Source: Bulleidia sp. zg-1006 (lineage in GTDB: Bacteria > Bacillota_I > Bacilli_A > Erysipelotrichales > Erysipelotrichaceae). From it: a stretch of DNA of 64,000 nt. Position numbers and translations under genes: made by a program. This document shows, one piece after another, positions 1-64,000 of this stretch. Every line of letters starts with the position of its first letter. Positions within the stretch are counted from its first letter, which is position 1. The stretch is from contig NZ_CP069178.1 in NCBI RefSeq assembly GCF_016812035.1, positions 1 to 64,000 on the forward strand. The letters run 5' to 3'. The notes below the pieces were generated by a model. The model had not been told where the DNA came from and did no database searches. It was given only the letters and a program-made list of their open reading frames with translations.

Positions 1-325
1 GTTTTCCACAATTGTGGAAAGTTGTTTAAAAGTCTATTTTTACTGGTATTTACTTATCTTTTTAAATGTGGAAAGGATGGATAAGTTACTTTAATTATTT
101 TTATTTTCCACAAAAAATTAATTTTTCAACAGTGGATAAGAGTATCCACAACTTATACTCATTTTAATTTTGTGGATAATGTGGAAAAGTTATAAAAATG
201 CCTTGAATTCTAATCTCTTTATTTTTATAAATTGTGGATAACTTATTTTTCCACAATTTAGTCTTTTTTTATTTCTTATTTAGGACTAAAATGATGAAGC
301 TAAGATACATATTTAGGTGACCAAC
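1..325. other. oriC: oriC, upstream DnaA-box cluster
   Basis: This gene-free AT-rich stretch directly before dnaA holds repeated DnaA boxes. Perfect TGTGGATAA copies lie at 171-179 and 233-241. Variants are AGTGGATAA at 131-139 and GTATCCACA at 142-150. TTTTCCACA and TTGTGGAAA type degenerate boxes lie at the very start and at 249-257. Together with the boxes between dnaA and dnaN this matches the bipartite Firmicutes origin. I did not identify DnaA-trio repeats or a unique unwinding element with confidence. Confidence 0.9.
203..231 (+). promoter_or_regulatory. Candidate dnaA promoter
   Basis: TTGAAT at 203-208 and TATAAA at 226-231 are separated by 17 bases, a good SigA-type arrangement. 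A perfect DnaA box (233-241) starts one base after the -10, at the expected transcription start. This suggests DnaA autorepression (inference). Confidence 0.55.
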
Positions 326-1687
326 ATGACAGTACAACAAGACCAATCTTTAAAAAGGATTTGGCAGGAAATAATCGATGATCTCCATGAACAAACAAAC
401 TTGGAAGATATCTTTTTTAAGACCTATCTCAATCCTTCCTACTTATATTCTTTTGACAGTGAGAAAGCTATTTTAGTAGCCGATAACATTATTTCTTTTA
501 AGTGCATTGAAACCTCTGCTTTAAAAGACATTACAACTCTTTTTAAATCTCGTTACCATGATTTAGAACCAAATTTTATGGTTCAATTGGTACAACCAAA
601 AGATATTAAAACCGTTACTTCGCCTCTATTAGAAAACTACGAAACAAACTTCAGTTCTTCCACTATTCAAAAAGATCGTACTTTTGAAAACTTTGTGATT
701 GGAGATTGTAACCGAGAATCTCAAGCGGCAGCTTATGCGGTAGCTCTTAATCCCGGGCAATTATGGAATCCTTTGTTTATTTATGGAAATAGCGGCTTAG
801 GAAAAACCCATTTATTGATGGCTATCGCTAATTATATCAAGAAGCATCAACCTGAAAAAAAGGTGTATTATACCGAATCCACTAAGTTTGTTGAAACAGT
901 AGTACATGCTTTACAAACTGGAACCATTGATGCTTTCAAACGCTATATGTATAACTTAGATGTTTTGTTGATTGATGATATCCAATTCATTGCCGGAAAA
1001 GAAAAATCTCATGAAATCTTTTTCACCATTTACGAAGAAATGGTCAACAATAAGAAACAAGTTTGTATTACGTCCGACCGCGAACCAAAAGATATTAAGG
1101 ATTTAGAAGATCGATTGGCTTCTCGTTTTTCTAATGGTTTGACCGTTGGAATTGATTCCCCTGAATTTGAGACCGCGCGCGCTATTTTAAATCAAAAAAT
1201 TAAAGTGAATGATAATTCCATTGATGAAGAAGGAATGAATTATATTGCTTCTAACTTTTCTGGTAATGTACGTGAATTAGAAGGTGCTTTAAATCGTGTT
1301 TTATTCTATGCTATTCAATTTCAACCGGATGATGATGTCATTCACTTTGAAACCGTTATGCATGCATTAAAGGCACAAGCCTCTAAAACTATGAAATCCG
1401 GTTTGAATGCTAAAAAAATCATTCGCATTGTTGCTGATTATTATGGTCTGACAAGCCAACAAATTAAATCTCGCAATCGAACTAAGAATATTGCGAATGC
1501 TCGTCATATTTCTATCTTTCTTTGTCGCAAGCATTTGGATTTACCTTATATTCGCATTGGTGAAGAGTTTGGTGGTCGTGATCATTCCACCGTTATTTCT
1601 GCTATTACAAAAGTTGAGAAACAAATTAAATCAAATCATGCCTTTGCGAATGCCATTCATGATTTAGAGACTCAAATAGCTGACTAA
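326..1687 (+). CDS. dnaA: Chromosomal replication initiator DnaA
   Basis: DnaA is the AAA+ ATPase that binds DnaA boxes, melts oriC and loads the replicative helicase. Visible features are an N-terminal interaction domain (about 1-80), a variable linker, Walker A (GNSGLGKTH), Walker B (LLIDDIQF) and the C-terminal DnaA-box-binding signature with GGRDHSTV. The length, 453 residues, is normal. The start is ATG 326 because AGGTGA at 315-320 sits five bases before it. An in-frame GTG at 317 overlaps that ribosome site and is less likely. The gene is flanked by DnaA boxes on both sides and followed by dnaN, the classical origin arrangement. Confidence 0.98.
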   Translation: MTVQQDQSLKRIWQEIIDDLHEQTNLEDIFFKTYLNPSYLYSFDSEKAILVADNIISFKCIETSALKDITTLFKSRYHDLEPNFMVQLVQPKDIKTVTSPLLENYETNFSSSTIQKDRTFENFVIGDCNRESQAAAYAVALNPGQLWNPLFIYGNSGLGKTHLLMAIANYIKKHQPEKKVYYTESTKFVETVVHALQTGTIDAFKRYMYNLDVLLIDDIQFIAGKEKSHEIFFTIYEEMVNNKKQVCITSDREPKDIKDLEDRLASRFSNGLTVGIDSPEFETARAILNQKIKVNDNSIDEEGMNYIASNFSGNVRELEGALNRVLFYAIQFQPDDDVIHFETVMHALKAQASKTMKSGLNAKKIIRIVADYYGLTSQQIKSRNRTKNIANARHISIFLCRKHLDLPYIRIGEEFGGRDHSTVISAITKVEKQIKSNHAFANAIHDLETQIAD

Positions 1688-1827
1688 TCCACAATTTTTA
1701 TCCACAATATTTCCACTGTTATTTTTAGTGAAAAATACGTTAAAATATAGATGTTAATAACTTTTCCACATTTCCACAATCTTAATAAGAATAAATCTTA
1801 ATATTTAAATAATAAAAAGGAGCTCAT
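1685..1827. other. oriC, downstream DnaA-box cluster
   Basis: The dnaA-dnaN gap is very AT-rich and carries TTATCCACA at 1698-1706, TAATCCACA at 1685-1693 overlapping the dnaA stop, and weaker TTTTCCACA (1763-1771) and ATTTCCACA (1771-1779). In B. subtilis the equivalent gap contains the unwinding site, so melting may occur here (inference). Confidence 0.75.
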
Positions 1828-2949
1828 ATGAAATTCTCAATCAAAAAAAATCCATTTACGATTGCTTTAACTGAATTAAGTAATGCGGTATCTTCTAACT
1901 CACCACAACCATCTCTAAGAGGAATTAAAATTGATATTCATTCCAATGAATTAGTACTAACTTCTAGTAATGCGGATATTTCCATTCAAAAGAAAATTGA
2001 AAAAAGCAATGATAATCAATTGAATATTCAAGAAGAAGGAAAGCTTTTAATTGAAGCGAAATATTTGTTAGAAATTGTTAGGAAAATAGATAGTGAGAAA
2101 ATTTATATAGAATCCATTGATGGAACTTACACTCAATTTAAAGGTAATAAAGCCTTATTTAAGATTAATGGTATGGCTGTTCGTCAATATCCAGAAATTG
2201 ATTTTAGTCAACCTAATTTAGAAATTGAATTAGATAAAGATACTTTCTTAGACTTGATTGATCAAACCATTTTTGCTTGTTCAAAAAAAGAAATGAAACC
2301 GGTTTTAATGGGTGTAAATTTTGAATTAAAGAACAATCAATTGGTATGCACAGCTACGGATTCCTATCGTTTGGCTCGTAAAGTGGTTGATTTAGAAAGT
2401 TCCAATCAATTTAACGTTACCATTCCGGAAAAATCTTTAAGTGCTATGAAGAACACTATTTTACAAAATGCAAAAGAAATTGTTTCCTTTGCGGTAGATC
2501 GCTCAAAAGTTCAAATTCGCACTCAAAATATGATTTTTCAAAGTCGTATTTTAGATGGTGATTATCCAGCAACAGCTCAATTGATTCCAACACAATTTAT
2601 TGCGGAATTGGAAATTAGTCGTTATGATTTAAAAAATGCGATTGACCGTACTTCTTTCTTAAGAAGTGAAGATGTCAAGGAAAATCGTCTTCAATTGATT
2701 GATAATCAAGCTATTTTAACTAGTCGTTCACAAGAAATTGGTGAATCACGTGAAGAATTATCAGCACAACATAGCGGTGAAGATTTAGATATTTCTTTTG
2801 ATGGTGCTTATGTAGTAGAAGCACTTCGCGGTTTGCATGGTGAACGTGTTTTAGTTCAATTTAAGGGTGTTATGAAACCATTTATTTTAACTTCAAAAGA
2901 TGATTCTTCAACTATCCAATTAGTGCTACCATTAAAGTCTAATCATTAA
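1828..2949 (+). CDS. dnaN: DNA polymerase III beta subunit (sliding clamp)
   Basis: This is the ring-shaped processivity clamp that tethers DNA polymerase III and other repair proteins to DNA. The 373-residue length and three repeated clamp-fold domains fit the family, for example ATDSYRLA in the second domain and the C-terminal end MKPFILTSKDD near the protein-binding pocket. AAGGAG lies just before the ATG. It is second in the origin block, behind dnaA and separated by a box-bearing gap. A strong hairpin terminator follows, so dnaA-dnaN probably forms its own transcript. Confidence 0.97.
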   Translation: MKFSIKKNPFTIALTELSNAVSSNSPQPSLRGIKIDIHSNELVLTSSNADISIQKKIEKSNDNQLNIQEEGKLLIEAKYLLEIVRKIDSEKIYIESIDGTYTQFKGNKALFKINGMAVRQYPEIDFSQPNLEIELDKDTFLDLIDQTIFACSKKEMKPVLMGVNFELKNNQLVCTATDSYRLARKVVDLESSNQFNVTIPEKSLSAMKNTILQNAKEIVSFAVDRSKVQIRTQNMIFQSRILDGDYPATAQLIPTQFIAELEISRYDLKNAIDRTSFLRSEDVKENRLQLIDNQAILTSRSQEIGESREELSAQHSGEDLDISFDGAYVVEALRGLHGERVLVQFKGVMKPFILTSKDDSSTIQLVLPLKSNH

Positions 2950-2960
2950 GCTCTTACAGT

Positions 2961-2990
2961 GGCTTAGAAACTAGGTTTCTAAGCCTTTTT
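2961..2990 (+). terminator. Rho-independent terminator after dnaN
   Basis: An 11-bp perfect stem (GGCTTAGAAAC at 2961-2971 with its complement at 2975-2985) has a three-base loop and is followed by five T. It ends the dnaA-dnaN unit. Confidence 0.9.
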
Positions 2991-2991
2991 A

Positions 2992-3000
2992 TGTTATAAT
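2992..3000 (+). promoter_or_regulatory. Extended -10 promoter for yaaA-recF-gyrB-gyrA
   Basis: TGTTATAAT is a full extended -10 element directly behind the dnaN terminator and about 34 bases before yaaA. No convincing -35 is visible, as expected for extended -10 promoters. Confidence 0.65.
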
Positions 3001-3034
3001 TAACAAGGTTTTCAGGACTTGGAAAGTAGGTAAA

Positions 3035-3244
3035 ATGACGAAACAAAAACAAGACTACATAACTTTGCAAAACTTCTTAAAATTCAATGGTTTTGTACAA
3101 ACCGGAGGTGAAGCGAAACTAGTCATTCAAGATGGTTTTGTGAAAGTAAATGGTGAGGTCGAAATACGTCGTGGAAGAAAGTTATACTCCGGTGATAAGG
3201 TTGGCTATCAAGGAGAAACTTTAATGATTAAAGATGTATATTAA
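3035..3244 (+). CDS. yaaA: S4-domain RNA-binding protein YaaA
   Basis: This 69-residue protein is a single S4-like RNA-binding domain (FLKFNGFVQTGGEAKLVI, then VNGEVEIRRGRKL). Such small S4 proteins sit between dnaN and recF in many Firmicutes and are thought to act in ribosome or large-subunit maturation. The exact role is not clear from sequence. Its last 11 bases overlap the start of recF in another frame, so the two are probably translationally coupled. Start ATG 3035 is the first in-frame ATG after the promoter. Confidence 0.88.
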   Translation: MTKQKQDYITLQNFLKFNGFVQTGGEAKLVIQDGFVKVNGEVEIRRGRKLYSGDKVGYQGETLMIKDVY

Positions 3245-4313
3245 ATCTTTACGCCTGTCCCATTATCGAAACTACCAAGAGTTACAAGTTTCCTTTCAAC
3301 CAAATATCAATGTGATTGTTGGAAAGAATGCACAAGGCAAAACAAACTTAATAGAAGCACTTTATTATTTATCTTTGTGTCGTTCTTTTCGAACTAGTCA
3401 AGACCAGGCTTTAATTCAAAATGGAGAAGAATACGCTGACCTTGTTTGTTGGCTAAAAGAGGAAAAACAAGAAAGTTATTTGCGTTGTATTCTTCATGAA
3501 AAAGGGAAAAGCCTTTTTATTGGTAAAACAAATATATCAAAGACAAGTGAATTTATTGGTCGATTGAATGTTGTATTGTTTAGTCCGGAGGATATTTATA
3601 TATTTTCACAAGCGCCAAGGGCAAGGCGAAAATTCATGGATCAAGAGTTAATGAAGTTATCTAAGAAATATCTATTTCATTTAACTCGTTATAATACCTT
3701 GTTGAAAGAAAGAAATGTTTTACTAAAAAAAGCAAGCATTGATGAAACAATGTTGGATATTCTTGATAAACAAATGGTTACATCAGAAGTTGAAATTTTA
3801 AAGCGAAGATCTTCTTTTTTGAAGTTTATCAATCAAGAAATTGAACGTTTATTTCAATCTTTGTCAGGAATGAAATTGCGGTTACAAGTTGTGATGAACA
3901 ATGGTATTGAAGTAGATAAAATTGATGAAGAAATTTTGTTAAAAGCTCATCTTTTCTCACGACAAAAAGATATAGAATACCATATTACAAATGTGGGGAT
4001 TCATCGTGGTGATATTCAATTTCGATTGGCTGATAATGATATTTTATTATCTGCTTCACAAGGTCAAAAAAGATTAGTGATGATAGCCTTTAAATTAGCT
4101 ATTCTTCATTACATTGAATTTATTTCAAAGCGTAAAGCGGTTGTCTTATTGGATGATGTATTAAGTGAATTAGACTTAGAACGTCAAAAACGCTTGCTGG
4201 ATGTAGTTAAAAATGGGTACCAGTGTTTTATTACGACAACTTATTTACCGGATAGTTTGAAATTGGAAAAATTGAACTGCATTTCCATTCAAGATGGAAA
4301 AGTAAAAATATAG
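3234..4313 (+). CDS. recF: DNA replication and repair protein RecF
   Basis: RecF is an SMC-like ATPase that works with RecO and RecR to load RecA on gapped DNA at stalled forks. It has Walker A GKNAQGKTN near residue 32, the ABC-type signature region SASQGQKR and Walker B VVLLDDVLSELD. At 359 residues it is of normal length. It overlaps yaaA by 11 bases and lies nine bases before gyrB, in the conserved dnaN-yaaA-recF-gyrB order. recR, a partner gene, lies at 13.3 kb. Confidence 0.96.
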   Translation: MYIKSLRLSHYRNYQELQVSFQPNINVIVGKNAQGKTNLIEALYYLSLCRSFRTSQDQALIQNGEEYADLVCWLKEEKQESYLRCILHEKGKSLFIGKTNISKTSEFIGRLNVVLFSPEDIYIFSQAPRARRKFMDQELMKLSKKYLFHLTRYNTLLKERNVLLKKASIDETMLDILDKQMVTSEVEILKRRSSFLKFINQEIERLFQSLSGMKLRLQVVMNNGIEVDKIDEEILLKAHLFSRQKDIEYHITNVGIHRGDIQFRLADNDILLSASQGQKRLVMIAFKLAILHYIEFISKRKAVVLLDDVLSELDLERQKRLLDVVKNGYQCFITTTYLPDSLKLEKLNCISIQDGKVKI

Positions 4314-4322
4314 GAGGTTTAT

Positions 4323-6302
4323 ATGGCAGATAAATTTGAAAATAGAGAAGAAAGCCAAGCTGTCTTTAATGAAACATTGGACATGAAAGTGGATCATGCT
4401 TATGAAGATGAAGATATTCAGGTTTTAGAGGGTTTAGAAGCCGTTCGTAAGCGTCCGGGTATGTATATTGGTTCTACTTCTTCTGTTGGTTTGCATCATC
4501 TTGTTTGGGAAATTGTTGATAATGGTATTGATGAAGCGATGGCCGGTTATGCTAGTCAAGTGGAAATTACCATTGATGAAAATAATATTGTATCTGTTGA
4601 AGATGATGGTCGTGGTATGCCGACAGGGATGAATGAGAAAACAGGTATTTCAACCATTGAAACAATTTTTACAGTCTTACATGCCGGTGGTAAATTTGGT
4701 GGTGGTGCTTATAAAGTTTCCGGTGGTTTACATGGAGTTGGTGCTTCAGCAGTGAATGCTTTAAGTGAATTCTTGGAAGTAACAGTCTATCACGAAGGTA
4801 ATATTTATTTTGTTCGTTTTGAGAATGGTGGTCATCCGGTTGAACCATTAAAGAAAATTGGTACTTGCAATGTCAATAAACACGGTTCTTTAGTTCGTTT
4901 TAAAGCCGATCCAACCATCTTTACGGAAACAAGGGTGTATGATTTCAATACCCTAAGAAATCGTATTCGTCAGTTGGCTTTCTTAAATAAAGGAATTCGT
5001 ATTAAGTTCCATGATTTACGAGAAAGCAATCCTGAGAAACAAAATTATGATTATTTATTTGAAGGTGGTTTAAAGGAATATGTGAAGTTTATTAACGAAA
5101 ATAAGGATAAAGTTCATGAAGATGTTATTTATTCCGAAGGTTATGAAGATAATATTCAAGTAGAAGTGGCTTGTCAATACAACACAAGCTATAATCCGTC
5201 TATCTATACTTTCTGTAATAACATCACAACAGTGGATGGGGGAACGCATGAAGAAGGTTTCCGTATGGCTTTAACACGTATTGTGAATAAATACGCTCGA
5301 GAAAATAATTTCTTAAAGGAAAAAGATGAGAATGTGACACAAGATGACTGTAAGGAAGGTTTAACAGCGATTATCTCTGTGAAGCATCCTAATCCACAAT
5401 ATATTTCACAAACTAAATCCAAATTAACAAATAGTGAAGTGCGCAAGATTGTATCGGATATCTTCGGTACACAGTTTGAGCGTTTCTTAATGGAAAATCC
5501 AAATCAAGCAAAAGCAATCATGGAAAAGATTGTGATTGCGTCCCAAGCTCGTTTGGCCGCAAAAAGGGCGAAAGAAATCACCCGTAAGAGTTCAATTAAA
5601 GTCGGCTCTCTACCCGGTAAGCTATCGGATTGTTCCTCCAAGGATCCAAGCATCTCGGAAATTTACTTGGTCGAGGGGGATTCAGCAGGCGGTTCTGCTA
5701 AAAATGGTCGTGATTCTCATTTTCAAGCCATTCTTCCTTTGCGAGGTAAAATTTTAAATGTGGAAAAAACACGTCCTGAAAAGGCTTTTGAAAACCAAGA
5801 AATTCGTTCGATGATTACAGCCTTTGGGGCAGGTGTGCATGATGAAGTAGATACTTCAAAACTTCGTTATCATAAGATTGTTATTATGACCGATGCCGAT
5901 GTGGATGGTGCACATATTCGTACTTTATTATTAACTTTCTTTTATCGTTTTTTAAGACCGGTATTGGAACAAGGTTATGTGTACATTGCTCAACCACCTT
6001 TATTTAAGGTACAAAAAGGACAGAGTATTCGTTATGCGTACACGGATCGCCAATTGGACGAATTAAAAGCGGAAATGGGTGATCGTTTAAGTATTCAACG
6101 TTATAAAGGTCTTGGTGAAATGGATGCTAGTCAATTATGGGAAACAACGATGGATCCTAAAACACGTACTTTAATTCGTGTAACAATCGATGATGCAGAA
6201 TATGCGGATCAGAATTTCTCAATGTTGATGGGAGAAGAGGTTGAACCTCGCAAGAATTTTATTTTAGAGAATGCTCACTTTGTCGAGAAATTAGATATTT
6301 AG
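4323..6302 (+). CDS. gyrB: DNA gyrase subunit B
   Basis: This is the ATPase subunit of DNA gyrase, which introduces negative supercoils together with GyrA. Its features are the GHKL ATPase motifs ([27 protein letters not shown]), the Toprim domain with EGDSAGGSA, and a metal-binding DADVDGAHI. Length is 659 residues. A strong AGGAGG-type site precedes the ATG. The GyrA gene starts 12 bases downstream, and the adjacency supports GyrB rather than ParE. Confidence 0.97.
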
Positions 6303-6314
6303 TAGGAGGTCAAG

Positions 6315-8804
6315 ATGGCTTTAGATGATTTTATGGAATTTGATGAAAGTAATTTTGACTCTGGTCATATTACTGAAACAGAATTGAGTAAGGAAATTCG
6401 TCGTGATTTCTTGGAATATTCAATGTCTGTTATTGTGGCACGTGCTTTGCCGGATGTTCGTGATGGTTTAAAACCGGTTCAACGTCGTATTTTATTTGCG
6501 ATGAATGAAATGAACAATGGACCGGATAAGCCTTATCGTAAGTGTGCTCGTATTGTTGGGGATACGATGGGTAAATACCATCCTCATGGCGATAGTTCAA
6601 TTTATGGTGCTTTAGTTTATATGGCACAAAATTGGAATATGCGCGAAACACTTGTGGATGGACATGGTAATTTTGGTTCTATGGATGGTGATGGTGCCGC
6701 TGCGATGCGTTATACCGAAGCGCGTATGTCTAAGATTTCCGTTGAAATTCTTCGTGACTTAGAAAAAGATACTGTTGATATGACGGATAACTACGATGGT
6801 GAAGAAAAGGAGCCAACCGTCTTACCGGCTCGGTTTCCAAACTTATTAGTCAATGGTTCAAGCGGTATTGCGGTTGGTATGGCCACAAATGTGGCACCTC
6901 ATAACTTGGTGGAAACGATTGATGCAATCATTTCTTACATGGAAAATCCAGAAATTTCGGTTACAGAATTAATGCAAGTAATGAAAGGACCTGACTTTCC
7001 AACCGGTGCTTATATTTTAGGTCGTTCGGGTATTCGTAAGGCTTTTGAAACAGGTCGCGGCTCTATTGTGATGCGTGCTAAGACTCACTTTGAAGAAATG
7101 GCGAATGGAAAGACGCGTATTGTTGTGGATGAAATTCCTTACATGGTGAACAAAGCCTCTCTTGTGGAAAGAATTGGTATTTTAACAAGAGAAAAAATGA
7201 TTGATGGCATTACTGATTTACGTGATGAATCCAATATGAAGGGGATTCGTGTTGTTATTGAACTACGGAAAGATATTCAAGCAGAAGTTGTTTTAAATCA
7301 GCTTTACCGTATGACAGCCTTACAATCGAATTTTGGTGTTAATAATGTTGTCTTATTTGATGGTGCTCCTCGTTTGGCTGGTATGAAAGAACTTCTAAGT
7401 GGTTATATTGATTTCCAATTAGAAGTGATTCGCCGTCGTACGGCTTTTGAATTAAAGAAAGCGAAAGATCGTGCTCATATTTTAGAAGGCTTACGTATTG
7501 CTGTAGATAATTTAGATGAAGTAATTCATACTATTCGTCAATCAAAAGATGCACAAGAAGCTTTAATAAATTTGATGGATAAATTCCCGTTGGATGAGGT
7601 ACAAGCTAAAGCTATCTTGGATATGCAATTTAGACGCTTAACCGGTTTGGAACGTGACAAGATTGAAAAAGAATATCAAGATTTATTACTTAAGATTGCG
7701 GATTATGAAGATATCTTAGCTCATAAGGAAAGAGTGATTGATATTGTTAAGAATGAGTTAACAGAAATTAAAGCGAAATATGGTTCTTCAAGACGTTCAG
7801 AAATCATTGATGCGGATGCGGAAATGGAAGATGAAGATTTAATTCCTGTTGAAGATATTATGGTGACTTTATCAAGCAATGGTTATGTTAAGAGATTAAC
7901 GACCAATACTTATTCGGTTCAAAATCGTGGTGGTAAAGGAATCAAAGGAATGGAATTGAATAAAGACGACAGTATTGAACGAGTTATCAATATGTCGACA
8001 CACGATTTCTTACTTCTATTTACTGACAAAGGTCGTGTGTTCCGTTTAAGAGGATTTAATATTCCTAACTTCTCGAGAACTTCAAAAGGTATTCCAATTA
8101 TCAATCTTGTGCATATGGATAAGGATGAAAAAGTGAAAGCTATGGTACCGGTTAAGAAGAATGATGAACAAATTAAATTCTTATTCTTCGTAACAAAGAA
8201 GGGTATTATCAAGAGAACTGCTATTTCTGAATTTGAAAGTATCATGAAGAATGGTAAGAAAGCAATTATTCTTAATGAGGGCGATGAACTTGCTTTTGTG
8301 AAAGCAACGAACGGTCAAGCGGAAGTCTTGATTGCCGGTGCTAATGGTAAAGCTATCCGTATCTTGGAAGAGAAGGTTCATCCGCAAGGTCGTATTGCTC
8401 GTGGTATGAAGGGTTTTAATACAGATGGTTCTTTTGTTATCGGTGTTGCTACTACTTTAGAAGGCTTCAATGTTTTAACGGTTAGTGAAAAGGGTATTGG
8501 TAAAGTATCTGCTATTGATTCTTTCCGCCTAACAAACCGTGGATCAAAGGGTGTTAAGGCGGCGAAGATTAATGAAAAAACAGGTAATTTGATTTCCATG
8601 AAGGCTGTTAGTGATGACCAAGATGTGATGATTATGACAGAAGGTGGAATAGTGATTCGTATTTCACTCAATCAGATTGCAGAATCTTCTCGCTCTAGTA
8701 TGGGTGTTCACCTAATTCGTGTTAATCAAGACCGTGTTTCAACGGTTGCGATTGTGGATAAAGAAGTGGAAGAAGAGATTATGGAGGAAGGAAGTGCTGA
8801 ATAA
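6315..8804 (+). CDS. gyrA: DNA gyrase subunit A
   Basis: This is the DNA-cleaving and rejoining subunit of gyrase. The catalytic tyrosine is Tyr133 in AAAMRYTEARM. The C-terminal wrapping domain carries a GyrA-box variant QNRGGKG near residue 536, which favours GyrA over ParC. Length is 829 residues. Odd point: the quinolone-resistance-determining loop reads HGDSSIYGAL, so the acidic residue (Asp87 in E. coli, Glu88 in S. aureus) is Gly98 here. A terminator hairpin overlaps the stop codon, ending the yaaA-gyrA unit. Confidence 0.97.
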   Translation: MALDDFMEFDESNFDSGHITETELSKEIRRDFLEYSMSVIVARALPDVRDGLKPVQRRILFAMNEMNNGPDKPYRKCARIVGDTMGKYHPHGDSSIYGALVYMAQNWNMRETLVDGHGNFGSMDGDGAAAMRYTEARMSKISVEILRDLEKDTVDMTDNYDGEEKEPTVLPARFPNLLVNGSSGIAVGMATNVAPHNLVETIDAIISYMENPEISVTELMQVMKGPDFPTGAYILGRSGIRKAFETGRGSIVMRAKTHFEEMANGKTRIVVDEIPYMVNKASLVERIGILTREKMIDGITDLRDESNMKGIRVVIELRKDIQAEVVLNQLYRMTALQSNFGVNNVVLFDGAPRLAGMKELLSGYIDFQLEVIRRRTAFELKKAKDRAHILEGLRIAVDNLDEVIHTIRQSKDAQEALINLMDKFPLDEVQAKAILDMQFRRLTGLERDKIEKEYQDLLLKIADYEDILAHKERVIDIVKNELTEIKAKYGSSRRSEIIDADAEMEDEDLIPVEDIMVTLSSNGYVKRLTTNTYSVQNRGGKGIKGMELNKDDSIERVINMSTHDFLLLFTDKGRVFRLRGFNIPNFSRTSKGIPIINLVHMDKDEKVKAMVPVKKNDEQIKFLFFVTKKGIIKRTAISEFESIMKNGKKAIILNEGDELAFVKATNGQAEVLIAGANGKAIRILEEKVHPQGRIARGMKGFNTDGSFVIGVATTLEGFNVLTVSEKGIGKVSAIDSFRLTNRGSKGVKAAKINEKTGNLISMKAVSDDQDVMIMTEGGIVIRISLNQIAESSRSSMGVHLIRVNQDRVSTVAIVDKEVEEEIMEEGSAE

Positions 8805-8817
8805 TCAGCACTTTTTA
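8793..8817 (+). terminator. Terminator overlapping the gyrA stop codon
   Basis: AGTGCTGA at 8793-8800 and TCAGCACT at 8805-8812 form a perfect 8-bp stem with loop ATAA, followed by a T run. The left arm is the last codons of gyrA and the loop holds the TAA stop. Confidence 0.85.
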
Positions 8818-8891
8818 TATGTTTGTGATAAGAAAATTTATTCGATAATTACTGATAATTTTAAATTAATAAGAAAATATTTTTAAAAAAA

Positions 8892-8918
8892 TTAGCACTT
8901 AATAGTTGACAGTGCTAA
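8892..8918 (+). promoter_or_regulatory. CIRCE operator (HrcA binding site)
   Basis: TTAGCACTT at 8892-8900, nine bases, then CAGTGCTAA at 8910-8918 match the CIRCE consensus TTAGCACTC-N9-GAGTGCTAA with one change per arm. HrcA repressor binds CIRCE in the absence of heat stress. It sits on the promoter of the small heat-shock gene. Confidence 0.9.
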
Positions 8919-8933
8919 AAAATAGAATACAAT
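8906..8933 (+). promoter_or_regulatory. hsp20 promoter
   Basis: TTGACA (8906-8911), 16 bases, TACAAT (8928-8933). The CIRCE covers the -35 box, so HrcA would block polymerase directly. Confidence 0.85.
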
Positions 8934-8967
8934 GATGGTGTAAGGAAATAATCCTTAGGAGGTAATT

Positions 8968-9384
8968 ATGAACACACTTACAAGAAGAAACAGTTTTGAA
9001 GAATTATTCGATGATATGTTTGGTGCATCTTCGATGAACAATAGCTACAACTTAATGAAAACAGATGTTCATGAAAAAGATGGTCAATATCTATTGGATA
9101 TGGAAATTCCGGGTGTTAAGAAAGAAGATATTAAAGTTAGTCTATTTAATGGAAATTTAACAGTTGAAGCTAGTCGTTCTAGTCACAATGAAGAAATAGA
9201 CAATCATGGAAAAGTAATTCGCCAAGAACGTTTCTCGGGAACTACAAGTCGTACTTTCTATGTTGGTACAGCAATTGATCAATCCGATATTAAAGTAAGT
9301 TATGATAGTGGAGTTCTTCATATTGAACTACCAACCGAGAAACAAAAAGAAACTGACACAAAGAAATTCATTGAAATTCTTTAA
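8968..9384 (+). CDS. Small heat-shock protein, Hsp20/alpha-crystallin family
   Basis: This is an ATP-independent holdase chaperone that keeps unfolded proteins soluble. It has 138 residues with a central alpha-crystallin domain: YLLDMEIPGVKKEDIKVS, then RQERFSGTTSRTF and the closing GVLHIELP. An AGGAGG site precedes the ATG. It is monocistronic: its own CIRCE-controlled promoter is upstream and a palindromic terminator follows. In many Firmicutes CIRCE controls groESL and dnaK; seeing it on an hsp20 gene implies HrcA-dependent heat induction here (inference). Confidence 0.95.
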   Translation: MNTLTRRNSFEELFDDMFGASSMNNSYNLMKTDVHEKDGQYLLDMEIPGVKKEDIKVSLFNGNLTVEASRSSHNEEIDNHGKVIRQERFSGTTSRTFYVGTAIDQSDIKVSYDSGVLHIELPTEKQKETDTKKFIEIL

Positions 9385-9392
9385 ACTGAATT

Positions 9393-9412
9393 AGGAGCTT
9401 AAGCTCCTTTTT
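9393..9412 (+). terminator. Terminator after hsp20
   Basis: AGGAGC-TTAA-GCTCCT (9393-9408) is followed by T residues. It lies immediately upstream of the serS leader promoter. Confidence 0.85.
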
Positions 9413-9415
9413 AAT

Positions 9416-9444
9416 TTGACAGAAAGTGGTTGAAGTGGTTTAAT
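9416..9444 (+). promoter_or_regulatory. Promoter of the serS T-box leader
   Basis: TTGACA (9416-9421), 17 bases, TTTAAT (9439-9444) with an upstream TG (9436-9437), an extended -10. Transcription should start near 9451, just before Stem I of the T-box. Confidence 0.8.
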
Positions 9445-9454
9445 TTTGATAGCT

Positions 9455-9657
9455 GTTTAAAGAATAGTAAGTAGATACTCTTGTTTAGAAAGTTACCGGT
9501 TGATGAAAGGTAATCCGGAGTACTATTGAATCCGCTTTAAGTAATATTAGCTCGGTTTACACCGTTATTGTAGAGAAGAGATAAATTGTTTCACGTGAAA
9601 CAATTAAATTAGGGTGGCACCGCGAGAAATCGCCCCTATATATTGGTGTCTTTTTTT
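9455..9657 (+). ncRNA. T-box riboswitch, serine-specific
   Basis: The hallmark T-box AGGGTGGCACCGCG lies at 9611-9624. The TGGC bulge would pair with the end of an uncharged tRNA whose discriminator base is G, as in tRNA-Ser. Stem I shows GATG in the apical loop and GAA followed by TCC at 9531-9533, the likely serine specifier codon. The terminator form pairs GGCACC near 9617 with GGTGTC near 9645, followed by seven T. Uncharged tRNA-Ser should stabilise the antiterminator and turn on serS. A perfect parS palindrome (9584-9605) sits where Stem III normally lies. Confidence 0.9.
9584..9605. other. parS: parS site 1 (ParB binding), inside the T-box leader
   Basis: The 22-bp perfect palindrome contains TGTTTCACGTGAAACA at 9587-9602, which matches the B. 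subtilis parS consensus. ParB loads here and spreads to form the centromere complex. parA and parB are at 20.5-22.2 kb. On RNA the same palindrome would fold into a 9-bp hairpin. Confidence 0.92.
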
Positions 9658-9670
9658 GTGGAGGAAAAAT

Positions 9671-10957
9671 ATGATTAACATTGAATTGATTCGTAACCAT
9701 CGAGAAATTGTAAAAGAAAATATTAAAAAGAAATTTCAAGATCAAAAATTACCATTGGTTGATGAAGTGTATGAACTAGATAAAAAATTTAGAGCAGCGA
9801 AAACAGAAGGCGATAAATTACGTGGTGACCGAAACCGTATTTCAAAAGAAATCGGTGGTTTTATGCGTAATAAAGAATTAGAAAAAGCTGAAGTCGCAAA
9901 ACAATCCGTAAAAGACATTGACCAAAGAATTATTGACTTAGAAGCTGAAGAAAAAGAAATGGAAACGGAAATTCGTAAGCGAATGATGCTTATCCCGAAT
10001 ATCATTGATGAGACGGTACCAATTGGAAAAGATGATTCTGAAAATATAGAAATTGAAAAATATGGTGAACCGACGGTACCGGACTATGAAATTCCTTATC
10101 ATGCTGATATTTTCCAAAGTTTTGGTGGTTTTGATCAAGAAAGTGCCGGTCGTACATCGGGTAATGGTTTTTATTATTTACAAGGGGATGTAGCTCGCTT
10201 GCATTCAGCGATTATCTCTTATGCTCGTGATTTTATGATTAGTCGTGGCTTTACCTATGTAGTACCACCATTTATGATTCATTCCAATGTCGTAACTGGA
10301 GTCATGAGTTTTGATGAAATGGAAAATATGATGTATAAGATTGAAGGAGAAGATTTATACCTCATCGGTACTTCTGAACATTCTATGATTGGTAAGTTTA
10401 TGGGTCAAATGGTCAAAGAAGAAGATTTGCCTAGAACATTAACTTCTTATAGTCCATGTTTTAGAAAAGAAGTAGGTGCTCATGGTATTGAAGAACGTGG
10501 TGTTTATCGTGTGCATCAATTTGAAAAACAAGAAATGGTGGTTATTTGTCATCCAAATGATAGCAAGCATTGGTATAATCAATTATGGAAAAACTCTGTT
10601 GATTTCTTCCGTAGCTTAGAAGTTCCTGTGCGTACATTGGAGTGTTGCTCAGGAGATTTAGCCGACTTAAAAGTTAAGTCTTGTGATGTAGAAGCTTGGT
10701 CACCTCGTCAAAAGAAATATTTTGAAGTAGGCAGTTGTTCAAACTTAGGTGATGCCCAAGCGAGAAGATTAAGCATTCGTATTAAAGGAAAAGAGGGGAA
10801 TTATTTAGCTCATACCTTGAACAATACAGTAGTCGCAAGTCCTCGTGCTCTAATTGCTTTCTTTGAAAATCATTATCAAGAAAATGGGGATATTACAATT
10901 CCTCAGGCTTTACAAGCTTATATGGGTGGTCAAAAAGTAATTCATCCAAAGAAGTAA
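9671..10957 (+). CDS. serS: Seryl-tRNA synthetase
   Basis: This class II synthetase charges tRNA-Ser (and tRNA-Sec where present) with serine. Its 428 residues comprise an N-terminal two-helix coiled arm (about 1-100, rich in K/E) and a catalytic core. Motif 2 shows YSPCFRKEVGAHG near the middle and motif 3 the end NGDITIPQALQAYMGG. ATG 9671 is chosen because GGAGG lies at 9660-9664; any upstream in-frame start would fall in the T-box terminator. The T-box makes expression respond to uncharged tRNA-Ser. A second parS follows the stop codon. Confidence 0.97.
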   Translation: MINIELIRNHREIVKENIKKKFQDQKLPLVDEVYELDKKFRAAKTEGDKLRGDRNRISKEIGGFMRNKELEKAEVAKQSVKDIDQRIIDLEAEEKEMETEIRKRMMLIPNIIDETVPIGKDDSENIEIEKYGEPTVPDYEIPYHADIFQSFGGFDQESAGRTSGNGFYYLQGDVARLHSAIISYARDFMISRGFTYVVPPFMIHSNVVTGVMSFDEMENMMYKIEGEDLYLIGTSEHSMIGKFMGQMVKEEDLPRTLTSYSPCFRKEVGAHGIEERGVYRVHQFEKQEMVVICHPNDSKHWYNQLWKNSVDFFRSLEVPVRTLECCSGDLADLKVKSCDVEAWSPRQKKYFEVGSCSNLGDAQARRLSIRIKGKEGNYLAHTLNNTVVASPRALIAFFENHYQENGDITIPQALQAYMGGQKVIHPKK

Positions 10958-10981
10958 TTGTTTCACGTGAAACAATTACTT
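10952..10981. other. parS: parS site 2, 30-bp perfect palindrome
   Basis: The core TGTTTCACGTGAAACA (10959-10974) is identical to site 1 and is embedded in a perfect 30-bp palindrome. It overlaps the serS stop codon (10955-10957), and its right end overlaps the -35 box of the SRP RNA promoter. Confidence 0.92.
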
Positions 10982-11008
10982 GAAAATATTTGTTAGAAAT
11001 AGTACACT
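10980..11008 (+). promoter_or_regulatory. SRP RNA promoter
   Basis: TTGAAA (10980-10985), 17 bases, TACACT (11003-11008). The start near 11014 agrees with the 5' end of the SRP RNA fold. The -35 overlaps the parS palindrome by two bases. Confidence 0.75.
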
Positions 11009-11010
11009 AC

Positions 11011-11095
11011 TAGTGGTACAGCAGTTAGTTCATGAACTTGGTCAGGGTCGGAAGGCAGCAGCCATAAGTGCTACTAATTGCGTGTGCCACTTTTT
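11011..11095 (+). ncRNA. ffs: Signal recognition particle RNA, small bacterial type
   Basis: The conserved SRP domain IV loop reads GGTCAGGGTCGGAAGGCAGC at 11040-11059, followed by AGCCATAAG. The ends pair (AGTGGTACA near 11012 with TGTGCCACT near 11084), followed by a T run that may terminate it. The RNA binds Ffh and targets nascent membrane proteins to the translocon. It is the short 4.5S-like form, without the Alu domain of Bacillus scRNA. In B. subtilis the gene also lies in the tadA-dnaX interval. Confidence 0.93.
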
Positions 11096-11099
11096 AATT

Positions 11100-11567
11100 A
11101 TGAAAAACAAAGAAGAATACTACATGGCTTTTGCTATTAAGGAAGCAAAAAAAGCAGAGTTAGAAGATGAAGTTCCTATTGGTTGTGTCATTGTCCGTGA
11201 AGATAAAATCATTGCTCGAAGTCATAATCGTAAAGAAAGTAAAGATAGTGCTATTTATCATGCTGAAGTAGAAGCTATTTTAGAGGCTTCTAAAGTAAAA
11301 GATAGTTGGAATTTGAATGATTGTGATTTGTATGTGACTTTAGAGCCGTGTTTAATGTGTACTGGTGCTATATTGAATTCCAGATTAAGAAAAGTTTGTT
11401 ATGGAGCCAGTAGTTTTAAGTCCGGTTTTTTAAAAACAAAGATTGACTTAGAAGAGATTCAGGGCTTAAATCATTATCCAATGATAAGGGCAGGTATTTT
11501 AGAAAAAGAATGTGCTCAATTATTAAGTTCTTATTTTCAAAAAAAGAGATTTAGTCAGACTGAATAA
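11100..11567 (+). CDS. tadA: tRNA-specific adenosine deaminase
   Basis: TadA converts A34 to inosine in the tRNA-Arg(ACG) anticodon wobble position. The 155-residue product has the zinc deaminase signature: HAEVEA (catalytic Glu), and PCLMC with two zinc cysteines. ATG 11100 gives an N-terminus that aligns with B. subtilis TadA (EYYMAFAIKEAKKAE region). It begins only about five bases after the SRP RNA T run and has no recognisable Shine-Dalgarno sequence; ATG 11124 is an alternative start. A terminator overlaps its stop. Confidence 0.92.
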   Translation: MKNKEEYYMAFAIKEAKKAELEDEVPIGCVIVREDKIIARSHNRKESKDSAIYHAEVEAILEASKVKDSWNLNDCDLYVTLEPCLMCTGAILNSRLRKVCYGASSFKSGFLKTKIDLEEIQGLNHYPMIRAGILEKECAQLLSSYFQKKRFSQTE

Positions 11568-11580
11568 GTCTGATTTTTTT
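11555..11580 (+). terminator. Terminator overlapping the tadA stop codon
   Basis: TCAGACT (11555-11561), loop GAATA, AGTCTGA (11567-11573), then seven T. The TAA stop is in the loop and right arm. Confidence 0.88.
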
Positions 11581-11588
11581 GTTATAAT
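11580..11588 (+). promoter_or_regulatory. Extended -10 promoter for dnaX-recR-fhs
   Basis: TGTTATAAT lies at the end of the tadA terminator T run. The predicted leader is about ten bases, with GGAGAAG before the dnaX ATG. Confidence 0.6.
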
Positions 11589-11604
11589 TTCACTGGAGAA
11601 GTTT

Positions 11605-13248
11605 ATGGGAAAACAAGCACTATATCAAAAATATCGTTCAAAGAACTTTGAAGAAGTTATTGGTCAGGAATACACCGTTCAAGCCATTCAAAACACGGTC
11701 AATCAAGACAAAATAGGACATGCCTATTTATTTTGCGGACCAAGAGGAACGGGTAAAACCACTATGGCAAGATTGTTTGCAAAAGCGGTTAATTGTGAAG
11801 GACAGGAAAAAAAGCCTTGTAATCACTGCGAAAGTTGTGAATTAGCGAATAAAGGAGTTCATCCGGATATCATTGAAATTAACGCCGCAAATGAAACAAG
11901 TGTGGATCATATCCGTGATTTAATCGAAAAATCCTATTTAGCACCAATGAGAAGTCTTTATAAGGTGTATATCATTGATGAGGTTCATCAATTATCCTCT
12001 GCGGCTTCCAGTGCCTTATTAAAAATATTAGAAGAACCACCAGAAAATGTGATTTTCATTTTAGCGACGACTGATCCACAAAAGATGTTAGCAACCATTA
12101 TTAGCCGTTGCCAACGATTTGATTTCCGTCGTGTACCTAGTACATTAATACAAAATCATTTATTAAATGTGGCTAAGTTAGAAGGTATTCAGTTAGAAGA
12201 AACAGCCGCTAAAGATTTAGCCCGTTTAGCGGATGGCGGTGTGCGAGATGCTTTATCGCTGTTGGATCAATGTGCCGCTTATACATCAAATACTATTAAA
12301 GCCGGCGATATTCAAAAAATATATGGACTAACATCCGTAGAAGAAAAGATTACTCTATTGCATTTAATTCAAGCGAAAAACTATTTAGATATCATGCACC
12401 ACTGCAAGCAATACCAAGAACAAGGTATAAATTTAGAAAAGTTTTTAGATGAATGGATTGAAGTAGTCAAAGAAATCATTTTATATGTGAACACAAGAAG
12501 TAAAGAAGTGTTGGGTGCTTTAACTTTTGAAGAAGTTTCTAAAACAAGCCAACTATTTACAAAACAAGATTGGATGAATGTTTTGGATGTTCTCATTGGT
12601 TTTAAAGAAAAATTCAAACAGAATAAAAACCAATCTATATACTTTGAGGTTTTATGCATTCAATTAAGTCAACTTTCAAACATAAACGAAATCGAAATTG
12701 TTGAAAAACCGGTAGAAGTAAACGAAGAACCAATCGTTACTCTAAAAGAAGAAGTTCGAGAGGAACTTCCTATGGAAACAAAAGAATTACATCTAACAAC
12801 AAAAGAGATTGTAGGTTTATTGATTCAATGTAATAAACAAGCAAAAGCGGATGATACAGAAATCATTAGACTAGCAAAACTAAAAGGAACGGTGGAAGAT
12901 AATCGAATAATTTCTGCCATGGATCAAGTTCAACTAATGGCGGCTGGAGAAAATTGTGTTTTATTTGTTAGTGAAGGTAGCCAACTTCAAGAAAGAATGA
13001 TGGAAAGTAGCTTCCATGAGGCGATGTACCAATTCATGAGGACAAAGTTATCTTTGGATAAAATGCCGTATATTTTTACAAAGCAAGAGTTTGATGAAGC
13101 GATTGAACTTTTCAAAGAATTACGCAAGAACAACCAATTGCCAAAGGCTTATGAAGTGCATCGATACCAAAATAGCCATGATGAAGAAAACCAAATTGAA
13201 AATCGATTAAATGAATTATTTGGTAAAGAAAATGTAACAATTATGTAA
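11605..13248 (+). CDS. dnaX: DNA polymerase III subunit gamma/tau
   Basis: This is the clamp-loader ATPase of the replisome. The AAA+ core has Walker A GPRGTGKTTMA near residue 45, a zinc module with four cysteines (CEGQ..CNHCESC), Walker B YIIDEVHQLS, and sensor II in LADGGVRDALSLLDQ. The C-terminal part (about 370-547) is variable, as usual. Length is 547 residues. recR follows 12 bases later. The ybaB/yaaK gene commonly found between dnaX and recR is absent. Confidence 0.96.
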   Translation: MGKQALYQKYRSKNFEEVIGQEYTVQAIQNTVNQDKIGHAYLFCGPRGTGKTTMARLFAKAVNCEGQEKKPCNHCESCELANKGVHPDIIEINAANETSVDHIRDLIEKSYLAPMRSLYKVYIIDEVHQLSSAASSALLKILEEPPENVIFILATTDPQKMLATIISRCQRFDFRRVPSTLIQNHLLNVAKLEGIQLEETAAKDLARLADGGVRDALSLLDQCAAYTSNTIKAGDIQKIYGLTSVEEKITLLHLIQAKNYLDIMHHCKQYQEQGINLEKFLDEWIEVVKEIILYVNTRSKEVLGALTFEEVSKTSQLFTKQDWMNVLDVLIGFKEKFKQNKNQSIYFEVLCIQLSQLSNINEIEIVEKPVEVNEEPIVTLKEEVREELPMETKELHLTTKEIVGLLIQCNKQAKADDTEIIRLAKLKGTVEDNRIISAMDQVQLMAAGENCVLFVSEGSQLQERMMESSFHEAMYQFMRTKLSLDKMPYIFTKQEFDEAIELFKELRKNNQLPKAYEVHRYQNSHDEENQIENRLNELFGKENVTIM

Positions 13249-13260
13249 GGGGGATGCCAC

Positions 13261-13863
13261 ATGAAATATCCGGAAAGCCTAAATCATTTGATTGAAAGAA
13301 TACGCCAATTACCTGGTGTGGGCGAAAAAACAGCAGAACGTTATGCGTTTGCGTTATATGAAATGGAAAAAGAAGATGCAGTAAAGTTCGCTAAATCAAT
13401 TGTGGATATGAAAAATAAGGTACAAGCTTGTTCTATTTGTGGAAATATGGCAGAACAGGAGCGTTGTTCTATCTGCTCTTCTAAGCAAAGAGACCATACA
13501 AAAATCTTGGTGGTTCAATCTCCAAAAGATATTATTGCGATTGAAAATATGGGTGAATATGATGGTGTTTATCATGTGTTAAATGGATTGATTTCAGCTT
13601 CAAAAGGAATTTTACCGGAAGATTTAAGAATTAAAGAGTTACTAGTAAGAGCGAAAGAGGCGAGTGAAATTATCCTAGCGATGAGTGCCACTTTAGACGG
13701 TGAAACCACTTCTCTTTATCTAACAAAAGTATTGGATAAAGAATATCCGCATTTATTGGTGACAAGAATTGCCCACGGTTTACCATCGGGTGCGATGTTG
13801 GATTATGCGGATGAAATCACTTTAAGCCACGCTTTAGCCGAGCGTAGAAAGGTAAAAGAATGA
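13261..13863 (+). CDS. recR: Recombination protein RecR
   Basis: RecR forms a DNA-clamp ring that works with RecF and RecO in RecA loading. At 200 residues it has the HhH region (RQLPGVGEKTAERYA), a C4 zinc finger (CSICGN..CSICSS) and a Toprim domain (ILVVQSPKDIIAIE). A GGGGG-type ribosome site precedes the ATG. The last four bases overlap the fhs start (ATGA), implying coupling. Confidence 0.97.
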   Translation: MKYPESLNHLIERIRQLPGVGEKTAERYAFALYEMEKEDAVKFAKSIVDMKNKVQACSICGNMAEQERCSICSSKQRDHTKILVVQSPKDIIAIENMGEYDGVYHVLNGLISASKGILPEDLRIKELLVRAKEASEIILAMSATLDGETTSLYLTKVLDKEYPHLLVTRIAHGLPSGAMLDYADEITLSHALAERRKVKE

Positions 13864-15524
13864 AAACGGATTTAGAAATTGCTCAAGAAACGAAAGTTTT
13901 ACCCATTCAAAAAATTGCTCGGAAGCTACAAATCCCGGAAGCAGAATTATATTTATATGGGAAAGACAAAGCTAAAGTGAATTTAAATTATTTAAATGAT
14001 TTAAAGGAAAAGAAGAGTCATTTAATTCTTGTGACAGGGATTAGTCCGACGAAAGCCGGAGAAGGAAAATCGACTGTTACCATTGGGTTAGCGGATGGAT
14101 TAAATGCTAAAGGTAAACAAGCTATGGTTTGTTTAAGAGAACCATCTATGGGACCTGTTTTCGGTTTAAAAGGGGGAGCCACAGGGGGTGGTTATTCACA
14201 AGTTGTCCCAATGGAATCCATTAATCTGCATTTTACGGGGGATATGCACGCTATTACTGCTGCGAACAATCTAATTGCTGCGATGCTGGATAACTCTATT
14301 TATCAAGATAATCCATTAAACATTGACCCTGAAACGGTTGTTTGGAAGCGTTGTTTGGATATGAATGATCGCACTTTAAGAGATATAACGATTGCCCAAA
14401 ATAAGAAAGTAAATGGTATTGAAAGACAAGATCATTTCGTCATTACAGTTGCTAGTGAAATGATGGCTATCTTATGTTTAGCTACTTCGCTATCAGACTT
14501 GCAAAAACGAATTGGTGAATGTGTTCTTGCTTATACGTACGAGAAAAAGCCGGTCACTGTCAAACAAATTCAGGCTGATGGAGCGGCGACTTTATTGTTA
14601 AAAGAAGCTCTTATGCCAAATCTTGTGCAAACTTTAGAAGGTACACCGGCGTTTGTGCACGGTGGACCTTTTGCGAATATTGCCCATGGTTGTAACTCCA
14701 TTATAGCAACGAAGTCAGCCTTGAAATTAAGTGATTATGTAATTACGGAAGCTGGTTTTGGGGCTGATTTAGGAGCAGAAAAATTCTTTGATATTAAATG
14801 CCGTATGGCTGATTTAAAACCATCCGCCACAGTGATTGTTGCAACAATTCGAGCTTTAAAGCTTCATGGTGGTGCCGATGCAAACCAATTAGCTAACGAA
14901 GATTTACACGCTTTAGAAAAAGGACTTGTGAATTTAGAAAGACACATTGAAAACTTAAAATCCTTTGGTGTACCGGTTGTAATCGCAAACAACCGTTTTG
15001 TGACCGATACGGATGCAGAATTAGCTTTCTTAAAGAAGTGGGCAAAGGAAAAAAATTACCCGTTTGCATTATCAGAGGGCTGGGCAAAAGGCTCTAATGG
15101 GACACAAGACCTTGTCAAAGAAGTGTTATCCGTTTGTGAGCAAGTAACAAACTTTAAACCACTCTATGAATTAAATCAAAGCATCGAAGAAAAAATAGAA
15201 ACAATAGCGAAAAAAATTTATAAAGCAAAATCTGTTATCTATTCCCCGGAAGCCCAAGCTTCCTTACAGAAAATGAAAGAAAACAGCTGGGATAAGTTGG
15301 CGATTTGTATGGCAAAAACACCGATGTCCTTTAGTGATAATCCAAAGTTAATGGGTGCTCCGGAAAACTTTGATTTGCATGTACAGGATATCCGTGTTTC
15401 CTTAGGGGCCGGTTTCTTAGTTGTTTTAACCGGTTCGATTATGGTTATGCCCGGTTTACCAAAAGTACCGGCTGCCAATCGCATGGGTGTTGATGAAAGG
15501 GGTAAGAGTTTCGGCTTGTTTTAG
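13860..15524 (+). CDS. fhs: Formate-tetrahydrofolate ligase
   Basis: The enzyme makes 10-formyltetrahydrofolate from formate, THF and ATP, feeding purine and formyl-Met synthesis. Its 554 residues match the family. Motifs seen are the nucleotide-binding KAGEGKSTVTIGLADGL, the conserved REPSMGPVFGLKGGATGGG (written as a 19-residue run), and TGSIMVMPGLPKVPAAN at the C-terminus. It overlaps recR by four bases. It is placed in a replication and repair cluster, so this is a lineage-specific operon arrangement. Confidence 0.97.
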   Translation: MKTDLEIAQETKVLPIQKIARKLQIPEAELYLYGKDKAKVNLNYLNDLKEKKSHLILVTGISPTKAGEGKSTVTIGLADGLNAKGKQAMVCLREPSMGPVFGLKGGATGGGYSQVVPMESINLHFTGDMHAITAANNLIAAMLDNSIYQDNPLNIDPETVVWKRCLDMNDRTLRDITIAQNKKVNGIERQDHFVITVASEMMAILCLATSLSDLQKRIGECVLAYTYEKKPVTVKQIQADGAATLLLKEALMPNLVQTLEGTPAFVHGGPFANIAHGCNSIIATKSALKLSDYVITEAGFGADLGAEKFFDIKCRMADLKPSATVIVATIRALKLHGGADANQLANEDLHALEKGLVNLERHIENLKSFGVPVVIANNRFVTDTDAELAFLKKWAKEKNYPFALSEGWAKGSNGTQDLVKEVLSVCEQVTNFKPLYELNQSIEEKIETIAKKIYKAKSVIYSPEAQASLQKMKENSWDKLAICMAKTPMSFSDNPKLMGAPENFDLHVQDIRVSLGAGFLVVLTGSIMVMPGLPKVPAANRMGVDERGKSFGLF

Positions 15525-15534
15525 GAGGTGAAGT

Positions 15535-16404
15535 ATGAGTTCGATTGTGTATGTTTGCGATGAAGATATGGTGGAATACCATCGTTTAAGTCAACATAAA
15601 GAAATCCTTTTTTGGCGCATTGCAACCAAGAGAAAATTCAGTGATTTTCATATAGGAGATCTCTTATTTTTCTACGCAAAAACGCACTACTCCAGCGAAA
15701 AGAAACTCATTGGTTATGGTCACTTCAGTGAAATGAAGCGTTTATCGTTGCGCCAAATGTGGCAAGAATACGAAGAAAAGACAGGTTACTATTCCTTTAA
15801 ATCATTGGAACAAGCTATCCATAAAGTAGCACGTCATAAAATACCTGCGAAAATGAATTGTTTGGTATTAAAGAATGTGATTTTCTTTGCGCGTCCAATT
15901 GAACCGGAAGAAGTTGGTTTGAATTTATCCAAGTCTTTAGAGAGTTTTGCGTACATTGATCACCAACAGGCTTCCGCTACTTCTGATTTGTTGAAAATAG
16001 CAAAAGAAGAAGGGATTAATATTTGGAGTAACTCCATTGATAAACAAACCGAGGAAGTGTTTACCATAGATGCGATTGAACAACGATTCTTATCTTTAAG
16101 TCACTTATATCCAAATGTTTTTTCAGAACATCTACAACATGAGCAGAAACTTCTTTTGTATAAAAAGGAACATTGGAAGCTAAGAAAAGATTTTTGTTAC
16201 CAAATTGAAAGTGAAAACAAAATAGCAATTAAAGTACCAATCCCAAAAATAAGTAAATCACGCCAAAAGAATATCCAAATTTTCATTGGTCGTTGGGTAT
16301 GTATTTTAACCGAGCTTCGTCAAGAATATCCAGAATTAGAAATTCAATTTGAGATTTTTGGTAAAGATGAAGAAGTAAAAGAATTAGTAAAGAAGGTTTA
16401 TTAA
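15535..16404 (+). CDS. Uncharacterised protein with EVE/PUA-like N-terminal domain
   Basis: I do not recognise a named gene. The first about 150 residues resemble EVE/ASCH-type PUA-like folds: FWRIATKRKFSDFHIGD, then LLFFYAK, GYGHFSE, and later NCLVLKNVIFFARPIEP. EVE domains read modified bases in DNA or RNA. The rest (about 175-289) is basic and mixed alpha/beta, without a motif I can name; it contains KVPIPKISKSRQKNIQIF. It is translated right behind fhs with AGGAGG, and its stop abuts the mnmG start, so it is co-expressed with a tRNA-modification enzyme. A role in nucleic-acid modification is inference. Confidence 0.6.
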   Translation: MSSIVYVCDEDMVEYHRLSQHKEILFWRIATKRKFSDFHIGDLLFFYAKTHYSSEKKLIGYGHFSEMKRLSLRQMWQEYEEKTGYYSFKSLEQAIHKVARHKIPAKMNCLVLKNVIFFARPIEPEEVGLNLSKSLESFAYIDHQQASATSDLLKIAKEEGINIWSNSIDKQTEEVFTIDAIEQRFLSLSHLYPNVFSEHLQHEQKLLLYKKEHWKLRKDFCYQIESENKIAIKVPIPKISKSRQKNIQIFIGRWVCILTELRQEYPELEIQFEIFGKDEEVKELVKKVY

Positions 16405-18267
16405 ATGGTCGATTATGACATTATCGTAATTGGGGCAGGTCATGCCGGAATTGAAGCAAGTTTAGCTGTGACCCGTTTAGGAAAAAAGACAGCACTCATC
16501 ACCATTAACAAAGACAACATTGGAAAAATGCCTTGTAATCCGTCAATCGGTGGTCCAGCTAAAGGAATTGTAACGAGAGAAATCGATGCCTTAGGCGGAC
16601 AAATGGGCTACACAGCAGATCGAACAGCCTTACAGTTTAAAATGCTGAATTCAGCGAAGGGACCGGGTGTTCGTGCTTTACGTGTGCAATCGGATAAATT
16701 AGCGTATTCCACTATGATGAAAGAGCTTTGTTTAAAACAGAAAAACCTAACTGTCGTTGAAGGTTTCGTTGAGCGTTTAATGGTTAAAAACCAAGAAGTG
16801 AAGGGCGTGGAACTAAAAGATGGTTCTATTCTTTCCAGTCAGATTGTCATTATGACCACCGGTACTTATATGGCTGGTAAAAATATTATTTCGGATGAGG
16901 TAAAAGTGGGTGGTCCTGATTTAGAACCAACCACTAATAACCTATCGGAATCACTTCGCCAAGCGGGGATTCGTACCTTTCGCTTAAAGACGGGAACACC
17001 ACCGAGAGTATTGACCGGCACCATTGACTTTACGAAAACAAAGCTGGAAACAGGAACCGAAGGTTTCTACCATTTCTCTACCTTAACCAAAGAAAGAGAT
17101 GTTCGTCCTTTTCAAGAACAAATATCTTGTTATATGACGCATACTGTACCAGAAACTCATGAGATTATTCTGAATAACCTAAATAAGTCCAGTATGTATT
17201 CTGGTGTGGTAGAAGGAGTAGGACCGAGATATTGTCCTTCCATTGAAGATAAATTAGTTCGTTTTAAAGACAAAGAGCGACATTTACTGTTTTTAGAGCC
17301 GGAATCTCTTTCTTTACCAACCACCTATATTCAAGGTTTTTCCAGTTCCTTGCCAAGAGATATTCAATTTCAAATGGTGCATACTTTACCGGGACTTGAA
17401 AACTGTAAAATTGTGAAATACGCTTATGCGATTGAATACGATGCTTTAGATCCAATTCAAATGAAATCCTCGTTTGAATCCAAAGTCATAAAAAACCTAT
17501 TCACGGCCGGTCAAATCAATGGCACCAGCGGTTATGAAGAAGCGGCGGGACAAGGCTTGTTAGCCGGTATCAATGCTGTGCGTAAATTAGATGAAAAGGA
17601 ACCAATTGTCTTTAGTCGTGATCAAGCATACATTGGTGTTTTAGTGGATGATTTAACGACAAAAGGGACGAAAGAACCGTATCGTTTATTGACGTCCAGA
17701 GCGGAATACCGTCTTTTGTTAAGACACGATAATGCAGAAGAAAGATTGATGGGGATTGGTCATCAAATTGGTTTAATCCCAAATGAACGTTATGAATCTT
17801 TCCTTAAGAAACAATCTCTTTTAGACCTAAAGAAAGAAGAATTGAAGAAAGCTTTATTTTCTATGAATGATGCACGAGTGAAGGAATATTTATCCACTCA
17901 AGGTTATGAAGATTTGAGTTTTTCGATGAATGGTGAAGATTTAGTTAAAAGACCAAGGATTCAAACACAAGATTTATTTCATCTTCAAAATAAAGAAATT
18001 GATAAGGAAATTGCCGAAAAGATGGATATTGATATTAAGTATGAAGGCTATATTGCAAAGGCTAGAAGAGAAGCGGAAAAGTTAAAAGCAATGGATAATC
18101 GTCCTTTACCGGAGGATATTAACTATGATGATGTGTTAAACCTTTCTATTGAAGGCAGGCAAAAGCTAAAAGACTTTAAGCCGGAAACCTTGGGGAAAGC
18201 TTCTCGTATTTCAGGAGTGAATCCGGCTGATATTGCAGTATTGTCGATGTATTTGAAAAATAAGTAG
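16405..18267 (+). CDS. mnmG: tRNA uridine-5-carboxymethylaminomethyl modification enzyme MnmG
   Basis: This FAD protein, with MnmE, installs cmnm5 at U34 of several tRNAs. The 620-residue sequence shows the dinucleotide fold GAGHAGIEASLA, the family motif CNPSIGGPAKG, and TSRAEYRLLLRHDNAE. The C-terminal helical part binds MnmE. It starts directly after the preceding stop. Its partner mnmE is at 29.3 kb, whereas in B. subtilis mnmE and mnmG are adjacent. Confidence 0.97.
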   Translation: MVDYDIIVIGAGHAGIEASLAVTRLGKKTALITINKDNIGKMPCNPSIGGPAKGIVTREIDALGGQMGYTADRTALQFKMLNSAKGPGVRALRVQSDKLAYSTMMKELCLKQKNLTVVEGFVERLMVKNQEVKGVELKDGSILSSQIVIMTTGTYMAGKNIISDEVKVGGPDLEPTTNNLSESLRQAGIRTFRLKTGTPPRVLTGTIDFTKTKLETGTEGFYHFSTLTKERDVRPFQEQISCYMTHTVPETHEIILNNLNKSSMYSGVVEGVGPRYCPSIEDKLVRFKDKERHLLFLEPESLSLPTTYIQGFSSSLPRDIQFQMVHTLPGLENCKIVKYAYAIEYDALDPIQMKSSFESKVIKNLFTAGQINGTSGYEEAAGQGLLAGINAVRKLDEKEPIVFSRDQAYIGVLVDDLTTKGTKEPYRLLTSRAEYRLLLRHDNAEERLMGIGHQIGLIPNERYESFLKKQSLLDLKKEELKKALFSMNDARVKEYLSTQGYEDLSFSMNGEDLVKRPRIQTQDLFHLQNKEIDKEIAEKMDIDIKYEGYIAKARREAEKLKAMDNRPLPEDINYDDVLNLSIEGRQKLKDFKPETLGKASRISGVNPADIAVLSMYLKNK

Positions 18268-18280
18268 AAGGAGAATAACA

Positions 18281-18901
18281 ATGGAAATTCAGGATGTGAT
18301 TAATCGTGTGGAGGTGTATGGCTTTAAAAGTGCTGTGCGTGGTTCTAAATACCCAATGGCAACGGATCTTTCAAAGGTAACTGAGGAAGTGGTACCCCGT
18401 ACCTTTGCCTTGGCGAAAGCAATCGCCGGTTCGGGACATGATAATTTCTTAAATGGAATTATTGTTCAATTTGATTTGACTTTTAGTAATAAAGCATGGG
18501 TAGAAGCAGAGCGTTATCATTTTCTGGATTTTATCAGCTCTCAATCGACCATGCATCGGATTACTAAGTTTGATTTGGAAAAGAGTTATATGTCTTATGT
18601 GGATCCACGCATGATTGAAATCATGAAGGAAAAGGTCAAAGCTTATAATGACTTACAAGAATTTCAAAAGAATAAAGTGGATGTTCGTGAAGAAGAAAGA
18701 AATGATTTGAAGCAGAAATACCTAGAAATCTTGTATTCAAATCCATGTGGCTTCCGTTTAACAGCTCGAATGACAACAAACTATCGTCAATTAAAAACAA
18801 TATACAAACAAAGAAAAGACCACCGTTTACCGGAGTGGAGAGTTTTCTGTAAGTGGGTAGAAACACTACCTTATGCACAATTTATTACCGGGGAAAAGTA
18901 A
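18281..18901 (+). CDS. Conserved hypothetical protein, possibly ThyX-like fold
   Basis: This 206-residue soluble protein is well spaced from mnmG (13 bases) with an AAGGAG site. No function can be assigned firmly. Parts such as AERYHFLDFISSQSTMHR and RMTTNYRQLKTIYKQRKDHR resemble proteins from Firmicutes and phages that I associate with the flavin-dependent thymidylate synthase (ThyX) fold, but the canonical RHRxxS-type catalytic motif is not visible. If so it would be a non-catalytic or altered relative. A structure prediction would decide. Confidence 0.5.
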   Translation: MEIQDVINRVEVYGFKSAVRGSKYPMATDLSKVTEEVVPRTFALAKAIAGSGHDNFLNGIIVQFDLTFSNKAWVEAERYHFLDFISSQSTMHRITKFDLEKSYMSYVDPRMIEIMKEKVKAYNDLQEFQKNKVDVREEERNDLKQKYLEILYSNPCGFRLTARMTTNYRQLKTIYKQRKDHRLPEWRVFCKWVETLPYAQFITGEK

Positions 18902-18903
18902 GC

Positions 18904-18934
18904 AAATTGTGGATAACTGATTTTCCCACAATTT
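18904..18934. promoter_or_regulatory. DnaA box within an inverted repeat upstream of rsmG
   Basis: A perfect TGTGGATAA (18908-18916) lies inside a 9-bp inverted repeat (AAATTGTGG at 18904-18912, CCACAATTT at 18926-18934). It could be a DnaA regulatory site or a weak terminator for mnmG and the next gene. Confidence 0.5.
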
Positions 18935-18958
18935 TCGTTCGCTCATTTGTATAGATAG

Positions 18959-18967
18959 TGTTAAAAT
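18959..18967 (+). promoter_or_regulatory. Extended -10 promoter for rsmG-noc-parAB
   Basis: TGTTAAAAT ends nine bases before the rsmG ATG, so the mRNA leader would be only about three bases. GGAG-TAGGT between them would then lie outside the transcript unless transcription also comes from upstream. Confidence 0.5.
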
Positions 18968-18976
18968 GGAGTAGGT

Positions 18977-19666
18977 ATGAATTATCAAGAACTAAGTCAA
19001 AATTGTCAAACGATTGGTTTGGATTGTCCTATTGTCGCATTTCAACAATATTCTTCCTTTCTAAGAGAGTGGAATGAAAGGATGAACTTAACCGCTATCG
19101 TTGAGGAAGAACAGATTATTGAGAAACATTTTTGGGATTGTATTCTTCCTTTAAAAAATAAGCTTATTCAAGGTCGTTGGGCGGATGTGGGCTCAGGGGC
19201 CGGCTTTCCGGGTTTGGTTTGGAAGATTATGAAACCGGAGTTAGAAATGACGTTAATTGAACCAACGGGTAAAAGATGTCAATTTTTGCAATATGTGATT
19301 GATGAACTTCATTTAGAAAAAATTAAAGTGGTGAACGAAAGAGCGGAAGATTATGTTAAAAATCATCGGGAAGAATTTGCCGGTGTGACCGCTAGAGCGG
19401 TATCAAATTTATCGTTATTATCCGAGCTTTGTGTTCCTTTGATTCAAGTCCATGGTTACTTTTTGGCTTTAAAAGGGAAACAAGGCAGGCAAGAATTAGA
19501 AGTAGCTAAACATGCTTTAGATGTATTGGATGTTCAATTGATTGAAAAACAAGAAGAAACAATCGGTCAGAATGAAAAAAGAGTGAATCTTTTATTCCAA
19601 AAAAAACAAATAACTAACAAAAAATATCCAAGAAATTATGGCCAAATGAAAAAGAAACCATTGTAG
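18977..19666 (+). CDS. rsmG: 16S rRNA (guanine-527-N7)-methyltransferase
   Basis: This enzyme methylates G527 in the 530 loop of 16S rRNA; its loss gives low-level streptomycin resistance. The 229-residue protein has the SAM motif WADVGSGAGFPGLVW and the family end of the fold (VTARAVSNLSLL). It is located upstream of noc-parA-parB, as in B. subtilis. The C-terminal tail is basic. Confidence 0.95.
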   Translation: MNYQELSQNCQTIGLDCPIVAFQQYSSFLREWNERMNLTAIVEEEQIIEKHFWDCILPLKNKLIQGRWADVGSGAGFPGLVWKIMKPELEMTLIEPTGKRCQFLQYVIDELHLEKIKVVNERAEDYVKNHREEFAGVTARAVSNLSLLSELCVPLIQVHGYFLALKGKQGRQELEVAKHALDVLDVQLIEKQEETIGQNEKRVNLLFQKKQITNKKYPRNYGQMKKKPL

Positions 19667-19674
19667 GAGGAAGT

Positions 19675-20475
19675 ATGGCAACTATTTTTGACTTATTTGA
19701 AAAGAAAGATGAATCACGAATTGTCCAGCTTCCCATGGATAAGGTGCTTCCATCTCGCTATCAACCGCGTTTACATTTTGATGAAGGGGCTTTAAAAGAG
19801 TTGGCTCAATCCATTCAAGAAACGGGGTTAATTCAACCAATTACCGTTCGTCATATGGGCAATCAATATGAAATTATTGCTGGCGAAAGGCGCTTTCGTG
19901 CTTGTGAATATTTAGGTTATGCGACCATTCCCAGTTTTGTCATGACACCAACGGAAGAACAAGCCGCCCAGATGGCTTTGGTTGAAAATGTTCAGCGTGA
20001 AAATCTTAGTGCCGTTGAAGAAGCGAAGAGTTATGTGGAATTAATGCGTCAAGCTTCCTTAACTCAGGAACAAATGGCACGCAAGATAGGGAAAAGCCAA
20101 TCTTCCGTTGCCAATAAAATTCGCTTATTAAACTTACCGGAAGAAATTCAACAAGGTGTTATTAACAATAAGATTACCGAGCGTCATGCGCGTGCTTTAT
20201 TGACAATTCCGGAAGATAAACAAAAAGAAGCTTATCACTATATTGTCGATAATGGCTTGAATGTTCGTCAAAGTGAAGTGTATTTATCGGATATGAATAA
20301 AACAAAAAAGATAAAGAAAATTCATTTGAAACGAGGCTATGCGAAGAATATTAAATTAGCGATTAACACAATTAACTATCAAGTCGAACAGTTGAAGAAT
20401 ATGGGCTTAGATTTAAAGTCTCATGTGATAGAAGAAGGGGACGATGTGAAAATCATCATCTCCATGAAGAAGTAA
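19675..20475 (+). CDS. noc: Nucleoid occlusion protein Noc (ParB family)
   Basis: Noc is a ParB paralogue that binds its own sites (NBS), attaches to the membrane and blocks FtsZ assembly over the nucleoid. The 266-residue protein has the CTPase motif AGERRFRA and N-engaging [12 protein letters not shown]. The HTH reads [17 protein letters not shown] followed by [11 protein letters not shown], which matches Noc rather than Spo0J. The N-terminus [11 protein letters not shown] could be a short amphipathic membrane-targeting helix. It is first of three partition-type genes. Confidence 0.9.
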
Positions 20476-20488
20476 AAGAAGGGATTCT

Positions 20489-21277
20489 ATGGGAAAGATT
20501 ATTGCGATAACCAATCAAAAAGGTGGTGTAGGAAAAACCACAACGGCTATGAGTTTGGCGGCCGGTTTAGCCTACGCAAAGAAAAAAGTCTTACTAGTTG
20601 ACTTTGATCCCCAAGGGAATGCGACGCATGGAATTGGTGCTAGTAAAAGTGGATTTCAAAAAACAGTCTATGATGTATTGATGCGTGAAGAGGCTGTGGA
20701 CGATGTCAAGGTGAGTTTGGATATGCCACCAATGGATGTGTTACCATCAACCGTTGACTTAAGTGGTGCCGATATTGATATGGTGAATTACGATGTTGGT
20801 CGTGAACAGCTTCTTAAAAACAAACTGGAAGTGACTCGTAACCAATACGATTACATTATTATTGATTGCCCACCAGCCTTGGGTTTATTGAATACCAATG
20901 CTTTAACAGCCGCGGATTCAGTGATTATTCCTGTTCAGTGCGAATACTTTGCTTTAGAGGGCTTAACCCAATTGTTAGCGACAATTCGTTTGGTACAAAG
21001 ACTTTGGAATCCAAAGTTAACCATTGATGGTATCTTATTAACAATGTACGATGCGACCACAAAGCTTTCGGTTGAAGTGCAACAAGAAGTGCGCAAATGT
21101 TTTAAAGAAAAGGTTTACCAAAGCTATATTCCACGAAATGTTCGTTTGGCTGAAGCCCCGGCCCGAGGGCAAGATATCTTTAGTTATAGCTTTAATTGTG
21201 CCGGAGCGAAGGCTTATTTATCTTTAGCTCAAGAAGTTGTTGCACAAAATGAAAGGGGACGAAAGAATGCCGGATAA
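20489..21277 (+). CDS. parA: Chromosome partitioning ATPase ParA (Soj)
   Basis: This deviant-Walker ATPase, with ParB, segregates origins and regulates DnaA. It has 262 residues, with Walker [15 protein letters not shown] at the N-terminus, [11 protein letters not shown], and [11 protein letters not shown] as Walker B. It lies between noc and parB, overlapping parB by 11 bases. Confidence 0.96.
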
Positions 21278-22151
21278 AAAGAAAAATGGATTGGGACGTG
21301 GGTTGGATTCTTTGTTTGGAACGGATGTTTCCCAATTGATGAGTCAAATTGAAAATGGATCACAGGATTTTGTGTCAACCAAACAGGATGAGATTCCGGT
21401 TGATAAAATTCAACCAAACCCTTATCAGCCAAGAAAAGAGTTTGACCAAAAGGCATTGGAGGATTTAGCCAAGTCCATTCAAGAGCATGGTATCTTCACA
21501 CCGTTATTGGTGATTAAGCGAAGAAGCGACTATCAACTCGTTGCCGGTGAAAGAAGATTAAGAGCCGCTAAGATGGCTCACTTGGAAAAAGTACCGGTTA
21601 TCATTGTGGATTTTAATGATGAACAGATGATGGAAATTTCCTTATTAGAAAATATTCAAAGAGAAGATTTAAGTCCACTTGAAGAAGCTTTTGGCTTTCA
21701 AACCTTAATGAATAAATTGGATTATACCCAAGAAAAATTAGCGGAAAGAGTGGGTAAGTCCAGAGCTTATTGTGCCAATATACTTCGTTTATTAAAGTTG
21801 CCACCAGAAGTGCAATCTTTATTGAAGAACCAAGAATTAACGGTTGGTCATGTACGCCCTTTATTAACGCTACAAGATGAAAATGAAATGATTCGTTTAG
21901 CACATAAAATGGTCAATGAAAGTCTATCGGTTCGTGAGGCAGAGAAATTATGTGCTAAGGGGGCTGATGATAAGAAGCCGCTTCTTGTGAAAGTGAAGAA
22001 GGATCCACAGTTAATGGATATTCAAAACCAAATGAGTCGTAAGTTAGGAACCAAGGTGGAATTAAGTCATAAAAAGATTTCAATTTCGTATGAAGGTAAT
22101 GAGGATTTAAATCGCATTTTAGCTTTATTGCATTGTTTGGATCAAGAATAA
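21267..22151 (+). CDS. parB: Chromosome partitioning protein ParB (Spo0J)
   Basis: This parS-binding CTPase clamp spreads on DNA and recruits SMC. ATG 21267 gives the typical N-terminus [13 protein letters not shown], and GGGG lies eight bases upstream. In-frame starts further upstream (TTG 21237, ATG 21249) are less likely. Motifs are [10 protein letters not shown] (CTP binding), [16 protein letters not shown], the [20 protein letters not shown] and GHVRPLL. Length is 294 residues. Its targets are the parS sites at 9.6 and 11.0 kb. Confidence 0.95.
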
Positions 22152-22158
22152 TAGAAAC

Positions 22159-22205
22159 TAGGGGAAATGATTATTAAAAAATGAATATTTCCCCTATGTT
22201 TTTGT
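22159..22205 (+). terminator. Terminator between parB and the ATP synthase operon
   Basis: A 10-bp perfect stem TAGGGGAAAT (22159-22168) / ATTTCCCCTA (22187-22196) encloses an 18-base AT loop and is followed by a T-rich tract. Confidence 0.85.
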
Positions 22206-22216
22206 TTAGAAAAGAG

Positions 22217-22222
22217 TAGAAT
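22217..22222 (+). promoter_or_regulatory. Candidate -10 of the atp operon
   Basis: TAGAAT ends seven bases before the first ATG (22230). No clear -35 is seen. If correct the atp transcript begins at or next to the start codon. Confidence 0.4.
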
Positions 22223-22229
22223 AATACTT

Positions 22230-22547
22230 ATGAAAATCGAAAAGACATGGATGTGGATTAGTTTGGTGGGTTGTTTGACTATCTTTTTAGGTCCAAAATA
22301 TTTACTCGGTTGGCTTCTGGGTTGTTTTGTTTCGAGAATTTGCTTGGAAACAACGAAAAATTTTGCGAAAAGAAGTTTAGAGAATGGCATTTCAAGTGGC
22401 GCAAACGCTCATTTTGGAGTAAATTATCTATTGATGGCAGTCGCCATGCTTTTTTCGGTTGTCTTTCCGATGGTAAGTAATATCTTTACTTGTTTCGCCG
22501 GTTTATTAAGTGTAAAAATAAGTATTTATCTATCGGAAGTGATTTAG
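22230..22547 (+). CDS. atpI: ATP synthase protein I-like membrane protein
   Basis: This small membrane protein of 105 residues, with about four hydrophobic segments, is placed first in the ATP synthase operon. That position and size fit AtpI/UncI, which helps assemble the c ring. Sequence motifs are too weak to prove the family. AAGAG is the only weak ribosome site; the start codon may be near the mRNA 5' end. atpB follows 12 bases downstream. Confidence 0.7.
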   Translation: MKIEKTWMWISLVGCLTIFLGPKYLLGWLLGCFVSRICLETTKNFAKRSLENGISSGANAHFGVNYLLMAVAMLFSVVFPMVSNIFTCFAGLLSVKISIYLSEVI

Positions 22548-22559
22548 AAAGGAGGGTGT

Positions 22560-23261
22560 ATGGAACTACAAACAACAGTGTTTAATATTGCGATTATTAC
22601 TGTCGTAGTTGCTTTTTTGATTATCTTTACTTCAAAAAAAGTTGATTATGCAGATCCGATGGCAAAGCCGTCCATGTTTGTGACGGTCATTGTGAGTTTG
22701 GTAACGATGATATTAAATACTGCGAAGGCTTCCTTGGGGGAAGAGAAAGCTAAGATGCTGACACCATATATCTTAGTGCTTTGGATGTATATCTTCTTAA
22801 GTAATATTTCCGGATTGTTTGGCATTGAAAGTCCAACATCAAACTTTTCGGTAACCATTCTGTTATCGTTTATTACTTGGGTTCTGATTCAAATCACTAT
22901 CTTTAGATACAGTGGTGTAAAAGCATACTTTAAAAGCTTTTTTGAGCCAATCCCGGTGATGCTACCAATGAATATTATGGGTAAATTCTCAACGATGTTA
23001 TCCATGGCCATGCGTCTTTTTGGTAATATTACTTGTGGCTCGATTATGATGCAACTGGTTTATATGGGAACCCAAAATCTTTCGAAAGCGATTGTTGGTT
23101 TGTTTGGAGCGAGTTCAAACTTTAACTTTATGGCTCCTATTATGGCGCCACTCTTGCATATCTATTTCGATTTATTTGCCGGTTTTATCCAGACACTCGT
23201 ATTTGTTACATTAACAATCATTTTGATTGGTAACGAAATTCCAGATACAGAAAAAAATTAA
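22560..23261 (+). CDS. atpB: ATP synthase Fo subunit a
   Basis: This stator membrane subunit forms the ion half-channels against the c ring. It has 233 residues and five to six hydrophobic helices. The essential arginine lies in AMRLFGNITCG, and the last helix contains FAGFIQTLVFVTLT. AGGAGGGTG precedes the ATG. It is second in the operon atpI-B-E-F-H-A-G-D-C. Confidence 0.95.
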   Translation: MELQTTVFNIAIITVVVAFLIIFTSKKVDYADPMAKPSMFVTVIVSLVTMILNTAKASLGEEKAKMLTPYILVLWMYIFLSNISGLFGIESPTSNFSVTILLSFITWVLIQITIFRYSGVKAYFKSFFEPIPVMLPMNIMGKFSTMLSMAMRLFGNITCGSIMMQLVYMGTQNLSKAIVGLFGASSNFNFMAPIMAPLLHIYFDLFAGFIQTLVFVTLTIILIGNEIPDTEKN

Positions 23262-23271
23262 GGAGGATATT

Positions 23272-23496
23272 ATGGAAAAAGGTTTAATTGCTATCGGGGC
23301 AGCGATTGCTGTATTTACAGGATTTTTAACAGGTTTAGGAGAAGCGACTGTTGCGGCTCACGCATGTGATGCCATTGGTAAAAATCCAGAAGCTGAATCC
23401 AAAATTCGTTCAACAATGATTTTAGGTATTACTTTATCAGAGACTTGTGCGATTTACGGCTTGTTTATTGCGGTGTTACTTATCTTCGCTTACTAA
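23272..23496 (+). CDS. atpE: ATP synthase Fo subunit c, two-carboxylate type
   Basis: This is the rotor ring subunit: 74 residues, two transmembrane helices and the polar loop GKNPEAESK. The ion-binding carboxylate in helix 2 is Glu57, followed by Thr58 (SETCAIYG). Helix 1 has a second carboxylate, Glu24, in GLGEA, at the position of Gln32 in the Na+ ring of Ilyobacter tartaricus. A Glu at both positions plus Ser/Thr after the second is the two-carboxylate Na+ motif described for Fusobacterium nucleatum. ATG 23272 has AGGAGG directly upstream. Confidence 0.95.
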   Translation: MEKGLIAIGAAIAVFTGFLTGLGEATVAAHACDAIGKNPEAESKIRSTMILGITLSETCAIYGLFIAVLLIFAY

Positions 23497-23507
23497 GGAG
23501 ATTTTGA

Positions 23508-24014
23508 ATGTCAATCAATATTGTCAATCAATTAATTCCAAACGTATTTACATTGATTGCGCAATTGCTGAGTACTTTCGTCTTATTTCTATTGATGCGT
23601 AAATTTCTTTGGAAATCCATTCAAGCTTATTTACAAAAAAGATCCGATAAATTGCAGTCTGATTTATTGGCCGGTGAATCCGCGAAAGCACAGGCTGAAA
23701 GCGATCGTGAGTTGGCAAAGAAACAGTTGGAACGGGCTTCTTTAAAGTCGCAAGAAATGGTTGAAAAAGCAACCGTCCAAGCGAAACAAGAACGTCAACT
23801 CATCTTAGATCAAGCACAACAAGAAGCGAAAATTCGTGAGGATAGAGCGAGTGAACAGATTGCGAAAGAACGTCGTGATTTAGAAAATACGATTAAAGCG
23901 GAAATCGTGAATGTGGCTTTAAGTGCAACTGCCAAGGTGGTTGGTGAAAAACATGCAACGGATATAGACGAAGAAGCGATTACTCAATTTGTGGAAGGAA
24001 ATAGCCATGAATAA
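23508..24014 (+). CDS. atpF: ATP synthase Fo subunit b
   Basis: This is the peripheral stalk subunit. It has one N-terminal membrane helix (about 12-30) followed by a long charged coiled-coil (about 45-150, rich in K, E, Q, A). Its 168 residues are normal. It overlaps atpH by eight bases. Confidence 0.94.
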   Translation: MSINIVNQLIPNVFTLIAQLLSTFVLFLLMRKFLWKSIQAYLQKRSDKLQSDLLAGESAKAQAESDRELAKKQLERASLKSQEMVEKATVQAKQERQLILDQAQQEAKIREDRASEQIAKERRDLENTIKAEIVNVALSATAKVVGEKHATDIDEEAITQFVEGNSHE

Positions 24015-24552
24015 TGAGCTGGCGATACGCTATGGACAAGGTTTGTTTGAAGTAGCGAAAGAAAAGAATTGCGTGAATGCTTTCTTAATGGAAGTACAAG
24101 AGCTTAAATCAGTGTTTCAAAGAGAACCTAAATTATTAAGTGTTTTAAAAGCGACACGAATTAGTAAACAAGAAAAACACGATTTTTTGAATCGTCTTTT
24201 TAAGAATGCTCTGCAAATGGATGTGTTAAATTTTGTACATTTGATGGTAGATCGTAAGCGGGTTCCATACTTAGTGGATAGCCTAGAGGCTTATGAAACA
24301 TTAGCTTATGAAGAGTTAAAGATGAAAGTCGCAACGGTCTATTCAGCGCGACCGTTAAGCGCTAATCAGATGGAAAAAGTAAAAGGAAAGCTCGAACAGG
24401 ATTCAGGTTATCAAATCTTACTTCATAACGAAGTAGATGAAAGTTTAATTGCCGGAATTAAGGTAAAGATAGGAAATCAAGTTATGGATATTTCTACACA
24501 ATACCAAATCGAACAATTAAAACAGAAATTATTGAAAGGAGTACGAGGATGA
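24007..24552 (+). CDS. atpH: ATP synthase F1 subunit delta
   Basis: This peripheral-stalk subunit links b to the alpha/beta head. ATG 24007 gives 181 residues beginning [19 protein letters not shown], typical of delta; GGAAGG lies just upstream inside atpF. The C-terminal part shows [18 protein letters not shown], the family signature. Its stop overlaps the atpA start (ATGA). Confidence 0.94.
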
Positions 24553-26075
24553 GTAATATCCGACTAGAAGAAATTAGTTCTCTCATTAAACAAGAGATTG
24601 AACAATATGGGAATAAAGTAGAATCCAGTGATGTCGGCTATGTCATCAGCGTTGGGGATGGTATTGCGATGGTTCAAGGTATGAGCCAAGCAATGTCTTC
24701 GGAATTATTAGACTTTGGTCATGGTGTTATGGGTATGGTGCAAAACCTAGAAGAAGACCATATTGGTGCTGTGTTATTAGGTAATGACCGTAGTATCAAA
24801 GAAGGCGACGAGGTACGTCGTACTGGTAAGATTGTTGAAGTACCGGTTGGTGATGCTTTATTAGGACGTGTTGTGGATGCGTTGGGGCAAGCCATTGATG
24901 GTGGAAAACCAATTCAAAGCGATAAAACAAGACCGGTGGAACGTATTGCTCCGGGGGTAATGACACGTAAATCCGTTTCTCAACCTTTAATGACAGGATT
25001 AAAAGTGATTGACTCCATGATTCCAATTGGTAAAGGACAACGTGAGTTAATCATCGGTGATCGTGAAACAGGCAAAACAGCGATTGCTTTGGATACCATT
25101 TTGAACCAAAAAGGAAAGAATGTGTATTGCATTTATGTAGCGATTGGGCAAAAAGAAAGTACGGTTGCCCGTTTCGTACAAAAGCTTCGTGAAAATAGTG
25201 CTTTAGAGTACACAACGATTGTTAATGAAGGGGCCAGCGCTTCCGCTCCTTTACAATACCTAGCTCCATACGCAGGTTGTGCGATGGGTGAGGAATGGAT
25301 GGAACAAGGCAAGGATGTCTTAATTATTTATGATGATTTATCCAAACATGCAGTAGCGTATCGTACGATGTCTTTATTATTACGTCGCCCGCCCGGACGT
25401 GAAGCTTACCCTGGTGATGTCTTCTATTTACACTCTCGTTTGTTAGAAAGAGCCGCGAAGTTATCCGATGAATTGGGTGGTGGTTCTTTAACGGCTTTAC
25501 CAATTATTGAAACCCAAGCGGGTGATATTTCGGCTTATATTCCAACGAATGTCATTTCCATTACGGATGGTCAGATTTTCTTACAAGCGGATTTATTCGC
25601 GTCAGGTGTTCGTCCGGCGGTGGACTCCGGTTTATCCGTATCCCGTGTTGGTTCAGCCGCCCAAACCAAAGTCATGAAGTCAGTTTCTTCCTCTTTGAAA
25701 TTGGAGTTGGCACAATACAATGAAATGCTGTCATTTTCACAATTCGGTTCTGATTTGGATGATAGCACTAAGAGGATTATCAACCATGGTGCGCATTTGA
25801 CGGAACTATTGAAACAAGGTCAATACAAGCCTTATTCCATGATTGATCAGGTGCTAAGCCTCTTCGCAGCCAAGAACAATGTGTTTGATCAAGTAGACTT
25901 AGAGGATATTTCAGAATTAGAAAATCGTATTCTTCGTTATTTCCACACGGAAAAAGCAGACTTATTAAATGAGATTGAAAGCTCCGGGAATTTAAACGAT
26001 GAACAACGTGCTGTTTTAAAAGAAGGAATGGCACAAGTTTTAGAAGATTTCTTATTAGTTAAAGGAGCTAAGTAG
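24549..26075 (+). CDS. atpA: ATP synthase F1 subunit alpha
   Basis: This non-catalytic nucleotide-binding subunit of the F1 head has 508 residues. It contains Walker [34 protein letters not shown] and the arginine finger region [10 protein letters not shown]. It starts within the atpH stop codon (ATGA). Confidence 0.97.
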
Positions 26076-26077
26076 TT

Positions 26078-28318
<2,241 letters not shown>

Positions 28319-28319
<1 letters not shown>

Positions 28320-28717
28320 TGACTAAAATTCATTGTCGTATAATCACACCTGAAAAACTATATCGCGAATTTGATTCGGATATTCTAACCATTGAAACAA
28401 CAGAAGGTCAACAAGGTATCTTACCAAACCACATGCCCTTAGTGACCAATTTGGCGATTGGTAAATTGAGTTCGGTATTGGATGGAAAAAGAGAGGAATA
28501 CGCTGTTACAGGCGGATTATTCTATTTCCGTGAAAACAAGGCCGAGATTTTAACCGATGCGATTGAGTCTAAAGAAGAGATTGATTTAGCTCGTGCCGAA
28601 CAAGCGAAAAATCGAGCAGAGAAGCGAATTCAACATAAGAGCGAGGATATTGACTTAAGACGAGCGGAAATCGCATTAAAAAAAGCGCTAAATCGTATTC
28701 GAGTTGGTAAACTATAG
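28319..28717 (+). CDS. atpC: ATP synthase F1 subunit epsilon
   Basis: This rotor subunit inhibits ATP hydrolysis. The 132 residues comprise an N-terminal beta-sandwich (GQQGILPNHMPLVT) and a C-terminal helical pair (LARAEQAKNRAEKR). It starts within TAATG of the atpD stop and ends the operon. Confidence 0.95.
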
Positions 28718-28725
28718 TAAAATAG

Positions 28726-28747
28726 AGCAGGCAGAGGCCTGCTTTTT
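28726..28747 (+). terminator. Terminator of the atp operon
   Basis: AGCAGGC-AGAG-GCCTGCT (28726-28743) is followed by TTTTCTT. Confidence 0.88.
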
Positions 28748-28760
28748 CTTGGAGGTTTAT

Positions 28761-29294
28761 ATGATTAAAAAATATTACCAATCGTTACATAGTCTAAAAT
28801 ATTCTCTTATTTTACCGGGATTAACCTTCTTGATTTTTGTGATTGCCTATATCAGAGATAAGAAACATAATTCATCTTTAACCACGGTTTTAATTATTCT
28901 AGTTGCTTTATTAGCAGTCATTATGGTCTTTTATTACCTGGGAAAAGTACGTATTTCTAAACAATTAAAGACGATTGAAAACCTTGATGCCTATAAAGAA
29001 GGTGGTATGGTGGATAAGTCTTGGATTTTAGAAAATCGTATATTATCGTATCATCAAGGTGTTATTCAAGAAATAAATGTTTCTGATATTCAATCCATGA
29101 AAGTGGAAGAAGGTAAACATGGCAAATACACGTTCATTTTTAATGATCATGTAAAAATGTCTTGTCAAGATTTATCGGAAGGTAGAAGATTATTAGCTCT
29201 TCTTCTAAAGGCGAATCCTTCTATTCACTATCAAGGCTTAGAACCGGAAGGGAATGGTCGTATTCAAAGTCTAGGAGGAAAAAAACATGAGTAA
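28761..29294 (+). CDS. Two-helix membrane protein, unknown function
   Basis: This 177-residue protein has two adjacent transmembrane helices (about residues 14-30 and 41-60) followed by a cytoplasmic beta-rich domain that resembles the YcxB/PH-like domains of small Firmicutes membrane proteins (EINVSDIQSMKVEEGKHGKYTFIF). No function can be assigned. ATG 28761 is chosen from TTGGAGG directly upstream. It overlaps the mnmE start by eight bases, so it is co-translated with mnmE. Confidence 0.7.
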   Translation: MIKKYYQSLHSLKYSLILPGLTFLIFVIAYIRDKKHNSSLTTVLIILVALLAVIMVFYYLGKVRISKQLKTIENLDAYKEGGMVDKSWILENRILSYHQGVIQEINVSDIQSMKVEEGKHGKYTFIFNDHVKMSCQDLSEGRRLLALLLKANPSIHYQGLEPEGNGRIQSLGGKKHE

Positions 29295-30612
29295 TGATAC
29301 AATCGTTGCAATATCTACAGCTGATGCGATGGCGGCCGTTTCCATCATTCGTATTTCCGGACCAGATACTTTCTCTATGGTTGAAAAGCTTTGTCATAAA
29401 GATGTTTCTAAGGTGGCAGGCTATCGTTTGGTGCGGGCTGAGGTATTTGAGCAGGAAGAAGTGGTGGATGATATTTTAGTTGCTGTTTTTCATCATCCTC
29501 GTTCGTATACCGGTGAAGATGTAGTGGAATTGAATTGCCATGGGGGTGTGTATTTAACACATAAGATTCTACAATTAATCCTAGGCTTAGGAGCGCGTCT
29601 TGCAAAAAGAGGAGAATTTACGCAAAGAGCTTTCTTAAATGGAAAAATGGATTTATCGCAAGCGGAAGCGATTCAAGACTTGATTGTGGCGGAGGATGAA
29701 ATCAATACGAAATCGGCAATTCATACATTAAAAGGCTCTATCCTAAGAGTTCTTAAACCGCTGGAAGAGGACTTAATTCAAATGATTGCTCATATTGAAG
29801 TGAACATCGATTATCCGGAATACGATGATGTGGAAGTATTAGTGCAATCGGATATTTTACCGAAAGCACGTGTGTGGCGAAATCAATTAAAGAAATTAGT
29901 TACCCGGTCGGAAAAAGCACAGGTAGTGAAAAATGGTATCCAAACAGCGATTGTTGGTCGTCCAAATGTTGGTAAGAGTTCTTTGTTGAATGCACTATTG
30001 GAAGAAGATAAAGCAATCGTGACAGATATTGCCGGTACAACAAGAGATATTGTGGAAGGAAACATTCGCATTGGTTCCTTCTCTTTGCATTTGATTGATA
30101 CTGCCGGCATTCGTGAAAGCCATAACCAAATCGAACAAATAGGTATTGAAAAATCCAAACAAATGATGAAACAGGCACAGCTGATTTTATTGGTTTTAGA
30201 TGGTTCTCAAGAATTAACATTAGAAGACCAAGAGCTTTTGGAACAAACTAAGGATAAGACAAGAATTATTATTTATAACAAGAAGGACTTAGGAACTAAG
30301 TACGATGGTGTTCAAATCAGTGCGGCGAATGGAGATGTGGAGGAATTGATTGAAAAGATTGGAGAATTATTCCAACAAGAAGTCCTTGCGGCAAATGGGG
30401 ATACTTTAGCAAATGATCGTCAAATTGGTTTAGCAAAGGCTTCATTAAGAGCAATGGATCAAGCGATTGAAGCTTTAGAAGCTGGTATGGAATTGGATTT
30501 GGTTACGGTTGATTTACAAGAAAGCTGGAATTGTTTGAAAGATATGAGTGGGGGCAGAAGCCGAGAGAATTTGTTGGATGAAATATTTTCTCGTTTCTGT
30601 TTGGGTAAATAG
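29287..30612 (+). CDS. mnmE: tRNA modification GTPase MnmE
   Basis: This GTPase partner of MnmG makes cmnm5U34 in tRNA. Its 441 residues comprise an N-terminal formyl-THF-binding domain, a helical domain and an inserted G domain with GRPNVGKSSLLN, DIAGTTRD and IYNKKDL. It ends in the CLGK form of the C-terminal CxGK motif, with the catalytic cysteine. TAGGAGG precedes the ATG. tatD starts one base after the stop. Confidence 0.97.
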   Translation: MSNDTIVAISTADAMAAVSIIRISGPDTFSMVEKLCHKDVSKVAGYRLVRAEVFEQEEVVDDILVAVFHHPRSYTGEDVVELNCHGGVYLTHKILQLILGLGARLAKRGEFTQRAFLNGKMDLSQAEAIQDLIVAEDEINTKSAIHTLKGSILRVLKPLEEDLIQMIAHIEVNIDYPEYDDVEVLVQSDILPKARVWRNQLKKLVTRSEKAQVVKNGIQTAIVGRPNVGKSSLLNALLEEDKAIVTDIAGTTRDIVEGNIRIGSFSLHLIDTAGIRESHNQIEQIGIEKSKQMMKQAQLILLVLDGSQELTLEDQELLEQTKDKTRIIIYNKKDLGTKYDGVQISAANGDVEELIEKIGELFQQEVLAANGDTLANDRQIGLAKASLRAMDQAIEALEAGMELDLVTVDLQESWNCLKDMSGGRSRENLLDEIFSRFCLGK

Positions 30613-30613
30613 G

Positions 30614-31384
30614 ATGAGATTTTTAGATAGTCATTTTCATTTGATGGCAGAAGAGTTTGATAAAGATCGTGAAGTTGTATTACAAAGAGCCTTAAATCAA
30701 GGGGTTAAAGATTTAATGGTGATTACCTTGGATAATGAAGAAACGAAAAAGGCGATTGAATTCAATCAAGCCCATGGCAATCCATTCTTGATTGCGGCCG
30801 GTATTTTTCCCGAGGATTTAGAAAAGAATAATGAAATCTATTGGCAAGAGTTTTGTGATTTATGTGCAAAACCAGAAATAAGTGCGATTGGTGAAATTGG
30901 TTTGGAATACCATTGGGTAAGTGACCCCGAGCTTCGTGAAAAACAGAAACTTTTGTTCGCAAAACAGATTGAGTTATCGAAAGCGTTGAATAAGCCTTAT
31001 TTGGTGCATAGTCGTGATGCGATACAAGATACTTTTGACATTATGAAAGCTCATGGTGGTCGTGGTTTGGTGCATTGTTTCCCAGGCTCACTGGAAATGG
31101 CGAAGGAGTTTAATAAGTTTGGTTTTTACCTAGCCATTGGGGGTGTTTTAACCTTTAAAAACGCAAAACATGCTCCGGAGGTGGTTAGGGGGATGGATAT
31201 TCGTTATTTATTAAGTGAAACGGATGCGCCTTATATGACTCCGGTTCCCCATCGTGGTCAACGTAACGAACCTAGTTATATTCCTTACATTGTTGAAAAA
31301 ATGGCAGAGCTTCGTGGTATTTCTAAGGAAGAAATGACGGCTCAAATTCAGCAAAATTGGTTAAATTTTTTTACTAAAAAGTAA
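30614..31384 (+). CDS. tatD: TatD family metal-dependent DNase
   Basis: This TIM-barrel hydrolase of the TatD/YcfH family probably acts as a 3'-5' exonuclease or in tRNA/DNA quality control. ATG 30614 gives 256 residues beginning MRFLDSHFHL, the metal-binding HxH. Further metal ligands are in AIGEIGLEYHW, LVHSRDA, VHCFPGS and LLSETDAPY. It lies one base after mnmE and upstream of the rnmV-ksgA block, as in B. subtilis where yabD precedes rnmV. Confidence 0.93.
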   Translation: MRFLDSHFHLMAEEFDKDREVVLQRALNQGVKDLMVITLDNEETKKAIEFNQAHGNPFLIAAGIFPEDLEKNNEIYWQEFCDLCAKPEISAIGEIGLEYHWVSDPELREKQKLLFAKQIELSKALNKPYLVHSRDAIQDTFDIMKAHGGRGLVHCFPGSLEMAKEFNKFGFYLAIGGVLTFKNAKHAPEVVRGMDIRYLLSETDAPYMTPVPHRGQRNEPSYIPYIVEKMAELRGISKEEMTAQIQQNWLNFFTKK

Positions 31385-31415
31385 AAGAATTTTCATAGAA
31401 GAAAAACAGAGCAAT

Positions 31416-31436
31416 CAGAATACTCATTCTATTTTT
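31416..31436 (+). terminator. Weak terminator after tatD
   Basis: A short stem AGAAT-ACTC-ATTCT (31417-31430) is followed by ATTTTT. Confidence 0.4.
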
Positions 31437-31451
31437 AAAGATTTGAAAGGA

Positions 31452-31480
31452 TTTATATTCAGATTGGATAGGTGTACAAT
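31452..31480 (+). promoter_or_regulatory. Candidate gdhA promoter
   Basis: TTTATA (31452-31457), 17 bases, TACAAT (31475-31480). It is placed 30 bases before the gdhA ATG, which has AGGGGG as ribosome site. Confidence 0.5.
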
Positions 31481-31510
31481 GAAAACATTCTTAAAAATAA
31501 GGGGGCTATC

Positions 31511-32857
31511 ATGAACGAATATGTACAACGTGTTATCCATAACACGAGTGAAAAACACAAAGATCAACCAGAGTTTTTACAATCGGTCACCGAGGTTTTA
31601 AAGACGATTGAACCGGTTGTAAAAGCGCACCCGGAATATGAAAAAGCGGCTTTATTAGAACGCTTAGTTGAACCGGAAAGACAAATTCTTTTCCGCGTTG
31701 TTTGGAACGATGATAAGGGTGAGGTCCATGTGAACACAGGGTATCGAATTCAATTCAATGGCGTGCTTGGTCCATACAAGGGTGGTTTAAGATTTCATCC
31801 ATCTGTGAATCTTTCCGTCTTAAAATTCTTAGGGTTTGAACAAACCTTTAAGAATAGCTTAACCACTTTAGCGATTGGTGGCGGAAAAGGGGGAAGTGAT
31901 TTTGACCCTCATGGTAAGAGTGATGCGGAAATCATGCGTTTTTGCCAAGCTTTTATGACCGAATTATATCGCCATATTGGACCAAATACGGATGTACCAG
32001 CGGGTGATATTGGTGTAGGCGGTCGTGAGATTGGTTATTTATTTGGTCAATACAGAAGAATTCGTGACAGTTTTGATAATGGCGTGTTAACGGGTAAAGG
32101 CTTGACATTTGGTGGTTCTTTAATTCGTCCGGAAGCAACGGGCTTTGGGGTATTGTATTACATTCAACGTGTTTTTGAACACGAAGGGCTTGTGTTAAAA
32201 GGGAAAACCATTGCGGTATCAGGCTATGGAAATGTGGCTTGGGGTGTTTGTAAGAAAGCAACTGAATTGGGCGCTAAAGTCGTTACAATTTCCGGTCACA
32301 ATGGTTATGTTTACGATCCGGAGGGAATTGATACCAAAGAAAAGATTAATTTCTTATTAGAAATGAGGGCTTCACAAAACGCCAATGTGAAGATGTATGC
32401 CGATAAATTTGGTTGTGCCTTCATGGAGGGAAAGAAACCTTGGGAAGTGAAGGTGGATATTTGTATTCCATGTGCGACACAAAATGAAGTTGATTTATCT
32501 GTTGCGGAAATCATGGTTCAAAATGGCACTCAGTATTATTTCGAAGGAGCGAATATGCCGGCTACGAATGAGGCGATTGCTTATTTGCAAGGGAATGGTG
32601 TTTTAGTTGGTCCGGCTAAAGCGGCGAATGCAGGTGGTGTTGCGGTATCGGCTTTAGAAATGAGTCAAAATAGTGAGCGTTTAAGTTGGAGCTGTGAAGA
32701 AGTTGACCAAAAGTTAAGGGAAATCATGTACAATATCGTGGATGTATCTTATCAAGCAAGTGAACGTTATGGTCTTAAACGGGATTTGGTTTCAGGAGCG
32801 AATATTGCCGGCTTTGAAAAAGTGGCGGAAGCGATGATGGCACAAGGACTGATTTAG
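31511..32857 (+). CDS. gdhA: NADP-type glutamate dehydrogenase
   Basis: This enzyme interconverts 2-oxoglutarate plus ammonia and glutamate. The 448-residue hexameric family signature includes GPYKGGLRFHPSVN (catalytic lysine region), GGGKGGSDFDPHGKSDAEI and the Rossmann GYGNVAWG. ATG 31511 is used because the stretch upstream lacks a better ribosome site. It has its own promoter and interrupts the usual tatD-rnmV neighbourhood. Confidence 0.96.
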   Translation: MNEYVQRVIHNTSEKHKDQPEFLQSVTEVLKTIEPVVKAHPEYEKAALLERLVEPERQILFRVVWNDDKGEVHVNTGYRIQFNGVLGPYKGGLRFHPSVNLSVLKFLGFEQTFKNSLTTLAIGGGKGGSDFDPHGKSDAEIMRFCQAFMTELYRHIGPNTDVPAGDIGVGGREIGYLFGQYRRIRDSFDNGVLTGKGLTFGGSLIRPEATGFGVLYYIQRVFEHEGLVLKGKTIAVSGYGNVAWGVCKKATELGAKVVTISGHNGYVYDPEGIDTKEKINFLLEMRASQNANVKMYADKFGCAFMEGKKPWEVKVDICIPCATQNEVDLSVAEIMVQNGTQYYFEGANMPATNEAIAYLQGNGVLVGPAKAANAGGVAVSALEMSQNSERLSWSCEEVDQKLREIMYNIVDVSYQASERYGLKRDLVSGANIAGFEKVAEAMMAQGLI

Positions 32858-32930
32858 GGATTAAATAAAAAACTGGAATTGATTGATAGTAAGCATTTTG
32901 TTTCTATGAAATTAGAAATTGGGAAACGGT

Positions 32931-32936
32931 TATACT
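32931..32936 (+). promoter_or_regulatory. -10 box immediately before rnmV
   Basis: TATACT ends seven bases before the ATG with no Shine-Dalgarno sequence between, so transcription should begin at the A of the start codon. Confidence 0.5.
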
Positions 32937-32943
32937 ATAGCTA

Positions 32944-33573
32944 ATGAAAAAAGAAAAAATACAAGAAGTCATTATCATTGAGGGAAAACACGACACGATG
33001 GCTTTAAAAGAAATCTTTGATTGTGAAACGATAGAAACGGGTGGAACTTCTTTATCCGAAACAGTTTTTCAACAAATTGAAAAGGCATTACATAAAACAG
33101 GGGTGATTGTTTTTACTGATCCGGATACCCCGGGCAATCAAATCCGTTTTAAAATAAAAGAAAGATTTCCAAGCGTTAAAGAAGCCTTTATTCCTAAAGA
33201 TAAAGCGAAAACACGAAAGAAGGTTGGTGTGGAGCATGCTAAGGCAGAGGATTTAATTCAATCTTTACATCATGTGATGACAACCTTTTCAACTAAAAAC
33301 TCAGATATAGAGATGAAAGACTTAGTGGAATTAGGCTTAAGTGCCAATCCTTTGGCAAGTGAAAGAAGAGAATATATTGGTAATCAATTGCACATAGGTA
33401 CAGCCAACGCAAAAACTTTTTTAAAACGTCTACAACACTATGGAATACAAAGAAAAGAAGTACAGGAGCTTACAAAATCATGGCAAAAGCAATCTCAACC
33501 CCATCCCGAACCAAAGAAATTCTTGAACAATACCAATTTAAAGCCAAGAAGAATTTTGGTCAGAATTTTTTAG
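32944..33573 (+). CDS. rnmV: Ribonuclease M5
   Basis: This Toprim-domain nuclease makes mature 5S rRNA from its precursor. The 209-residue protein has the catalytic Glu in IIIEGKHDT and DxD in FTDPDTPGNQ. It is followed by ksgA as in B. subtilis. Its C-terminal about 31 residues (from SWQKQ) are encoded within the first 94 bases of ksgA in another frame and look low-complexity and basic; the usual family length is about 185. The gene has no Shine-Dalgarno sequence and a -10 right before the ATG. Confidence 0.92.
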   Translation: MKKEKIQEVIIIEGKHDTMALKEIFDCETIETGGTSLSETVFQQIEKALHKTGVIVFTDPDTPGNQIRFKIKERFPSVKEAFIPKDKAKTRKKVGVEHAKAEDLIQSLHHVMTTFSTKNSDIEMKDLVELGLSANPLASERREYIGNQLHIGTANAKTFLKRLQHYGIQRKEVQELTKSWQKQSQPHPEPKKFLNNTNLKPRRILVRIF

Positions 33574-34322
33574 TGGATCCCATTATCACAAAACGGGTGG
33601 CGAATGAAGCCAATGTGGATGGGGTGGTTTTAGAAGTTGGACCGGGTATTGGTAGCCTAACTGAACAATTAGCCTATGTTGCTAAAAAGGTGATTGCCTA
33701 TGAAATTGATTTGGGTTTAAAAGAAGTATTAGCAGACAATTTTTCGGAATTCAAGAATGTTGAAATCCAATTCCAAGATTTTTTAAAAGTGGATTTGCGT
33801 GAAAAAATAAAAGAATGGAAGAAACAGTATGGAAAAGTTGTTGTTTGTGCTAATTTACCATATTACATTACTTCAGCTGTCTTATTTAAAGTGTTTGCAG
33901 AAGAGGCTATTGAAACAATTACAGTGATGGTTCAAAAAGAGGTGGGTGATCGTTTCAATGCGAAGGTGAACGATAGTGAATACTCGGCTTTAAGCGTTGA
34001 GGGACAAAGTTACTATGATATTAAGAAGCTATTTACCGTTCCAAGTCGTTCTTTTAATCCAAGTCCTAAAGTGGATTCGGTGATTATTCAATTCCAGCGG
34101 AAAGCAATAATGCCATCCTTTAACAGAGAGGCTTATTTTGGTTTTGTTCGGGATTGTTTCGGACAGAGAAGAAAGACCATTCGTAATAACCTGCAAAAGA
34201 ATTTCAGCAATGAAGAAATTGATTGGGCTTTAACAAAATGTGGAATTGAAGCCGGTCAAAGACCACAGAATTTGAGTGCTTGTCAATACCAAGCTTTATT
34301 TGAGGTACTATATGCGGGATAG
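33480..34322 (+). CDS. ksgA: 16S rRNA (adenine-1518/1519-N6)-dimethyltransferase
   Basis: This enzyme dimethylates two adenines near the 3' end of 16S rRNA, a late step in 30S assembly. The 280 residues show the family start TPSRTKEILEQYQFKAKKNFGQNFL, shown only in part as FGQNFLVD, SAM motif EVGPGIGSLTEQLA and catalytic NLPYYITS. The start at 33480 aligns with known KsgA N-termini and has AGGAG upstream inside rnmV. It overlaps rnmV by 94 bases and ispE by 11. Confidence 0.95.
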   Translation: MAKAISTPSRTKEILEQYQFKAKKNFGQNFLVDPIITKRVANEANVDGVVLEVGPGIGSLTEQLAYVAKKVIAYEIDLGLKEVLADNFSEFKNVEIQFQDFLKVDLREKIKEWKKQYGKVVVCANLPYYITSAVLFKVFAEEAIETITVMVQKEVGDRFNAKVNDSEYSALSVEGQSYYDIKKLFTVPSRSFNPSPKVDSVIIQFQRKAIMPSFNREAYFGFVRDCFGQRRKTIRNNLQKNFSNEEIDWALTKCGIEAGQRPQNLSACQYQALFEVLYAG

Positions 34323-35154
34323 AGCCTACGCTAAAATCAACTTAGCTTTAGAAGTTGGGTCAACTAGATTGGATGGTTATCATGATTTGAGAATGGTGAT
34401 GGTTCCGATTGATTTCTATGATCAAGTGGAAATCGTGCCATCCGATGTGGATGAGTTGATTTGTAATAAAGGATACATTCCTTTAAATCCAAAGAATACG
34501 ATGTACCAAGCTTTAACGATTATCAGAAATCGCTACAACATTGAAGATAAGTTTTCTATTTCACTTCAGAAACAACTTCCTGTAAGAGCCGGCTTAGCCG
34601 GCGGTTCAGCCGATGCGGCGGCGGTCATTCGTTTATTAAATCGTATGTTGAAATTAAATATGAGTCGGAAAGAAATGATTGAAATAGCTTTGGATGTGGG
34701 ATCAGATGTTCCTTTCTGCTTATTTAATCAAGCTTGTATTGTTGAAGGCAAAGGGGAAATCTTAACACCAATTGAAGTTAATTTAAATTTTGAACTCTTA
34801 TTAGTCAAACCAAAAAATGGTGTTTCAACGAAAAAAGCCTTTCAATTAATTGGAGATGAAGATAAAATACCTTTGGATATTCTTCCATTAGCAAGGGCTT
34901 TAAAAGAAAGTGACTATGATACTTTCTTATCCGGCTTAGGAAACCATTTAGAATCGGTGGCGATACGTCTTGTACCCGAAATACAAGAAGTTAAACAAGA
35001 ATTATTGGAATTAGGTTTTGATGCAAGTTTAATGAGCGGCTCCGGTTCAACGGTTTTTGGTATCACCAAATCAGCAGATTTAACTAATAGTGCGTTTAAA
35101 AAATTAAGGAGGAAAGGGTACTTTGTGCGAAGAACACATGTATTAAAGGGATAA
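34312..35154 (+). CDS. ispE: 4-diphosphocytidyl-2-C-methyl-D-erythritol kinase
   Basis: This GHMP kinase belongs to the MEP isoprenoid pathway. The 280-residue protein begins with AYAKINLALEVG and has the ATP loop PVRAGLAGGSADAAAV and the C-terminal MSGSGSTVFG. ATG 34312 has TGAGGT upstream and overlaps the ksgA end. It indicates that this organism makes isoprenoids through MEP rather than mevalonate, at least in part (inference). Confidence 0.95.
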   Translation: MRDRAYAKINLALEVGSTRLDGYHDLRMVMVPIDFYDQVEIVPSDVDELICNKGYIPLNPKNTMYQALTIIRNRYNIEDKFSISLQKQLPVRAGLAGGSADAAAVIRLLNRMLKLNMSRKEMIEIALDVGSDVPFCLFNQACIVEGKGEILTPIEVNLNFELLLVKPKNGVSTKKAFQLIGDEDKIPLDILPLARALKESDYDTFLSGLGNHLESVAIRLVPEIQEVKQELLELGFDASLMSGSGSTVFGITKSADLTNSAFKKLRRKGYFVRRTHVLKG

Positions 35155-35156
35155 CT

Positions 35157-36080
35157 ATGAATTCAGCAATTATTATGGCGGGTGGTAAGGGAACTCGCAT
35201 GAAATCAAAGCTGGCGAAGGTTTTACATCCATTGTTGGATGTACCAATGGTGCAGTGGGTTGTGGATGGTTTAAAAGAGGCCGGTAGTGAAAGGATTGTG
35301 ACCGTCGTTGGTTTTCAGCATGAAGAAGTTGAGAAACAATTGGCTGGACAATGCGAATTTGCACTACAAGCAGAACAGCTGGGAACAGGTCACGCTGTGA
35401 AACAGGCTACACAACTAAAGGAAGAAGATGGTATCACCATAGTGGCTAGTGGGGATTGTCCCAATATACGAGCAGAAACATATGCTTCTTTATATGACAT
35501 GCCCGAAGATTGTGACATGATTGTTTTAACAGCGGTCTTAGAAAATCCCGGTTTATATGGAAGGGTTATTCGTCTAAAAGACGGAACCGTTGAAAAGATT
35601 GTGGAAGCTAAAGACGCTAGTGAAGAGGAATTGAAAGTAAGAGAAATCAATTCAGGGATTTACGCGTTTCGCACAAAGAAATTATTTGAAGCTTTGGAAT
35701 TATTGAAGAACGATAATGCTCAAAAGGAATATTATTTAACCGATGTGGTGGAAATATTTCGTAAAAAAGGCTATCAAGTGCAAGCGAAAATAGTGGAAGA
35801 TGCTCACGAAGTGGAAGGTTTGAATAGTTTGGTAGAAGTCGCTTCTTCAACGAAGTACTTACAAAGAAGAATCAATACGAAGTGGATGAAGTTTGGTGTA
35901 CAAATGGTGGATCCGGAGAATACCTATATTGGTCCTTATGTGAAATTAGAAGCGGATGTATTTTTATATCCAAATGTCTCAATTTATGGACACAGTGTTG
36001 TTCATACAGGTTCGATACTTTACCCGGGAGTTTTTATAAAAGACAAAGAAATTATGGAAAATAGCACTTTATCCATTTAG
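35157..36080 (+). CDS. glmU: UDP-GlcNAc pyrophosphorylase domain of GlmU, truncated
   Basis: The N-terminal uridyltransferase domain looks complete: MAGGKGTRMKSKLAKVLHP, AEQLGTGHAV, SGDCPN, YGRVIR and EINSGIYAF. It turns GlcNAc-1-P and UTP into UDP-GlcNAc. Typical GlmU is about 450-460 residues with a C-terminal left-handed beta-helix acetyltransferase. Here the protein ends at 307 after only a few hexapeptide turns (YIGPYVKLEADVFLYPNVSIYG), losing the acetyltransferase active site. No remnant lies in the 53 bases before prs. The glucosamine-1-phosphate acetylation must be done by another protein (inference). Confidence 0.9.
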   Translation: MNSAIIMAGGKGTRMKSKLAKVLHPLLDVPMVQWVVDGLKEAGSERIVTVVGFQHEEVEKQLAGQCEFALQAEQLGTGHAVKQATQLKEEDGITIVASGDCPNIRAETYASLYDMPEDCDMIVLTAVLENPGLYGRVIRLKDGTVEKIVEAKDASEEELKVREINSGIYAFRTKKLFEALELLKNDNAQKEYYLTDVVEIFRKKGYQVQAKIVEDAHEVEGLNSLVEVASSTKYLQRRINTKWMKFGVQMVDPENTYIGPYVKLEADVFLYPNVSIYGHSVVHTGSILYPGVFIKDKEIMENSTLSI

Positions 36081-36098
36081 AAAACGCTTAAATTGGGC

Positions 36099-36104
36099 TA
36101 TAAT
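36099..36104 (+). promoter_or_regulatory. -10 box of prs
   Basis: TATAAT lies 30 bases before the prs ATG. A weak TTTAGA at 36076-36081 is 17 bases upstream. Confidence 0.5.
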
Positions 36105-36133
36105 CTAAACAGTTAAGGAGAAAAATAGTTCCA

Positions 36134-37108
36134 ATGTTAAAAGAAACAGTTGTATTCGCACTAACTTCTAGCACAGGTCTTGCGTCATCCATTTGTAAGG
36201 AATTGGATCTTCCGCTAGGAAAAATTAAGGTTGAGCATTTCGCAGATGGTGAAATTTTAGTTGAACCTCAAGAATCCGTTCGGGGTCGTTCGGTATTTAT
36301 TGTCCAATCCACCTGCACGCCGGTAACTGAACATTTGATGGAAGTTTTGGTTTGTATTGATGCTTGTAAACGAGCTTCGGCAGGTGAAATCAATGTTATC
36401 ATGCCTTATTTCGGCTATGCCAGACAGGATCGTAAAGCAAAACCTCGTCAGCCAATCACTTCAAAATTAGTGGCTAATTTATTGCAAGTGGCTGGTGCTA
36501 ATCGTGTGGTTACTTTTGATTTACATGCTGCTCAAATTCAAGGGTATTTTGATATTCCAATTGATGATTTAACAGCTGTTCCAATGTTGGGAGAATATTT
36601 TAAGACATTGCAAATTCCAAATGAAGATTTAGTGGTTGTTTCACCCGATCATGGTGGGGTGACGCGTGCTAGACGAATGGCGGATATTTTGGGTGCCCCA
36701 ATTGCCATTATTGATAAGAGAAGACCACAACCAAACGCCGTAGAAGCACAAAATGTGATTGGTGATGTCAAGGATAAGACTTGTATCGTCATTGATGATA
36801 TTTGTGATACGGCCGGTTCTTTGGTAGCTGGTTGTCAAATCTTAAAGGATTATGGAGCAAAAGAAATTTACACAGGTATTACCCATGGTGTTTTCTCTCG
36901 TGATGCGATTGAAAAGATTGAAAATTCACCAATTAAGGAAATGGTCATCTCCGATACAATTCCATTTGAGCAAGAAAAGAGAGTTAGAAGCACAAAGGTA
37001 AAGGTTATCTCTATTTCAAGTATGTTGGCTAAGACGATTATAGCGATTCGTGGTCACGCTCCTGTTTCTAGGGTATACGAAGATTATAATTTTGATATGT
37101 TTAAATAG
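36134..37108 (+). CDS. prs: Ribose-phosphate pyrophosphokinase
   Basis: This enzyme makes PRPP from ribose-5-phosphate and ATP for nucleotide, His and Trp synthesis. The 324-residue protein shows FADGEILVEPQESVRG, YARQDRKAKPRQPITSKL, FDLHAAQIQGYFDIP and the PRPP loop VIDDICDTAGS. AAGGAG is 13 bases before ATG 36134, an unusually long spacing, but no nearer start codon is available. It follows glmU as in B. subtilis. Confidence 0.96.
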   Translation: MLKETVVFALTSSTGLASSICKELDLPLGKIKVEHFADGEILVEPQESVRGRSVFIVQSTCTPVTEHLMEVLVCIDACKRASAGEINVIMPYFGYARQDRKAKPRQPITSKLVANLLQVAGANRVVTFDLHAAQIQGYFDIPIDDLTAVPMLGEYFKTLQIPNEDLVVVSPDHGGVTRARRMADILGAPIAIIDKRRPQPNAVEAQNVIGDVKDKTCIVIDDICDTAGSLVAGCQILKDYGAKEIYTGITHGVFSRDAIEKIENSPIKEMVISDTIPFEQEKRVRSTKVKVISISSMLAKTIIAIRGHAPVSRVYEDYNFDMFK

Positions 37109-37138
37109 AATTAAAAAGTTTTTGAAATGTGCCGGTCA

Positions 37139-37170
37139 TTTAAAAAAGAGTGCTGGCACCCTTTTTTAAA
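37139..37170. terminator. Bidirectional terminator between prs and csp
   Basis: The stem TTTAAAAAAG (37139-37148) / CTTTTTTAAA (37161-37170) has an inner GTGC-TG-GCAC. It ends in T runs on both strands and so serves prs on + and the cold-shock gene on -. Confidence 0.85.
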
Positions 37171-37182
37171 TCATAATGTCAA

Positions 37183-37395
37183 TTATAACTTTTCGACGTT
37201 TGAAGCGTGTGGTCCCTTATCGCCTTCTTCGACTTCAAATTGTACAGCTTGACCTTCTTTTAAAGTTTTGTGTCCATTTTCATCGCCTTCTTTGATGGCT
37301 GAGAAGTGAACGAAAATGTCTTTTCCTTCTTCATCAGATGTGATAAAGCCGTAACCTTTTTGGTCGTCGAACCATTTAACTTTTCCAGTTAACAT
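37183..37395 (-). CDS. Cold-shock protein (CspA family)
   Basis: This 70-residue OB-fold single-strand nucleic-acid-binding protein acts as an RNA chaperone. RNP1 is KGYGFIT and RNP2 is [15 protein letters not shown] lies about eight bases before the ATG on the - strand. It is one of only three - strand genes in the window and converges on prs. A possible promoter on - reads TTGCAT then TACAAT with 18 bases between, around 37450-37480, but this is tentative. Confidence 0.96.
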
Positions 37396-37521
37396 TCAAT
37401 GAATCTCCTTACTATGTATTACGAAAATTTTTAAGGTTTCAAATACACGCTAATTGTACTTTAATTGTAAAGAAATATGCAAGTGAAATAGCATTATTTA
37501 GGTAAATAAGCGCTAAGAGTT

Positions 37522-37530
37522 TGTTATAAT
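37522..37530 (+). promoter_or_regulatory. Extended -10 promoter of metG
   Basis: TGTTATAAT lies 39 bases before the metG ATG. The leader is too short for a T-box or SAM riboswitch. Confidence 0.65.
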
Positions 37531-37569
37531 GGATAAAAAGCACTCATTTGTGCAAGGAGGACTCCATTG

Positions 37570-39513
37570 ATGAGCGAAAAAAAACCATATTATATTACAA
37601 CAGCGATTGCGTATACATCCGGCAAACCACATATTGGTAATGTTTATGAAATTGTTTTAGCCGATGCAATTGCACGTTATAAGAAAATGGAAGGCTATGA
37701 TGTTCATTTCCAAACCGGAACGGATGAACATGGTCAAAAGGTGGAACAAAGAGCCCAAGAACAAGGTAAGACACCAAAAGAATTTGTGGATGAAATAGCG
37801 ACTGTTGTTAAGAAACAGTTTGATGTTATGAATGTACAATATGATCGTTTCATTCGTACAACTGATCCTGACCATGAGAAACAAGTCCAAAAGATTTTTA
37901 AGAAATTCTATGATCAAGGTGATATTTATAAAGGTGAGTACGAGGGTATGTATTGTGAAGAGGATGAAGCTTTCTTCACAGCCAGCCAATTAACCGAAGA
38001 TGGTTGTTGCCCGGTTTGTCACGGTAAAGTCAAACCAATGAAAGAAGAAACTTATTTCTTCCGTATGAGTAAATATGCCAATCGTTTGATGAAGTATATT
38101 GAAGACCATCCTAATTTCATTCAACCAGAAAGTCGCAAGAATGAAATTGTGAATAACTTCTTAAAACCCGGTTTACAGGATTTAAGTGTTTCTCGTACTT
38201 CGTTTAAGTGGGGAATTCCGGTTGAGTTTGATCCGAAGCATGTTATATATGTTTGGATAGATGCTTTAAGCAATTATATTACCGGTTTGGGTTATGATGT
38301 GGATGGAAATCATGGTTCATTATTTAAAAAATACTGGCCGGCAGATTTGCACTTAATTGGTAAAGATATTGTTCGTTTTCATACAATTTATTGGCCAATT
38401 ATGTTGATGGCGCTGGATTTACCGCTTCCAAAACAGGTATTTGGTCATCCATGGTTGATGGTAGGTGAATCGAAGATGTCGAAGTCTTTGGGTAATGTCA
38501 TCTATGCGGATGATATGGTTAATGTTTTTGGTGTTGATGCCATGCGTTATATTTTTTTGCATGAAATGCCATTTGCCCAAGATGGTCATATTACCTATGA
38601 TTTGATACTGGAAAGAATCAATTCGGATTTAGCGAACAATATGGGTAATTTAGTCAATCGTACAATTTCCATGCAGAATAAGTACTTCAATGGTATGGTT
38701 GCTAATCCACGCAACGACGAAGAATTAGATGTGGAATTTAAAGAAACTATTTTAAGCAAAGTAGCGGAAGTGAAAGAAAAGATGGAAGAATTAAAGGTAC
38801 AGGACGCATTGGATGTTATCTTGGAATTATTCTCTCGTTGTAATAAATACATTGATGAAACAATGCCATGGGTATTGGCTAAAGATGGTGAAAAGATTGG
38901 TCGTTTAGCAACGGTTCTTTATAACTTATTAGAATCGATTCGCATTGGTGGTATCTTATTAAGACCTTTCTTACCGGAAACCTCGGAGAAAATTTTAGCT
39001 AGTTTGAATACGCAACAAATAACCTTTGAATCTTGCAATGTGTTCGGTCAATTGGAAACGGATATTCAAGTGGTTGAACAACCAGAAATTTTATTCCAAC
39101 GTTTGAATGAAAAAGAGGTTGCGAAACAGATTGATGAAATCAACGCCAAGTATGTTCAAGAAGAAAAGAAAAAAGCAATTCCTAAGAAACCAATGGTAGA
39201 AATGGATGATTTCAATAAATTGGACTTACGAGTTGCGAAGGTTTTGACTTGTCAAAGACATCCGGATGCGGATAGATTGTTTGTATTAACAGCGGATTTA
39301 GGTAACGGGGATGTGCGTCAAATTGTGAGTGGTTTGGCAGAAAGCTATATGCCCGGTCAAGTCATTGGTAAGCGAGTCGTTGTAATCGCAAACTTAAAGC
39401 CGGTAACGATTCGTGGTGTGGAATCAAGAGGAATGTTATTGGCGGGGAAGGAAGAAGGACGCATTGGCTTAGTGGAAGTCAATGGTTTGGAACCGGGTAC
39501 AATAATTTCTTAA
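37570..39513 (+). CDS. metG: Methionyl-tRNA synthetase
   Basis: This class I synthetase charges initiator and elongator tRNA-Met. The 647-residue protein has the HIGH-type motif PHIGNVYE, the KMSKS loop (ESKMSKSLGNV), and a C-terminal Trbp111-like tRNA-binding domain (about 540-647, LDLRVAKVL and VESRGMLLAG). The zinc knuckle is partial: CEEDEAFF without a second cysteine, then CCPVCHG. ATG 37570 is chosen over TTG 37567 because GGAGG lies at 37556-37560. Confidence 0.96.
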   Translation: MSEKKPYYITTAIAYTSGKPHIGNVYEIVLADAIARYKKMEGYDVHFQTGTDEHGQKVEQRAQEQGKTPKEFVDEIATVVKKQFDVMNVQYDRFIRTTDPDHEKQVQKIFKKFYDQGDIYKGEYEGMYCEEDEAFFTASQLTEDGCCPVCHGKVKPMKEETYFFRMSKYANRLMKYIEDHPNFIQPESRKNEIVNNFLKPGLQDLSVSRTSFKWGIPVEFDPKHVIYVWIDALSNYITGLGYDVDGNHGSLFKKYWPADLHLIGKDIVRFHTIYWPIMLMALDLPLPKQVFGHPWLMVGESKMSKSLGNVIYADDMVNVFGVDAMRYIFLHEMPFAQDGHITYDLILERINSDLANNMGNLVNRTISMQNKYFNGMVANPRNDEELDVEFKETILSKVAEVKEKMEELKVQDALDVILELFSRCNKYIDETMPWVLAKDGEKIGRLATVLYNLLESIRIGGILLRPFLPETSEKILASLNTQQITFESCNVFGQLETDIQVVEQPEILFQRLNEKEVAKQIDEINAKYVQEEKKKAIPKKPMVEMDDFNKLDLRVAKVLTCQRHPDADRLFVLTADLGNGDVRQIVSGLAESYMPGQVIGKRVVVIANLKPVTIRGVESRGMLLAGKEEGRIGLVEVNGLEPGTIIS

Positions 39514-39540
39514 ACCAAGTTTTAAAAGCTTGGTTTTTTA
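39512..39540 (+). terminator. Terminator after metG
   Basis: AAACCAAG (39512-39519) and CTTGGTTT (39529-39536) form an 8-bp stem with a T run; the left arm begins in the stop codon. Confidence 0.8.
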
Positions 39541-39558
39541 GTATTCCAGTGAGAAACT

Positions 39559-39567
39559 TGGTATACT
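39559..39567 (+). promoter_or_regulatory. Extended -10 promoter of nadK (leaderless)
   Basis: TGGTATACT ends six bases before the ATG with no Shine-Dalgarno sequence between, so the transcript should start at about the first base of nadK. Confidence 0.55.
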
Positions 39568-39573
39568 ATCCTT

Positions 39574-40347
39574 ATGAAGAAAATGAACAAATTTGTCTGC
39601 ATTGTTCGTCCGGATGGAGTATCGATGCAGTTAAAAGAAGATATTCAAAACCATATGCTTAAAAAAGGTTGGCAAGAGGATTTAATCCAACCGGAATTGG
39701 TTTTTGTGATTGGCGGTGATGGTGCTTTTATCCATGCGGCTCATGAGTATGTGGATGTGCAACCTTTGTATTATCCCATTCAAACGGGAACCTTGGGTTT
39801 TTTTGCGCAATATAACCGAGAAGACTTTTATGCATATTTAGAGGCTTTAGAGGGTGATTATTACGAGCAAATTCTTCCTTTGTTAGAAACAAAAATCAAC
39901 GATGAAGTGATTTATGGTGTTAATGAAATACGTATTGAAAATGTCATGCATACGCAAATTACAGATGTGTTGGTAAACGGTCATTTCTTTGAGAATTTAA
40001 GAAGTTCAGGTGTGTGTATTAGTACACAAGTTGGTTCAACTGCCTATAATCGTTCTTTAGGTGGAGCGGTTATTGCGAATGGTGTAGAAGCGATGCAGAT
40101 GGTGGAAATTGCCGGTATTCATAATCAGAAATACCAGTCCTTAAACGTCCCCATCGTTTTCCCGTGGAATACAGTGCTTCGTTTTCAATCGAAAGATTTT
40201 GAAGATGCCGTTTTGGGAGCAGACTCGAAAGTGGTTTCTTTAAAAGGAATTCATGATATTGAAGTACGTTATTCCAAAGAAAAGAAAGTTCGTGTTTTAA
40301 GAACGAACTGGTTAAATCCTTTGGATAATTTACAATCATTATTTTAG
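39574..40347 (+). CDS. nadK: NAD kinase
   Basis: This enzyme phosphorylates NAD to NADP. The 257-residue sequence has the NAD kinase GGDG motif (VIGGDGAFIHAAHEY) and the conserved ISTQVGSTAYNRSLGGAV. ATG 39574 is used; ATG 39583 is an alternative. The typical third position after GGDG is Thr, here Ala. The gene is followed 12 bases later by the PTS-like permease. Confidence 0.93.
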   Translation: MKKMNKFVCIVRPDGVSMQLKEDIQNHMLKKGWQEDLIQPELVFVIGGDGAFIHAAHEYVDVQPLYYPIQTGTLGFFAQYNREDFYAYLEALEGDYYEQILPLLETKINDEVIYGVNEIRIENVMHTQITDVLVNGHFFENLRSSGVCISTQVGSTAYNRSLGGAVIANGVEAMQMVEIAGIHNQKYQSLNVPIVFPWNTVLRFQSKDFEDAVLGADSKVVSLKGIHDIEVRYSKEKKVRVLRTNWLNPLDNLQSLF

Positions 40348-40359
40348 TTAGGAGGGAAA

Positions 40360-41862
40360 ATGAAAGCTTGGTATTCTATTTATGATGTTCTAAAAGTACC
40401 ATTAGAAGCATTACTTTTGTCTCTTCTTTTATCTGGTTTATCAAATGTTTTGATGAATTCTTATTATGGCATCAATGTTTTATTTCAAAGTGAATATATT
40501 TTTGCCTTAGGAACGTTATTGATGCAGATAGCACGTTTTGTGCTGGTGAATTTCCCTTTTATTGTATTATTGGCATTTGCGTATAAAAAGGGAGATGGAA
40601 TCGAGGTAACCGTTTCTTATATTAGTTATATTGTTGGAACTTTGGTAGCCCCTTCTTTTTCATTGCCGAATTATGCTTATGCGAATTTGTTTGATATTCA
40701 CCGCTTAACGATAACGAGTTCCAGTTTGCGCTATCCTCTACAAACGGGTTTAATTGGGGTTTTGTTGGTAATGGCTGTTTATTCTTTTATACAAAGAACC
40801 GAAAGAACAAATATAATTGGTGTAGATATGAAGTCATTATTAAAGATGGCAATATTATTTTCAGTGATTGGTGTTGGTGTTGGTTTTATTTGGCCTTTTT
40901 TGGTTAAGGAAATGGAACATGTGAATACGTATATAGCAGTGGATACGAATAATCCTTTCCGAATGAGTTTGTATGGATTTTTGGATAGGGTTTTACAGAC
41001 AGTTCATCTTGGGGCTTTGATTCGTCAGCCTTTTTGGTACGGCTTGAATGGTGGTAGTTGGGTGAATTTAGCCGGTGGAGTGATTAAAGGTGATGCGTAT
41101 ATTTGGACAGCACAAATGAGTGTGGATCAAACCACTGCCTTAGCCGGTCATTTCTTTACTCCTTTTTATGTGCTGAACCTAATCATCATTCCTAGTTTGA
41201 TTTGGACACTCTTTTCTTTAGAAACCAATCGAGTGAAGCGTAAGAAGATGATTAAAGTTTATCTTGTATTAACCATGACTTCTTGGCTGGCCGGTATTTC
41301 ATTGCCAATTCAGTTGGTATTATTGTTCTTAAGTCCACTATTATTTATCTTCTATGTTGGTATGAATGGTTTATTATATGGGGTATTGCAGATAACGCAA
41401 ATTCGTTTAGGCTATCTTACGAATGAGGCTAATACCATTATTTCAATGCCGGGCACATTAACCGAATATTTATATTACTTTAGCAAACCATTTCTTTATC
41501 AAAGTTTGATTTGGATTTTAGTCATTGGTGTTGGTTTTTCGATTTTGTATATTTTAGCAACTCGCTTTTATTTCAAACATATGGCTTTGGATATTTTCTT
41601 TTCGGGAAAGCGAAAGAGAATGGTTCATGATGTTCTTATGGCTTTGGGTGGGGTTTCGAATATCCGGCAGTTAGATTCAAATATTCATAGTTTAACGGTT
41701 CGCTTGTATGATTCTGGTTTGTTGGATATGTCTTTGTTAAGAAATACCGGGTGTATGAAAGTGTGTCATAGTTCTTATGGAGAAGAGCTTTCATTTGGGG
41801 CATGTTCAACGATCTTAAGAATGGATATATTAAAGGAAATAAGGAGTCAACCAGAGGCTTAG
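40360..41862 (+). CDS. PTS EIIC permease-like protein with degenerate EIIB tail
   Basis: This 500-residue membrane protein has about ten hydrophobic helices and the layout of glucose-family PTS EIIC, followed by an EIIB-like domain (about 422-500, beginning VHDVLMALGGVSNIRQLD). In active EIIB the loop DACITRLRV holds the phosphorylated cysteine. Here it reads DSNIHSLTV, so the cysteine is Asn441. The substrate-site GITEP motif is also altered (GTLTEY). No EIIA is linked. It probably cannot pass phosphate; it might be a sensor or a scavenged permease. AGGAGG precedes the ATG. Confidence 0.85.
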   Translation: MKAWYSIYDVLKVPLEALLLSLLLSGLSNVLMNSYYGINVLFQSEYIFALGTLLMQIARFVLVNFPFIVLLAFAYKKGDGIEVTVSYISYIVGTLVAPSFSLPNYAYANLFDIHRLTITSSSLRYPLQTGLIGVLLVMAVYSFIQRTERTNIIGVDMKSLLKMAILFSVIGVGVGFIWPFLVKEMEHVNTYIAVDTNNPFRMSLYGFLDRVLQTVHLGALIRQPFWYGLNGGSWVNLAGGVIKGDAYIWTAQMSVDQTTALAGHFFTPFYVLNLIIIPSLIWTLFSLETNRVKRKKMIKVYLVLTMTSWLAGISLPIQLVLLFLSPLLFIFYVGMNGLLYGVLQITQIRLGYLTNEANTIISMPGTLTEYLYYFSKPFLYQSLIWILVIGVGFSILYILATRFYFKHMALDIFFSGKRKRMVHDVLMALGGVSNIRQLDSNIHSLTVRLYDSGLLDMSLLRNTGCMKVCHSSYGEELSFGACSTILRMDILKEIRSQPEA

Positions 41863-42040
41863 GAAAATGAAAAGCTGATTTTAATTAGTATGAAAATTGA
41901 GATAGCTTCGGGCTTATTGAGAGGTGTATCGTCATCTTTGAAAGCTTCTCTTAATTAAAGATAAACAAGGAAGGCTAGCCAAGAGAACGTTTGTGCCTTT
42001 AAGAAATTGAAATGTAATGAACAGAGGTTAAGTGAAAAAG
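41863..42040. other. Gene-free stretch upstream of mutS
   Basis: The 236-base gap before mutS holds no ORF with a ribosome site and no RNA family I recognise. It contains short inverted repeats (for example GAGAGG with CTTCTC near 41917-41960) and may carry an eroded gene or small RNA. It ends in a terminator, which implies something is transcribed through it. Confidence 0.3.
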
Positions 42041-42066
42041 TAAGGGGAGAAATATCCCTTATTTTT
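42041..42066 (+). terminator. Terminator upstream of mutS
   Basis: TAAGGG (42041-42046) and CCCTTA (42056-42061) are followed by TTTTTA. Confidence 0.7.
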
Positions 42067-42071
42067 AATGC

Positions 42072-42077
42072 TATAAT
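42072..42077 (+). promoter_or_regulatory. -10 box of mutS-uvrA
   Basis: TATAAT lies 22 bases before the mutS ATG, immediately after the terminator; AGGAGG is the ribosome site. Confidence 0.6.
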
Positions 42078-42098
42078 AAACGAAGTTTAGGAGGCGGT

Positions 42099-44624
42099 AT
42101 GGCAGAAAAATATACACCCATGATGGAACAGTACCTTAGTGTTAAGAAGAATTATCCCGATACATTATTGTTTTATCGCGTGGGTGACTTTTACGAAATG
42201 TTTTTTGAAGATGCTTTAACAGCCTCTAAAGAATTAGATTTAGTATTAACCGGAAAATCGGCCGGCGTGGAGGAAAGAGTTCCCATGTGTGGTGTTCCTT
42301 TTCATGCTGTCAACGCTTATATTCCAAGGCTTGTGAACAAAGGCTATAAAGTAGCGATTTGCGAACAACTCACTGATCCAAAGGAAAGTCAAGGATTGGT
42401 GGAAAGAGATGTTGTTCGTATTATCACTCCAGGAACGATGGTGGATGAAATACAAGATGATCGACAAAGTGTGTATTTAGCGGCGATTGAAGATATGGTT
42501 TATGGCTATAGTATAGCCATTGTGGAAATGAGTACGGGAGAAAACTATTTACAAGAAATCAATCATCAAAATCTTCATTTGATACAAAGTCTTTTAAAAG
42601 CAGATGTTCGTGAGTGTGTGGTTTCTTCTAACTTTGATAAAAAGCTTCAGAAACAAATTCAAGAACAGGGGATTTTAATTTCCATTAGTGAAGAAACCAA
42701 GATTGATTCCAGTTATAATTCCTTAACCATTGATATTAAAAAAGAAGCACTATTAAAAGCCTATGGAAGAATGTTAAATTATCTTCAAAATACCCAGAAA
42801 CAAACTCTTACTCATTTACGTCAACCGAGTTTAGAAAAAGAAGAAGATGCCTTATACATGGATTTTTCAACACGCTTAAATTTGGAATTGGTGCAACCAC
42901 TTCGTCAAAGTGCCAAGGCAGTAACTCTTTGGTCTTTTTTAGACCATTGTACCAGTGCTATGGGTTCAAGAGAATTGAAGAAGTGGATTGAGAGACCTCT
43001 TATTCAGAAAGAGAAGATTGAAAATCGTTTAGATAAAGTTGGCTGGATGATAGAAAATTTTATGGATCGTTCTTTTATTCGCGATAGTTTAAGTCGTATC
43101 TATGATTTAGAAAGAATTATCACCCGTTGTGCCATTGGTTCAGCTAATGCAGTAGATGTACAACGCTTAGGGAAAACTTTGGCTGAAGTACCGGCTGTTC
43201 TAGACCGTTTACCGGAAGCATTATTCCCGGAAATTCAAAGACTAGATGCCCTGCCGGATTTATATAAAGAAATTGATATGGCTTTAGTGGAAAATCCGCC
43301 ATTGCTGTTGTCTAATGGTGGATTATTTAAAGACGGGTATAATGCGGAATTGGATGAAGCTCGTTCTATTCAAAAAAACGGTCAGGATTTCATTATGAAT
43401 TTAGAAGCCAAGGAAAGAGAAAGAACGGGAATTAAGACACTAAAGATTGCGTATAATAAGGTCTTTGGTTATTATATTGAAATTTCAAAAGCGGCGGCGC
43501 AATCAGTAAAAGAAGAATGGGGCTACACACGCAAACAGACCTTAACCAATAATGAGCGCTTTATTTCCCGGGAATTAAAGGTGGAAGAGGATCGTATCTT
43601 ACATGCGGCAGAAAGAGCAGTAGAATTAGAAAAGAAACTCTTTCAAGAGTTAATGAACGCTATTAAGAATAAGCTGTGGTCATTACAAGTATTAGCCCGT
43701 GCCTTAGCGCAAATTGATGTCTATGCGAATTTGGCTGAGATGAGTCAGAAGCATCAGTATGTACGTCCGATATTTGATGAGCTTGTCTTGGATATTGTTG
43801 ATGGAAAGCATCCAATTTTAGATGCTCAAATGAAGCATCCAAGGTATGTTGCCAATGCTATTCACCTAGATGCTGAAAAGTACTTAGATTTAATCACAGG
43901 GCCAAATATGGGTGGTAAAAGTACCTATATGCGTCAAGTGGCTTTGATTGTTTTATTGGCGCAGATTGGTTGTTATGTCCCGGCAAAGAAATGTCGGATG
44001 CCTATTTTTGATAAAATCTTTACCCGCATTGGAGCAAGTGATGATATTTTAAGCGGTCATTCAACCTTTATGGTGGAAATGAAAGAAGCGAATCAGGCTT
44101 TGCAAGAAGCTACTTCTCATTCTTTGATTTTATTTGATGAAATAGGGCGTGGTACTTCCACGTATGATGGTATGGCTTTAGCTCAAGCCATGATGGAATA
44201 CATTGCTCATGTGGTTAAAGCAAAAACGATGTTCAGCACTCATTATCACGAATTAACCGAAATGGAAAATTATTTGGATTGTGTCATCAACGAACACGTG
44301 TCTGTGAAACAAAAAGATAAAGATGTAACATTCTTATATAAAGTGGAAAAAGGAGCGGCCGGGCATTCTTATGGAATTAATGTGGCACGCTTGGCCGGGT
44401 TACCGGAATCGGTTTTAGAAAGAGCGAAAGATATTCAAAAAGACTTAGAAAATACCGACCATCTTCAACAAGCTAGTTTTCAGTTTGTGGAAATGAAGAA
44501 GGAAGATTCAACCATTTCTAAGCTGAAGGATTGTCTAAACAACGTGGATATGGATGATTTAAGTCCGAAACAAGCTTGGCAATTCTTAGCTGATTTACAA
44601 GAAGAGGTAAAGAAACATGAATAA
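42099..44624 (+). CDS. mutS: DNA mismatch repair protein MutS
   Basis: MutS recognises mismatches and, with MutL, starts repair. Its 841 residues have the mismatch-binding Phe-X-Glu in FYEMF at the N-terminus, Walker A GPNMGGKSTYMRQ, Walker B LILFDEIGRGTSTYDG and a C-terminal dimer region. It overlaps uvrA by eight bases. No mutL gene is in the window. A 14-base site at 43563-43576 resembles a Noc-binding site (see findings). Confidence 0.97.
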   Translation: MAEKYTPMMEQYLSVKKNYPDTLLFYRVGDFYEMFFEDALTASKELDLVLTGKSAGVEERVPMCGVPFHAVNAYIPRLVNKGYKVAICEQLTDPKESQGLVERDVVRIITPGTMVDEIQDDRQSVYLAAIEDMVYGYSIAIVEMSTGENYLQEINHQNLHLIQSLLKADVRECVVSSNFDKKLQKQIQEQGILISISEETKIDSSYNSLTIDIKKEALLKAYGRMLNYLQNTQKQTLTHLRQPSLEKEEDALYMDFSTRLNLELVQPLRQSAKAVTLWSFLDHCTSAMGSRELKKWIERPLIQKEKIENRLDKVGWMIENFMDRSFIRDSLSRIYDLERIITRCAIGSANAVDVQRLGKTLAEVPAVLDRLPEALFPEIQRLDALPDLYKEIDMALVENPPLLLSNGGLFKDGYNAELDEARSIQKNGQDFIMNLEAKERERTGIKTLKIAYNKVFGYYIEISKAAAQSVKEEWGYTRKQTLTNNERFISRELKVEEDRILHAAERAVELEKKLFQELMNAIKNKLWSLQVLARALAQIDVYANLAEMSQKHQYVRPIFDELVLDIVDGKHPILDAQMKHPRYVANAIHLDAEKYLDLITGPNMGGKSTYMRQVALIVLLAQIGCYVPAKKCRMPIFDKIFTRIGASDDILSGHSTFMVEMKEANQALQEATSHSLILFDEIGRGTSTYDGMALAQAMMEYIAHVVKAKTMFSTHYHELTEMENYLDCVINEHVSVKQKDKDVTFLYKVEKGAAGHSYGINVARLAGLPESVLERAKDIQKDLENTDHLQQASFQFVEMKKEDSTISKLKDCLNNVDMDDLSPKQAWQFLADLQEEVKKHE

Positions 44625-47454
44625 CGATAGAATTGTAATTAAAGGCGCAAAGGAAAATAATTTAAAGAATATTAGCTTGGAAATTCCTAGAAATAAAATG
44701 GTTGTCATGACGGGCTTATCGGGATCGGGGAAAACCAGTTTGGCTTTCGATACGATTTACGCCGAAGGACAGCGTCGTTATGTTGAGTCACTTTCTGCTT
44801 ATGCCAGACAATTCTTAGGTGGGGTAGAAAAACCAAATGTGGAATTAATTGAAGGCTTAAGCCCGGCCATTTCCATCGATCAAAAAACAACTTCCAATAA
44901 CCCTCGTTCAACGGTAGGTACTGTAACGGAAATATACGATTATTTGCGTCTTTTATACGCTCGTGTGGGAGTTCCTTATTGTCCAAAACACCATATTGCG
45001 ATTACCGGTCAAACCATTACAGAGATGGTTCATCAGGTGATGAAATTAGAAGATGGTAGTCGGTTGAGTGTATTAGCACCGGTGGCTCGTAATAAAAAAG
45101 GAACGTTTAAAGAGGAATTTCAAAATTGGTTGAAAGCCGGGTATATTCGTGCTCGTGTGGATGGTTCCATCTTTTTGTTAGAAGAAATAAAAGAATTGGA
45201 AAAGAATAAACGCCATGATATTGATGTGGTAGTGGATAGAGTGGTTAAAAAAGAAGAGGTTCGTTCACGTATTCATGATTCCTTAGAAACGGCTTTGGGT
45301 TTAGCCGATGGGCATGCTTTGGTTTTGAATGGTAGTGAAGAGTTGTCCTTTTCTTCTCATTTTGCTTGTCCTTTATGTGATTTTACAGTTCCAAATTTAG
45401 AACCACGCCTATTTTCTTTTAATGCGCCTTTAGGGGCTTGTGATATGTGTCATGGTTTGGGAATTACAGAGGAAGTGGATGTGGATAACTTAATTCCAGA
45501 TTGTCATAAAACCATTCGTGAAGGTGGTATTCGTTATTATAAGAATATTGTTGGTACGGATAACATTGAATGGCAGACTTTTGCGACGTTATTAAAGGCT
45601 TATAAGATAGATATAGATACACCAATTGAACAATTCACTGAGAAACAGATGAATGCGATTTTATATGGTTCAGATAAACCAATCCCCTATAAAATAACTT
45701 CTTCTTCCGGTAGAAGTTATACCAGAAACGAATATATTGAAGGAGTGAAAACGATGATTGAGCGTCGTTATGTGGAAACGACTTCTTCCATGAGTAAAGA
45801 ATGGTATCATAGTTTTATGGTAGAGAGTCCTTGTCCTAAGTGTCATGGAAAACGATTGAATCAAGAAGCTTTATCGGTATTAGTTGGTGATAAAAACATT
45901 TATGAATTCACAGCTCAATCAGTTGTTAAGGCGTTAACGTGGTTAGAAAGCTTAAAACTAGATAAAGAAGCGAAAACCATTGCCGAACTGGTGTTAAAAG
46001 AGATATCGGCTCGTTTATCTTTCTTAAAAAATGTTGGTTTGGATTATTTAACCTTAGATCGTTTGGCCGGTACTTTATCAGGTGGTGAAGCACAGCGTAT
46101 TCGTCTAGCAACGCAGATTGGTTCACAATTGAGTGGTGTATTGTATGTGTTGGATGAACCATCGATTGGCTTGCACCAAAGAGATAATCAACGTTTGATT
46201 GCGACTTTAAAGAAAATGCGGGATTTAGGTAATTCGCTTATTATCGTTGAACACGATGAGGAAACGATGAATGAGGCAGATTGGCTTGTGGATATTGGTC
46301 CGGGGGCTGGTGTTCATGGGGGACAAGTGATGGCGAATGGTAAGCCGGAAGATGTAAAGAACAATCCAAACTCCATCACGGGTCAGTATTTAAGTGGGAA
46401 AAAGATTGTGCCAATGCCAAAGAAACGACGTAAAGGTAATAAAACCTTTATTGAAATCAAAGCTGCCAGTGAGCACAATTTGAAGAAAATCAACGTGAAA
46501 TTCCCATTAGGTGAATTGGTTCTAGTAACAGGTGTTTCCGGTAGTGGTAAGAGTACTTTAGTCAATGAAGTTTTAGTAAAAGCGGTCTTAAAAAATTTAG
46601 GTCGTACAAAAGTTCACCCAGGTGCTTTTACATCCATCAAAGGTTTAGAAAATGTGGATAAATTGGTACAAATTGATCAAAATCCAATTGGTCGTACACC
46701 AAGATCCAATCCTGCCACCTACACCGCTGTCTTCGATGAAATTCGTGATGTTTTTTCAAAAACACCAGAAGCGAGAATGCGTGGCTATGATCGGGGTCGT
46801 TTCTCTTTTAATGTAAAAGGGGGGCGTTGTGAACATTGCCAAGGGGATGGAGTTAAGATTATTTCCATGAATTTCTTACCGGATGTAACAGTTCCTTGTG
46901 AGGTATGTGGGGGAAAACGATACAATGAAGAAACTTTACAGTGTACATACAAAGGAAAAAACATCTATGATGTTTTAGAAATGTCGGTAGAAGAAGCACT
47001 ACAATTCTTTGAAAATCATCCAAGAATTAAGAATAAGCTACAAACTTTACAGGATGTTGGTTTAGGCTATTTGAAATTAGGACAATCTTCAACTACTCTA
47101 TCCGGTGGTGAAGCCCAGCGTGTTAAACTAGCCTCTGAGCTACAAAAGCGTCCAACCGGCAAAACGGTTTATATCTTAGATGAACCAACAACAGGCTTAC
47201 ATACAGACGATGTTAATCGTCTAATCTCTGTTTTACAAAGAATTGTGGATAATGGGGATACGGTTATCGTTATTGAACATAATTTAGATGTGATTAAGAA
47301 TGCGGATTGGATTATTGACCTTGGTCCGGAGGGTGGCGACCAAGGGGGAACCATCGTGGCACAAGGTAGTCCTGAAAAGATTTGTGAAGTGAAAGAAAGC
47401 TGGACGGGGAAATACTTAAAGAAGGTCATGGAATGGACAAAAAATCATGAATAA
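44617..47454 (+). CDS. uvrA: UvrABC excinuclease subunit A
   Basis: UvrA is the damage-sensing ATPase of nucleotide excision repair. It has 945 residues in two ABC modules: Walker A GLSGSGKTSLA and GVSGSGKSTLV, signature LSGGEAQRIRL and LSGGEAQRVKL. Zinc fingers are CPLCDF..CDMCHG and CEHCQG..CEVCGG. It overlaps mutS, an unusual pairing of mismatch and excision repair genes that implies coupled expression. uvrB is not in the window. Confidence 0.97.
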   Translation: MNNDRIVIKGAKENNLKNISLEIPRNKMVVMTGLSGSGKTSLAFDTIYAEGQRRYVESLSAYARQFLGGVEKPNVELIEGLSPAISIDQKTTSNNPRSTVGTVTEIYDYLRLLYARVGVPYCPKHHIAITGQTITEMVHQVMKLEDGSRLSVLAPVARNKKGTFKEEFQNWLKAGYIRARVDGSIFLLEEIKELEKNKRHDIDVVVDRVVKKEEVRSRIHDSLETALGLADGHALVLNGSEELSFSSHFACPLCDFTVPNLEPRLFSFNAPLGACDMCHGLGITEEVDVDNLIPDCHKTIREGGIRYYKNIVGTDNIEWQTFATLLKAYKIDIDTPIEQFTEKQMNAILYGSDKPIPYKITSSSGRSYTRNEYIEGVKTMIERRYVETTSSMSKEWYHSFMVESPCPKCHGKRLNQEALSVLVGDKNIYEFTAQSVVKALTWLESLKLDKEAKTIAELVLKEISARLSFLKNVGLDYLTLDRLAGTLSGGEAQRIRLATQIGSQLSGVLYVLDEPSIGLHQRDNQRLIATLKKMRDLGNSLIIVEHDEETMNEADWLVDIGPGAGVHGGQVMANGKPEDVKNNPNSITGQYLSGKKIVPMPKKRRKGNKTFIEIKAASEHNLKKINVKFPLGELVLVTGVSGSGKSTLVNEVLVKAVLKNLGRTKVHPGAFTSIKGLENVDKLVQIDQNPIGRTPRSNPATYTAVFDEIRDVFSKTPEARMRGYDRGRFSFNVKGGRCEHCQGDGVKIISMNFLPDVTVPCEVCGGKRYNEETLQCTYKGKNIYDVLEMSVEEALQFFENHPRIKNKLQTLQDVGLGYLKLGQSSTTLSGGEAQRVKLASELQKRPTGKTVYILDEPTTGLHTDDVNRLISVLQRIVDNGDTVIVIEHNLDVIKNADWIIDLGPEGGDQGGTIVAQGSPEKICEVKESWTGKYLKKVMEWTKNHE

Positions 47455-47487
47455 ACAAAGAGTCTTTGAAGAAAAAGGCTCTTTTGT
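47455..47487 (+). terminator. Weak terminator after uvrA
   Basis: An imperfect hairpin (CAAAGAGTC near 47456 with GGCTCTTTTG near 47477, one bulged T) has no clear T run after it. Confidence 0.35.
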
Positions 47488-47525
47488 CACTAGATGGCAA
47501 CTTGGTTTTTATTCTGGTAAGACAA

Positions 47526-47534
47526 TGTTATAAT
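47526..47534 (+). promoter_or_regulatory. Extended -10 promoter of hprK
   Basis: TGTTATAAT lies 17 bases before the ATG; TAGGAG follows as ribosome site. Confidence 0.65.
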
Positions 47535-47551
47535 ACTGCTTAGGAGTTTGT

Positions 47552-48490
47552 ATGCCCAATAAAAAAATCGTCACAATACAAGAAATAGTCAATTTCTTCC
47601 ATTTTGTCCAAGTAACAGGGGATGAACATTCTTTACAGAATTTCACTAAGGATAACGATATCAACCGTCCCGGTTTTGAGTTGATGGGTGAGTTTGGTGA
47701 TTCGGTTCCTTCACGCTTGGTCTTAATTGGCAATAAAGAAATTCGGTATATTAACAGTATGTCCATCCAGCTGCAAGAAACACGTTTTCGCCAGTTGTTG
47801 GACTATTATAGCACTGCTATTATCGTAACCCAGAATAATCCTATTCCGGAAGTTATGATAGCGATAGCGAAAGAGTTGAACTTTCCTGTTCTAAGCACGC
47901 CTTTAGAAACCAAACAAGTTACCGCTGAATTAGTTTCTTTTTTAGATGAGAAATTGGCGGAAGAAGACACAAGACATGGCGTTTTGGTTTCGGTGGATGG
48001 AGTTGGTGTTTTAATCACCGGAGCCAGTGGTATGGGTAAGTCGGAAACGGCTTTAGAACTTATTCACCATGGTCATATTTTAGTGGCGGATGATCGTGTG
48101 GACATTTCGTATGTTCATAATGATTTGTATGGAAGAACACCGGAATTATTGATGGGCTTATTAGAAATTCGTGGTATTGGTATTATCGATGTTGAGAAGA
48201 TGTTTGGTGTTTCTGCCATTCGTCATCGATCTAAAATTGATTTGGTCATTGATTTAGTGCCTTTTGATAATCAAAAGGAATACGACCGCATTGGCGGTGA
48301 AGATTTGGAACACATGGAAATTTTAGGTGTTTCCGTTCCAAAGCTAACATTACCAATCAGTGCCGGTCGCAGTTTGGCAGTGCTTGTGGAAACAGCTGTG
48401 AAACATTTTATGCTGGTGCGCACCGGTAATGCTGGTGCCAAAATTATTGAAGAAAGATTTATGCGATTAGCAGGCAAGGAGGAAGTGTAA
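47552..48490 (+). CDS. hprK: HPr kinase/phosphorylase
   Basis: HprK phosphorylates HPr on Ser46 and reverses it, controlling carbon catabolite repression in Firmicutes. It has 312 residues, with P-loop GASGMGKSETALEL and the family signature EIRGIGIIDVEKMFG. It lies upstream of an Lgt-HAD fusion and rapZ-yvcK-whiA, matching the B. subtilis hprK-lgt-ppaX and rapZ-yvcK-whiA loci. It shares its last base with the next start. It implies that a functional PTS exists elsewhere. Confidence 0.96.
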   Translation: MPNKKIVTIQEIVNFFHFVQVTGDEHSLQNFTKDNDINRPGFELMGEFGDSVPSRLVLIGNKEIRYINSMSIQLQETRFRQLLDYYSTAIIVTQNNPIPEVMIAIAKELNFPVLSTPLETKQVTAELVSFLDEKLAEEDTRHGVLVSVDGVGVLITGASGMGKSETALELIHHGHILVADDRVDISYVHNDLYGRTPELLMGLLEIRGIGIIDVEKMFGVSAIRHRSKIDLVIDLVPFDNQKEYDRIGGEDLEHMEILGVSVPKLTLPISAGRSLAVLVETAVKHFMLVRTGNAGAKIIEERFMRLAGKEEV

Positions 48491-49836
48491 TGGAACTGTT
48501 CCCTGATTCGACAACTCTATTGAGCCTAGGAAGTTTTTCACTACCTTTTTATGCGCTTAGTTTTTTGATTGGTACTTCCTTTGTGGCTTGGCTTTCCTAT
48601 CAGGAGGCGAAGAAAAAAGGAATTCGGCGTGAGCTCAATGTGGAAATTATTGCTGTTACAATTTTAGGTGCCATCTTAATTTCCCGTGTTTTTTGGGTGC
48701 TTGAAAATTTAAATAATTATTTAAAGTATTTGCCGTATATTTTTGCTTTAAATGATGGTGGTTTCTCTATTGTTGGGGGGCTATTTGGGGCAACGATATT
48801 CATTAGTCTTCATGCTAAAGAAAGACACTTATCAGCGTTACAGATATTAGATTTTGTGGCACCATTGTACTTAGGAGCTAGTGCGATAATTCGTATGGCT
48901 CGTGCTTTGGAAAGAAATAGTGTTTGGTTTGCGATTTTCTTAGATACGGTGGGCGCCTTTATGATTTGGTATTTATTCCGCCCTTATCGCCATGGCTTTA
49001 AACGTGGACAAGCCTTTGCGTTAACATTTATTTGGCTTGGTTTAAGTACCCTTATAACAACGGTATTTAAATGGGATCCAAATTTGAAGTCACAATTTAT
49101 TTTAGAAGTAATAACAGAAGCACTTGGTCTTTGTTTGTTGTATTGGGTGTATCAACGCAAAGTGGATAAACCAATTTTATTGTTTGACTTAGATGGAACG
49201 ATTATGGATAGTCGGCGAATGGTGTTGTACTGTTATGCTTACTTGTTTAAGAAATATAGTAGCTTGAAAAACTTCACTATGGAGAGACAAGAAGAGGTCT
49301 TTGGGGCTTCTTTGAAGGAAGAAATCGAAAAGTTTTTCCCAAATCAAGATGCGAATGTCTTGGTGCAAGAATATCGTCAATATCAGCGATCATTTTCTTG
49401 GTCAAAGGAAGTTTCTTTATTCCCGGAAACACAGGAAACATTGGAATACCTTTGGCAACAGGGATATACCATCGGCTTGGTTTCTTCACGCTTGACAGAG
49501 AGTTGTGAATCTTGGTTGAAGCAACTTCATTTAGACCATTGTTTTTCAGTGGTGGTTGGTCGCGATCAAGTAAAACATCCAAAGCCGTCGCCGGAAGGTA
49601 TTTTCTTTGCTTGTCAGAGATTGAAGGTTAGTAGTTCCAATGCGATTTATATTGGTGATAATGTGACTGATATTCAAGCCGCTAAGAAAGCCGGTGTTTT
49701 TGCGGTTGGTTTTAATACCGAGCAAAGAAAGTTAGCACAGTTAAAGAAAGAAAAACCAAATGTGATTATTCATCAATTGGATGAATTGAAAGACGTTTTA
49801 AAGGCTAATCACGCTTGGACTTATGACAAAATGTAA
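48490..49836 (+). CDS. Fusion: degenerate Lgt membrane domain plus PpaX-like HAD phosphatase
   Basis: Residues 1-225 are a multi-helix membrane domain aligned with prolipoprotein diacylglyceryl transferase: PFYALSFLIG, GGFSIVGGLFG, LDFVAPLYLG. Key Lgt residues are gone: the catalytic His of the HGG motif is Val95, and the GRxGNFxN motif is replaced by SAIIRMARALE. Residues 228-448 are a HAD hydrolase: motif I FDLDGTIMDS, motif II SSRLTES, motif III KHPKPSPEG, motif IV IGDNVTDIQAAKKAG. PpaX cleaves pyrophosphate made by HprK phosphorylase. In B. subtilis lgt and ppaX are separate genes after hprK. The membrane part may be a scaffold only (inference). Confidence 0.85.
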   Translation: MELFPDSTTLLSLGSFSLPFYALSFLIGTSFVAWLSYQEAKKKGIRRELNVEIIAVTILGAILISRVFWVLENLNNYLKYLPYIFALNDGGFSIVGGLFGATIFISLHAKERHLSALQILDFVAPLYLGASAIIRMARALERNSVWFAIFLDTVGAFMIWYLFRPYRHGFKRGQAFALTFIWLGLSTLITTVFKWDPNLKSQFILEVITEALGLCLLYWVYQRKVDKPILLFDLDGTIMDSRRMVLYCYAYLFKKYSSLKNFTMERQEEVFGASLKEEIEKFFPNQDANVLVQEYRQYQRSFSWSKEVSLFPETQETLEYLWQQGYTIGLVSSRLTESCESWLKQLHLDHCFSVVVGRDQVKHPKPSPEGIFFACQRLKVSSSNAIYIGDNVTDIQAAKKAGVFAVGFNTEQRKLAQLKKEKPNVIIHQLDELKDVLKANHAWTYDKM

Positions 49837-49858
49837 AAAGCCTTTTTAGGCTTTTTTT
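49835..49858 (+). terminator. Terminator after the Lgt-HAD gene
   Basis: AAAAAGCC (49835-49842) and GGCTTTTT (49849-49856) have a six-base loop; it lies in a 36-base gap. Confidence 0.75.
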
Positions 49859-49872
49859 GGAAAGGATGGGAC

Positions 49873-50736
49873 ATGAAAAATAAATCAGTGATTTTAGTCA
49901 GTGGAATGAGTGGAGCGGGTAAAAGTTCAGTGACACGCATTTTAGAAGATATGGGCTACCATATTATTGATAACTACCCTGTACAGCTCATGAGTTTTTT
50001 GGTGGATATGATTGAATCCAGTATTGATCCCCGTTATGAAAAAGTGGCTTTAAGCACGACAGCCCAAGATTTCCCAACCTTTTTACGTCTTTTTCGTGGA
50101 GCGGACATTCGTTTACAAATTCTCTTTTTAGATGCTCAAGATTCCATCCTATTAAAGCGCTATAAAAGCACAAGACGTATTCATCCATTGTTGTTATCGA
50201 ATAGTGCGAACACGTTGGAAGAAGCAATTTCTATGGAACGCCAAACCTTTCAACAATATCGAAGCCCAGATGTCATTACAATGGATACTTCCTTTACAAC
50301 TGAAAAGGAATTAAGGGCAAAATTAGAAAAATATTTTTTAACTTCTAAGAAACAAGGCTTTTCAATCTCTTTTATTTCCTTTGGTTATAAGTATGGTTTA
50401 CCAATGGATGCAGATTTGGTCTTTGATGTGCGTTTCCTACCAAATCCTTTCTGGGAGGTCTCTTTACGTGGGTTTAGCGGTAATGATGAAAATGTTTATA
50501 CGTATGTAATGGAGAAGGAAGAAACGAAAGAATTTTTACAATATTTAATGACCTATTGTGATTATGTATTTGGAAAATACCGTGAGGAAGGAAAGAATCA
50601 TTTGACCGTAGGTATTGGTTGTACGGGCGGTCAGCATCGTTCTGTCACTATCACTAATTACTTATTTGATGTCTACAAAGAGAAATACCATTGTTACAAA
50701 GAACACCGTGATGAAAAGGAATGGTTCCATGAATAA
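49873..50736 (+). CDS. rapZ: RNase adapter protein RapZ / nucleotide-binding YvcJ
   Basis: This nucleotide-binding P-loop protein (287 residues) has GMSGAGKSS at the N-terminus, DNYPVQL, and the C-terminal GCTGGQHRS motif. In E. coli RapZ steers GlmS mRNA turnover; the Firmicutes orthologue YvcJ is an ATPase/GTPase of unclear role. It overlaps yvcK by eight bases, a conserved arrangement. Confidence 0.94.
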   Translation: MKNKSVILVSGMSGAGKSSVTRILEDMGYHIIDNYPVQLMSFLVDMIESSIDPRYEKVALSTTAQDFPTFLRLFRGADIRLQILFLDAQDSILLKRYKSTRRIHPLLLSNSANTLEEAISMERQTFQQYRSPDVITMDTSFTTEKELRAKLEKYFLTSKKQGFSISFISFGYKYGLPMDADLVFDVRFLPNPFWEVSLRGFSGNDENVYTYVMEKEETKEFLQYLMTYCDYVFGKYREEGKNHLTVGIGCTGGQHRSVTITNYLFDVYKEKYHCYKEHRDEKEWFHE

Positions 50737-51670
50737 GAAGAAAATAGTGGTTATTGGTGGTGGACATGGTCAAGCAACGATTTGTCGTGGGTTAAAGGAA
50801 TTAGACAAGGTGGAATTAACAGCGATTGTGACCGTAGCGGATGATGGCGGCAGCACCGGTCGTTTGCGCAAGAAGTTTCATATTCCGGCCATGGGTGATA
50901 TTCGTAACGTCATGATTGCGATGTCAAAGAGTGAATCTTTGATGCGGGTTTTAATGGAATATCGGTTTGAAGATCCGGATGGAACAGAAGTGGATATTGC
51001 CGGTCATAACCTTGGAAATTTAATTTTGACTGCCCTAACGCAACAAAGCGGTAACTTTTTAGATGCCATTCAACAAGTCACGGAAGTCTTGAATGTGCAA
51101 GGTAAAATTATTCCTGCCACAACTGAAGTGATTTCTTTGTTCGCAAGAATGGAAGATGGTGTGGTTGTGAAAGGGGAAGCGAATATTCCTACCTTGGATA
51201 ACCATATTGTTGAAGTGTTTTATGAGAGAAATGTGCAGGCAACGCCACAAGCCATTGATGCGATTATGAAAGCAGATGTGGTGATTTATGGAATTGGTTC
51301 TGTGTATACCAGCATTTTACCAAATGTGATTATTCCGAAGGTAAGAGAAGCTTTGAAGAATACCAAAGCAAAAAAAATATATATCTGTAATGCGATGAGT
51401 CAACCGGGAGAAACCGACGGTTATTGTTTAGAAGACCATGTGCAAGCCCTATTCGATCATGGAGCTAAAGTGGATGTGGTCATTGGAACAAGTGATACTA
51501 TCCCACAAAAGATATTGGATACTTATGAAAAAAATGGTAGTTATCCGGTACATGTATCAGAGTCGAATCATTCGTATCGTTTGATTATGGAATCTTTACT
51601 TATGTTTGATAATGGTTTAATTCGTCATAATCCGAAAAAGATAGCCGAAGTGATAGAAAGAGAGGGATAG
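50729..51670 (+). CDS. yvcK: YvcK/CofD-like protein (gluconeogenesis factor)
   Basis: This CofD-fold protein affects cell shape and growth on gluconeogenic substrates and binds UDP-sugars in B. subtilis. ATG 50729 gives 313 residues starting KKKIVVIGGGHGQATICRGL, with VADDGGSTGRLR typical of the family. It overlaps rapZ and abuts whiA. Confidence 0.94.
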   Translation: MNKKKIVVIGGGHGQATICRGLKELDKVELTAIVTVADDGGSTGRLRKKFHIPAMGDIRNVMIAMSKSESLMRVLMEYRFEDPDGTEVDIAGHNLGNLILTALTQQSGNFLDAIQQVTEVLNVQGKIIPATTEVISLFARMEDGVVVKGEANIPTLDNHIVEVFYERNVQATPQAIDAIMKADVVIYGIGSVYTSILPNVIIPKVREALKNTKAKKIYICNAMSQPGETDGYCLEDHVQALFDHGAKVDVVIGTSDTIPQKILDTYEKNGSYPVHVSESNHSYRLIMESLLMFDNGLIRHNPKKIAEVIEREG

Positions 51671-52597
51671 ATGTCCTTTGCGACAGAAGTGAAAGCGGAA
51701 GTAGCGGCGAAGAAGATGAATGAGAAGGATGGACGAGCTTGTTTATCGTCCCTTTTGCAGTTGTGTTCTTCTTTGATTTTATCCAATGGGGGGTTTCAAC
51801 TGATAGTTTCCACTGAAAATGCGGCGGTGGCTCGTTTGATTGTTCGTTTAATTAAAGAATTGTATCAATCAGAGCTGGAATTGTTCATTAAGAAAAAGAT
51901 GAATTTGAAGAAGAATATTATTTATGGTCTTCGCATCTATGCCCAAGCAAAACCTTTATTAGAGGATTTAGGGCTTTGGAGCAGTCGTGGTTTATTGGCA
52001 AAGCCTTTAGCGAAAATGGTCGTTTCTTCTTCCCAAAGTCGAGCCTATTTAGCTGGTTGCTTTTTGGCTTGTGGTTCTATTAATAATCCGGAGAAATCCA
52101 GCTATCACTTGGAAATTAGTGCTAATAGTCAAGGTCATGCAAAATTTATACAAGCCCAAATGAATAAGTTTTACATTCAGGCAAAAATCATCCAAAGAAG
52201 AAATAAATGGGTAGTTTATGTGAAGTCGGCAGAAAAAATAGCTGATTTTTTGCGTTTAATAGAAGCGGATGAAGCAGTGATGAATTACGAGAACATTCGT
52301 TTATCAAGGGATTTTAGTAATTCAATTACTCGTTTGAATAATATGGATGTTGCTAATGAGGTTAAGAGTCAAAATGCGGCGATGAAACAGCTGGAAGATA
52401 TTCATCTTTTAGAACAAAGAGGAGTTGCAGTCGATAAGAAGCTAGCGGAAGTCATTCGTTTACGTAAGGAATATCCAGAAAGCTCTTTAGTCGAATTATG
52501 TTTGTTGTATGAACGGGAAACAGGTATGCCCATTTCAAAATCGGGTATGAAGCACCGCTTTGTGAAAATTCATGAGCTTGTGAGAAACGGTTTTTAA
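51671..52597 (+). CDS. whiA: WhiA-like DNA-binding regulator
   Basis: WhiA has a LAGLIDADG-like N-terminal domain and a C-terminal HTH. It links sporulation (actinomycetes) or chromosome segregation and division (B. subtilis). The 308 residues contain SYHLEISANS and SRAYLAGCFLACGSI (homing-fold), then EVIRLRKEYPESSLVELCLL and SKSGMKHRF in the HTH. Its position behind yvcK is conserved. No crh gene follows, unlike B. subtilis. Confidence 0.95.
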   Translation: MSFATEVKAEVAAKKMNEKDGRACLSSLLQLCSSLILSNGGFQLIVSTENAAVARLIVRLIKELYQSELELFIKKKMNLKKNIIYGLRIYAQAKPLLEDLGLWSSRGLLAKPLAKMVVSSSQSRAYLAGCFLACGSINNPEKSSYHLEISANSQGHAKFIQAQMNKFYIQAKIIQRRNKWVVYVKSAEKIADFLRLIEADEAVMNYENIRLSRDFSNSITRLNNMDVANEVKSQNAAMKQLEDIHLLEQRGVAVDKKLAEVIRLRKEYPESSLVELCLLYERETGMPISKSGMKHRFVKIHELVRNGF

Positions 52598-52604
52598 AAC
52601 ATTG

Positions 52605-52613
52605 TGGTAAAAT
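52605..52613 (+). promoter_or_regulatory. Extended -10 promoter of the DUF2156 gene (leaderless)
   Basis: TGGTAAAAT ends seven bases before ATG 52621 with no Shine-Dalgarno sequence between. Confidence 0.5.
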
Positions 52614-52620
52614 ACGTAAC

Positions 52621-53568
52621 ATGTTAGTGGAAAATATTAAAAATGATTTTATGCCAATCTCTTTAAAAGATTGGCAATGGGTACAAACCTATTTAGAAAA
52701 AAGTGACTATGAGGAATCCAATCATAATATTGTGAATATGATGTTGTGGTTAAAGGAATATCCTCTCTTTGTGAAAGAAGAAGAACACTACCTATTGTTA
52801 TTGGGAATTCATGAAGGGCAACTATTTGTTTATATGCCTTTAGCGGAAGAGGGTTATTTGCGAGAGGCTTTATTGGATGCTCGGCAAATCTTTGATTTTT
52901 ATGGTGTTCCTTTTTGTTTGAGTTGTTACACCAAAGAAGTGATGGATTTTGTGTTAGAGGTATTCTCGGATTTATCTGCAGTGGAAGAAAGGTCGGCGGC
53001 GGATTATGTGTATGAAGCCGATAAATTAAGAACTTTTTCAGGTAAGAAGCTACAAAAGAAGCGCAATCATATTAATGGCTTTTTGAAGGAGTACGAAGGT
53101 CGTTGGACTTATGAAAAGATAAACTCTGAAAATGTTGGGGAATGTTTGGAATTTTTAGAGAATTGGCGTTCGGATGACCCCGATGATTTTTTGCAAAGTG
53201 AAAGAATGGGCGTAGAGAAAATCTTACACTTGGTAGATGTTTTGCCATATAAGGGTGGTTTAATTCGAATTGATGGAAAAGTGAAGGCTTTTGCGATTGG
53301 TTCTCTCTTAACAAAACGCATGGCACAGGAGAATATTGAGAAAGCGGATAGCTCGATTCGTGGCTTGTATCCAATGATATTAAAAGAGTGGTTGGGGCAT
53401 GAATATCCAGGTGTGGAACTGCTTAATCGTGAAGATGATACAGGAAGAGACAATTTACGCTATGCCAAGATGTCACTTCATCCGTTATACTTAATAAAGA
53501 AATATCGTATAAAAAGGAGTGATGAAGATGATTCAAAGAGCTCTTTCTTCACAAACGGAAGAAATTAA
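52621..53568 (+). CDS. DUF2156 (GNAT-like) protein
   Basis: This 315-residue protein has the layout of the DUF2156 family, related to the C-terminal aminoacyl-transferase domain of MprF: an acyltransferase fold with FSGKKLQKKRNHINGFL and the end NREDDTGRDNLRYAKMSLHP. Substrate unknown; addition of amino acids to lipids or another small target is possible (inference). It lacks membrane helices. It overlaps the next gene by 41 bases, and its C-terminal tail is charged. Confidence 0.8.
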   Translation: MLVENIKNDFMPISLKDWQWVQTYLEKSDYEESNHNIVNMMLWLKEYPLFVKEEEHYLLLLGIHEGQLFVYMPLAEEGYLREALLDARQIFDFYGVPFCLSCYTKEVMDFVLEVFSDLSAVEERSAADYVYEADKLRTFSGKKLQKKRNHINGFLKEYEGRWTYEKINSENVGECLEFLENWRSDDPDDFLQSERMGVEKILHLVDVLPYKGGLIRIDGKVKAFAIGSLLTKRMAQENIEKADSSIRGLYPMILKEWLGHEYPGVELLNREDDTGRDNLRYAKMSLHPLYLIKKYRIKRSDEDDSKSSFFTNGRN

Positions 53569-54445
53569 GCAATTATGGAATCTTTGTTTTAAGCAGGAGG
53601 ATTCTCGATACACCGAGTATTATTTTAAGTATTTGTTTCAAGCGGAACATTGTTACGTCGTGGTTGAGGATGGCAAGGTGGTTAGTTCTTTGATACGGGC
53701 GCCACATAATCTTGTGTTACATGGTCAGGTTTTAAGAACCTCGATGATTTTAGGTGTGTGTACACATCCAAGTTATCGGCATCGTGGCTATATGAAACAA
53801 TTGATGGATATTACACTAGATGCTTGTGAACATTCGGAATTGGTTACGTTAATTCAAGCTTATGATCCAAGATTATATGAACCTTATGGTTTTGAAACGA
53901 TTTATCGTCGATCGGCTTTTAAAATGCAAGCAAGGGATTTACCACGAACCAATGTTTTCGGTTTGAATTATAATCCAAAGGCTCTGGATTTATTGAAGGT
54001 GTATTCGGTATTTATTCGTCGTTTTAATGGTTTTTATGCACGTGATTTAGCTTATTTTGTGAAGTATCGCAAAGAGATTATTGCCCAAGGTGGTAAAATC
54101 GTGGCTTATTATGATGGTAAAGACCAAATCCAAGGCTATGCGTCTTTATTGCCGGACGGTAAGAAACAATTACGGGTAGAAGAAGTTGTTTATTTGGATG
54201 CGACTTGTTTGGTGAAATTATTGAATGCGGCGGCGCGTGAGAATCCGAATTTGGTATTAGAAGTTAGTGAAGCTGAAGATTTGAGTGGGGCTTTCCCAAA
54301 GGCTGAAAGAGTCATTTATGATTCAACGATGGTGCGTTTAAATCATCCCGTTTTGTTTTCAAAGCTATACGGTCACAAAGTAGAAACAGTGAAGGAAGCC
54401 TTTGCCTTGGACAATCGACCATTAAATTTAAATGAGTTTGCCTGA
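53528..54445 (+). CDS. GNAT-family N-acetyltransferase, Eis-like
   Basis: This two-module GNAT protein has 305 residues with acetyl-CoA loop GVCTHPSYRHRGYMKQL, followed by a second acyltransferase-like half and a C-terminal sterol-carrier-like part. This resembles Eis-type acetyltransferases; the substrate cannot be read from sequence. ATG 53528 is chosen because AAGGAG (53514-53519) sits eight bases upstream; the GTG/ATG at 53519/53522 are too close. It overlaps the DUF2156 gene by 41 bases, so the two acyltransferase genes are probably co-expressed. Confidence 0.75.
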   Translation: MIQRALSSQTEEIKQLWNLCFKQEDSRYTEYYFKYLFQAEHCYVVVEDGKVVSSLIRAPHNLVLHGQVLRTSMILGVCTHPSYRHRGYMKQLMDITLDACEHSELVTLIQAYDPRLYEPYGFETIYRRSAFKMQARDLPRTNVFGLNYNPKALDLLKVYSVFIRRFNGFYARDLAYFVKYRKEIIAQGGKIVAYYDGKDQIQGYASLLPDGKKQLRVEEVVYLDATCLVKLLNAAARENPNLVLEVSEAEDLSGAFPKAERVIYDSTMVRLNHPVLFSKLYGHKVETVKEAFALDNRPLNLNEFA

Positions 54446-54482
54446 AAGCTTAAAATGAAAGGGCTATCATTGTTCTTCGCAA

Positions 54483-54511
54483 TTGACTGTTTATGGTCAG
54501 GATACTACAAT
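54483..54511 (+). promoter_or_regulatory. gapA promoter
   Basis: TTGACT (54483-54488), 17 bases, TACAAT (54506-54511). This strong arrangement fits high expression. Confidence 0.8.
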
Positions 54512-54543
54512 TAAAGTGCTAAAAGGAGGTCTTTAAGAGACAT

Positions 54544-55563
54544 ATGACAGACGTAAAAGTTGCTATTAACGGTTTTGGCCGTATCGGTCGTCTTGCTTTT
54601 AGACAAATGTTCGTAGCGGAAGGTTATGAAGTTGTTGCTATCAACGACTTAACAACTCCTTCTATGCTTGCCTATTTGTTGAAGCATGATACCACTCATG
54701 GTAATTGGAACCATGACATTACATCGGATGATGAAAAGGGAACAGTTACTGTTGATGGAAAAGAAATCACCATTTACAAAGAAGCGGATGCTTCAAACTT
54801 ACCTTGGGGTCAATTGGATATTGATGTTGTCTTAGAATGTACCGGTTTCTACACAAGCAAGGAAAAGGCTTCTGCTCATATCAAGGCAGGTGCTAAGAAG
54901 GTGGTTATTTCAGCTCCTGCCGGAAATGACTTACCTACTATCGTTTATTCTGTAAATGAGCATACATTAACAGCTGAAGATAAGATTATTTCCGCCGCTT
55001 CTTGTACAACAAACTGCTTAGCTCCTATGGCTAAGACATTGAATGATTTATATCCAATTCAAACAGGTATTATGTGTACTGTCCATGCTTACACCGGTGA
55101 CCAAATGACATTAGATGGTCCTCAACGTAAGGGGGATAAGCGTCGTTCTCGCGCCGCCGCTTGCAACATCGTTCCTAACTCAACAGGTGCCGCTAAGGCT
55201 ATCGGTTTAGTTATTCCTGAATTGAATGGCAAGTTAATCGGTGCCGCTCAACGTGTTCCTGTTCCTACAGGATCTTCAACATTATTATTCTCCGTTGTTA
55301 AGGGCAAGGATGTAACAAAGGAAGCTATCAACGCCGCTATGAAGGCTGCTTCTTCTGATTCGTTTGGTTACAATGAAGAAGAACTTGTTTCTTCTGATAT
55401 TATTGATGAAACACATGGTTCGATTTTCGATGCTACACAAACAATGGTAACGAAGATTGATGATGAAACATACGAAGTACAAACAGTAGCTTGGTATGAT
55501 AACGAAAACTCTTACACATCTCAAATGGTAAGAACAATCAAATACTTCGCAAACGTTAAGTAA
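54544..55563 (+). CDS. gapA: Glyceraldehyde-3-phosphate dehydrogenase
   Basis: This glycolytic enzyme, 339 residues, has [18 protein letters not shown] at the N-terminus, the catalytic cysteine in [12 protein letters not shown], and an NAD-type Rossmann fold. Codon use is strongly biased (frequent GCC/GCT, few rare codons), typical of an abundant protein. AGGAGG lies 14 bases before the ATG, longer than usual. It is monocistronic, with its own promoter and a UUCG-loop terminator. Confidence 0.97.
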
Positions 55564-55573
55564 TTGAATGAAG

Positions 55574-55595
55574 AGCCCACTTCGGTGGGCTTTTT
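55574..55595 (+). terminator. Terminator after gapA
   Basis: AGCCCAC-TTCG-GTGGGCT (55574-55591) has a UUCG tetraloop, then TTTT. Confidence 0.9.
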
Positions 55596-55601
55596 CTTGT
55601 C

Positions 55602-55630
55602 TTGAATTGAAAACTAATCACCTATAGAAT
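55602..55630 (+). promoter_or_regulatory. Promoter of the HTH-RCC1 gene
   Basis: TTGAAT (55602-55607), 17 bases, TAGAAT (55625-55630). A ribosome site CGGAGG precedes the ATG. Confidence 0.6.
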
Positions 55631-55649
55631 AATAAGTACGGAGGATTTC

Positions 55650-57698
55650 ATGATTAATAAATTTCCAAATAAATTAAGAGATTTACGAAAGTCTTTAGGC
55701 TATGCTCAAGGAGAGATGGCAAGCCGCTTAGATGTATCAGTGAAAGACTATATGAATTGGGAAAATGGAAATAGCCTTCCTGCTTTCGCACAAATTCAAA
55801 AAATGGCAATTCTTTTCAATATACCGGTGGAATTGTTGATGGATAATAAAAAGGAGATTAGCGAGGATTTACTAAATACCTTAAGTAAGAGTGTTACGAT
55901 TCCAAGCTTTGTAAAGGCGACACCTGAAGTAATCCTAACGGATACAATGCCGTTAGAAACGGGAGAAAACCTAGGTGAAACAAAAGTGATGTCAGCCATT
56001 CAAGATAGCCCTCGCAAAGAAGCTATCAAGAAAGAAGTTGAAAAGCGCAAAAAGATTAGTCGTAAGGTCATTTGGATTGGTAGTGCTGTATCAGCAGTGA
56101 TTTTAGTTGTTTTAGTTCTTGTGTTTGTCTTTTTGTTCAATCGTAAGAGTAATTTAACAATTAGTGATGTCAATCGTTTGGCCTTAGGTAAGCATTTTTC
56201 CATTTATATTGCGGATAATGGTTCAGTTCAAATTCGGGGAAATTTGAATAATAGGTCAGTTTTTGAAAATATTGTTCAAGTTAGTAATTATGATGATCAT
56301 GTGGTTGGTTTAAAGAAAGATGGAACTGTAGTAAGCAGTGAAAGTCATGATGATGTTTCAAGGATGCGGTCTATTCAAATGGTGGCTGCCGGCTATGACC
56401 ATATCTTAGCTTTAAAAAAAGATGGAAGCGTTGTTTGTTCGGGCAATGAAAATGCGTGTTCTGTTTCGGAATGGAAGAATGTTAAGCGTATTTATGCCGG
56501 TAAGAATGTTAGCTTTGGTCTTCGCAGTGATGGTCAAGTTCTAGTGGCTGGTGATGGTGCAGAGGTAAAGGGCATAAGGGGTGTTCAAAGCATTTGTGCT
56601 AATGACCAAATGATTGCACTTGTTCGTAAGGATGGCGCTGTTCAAGTTATCGCTAAAACAAAGAAAGAAATCCCAAATACAAGTCATTTATCAGATGTAA
56701 AGTATGTGGCTCTTCATAAAGAGGGTGTCTTTGCGATTGGTCAAAATAATAAAATTCAATGGTCAGTCTTGGATGAAGAAAAAGCTTCTTTTGATAAAGC
56801 AACTTTATCTCGTTGGCAAAACATGCGTTTTATTGCCGGTAATGGGGATACTTTAGTTGGTATAGATCAGAATGGTAAGATGGCAGGTATTGGAAATAAT
56901 GATTCCAATCAATATGAAAATACTTCCGTTTTAGCTGAACCACAGGTTAATAAGCTGGGACAAGTGAAAAATATTAAATTCAAAGAAACGACGGCTAATG
57001 TAAATATCACTTGGGATCCGGTGGAAAATGCGGATCGTTATCGTGTTACAATCGATACTGAACCGATGTTTGATAAACAAGATATCGCGAGCAATAGCAC
57101 CAGTATTCCAGCCACAAAACTGGAATCCGGTAAAACTTATAGAGTAACGGTCACTGCTTTATCGGATAAGACGGATAAGTATTCCGAAAGTGATGTGACA
57201 ACGATTAACTATACCTACAATCAAAAGGTGATTAATTTAGAAGCACCTAAAAATGTAACCAATGAAGTAACGAATGAGGGTTGGGTATTTAAGTGGGATA
57301 AGGTTGAACATGCGGATTACTATAAGATTGTTTATGATGGTCGTATCTTGGTGGATAAGCAAAAAGATCCCATCTATCACATTGATAACGAAGGTATCCC
57401 AGAAAATTCAAAGCATAAAATTGAAATTACAGCACATTCTAACCAACCGGAGGTTTATCGTGATAGTCCACCGGTGATAATAGAAGCCACTTATACAGTT
57501 AAGAAATTTGATATTACATTTGTGTTTGTAAGAAATGGCGCTGAAGTAGGGAGAAAATCGTATCGTCTAGCTCAAGGTTCTTATTTACTTGGTTCAATTA
57601 TTCAATATGCGGATATTCCGGGTGGTTATCACTTAAGCAATCCGTCTTCTGAAGTAAGTATTTCAAAATCCGGTGAACTAAATGTGGAGGTTAAATAA
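55650..57698 (+). CDS. Transmembrane HTH regulator with RCC1-like propeller and fibronectin III domains
   Basis: This 682-residue protein has an N-terminal Xre-type HTH (residues 1-62: RDLRKSLGYAQGEMASRL), a charged linker, one transmembrane helix (about 140-163), then an outer part. Residues about 176-425 hold RCC1-like repeats with recurring GxDHILALKKDGSVVCSG-type units, about 430-523 and 528-616 are fibronectin type III-like, and 617-682 is a final small beta domain. The layout suggests a one-component receptor that senses an outside ligand or surface structure and acts on DNA from the membrane (inference). A small GYF_2-like gene is translationally coupled to it. Confidence 0.75.
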   Translation: MINKFPNKLRDLRKSLGYAQGEMASRLDVSVKDYMNWENGNSLPAFAQIQKMAILFNIPVELLMDNKKEISEDLLNTLSKSVTIPSFVKATPEVILTDTMPLETGENLGETKVMSAIQDSPRKEAIKKEVEKRKKISRKVIWIGSAVSAVILVVLVLVFVFLFNRKSNLTISDVNRLALGKHFSIYIADNGSVQIRGNLNNRSVFENIVQVSNYDDHVVGLKKDGTVVSSESHDDVSRMRSIQMVAAGYDHILALKKDGSVVCSGNENACSVSEWKNVKRIYAGKNVSFGLRSDGQVLVAGDGAEVKGIRGVQSICANDQMIALVRKDGAVQVIAKTKKEIPNTSHLSDVKYVALHKEGVFAIGQNNKIQWSVLDEEKASFDKATLSRWQNMRFIAGNGDTLVGIDQNGKMAGIGNNDSNQYENTSVLAEPQVNKLGQVKNIKFKETTANVNITWDPVENADRYRVTIDTEPMFDKQDIASNSTSIPATKLESGKTYRVTVTALSDKTDKYSESDVTTINYTYNQKVINLEAPKNVTNEVTNEGWVFKWDKVEHADYYKIVYDGRILVDKQKDPIYHIDNEGIPENSKHKIEITAHSNQPEVYRDSPPVIIEATYTVKKFDITFVFVRNGAEVGRKSYRLAQGSYLLGSIIQYADIPGGYHLSNPSSEVSISKSGELNVEVK

Positions 57699-57883
57699 TG
57701 GATAAGATTTGGTATTATTTAAATCACTCAGCGAAAGAAAAGCTCGGTCCTTATACGGATGAGGAATTAATTAAGCTTTTAAATCAAGGTATTGTGGATG
57801 TGGATGATTACATTTGGATGAAAGATTTTGAGAACTGGTTAAAGGTAGAAGATTCCATTTACTCCGTATATATTGGAGAATAA
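57698..57883 (+). CDS. Small GYF_2 (DUF4339)-like protein
   Basis: This 61-residue protein reads WYYLNHSAKEKLGPYTDEEL and later YIWMKDFENWLKVED, matching the GYF_2/DUF4339 layout, a small fold that binds proline-rich peptides or occurs in membrane-associated proteins. It starts in TAATG with the HTH-RCC1 stop, so it is translated with it, and ends at a strong terminator. It could be an adaptor for that receptor (inference). No partner motif is visible. Confidence 0.7.
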   Translation: MDKIWYYLNHSAKEKLGPYTDEELIKLLNQGIVDVDDYIWMKDFENWLKVEDSIYSVYIGE

Positions 57884-57905
57884 GGCTGGATTTCCGGCCT
57901 TTTTA
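57882..57905 (+). terminator. Terminator after the GYF_2 gene
   Basis: AAGGCTGG (57882-57889), ATTT loop, CCGGCCTT (57894-57901), then T run; one G-T pair. Confidence 0.88.
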
Positions 57906-57914
57906 AATGGCTTT

Positions 57915-57923
57915 TGGTATAAT
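57915..57923 (+). promoter_or_regulatory. Extended -10 promoter of cysS
   Basis: TGGTATAAT lies 25 bases before the cysS ATG; GAGG at 57938-57941 is the ribosome site. Confidence 0.65.
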
Positions 57924-57948
57924 AAGACAGGAAAAATGAGGAAATGTT

Positions 57949-59280
57949 ATGCAATTGTATAATACAAAAACATTAAAATTAGAAGAATTTAAACCAAGGA
58001 AAGAGGGAGAAGTAACACTTTATGTTTGTGGACCAACGGTTTATAATTACGCTCATATTGGTAATGCAAGACCAATGGTGGTGTTTGATGTTTTGAAAAG
58101 AGTGTTTGAGGCAAGAGGTCTGAAGGTAAAGTATGTGTCCAATTACACAGATGTGGATGATAAAATCATCAATAAGGCAATGGAAGAAGGGGTTAGCGAA
58201 ACTGAAATTGCGAACCGCTATATTCAGGCTTATGAGGATTTGCGTAAAAAATTGAATATTGAACAACCGAATATTTGTCCGAGAGTGACGCATACAATGG
58301 ATAGTATTATTGCATTTATTAAGGGATTACAAGATCAAGGTCATGCCTATGAAGTGAATGGGGATGTGTATTTCTCAGTGGATTCAGTGGCAGATTATGG
58401 TGCTTTATCACATCAAAATTTAGAAGATTTAGATGCCGGTAATCGTATTGCAGAAAATGAGCAAAAGAAAAACCCGATGGATTTTGTCCTATGGAAAAAG
58501 ACCGAAAAAGGAATTCAATGGGATTCCCCATGGGGCAAAGGGCGTCCTGGTTGGCATACGGAATGTGTGGTCATGATTAATGAGAATTTAGGTCAAACGA
58601 TTGATATTCATGGTGGTGGTTTGGATTTGAAGTTTCCACATCATGAAAATGAAGCCGCTCAACAAAGAGCGATGTTTGGACGTGAATTAGCAGACCATTG
58701 GATGCACAATGCGATGGTGAATATTGATGGTGAAAAGATGTCAAAGTCTTTGGGAAATACTTTATGGGCTATGGATGTAACGAAGGAGTTAGGAACAAAC
58801 TTAACTCGTTGGTTAATTAGCTCAGTACATTATCGTAAGGAATTAAACTTTTCCGATGATACCATTCAAGCGGCTAAGACTGAATTGGATAAGATTTTAA
58901 ATACGCTTCGTCATGCGACTTTAAAAGTGAAGTTTGCGGATGTGGTGTGGAATTCTTCTGTAGATGAAGGTTCATTTAGTGAGTTTATCGAACAAATGGA
59001 AGATGATTTAAACACACCGAATGCCTATACGGTTATCTTTGAAACGGTAAAAAAATTAAACGCGTCTATTCGCCAAAGAGAATTGGATTATAACAAGATT
59101 ATGTCTTTCGTGAATAGCGTGGAAAAGATGCTGGATGTTTTAGGTATTGAATTAGAAATGGTAGAAGTTAGTGATGAAGATAAATGGACGTATCAATCTT
59201 GGATGAAAGCAAAGGAAGAAAAGGATTTTGACAAGGCTGATCAATATAGAACAATCCTACAAGAAAAGGGGTTAATCTAG
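57949..59280 (+). CDS. cysS: Cysteinyl-tRNA synthetase
   Basis: This class I synthetase charges tRNA-Cys. The 443-residue protein has CGPTVYNYAHIGNARP (HIGH motif and zinc cysteine), GRPGWHTECVVM, HGGGLDLKFPHHENE and KMSKSLGN. It opens a conserved cysS-mrnC-rlmB-sigH block. The cysE gene often upstream is not here. Confidence 0.97.
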   Translation: MQLYNTKTLKLEEFKPRKEGEVTLYVCGPTVYNYAHIGNARPMVVFDVLKRVFEARGLKVKYVSNYTDVDDKIINKAMEEGVSETEIANRYIQAYEDLRKKLNIEQPNICPRVTHTMDSIIAFIKGLQDQGHAYEVNGDVYFSVDSVADYGALSHQNLEDLDAGNRIAENEQKKNPMDFVLWKKTEKGIQWDSPWGKGRPGWHTECVVMINENLGQTIDIHGGGLDLKFPHHENEAAQQRAMFGRELADHWMHNAMVNIDGEKMSKSLGNTLWAMDVTKELGTNLTRWLISSVHYRKELNFSDDTIQAAKTELDKILNTLRHATLKVKFADVVWNSSVDEGSFSEFIEQMEDDLNTPNAYTVIFETVKKLNASIRQRELDYNKIMSFVNSVEKMLDVLGIELEMVEVSDEDKWTYQSWMKAKEEKDFDKADQYRTILQEKGLI

Positions 59281-59654
59281 TGAATCTATCACAATATTCA
59301 GGGCGCACATTAGCCTTTTTAGGCGATGCGGTTTGGAGTTTGGCAGTCCGCAACAGCTTATTGCGGGCAGGTCAGGGACAAGGAAAGATTTTACAAAAGA
59401 AAAGTATTTTGTATGTGAGTGCAAAAGCACAAGCTCGTTTTTATGAACAACTTCATGAAGAAGGTTTCTTTAGTGCAGAAGAGGAAGATTGGTATCGTTT
59501 AGGTCGTAATAATCATGGCGGTTCAGTGCCTAAGAATACGGATGTTCAAACATATCGGATGTCTACCGGCTTTGAAGCAATTTTGGGGGCACTTTATTTA
59601 CTGGGAAATGAGAATCGAATAAGACAAATTTGGGACAAAGTTAGGACTTTTTAG
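59280..59654 (+). CDS. mrnC: Mini-ribonuclease 3
   Basis: MrnC is an RNase III-like enzyme without an RNA-binding domain that matures 23S rRNA ends. The 124-residue protein has the family LAFLGDAVWSLAVRN and GRNNHGGSVPKN, with FEAILGALYLLGNE as a second active-site part. The GTG start overlaps the cysS TAG by one base. Confidence 0.93.
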   Translation: MNLSQYSGRTLAFLGDAVWSLAVRNSLLRAGQGQGKILQKKSILYVSAKAQARFYEQLHEEGFFSAEEEDWYRLGRNNHGGSVPKNTDVQTYRMSTGFEAILGALYLLGNENRIRQIWDKVRTF

Positions 59655-59664
59655 GAGATAGAAT

Positions 59665-60381
59665 ATGGCAGAATGGATTTACGGGAAAAACGTTGTGAAA
59701 CAGAGTATAGAAGAGGGAAGGGTGTTGAAACTAATCTTACAAAGAAAGGACGATTTACTGTTCAATCTTGCTCAAAAAAAGCGTATCCCAGTTGAAATCT
59801 TAGATCGAAATCGCATGGCTTCCTTGGTGAAAAATAATCATCATCAAGGGGTGATTGCCCAAATTCAAGATTATCCAAGCTATAGCGTGGATGAAATAGT
59901 AGCTTCTATTCCTAAGGAAAGAAAGGGTTTATTAGTCATGTTGGATGGAATTGTGGATCCACATAATTTAGGGGCTATTTTGCGAACTTGTGATGCGGTT
60001 GGTGCTGATGGTGTCATCTTTAAAAAAGATCGAGCGGTCGGCTTAAACGCAACGGTCGCAAAAGTGAGTGTTGGTGCCATTCAAACGGTTAAATGTGCTT
60101 CGGTAACAAACTTAAGTCAAACGATTGAAGTATTAAAGAAAAAAGGCTATTGGATTGTTGGTACAGCGATGAATGGTTCAGATTATCGTTCGCTTCAGTA
60201 TGATTTTCCAACGGTCTTAGTCATTGGCAACGAAGGCAAAGGGATTTCCCCTTTGGTGATGAAGCATTGTGATTATCAGATTCATCTACCTATGGTTGGC
60301 AAGATTTCTTCGTTGAACGCTTCGGTTTCGGCTGGCATTTTATTGTATGAAATTCACAATAAACGTTTCCCTCTATTCTAG
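59665..60381 (+). CDS. rlmB: 23S rRNA (guanosine-2'-O)-methyltransferase RlmB (TrmH family)
   Basis: This SPOUT enzyme methylates the ribose of a 23S rRNA guanosine. The 238 residues contain an N-terminal substrate-binding part, the motif LDGIVDPHNLGAILRTCDAVG, IGNEGKGISPLV and the knot end MVGKISSLNASVSAGILLYE. It follows mrnC in the conserved order. Confidence 0.95.
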   Translation: MAEWIYGKNVVKQSIEEGRVLKLILQRKDDLLFNLAQKKRIPVEILDRNRMASLVKNNHHQGVIAQIQDYPSYSVDEIVASIPKERKGLLVMLDGIVDPHNLGAILRTCDAVGADGVIFKKDRAVGLNATVAKVSVGAIQTVKCASVTNLSQTIEVLKKKGYWIVGTAMNGSDYRSLQYDFPTVLVIGNEGKGISPLVMKHCDYQIHLPMVGKISSLNASVSAGILLYEIHNKRFPLF

Positions 60382-60390
60382 GAGGAGAAC

Positions 60391-60987
60391 ATGTCTATTT
60401 ATGAAAATTCTTATGAACTGATTTATATGAGTCGCATGGGTGATGAGTATGCCCAAACGGCTCTTTTTCTTCAATATGAGGGTTTGTTGAATGCGTTGGT
60501 GAATCAAACCTTGATGGCCTACCCCTCGGTACGTTGTTATCGAGATGATTTATTGCAAGAAGCCAGGATATCTTTATTTCAAGCGATTAACCAATATCAA
60601 GAAAGTAAGAATACGACTTTTAAGACATTTGTTTGTTTGGTTGTGAAACGAAGAATTTGGAATGTGGTGCGCGATATTTTAGTAGATCATCAGCATAAGG
60701 GCTTTGATGCTATTTCTTTAGATGACCAAGATACGAATTATTATGAGATTTTGGAGCAGAGTAATCGTTTAGCAGAACCGGAATACTATGTGCAATATCA
60801 GACGGCCGCCAATCGTTTGCAAGAAGAAATTGGTCTTTTGGATGCGGAAGAAAGGAATATTTTATCTTGTTGGCTGGCTAGTGATAGTTATCAAGATGCT
60901 TCGGATAAGTTGGGCTTATCTAAGAAACAATACGATGGTCGTTTGCAAAGGGTGAAGAAGAAAATTAAAAGAGCTTTGTATGAATAA
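60391..60987 (+). CDS. sigH: SigH-like sigma-70 family factor
   Basis: This 198-residue sigma factor has region 2 (YEGLLNALVNQTL, DDLLQEARISLFQAINQY) and region 4 HTH (SYQDASDKLGLSKKQYDGRLQRVKKKI). In B. subtilis SigH governs competence and early sporulation and lies exactly here, between rlmB/rae1 and rpmG. Rae1 (yacP) is missing here. The organism shows no sporulation genes in the window, so its role is unknown. AGGAGGAG precedes the ATG. Confidence 0.85.
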   Translation: MSIYENSYELIYMSRMGDEYAQTALFLQYEGLLNALVNQTLMAYPSVRCYRDDLLQEARISLFQAINQYQESKNTTFKTFVCLVVKRRIWNVVRDILVDHQHKGFDAISLDDQDTNYYEILEQSNRLAEPEYYVQYQTAANRLQEEIGLLDAEERNILSCWLASDSYQDASDKLGLSKKQYDGRLQRVKKKIKRALYE

Positions 60988-60993
60988 GTGGCG

Positions 60994-61023
60994 TTGACGA
61001 TAATGCCGGGGTTATGCTAAAGT
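60994..61023 (+). promoter_or_regulatory. Promoter of rpmG-secE-nusG
   Basis: TTGACG (60994-60999), 18 bases, TAAAGT (61018-61023). Confidence 0.6.
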
Positions 61024-61049
61024 AAATTGGATTAGGAGTACTTTTCGTC

Positions 61050-61202
61050 GTGGTAAAAAAGGATAAACTTACATTGATTTGCAGTGAATGCAATTCTCGG
61101 AACTATACAACCAATCGTACTAAGAATTTAAACAAGCGACTGGAATTGAAAAAGTATTGTCCAAAGTGTGCGAAAACCACACTCCATAAGGAAACGAAGT
61201 AG
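61050..61202 (+). CDS. rpmG: Ribosomal protein L33, zinc-binding form
   Basis: This 50-residue protein starts at GTG 61050: [15 protein letters not shown], then [12 protein letters not shown]. Two CxxC pairs (CSEC, CPKC) show it is the zinc-containing form of L33. GGAG at 61035-61038 is 11 bases upstream. Order rpmG-secE-nusG is conserved in Firmicutes. Confidence 0.93.
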
Positions 61203-61212
61203 GAGGTCCTGT

Positions 61213-61473
61213 ATGACTGATAAAAAACAAATGACAGATAAGAGACAAGTAAAGAATAACGTTCCAGCTAAAGACCATTGGTTTACATTTAGTGGTATTC
61301 GCAAGGAAGCGAGCCGTGTTCGTTGGCCTAAGTGGAAAACAATCAGTAGTGAACCCGGTACATTTCAAAACGCAACAGAAGTATTAGTGTTTACGCTTTT
61401 CTTCTCGTTGTTCTTTATTTTGTGTGATTTCTCAATTGCTTTCTTGTTAAAGACTGTTGGAATTGGAGGCTAA
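61213..61473 (+). CDS. secE: Preprotein translocase subunit SecE
   Basis: This is the essential one-helix partner of SecY. ATG 61213 gives 86 residues: a charged N-terminus, a cytoplasmic amphipathic stretch (KEASRVRWPKWKTI) and one hydrophobic helix (VLVFTLFFSLFFILCDFSIAF region, residues about 55-80). AGGAGGT precedes the start. Confidence 0.93.
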   Translation: MTDKKQMTDKRQVKNNVPAKDHWFTFSGIRKEASRVRWPKWKTISSEPGTFQNATEVLVFTLFFSLFFILCDFSIAFLLKTVGIGG

Positions 61474-61477
61474 GCAA

Positions 61478-62074
61478 ATGAGTGAAATGAATGAAATAGA
61501 AAAAGTGGCGAAAGCTACCGATGATGAACATGAAGTGCGTTGGTATGTGGTAAACACATACGCCGGTCATGAGAATCGAGTAAAAGATAATCTTGAAAAG
61601 CGTTTGGAAACCATGGGTATTCAGGATTCTTTATTCCGTATTTTCGTTGCGGAAGAAGAAGAAATTGTCATTAAAAAGAACAACAAATCAGAAGTGAAAA
61701 AGGTAAATATGTTCCCGGGTTATATTTTTGTGCAAATGAAAATGACGGATCAAGCATGGTATGTGGTTCGTAATACACCCGGTGTTACCGGATTTATTGG
61801 TTCTTCCGGTGGTGGGGCTAAGCCTTTCCCCGTTTCAGAAGACGAAATGGAATCAATTCTACGTCGTATGGGCAATGGTGATCAAAAGGTTGTGGTTGAC
61901 TTCCAAGTTGGGGACAATGTGAAGATTTTGACCGGCCCATTTGCGAATATGGTTGGTCATATTTCAGCAATGAATGATCAAACGCAGATTGCAACAGTGA
62001 TGACTTTATTATTTGGTCGTGAAACACCAAATGAGATTAGTTATGGTGATTTACAAAAATTAGAAGAAGAATAG
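61478..62074 (+). CDS. nusG: Transcription termination/antitermination factor NusG
   Basis: NusG binds RNA polymerase and couples it to ribosomes or Rho. The 198-residue protein has an NGN domain (WYVVNTYAGHENRVKDNLEKR, seen from residue about 20) and a KOW domain (VGDNVKILTGPFANMVGHI). ATG 61478 is used because TTGGAGG is eight bases upstream. Normally rplK comes next; here three genes intervene. Confidence 0.96.
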   Translation: MSEMNEIEKVAKATDDEHEVRWYVVNTYAGHENRVKDNLEKRLETMGIQDSLFRIFVAEEEEIVIKKNNKSEVKKVNMFPGYIFVQMKMTDQAWYVVRNTPGVTGFIGSSGGGAKPFPVSEDEMESILRRMGNGDQKVVVDFQVGDNVKILTGPFANMVGHISAMNDQTQIATVMTLLFGRETPNEISYGDLQKLEEE

Positions 62075-62084
62075 GAGAAAAGAT

Positions 62085-62519
62085 ATGTCAAAAGAATTAT
62101 CTTCTATCATTACCACTTACGCTATTTGGGGTATTATCTGGTATATTTTACAGAGTTATGGGCATTTATTATTGTTTAAGAAAGCAAAAGTAAATACAGT
62201 AGCTGCTTTTATTCCTTTTTACAGAGAATTTAGAATGTTCCAATTAACTTGGGCTAACAAAAAAGTAGCTTTGATTTGGGCAGTTTGTATTCTTGGCTTA
62301 CCTCTTTGGTGGCTTGGTAGCGCAACAAAAATTCAAGTGATGGCTTGGTTTGGTTTATTTGCGTTCATTGTTGCATTGGTATTAGCTGCTATTCGTTCTT
62401 TTCATGAAACAAAAGCTTTCAATAAAGGAAATGGGCTAGCCATTGGTATTATATTTGCGGCTCCTATCGTTAACATTGTATTAGGTCGATCAGACGCTGA
62501 TTATCAAGGTGCGAATTAA
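62085..62519 (+). CDS. Four-helix membrane protein, DUF5684-like
   Basis: This 144-residue membrane protein has four hydrophobic segments (residues about 12-32, 60-82, 86-106, 118-136) and a conserved-looking AFIPFYREFRMFQLTW between them, a pattern of DUF5684-type proteins. Function unknown. It has its own strong ribosome site 10 bases after nusG and a terminator after it. With the padR/DUF2812 pair it separates nusG from rplK. Confidence 0.65.
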   Translation: MSKELSSIITTYAIWGIIWYILQSYGHLLLFKKAKVNTVAAFIPFYREFRMFQLTWANKKVALIWAVCILGLPLWWLGSATKIQVMAWFGLFAFIVALVLAAIRSFHETKAFNKGNGLAIGIIFAAPIVNIVLGRSDADYQGAN

Positions 62520-62544
62520 GGGATGAGAAATCATTCCTTTTTTA
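62518..62544 (+). terminator. Terminator after the membrane protein gene
   Basis: AAGGGATGA (62518-62526), loop GAAA, TCATTCCTT (62531-62539), then T run. It overlaps the 3' end of the convergent DUF2812 gene. Confidence 0.85.
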
Positions 62545-63085
62545 GTAAGTCTTTTTTTATTTTTCTTAGTTTTAATCCACTGTGGATTAAAAGGTATAGA
62601 TAAAGAATAAATAGAATTAAATAAATGAGCCCTACAATAGAAACAAAACCAAATTTACGAAACATAGAATGTCGTATATTAAGAATAATAATGACACAAA
62701 ATATCACTAATAGAATCCACATTCGGGTTTTTAAAATATGGTTAATCATAGTTATTTTGGACTCGGTATCAGAAAATATTTCTTTATCATTTTCATCTTC
62801 TCCTTCCACAACTATTTTTCTGAAATAATTCCATCCCCAACAAGAACCTAAGTAATCCCAACCATAATCTTGATACATTTGAAGGTAATCCTCAGCGGCA
62901 TTTTCATCTTTATATTCGAGTTTATAAACGGCGTTTTCCGGCGGGCATTCTTCAAACACAAAGAAACAAGGAATGGTCATTTTAACTAACTTCCATCCAT
63001 TTTTATGTTCTTGTTCGAGCCACTTTTCTTCTTCCAAGTAATCCGCAATGGTAAAAAATCTCATTTTTGTTTTTTGTTTAGCCAT
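62531..63085 (-). CDS. DUF2812 membrane protein
   Basis: The N-terminal half (about 1-100) is a soluble DUF2812-like domain (RFFTIADYLEEEKWLEQEHKNGWKL, the familiar opening, and CWGWNYFRK). The C-terminal half has two hydrophobic helices. Such proteins are usually paired with PadR regulators, as here. ATG on the - strand at 63085 has GGAGGAG just upstream; it overlaps padR by eight bases. Substrate or stress sensed is unknown. Confidence 0.8.
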   Translation of the reverse strand: MAKQKTKMRFFTIADYLEEEKWLEQEHKNGWKLVKMTIPCFFVFEECPPENAVYKLEYKDENAAEDYLQMYQDYGWDYLGSCWGWNYFRKIVVEGEDENDKEIFSDTESKITMINHILKTRMWILLVIFCVIIILNIRHSMFRKFGFVSIVGLIYLILFILYLYLLIHSGLKLRKIKKDLLKKE

Positions 63086-63401
63086 GATATTCTCCTCCAA
63101 GACTGTTTTGATATAGTCGTTTAATGCGCTTTAGTTCAATGTTTAGTATTTCTTTTCCTAAATCGGTAATTAGATACAATTTTCTCTTGTTTTCTTCACG
63201 AATAAATTGAATGAGTCCATCCTTTTCCATTTTGGATAATGTTCCATACATAGTTCCGGGGCTAATACTTACTTCGTTATTTGTCATTTTTTTGACTTGT
63301 TGACCAATTCCATACCCATGTTGGTAGCTTTGTAAGCAATACAAAATGTAAAAAGCGGTTTCGGACATTGGAATATAAATTCTTTTTAATTTCAAATCCA
63401 T
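63078..63401 (-). CDS. PadR-family transcriptional regulator
   Basis: This 107-residue winged-helix repressor reads SETAFYILYCLQSYQHGYGIGQQV and SPGTMYGTLSKMEKDGLI, typical of PadR. It is likely to repress its own operon with the DUF2812 gene and respond to a membrane or small-molecule signal. ATG 63401 is supported by GGAGG six bases upstream. Operator-like repeats lie in the promoter. Confidence 0.93.
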   Translation of the reverse strand: MDLKLKRIYIPMSETAFYILYCLQSYQHGYGIGQQVKKMTNNEVSISPGTMYGTLSKMEKDGLIQFIREENKRKLYLITDLGKEILNIELKRIKRLYQNSLGGEYHG

Positions 63402-63419
63402 ATAAATCCTCCATCTAAG

Positions 63420-63470
63420 TTCGATATATCGTAGCTCGGTATATTTGTACTATATCACGGTTCGATATAT
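63420..63470. promoter_or_regulatory. PadR operator region
   Basis: Repeats TTCGATATAT (63420-63429 and 63461-63470) and CTCGGTATAT (63435-63444), and the dyad TATATC-N7-GATATA (63451-63469), lie between and around the - strand promoter boxes. CGATATATCG at 63422-63431 is a perfect palindrome. PadR probably binds here to block transcription. Confidence 0.7.
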
Positions 63471-63477
63471 ATGACAA
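63449..63477 (-). promoter_or_regulatory. padR promoter (- strand)
   Basis: Reading on the - strand: TTGTCA (63472-63477), 17 bases, TATAGT (63449-63454). Confidence 0.75.
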
Positions 63478-63530
63478 GCTTTTGAGTCATACCATTACTT
63501 GGGTACTACTTGTTCTATGATAATTCTTTA

Positions 63531-63559
63531 TTGACGAAAAGACTTTTTCCGTGTAGAGT
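63531..63559 (+). promoter_or_regulatory. rplK promoter
   Basis: TTGACG (63531-63536), 17 bases, TAGAGT (63554-63559). The start near 63566 gives a leader of about 80 bases. Confidence 0.65.
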
Positions 63560-63582
63560 AAGTAGGCACAATTATGTGCAAC

Positions 63583-63620
63583 GTGCGTGGGAGAAGAGCA
63601 ATACTTCGTTTACCACAGCA
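63583..63620 (+). promoter_or_regulatory. L1-binding leader of the L11 operon (ribosomal-protein autoregulation)
   Basis: GTGGGAG at 63587-63593 and TACCAC at 63611-63616 imitate the L1-binding site in 23S rRNA (GGUGGGAGGC ... UACCACC). The arms pair GTGG (63587-63590) with CCAC (63613-63616). Free L1 could bind and repress rplK-rplA translation; this is known for L11-operon leaders. Confidence 0.6.
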
Positions 63621-63646
63621 TGTGGAAAGATATAGGAGGAAACCAC

Positions 63647-64000
63647 ATGGCAAAGAAAAAAATTGCAAAAGTAGCTAAGCTACAATTCCCGGCTGGTGGG
63701 GCAAAACCGGGACCGGCGTTGGCATCTGCCGGTATTAACATGCCACAATTCTGTACGCAATTTAACGATGCAACAAAGGATCGTCATGGTGACATTGTTC
63801 CGGTTATTATTACTGCGTATGAAGACAAATCTTTTAGTTTTGTTATTAAGACAACACCTGCAGCTAACTTATTAAAGAAAGCCGCCGGCATTCAAAAGGC
63901 ATCGGGAACACCTAAGACTGTTAAAGCGGGTAAGATTACCGAAGCTCAACTTCGTGAAATTGCGGAATACAAGTTACCTGACTTAAACGCAAACGATGTT
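63647..64000 (+). CDS. rplK: Ribosomal protein L11 (partial, runs off the window)
   Basis: L11 forms part of the GTPase-associated centre. The 118 visible codons read [21 protein letters not shown], here shortened to [17 protein letters not shown], and end within the C-terminal domain ([18 protein letters not shown]). AGGAGGAAACC precedes ATG 63647. The last part of the gene is beyond 64000. Confidence 0.95.

Follow-up and report, generated by a model that had tools for sequence, protein, structure and literature searches.

The closest described systems to the two-gene locus examined here are the TTRs, transmembrane regulators that by definition combine an HTH domain with a transmembrane (TM) helix. 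They are widespread, are most commonly single-pass, and often possess an outer sensor, as exemplified by BcrR, CadC, and ToxR; RCC1 is absent from the main text of the paper that surveys them (PMC10269533). In the co-component systems VtrA/VtrC and ToxR/ToxS, overlapping or adjacent genes co-evolve, with one of the products being a membrane-tethered HTH protein (PMC9214523). The larger protein of our locus, termed the receptor, unites a predicted DNA-binding domain (HTH_3) and one predicted TM helix in a single polypeptide and thus formally falls among the TTRs. It shares with them an N-terminal HTH, a TM helix, and an outer region but differs in its atypical recognition helix, a cytoplasmic GYF partner, and a fixed core locus, and its DNA binding is putative. 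As in VtrA/VtrC, an HTH–TM protein is encoded in a conserved adjacent or overlapping gene pair; however, the partners in VtrA/VtrC and ToxR/ToxS are periplasmic and lipocalin-like, whereas our locus pairs a cytoplasmic GYF_2 protein with an HTH protein that contains the entire sensor. RodZ has the same layout of a cytoplasmic HTH fold, a linker, a single TM helix, and an outer β domain, but combines HTH_25 with the partner MreB, whereas the receptor harbors HTH_3/HTH_19 and many of its carriers lack MreB. Finally, no histidine kinase or receiver domain is found by Pfam in either protein, which distinguishes the pair from two-component systems and is in accord with the earlier note on this DNA, which had suggested signaling without a histidine kinase.

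The features of the locus in the window, that is, the whole 64,000-nucleotide stretch of DNA analyzed, are as follows:

55570-55595, + strand: terminator-like hairpin belonging to gap, the gene upstream (11-pair stem, T tail)
55602-55630, + strand: promoter-like sequence TTGAAT-17-TAGAAT of the two-gene unit (from sequence)
55650-57698, + strand: receptor gene, 682 aa (ORF, Pfam, AlphaFold2 model)
55650-55847, + strand: XRE-type HTH, residues 1-66 (Pfam, five helices in the AlphaFold2 model, conservation)
55848-56063, + strand: cytoplasmic linker, residues 67-138, mostly disordered (pLDDT ~30 over 82-139)
56064-56138, + strand: predicted single TM helix, residues 139-163, positive side in (AlphaFold2 model, charge count)
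56169-56924, + strand: predicted extracytoplasmic RCC1-type β-propeller, residues 174-425 (Pfam, model, fold comparison)
56961-57215, + strand: first FN3 domain, residues 438-522 (Pfam fn3 at 438-518, 5e-7; model)
57246-57464, + strand: second FN3-like domain, residues 533-605 (model only, no Pfam call)
57465-57695, + strand: C-terminal β domain of variable type (model; no Pfam match here)
57698-57883, + strand: GYF_2 partner gene, 61 aa, cytoplasmic, one-base overlap with the receptor gene (Pfam; no signal peptide or TM helix seen)

The coordinates, strand, and one-base overlap first reported for the pair are exact: within TAATG at 57696-57700, the TAA stop codon of the receptor shares one base with the ATG of the 61-aa gene. 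The hairpin that follows gap points to an isolated receptor transcription unit, and of the 35 upstream regions compared within the genus, 22 contain a promoter of the TTGAAT-17-TAGAAT type (~1 expected by chance). Gene order is identical in the closest named relative, Bulleidia extructa W1219 (Erysipelotrichaceae; receptor 76-77%, GYF 92%), and the order gap–receptor–GYF–cysS is found again in several genera. The receptor–GYF pair is also intact at loci that lack gap and cysS as neighbors (e.g., L035 and L037). Its flanking genes are housekeeping genes or unrelated inserts, with those between GYF and cysS mutually unrelated and mostly on the opposite strand. Elsewhere in the window, a GNAT-type gene (53519-54445), if its GTG start is correct, begins ~50 bases before the preceding gene ends (overlap 53519-53568).

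A receptor match (E ≤ 1e-5) is obtained in 56 of the 59 genomes of the genus. A full-length profile yields 124 matches in 295 sampled genomes of the order, one of which (G092) is to RCC1 only, leaving 123 receptor-bearing genomes, all in one family, the Erysipelotrichaceae, and distributed over 14 genera; outside this family, a class-wide sample reveals HTH-only or RCC1-only matches and no full-length receptor. The GYF gene accompanies the receptor in 115 of the 123 genomes (lists compared by hand), the exceptions being four g47 genomes, G249, G263, and two fragmentary assemblies. It lies directly downstream at 36/36 loci of the genus with enough contig (offsets of -8 to +33 nt) and is adjacent at 20/20 loci from other genera, these 20 having been picked via their GYF gene. 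Furthermore, the distances of receptor and GYF remain correlated after those of cysS are accounted for (partial r 0.41; 0/999 permutations). Since the arrangement is conserved across 14 genera, it is far above chance, and we conclude that the gene pair is real, ancient, and undescribed, a family-wide core system and not an oddity of the window. Conservation throughout a family, at a locus of housekeeping genes, is more in line with a core function in the envelope than with the host sensing raised as a possibility in the earlier note. A horizontal or phage origin is not supported; sequence distances parallel those of cysS and synteny is kept at the locus, which favors vertical inheritance. A paralogue search of the window genome returned two weak HTH-only matches, with ordinary XRE-type proteins nearby. 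No NCBIfam or curated family covers the whole architecture, and the literature searched contains no paper on HTH–RCC1 proteins in Erysipelotrichia, nor on the ligands of bacterial GYF domains (GltJ). The suggestion of a two-gene system with no named counterpart is borne out, and the pair represents a conserved, unnamed receptor system of a family of gut and oral bacteria.

To describe the receptor, we combined Pfam with an AlphaFold2 model computed with 36 homologues as input (mean pLDDT 85). Pfam places HTH_19/HTH_3 at residues 8-67, with HTH_3 above the Pfam cut-off, and four RCC1_2 stretches (E 7e-16) in the outer region, where the model has propeller strands at residues 177-414. The predicted propeller superimposes on solved seven-bladed propellers of the RCC1 type with Z scores of 20-23 (CRINKLY4, 23.3; UVR8, 22-22.5; BLIP-II, 21; RCC1, 20), and Foldseek matches it to BLIP-II (E 6e-13); a propeller in this region had been anticipated. 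Like the receptor, the plant receptor kinase CRINKLY4/ACR4 has a seven-bladed RCC1-type ectodomain, and CR4 is also a single-pass receptor, while BLIP-II is a secreted bacterial protein binder with this type of propeller. The likeness to CRINKLY4/ACR4, BLIP-II, UVR8, and RCC1 is in fold only (~14-22% identity), and the receptor lacks a kinase; elsewhere, propellers of this kind are known to bind proteins strongly. Cys263, considered with Cys270 as a candidate disulfide, is missing in 5 of 67 receptors. The domain order HTH–TM–RCC1–FN3–FN3 put forward previously holds for the HTH, TM helix, RCC1 region, and first FN3, with the second FN3 coming from the model without a Pfam call. In other genera, Flg_new or MucBP takes the position of the C-terminal β domain. 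A PASTA domain, suspected by eye at the C terminus of some relatives, is not supported (hhalign probability of 2%, with no Pfam or convincing PDB match). Receptors L115, L117, L118, and L120-L123 end in a ~75-residue domain with two invariant cysteines, which matches neither Pfam nor PASTA and has no convincing counterpart in the PDB. In another receptor (L067:5086-7767, - strand), the last 90 residues repeat a CxxxxGxIWxDGAC-type unit and probably form disulfide-bonded repeats outside the cell.

All 67 receptors compared contain one strong hydrophobic stretch between the HTH and the propeller, with a greater net positive charge before than after it in 52 of the 67. The parts that follow include FN3, Flg_new, MucBP, and Pro-Thr-rich or Cys-rich tails, which in Bacillota are usually found outside the cell. 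The single hydrophobic stretch, charge bias, and outside-type domains make a topology with the HTH inside and the propeller outside well supported as a prediction, consistent with the membrane-anchored HTH receptor originally proposed.

The partner protein is a predicted GYF domain (Pfam GYF_2, E 2e-9) with the GP[FY]...W core, and W5, Y7, G17, P18, W40, and W47 are invariant within the genus. Its model (pLDDT 91) matches the GYF domains of GltJ from Myxococcus xanthus (PDB 7z3c) and of eukaryotic Smy2/GIGYF; in contrast to these, it is a free-standing protein of 61 residues with a conserved C-terminal SIYSFYL-type extension. Two short motifs in the receptor linker are of note with respect to this partner and to phosphorylation:

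55890-55910, + strand: SVTIPSF, residues 81-87 (family consensus S[VI]xIPF), candidate GYF docking site
55971-55991, + strand: LGETKVM, residues 108-114 (consensus LxxT[RK][VI][MI]), candidate Ser/Thr-kinase site T111

In genera with long linkers, S[VI]xIPF follows shortly behind the HTH, and one or more LxxT[RK][VI][MI] motifs are often present as well. The IPF motif is present in 42 of 67 linkers versus 1.3 in composition shuffles, and T.[VI][VIM] occurs 56 times versus 12.5 ± 3.4, both excesses being inflated by sequence relatedness. Genera with short linkers have no IPF motif and no Thr motifs in the linker proper, yet retain a diverged GYF protein, the core of which degenerates. An IPF-like motif is found in 43 of 46 cases with an intact GYF core (GP[FY]) and in 3 of 15 with a degenerate one. 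Because this coupling comes mostly from two clades, it hints at IPF as the ligand of the GYF protein but does not prove it, and the Thr motifs too may reflect only two clades. No PPG-phi ligand motif is seen in the receptor linker. At L153-L156 (g47) and at L158 the receptor is retained and the GYF gene is absent; three of the sequences from g47 have also lost the IPF motif but keep a Thr motif (EKTQVV type).

We consider it most probable, at roughly 0.45, that the pair encodes an envelope receptor whose HTH docks a protein rather than reads DNA. The pair would be a vertically inherited two-gene envelope-signaling unit of the Erysipelotrichaceae, in which the seven-bladed propeller, FN3, and variable surface domain bind a protein or wall-associated ligand outside the cell. 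One TM helix would relay binding to a cytoplasmic assembly of the XRE-fold domain, linker, and co-translated GYF protein, with the latter docking on the linker, possibly at the IPF motif, and the linker potentially tuned by a PASTA Ser/Thr kinase. The XRE fold would then be a conserved surface for docking proteins, like that of RodZ, and not a sequence-specific DNA reader. The nearest propeller folds, among them a membrane receptor ectodomain (CRINKLY4) and protein binders (BLIP-II), are in keeping with this reading.

The foremost alternative, which we consider a serious if somewhat doubtful contender, is that the receptor acts as a TTR, in which a ligand on the propeller alters how the membrane-held HTH oligomerizes, and with it DNA binding and transcription of distant genes, with the GYF co-component recruiting or blocking. 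Its domain composition is that of this widespread class (PMC10269533), members of which, such as BcrR, occur in Bacillota, and overlapping co-component genes have a precedent in VtrA/VtrC (PMC9214523). Furthermore, the XRE scaffold residues R13, Q20, E38, N39, and G40 show little or no variation among 67 receptors; aligned by eye, they equate to R10, Q17, E35, N36, and G37 of the 434 repressor. Such residues anchor the domain to the DNA backbone or stabilize its fold. Their invariance, which a DNA-binding protein would also show, counts against protein docking, as do the closest NCBIfam family of the HTH, the RstR repressor (below cut-off for the window protein, with 23 of 24 members matched), and the lack of GYF in g47 and two further genomes. 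On the other hand, the base-reading positions are hydrophobic or acidic and invariant across genera. The recognition helix, VxDYMNWENG in the window protein, conforms to an atypical V-x-[DE]-Y-M pattern across 68 domains (V/L/I at position 31, 94%; D/E at 33, 93%; Y34, 99%; M35, 88%), whereas the same positions in other XRE domains are mostly R/P/Q, T/S/A, I/L/V, and S/T (a small background of 13 from the same loci); N39 is more strictly kept in the receptors than in those domains. Nor is a shared operator found upstream of the receptor gene, where any one inverted repeat occurs in at most 2 of 35 regions, a level that shuffled sequences also reach, and no conserved target gene stands beside the pair among the neighboring genes of the compared loci. 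A 404-residue HTH–TM–RCC1 protein from genus g29 (L159:4643-5857, + strand), possibly an independent or ancestral form of the receptor, has an ordinary recognition helix (SRQTISKWEKG) and lacks FN3 and GYF. The atypical helix, its ordinary counterpart in this GYF-less protein, the missing operator, and the housekeeping or unrelated neighbors lean toward protein docking, with DNA binding still quite possible; an invariant acidic-hydrophobic recognition face would suit a fixed protein partner. The regulator of DNA envisaged in the earlier note is only partly supported, by an invariant scaffold but not by a typical recognition helix, a shared operator, or a conserved adjacent target. Should the receptor signal to DNA, the pair would bring transmembrane regulators a sensor of a new type along with a co-component in the cytoplasm; should it not, it would show an HTH fold put to use for docking outside the MreB/RodZ system.

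Kinase control of the receptor linker is plausible. The Thr motif resembles the ETTSVF site of GarA/OdhI. The only Hanks-type kinase found in the window genome (G000:C1:856506-857264, - strand; L187) carries PASTA repeats and is encoded directly after a PP2C phosphatase gene. In addition, the only FHA domain found there belongs to a single-pass membrane protein (G000:C1:1523979-1524524, - strand; L188/L189), the linker of which contains DDEVTKVVPT, similar to LGETKVM of the receptor; motifs of this type occur in about half of 16 relatives of the FHA protein. An extended form of the protein-docking reading, rather unlikely in its entirety, is a new trans-envelope design in which the HTH has turned to protein docking, with a GYF adaptor and PASTA-kinase Thr sites, wired to wall growth or division and core to one family, many members of which would have lost MreB and RodZ. 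A special case of protein docking is a MapZ-like anchor, the outer part of which would bind the wall or a wall enzyme while the kinase-phosphorylated inner part positions a division factor via GYF, with no signaling to genes. Although the kinase-type Thr motifs, the PASTA kinase and FHA protein, and the core conservation and vertical inheritance are compatible with such an anchor, no FtsZ- or wall-binding domain is identified, short-linker genera lack Thr motifs in the linker proper, and the C-terminal domain seen in some genera has no supported relation to PASTA, so that we judge it improbable.

A RodZ-type morphogenesis protein tying MreB filaments to the wall synthesis machinery would share the receptor's layout in a genome without RodZ, but this is highly improbable, and contradicted as the conserved role, because the HTH is HTH_3/HTH_19, HTH_25 has no Pfam match in the whole window genome, MreB is absent from it at E 1e-20, genuine MreB is missing from nine receptor genera (g1, g23, g26, g27, g28, g30, g33, g50, and g56), and in g24, g45, g61, and g47 the receptor coexists with MreB and a true RodZ-type HTH. 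The window genome has no genuine RodZ. MreB is found in most other genera of the order, and an odd genome of the same genus (G016) has it and lacks the receptor.
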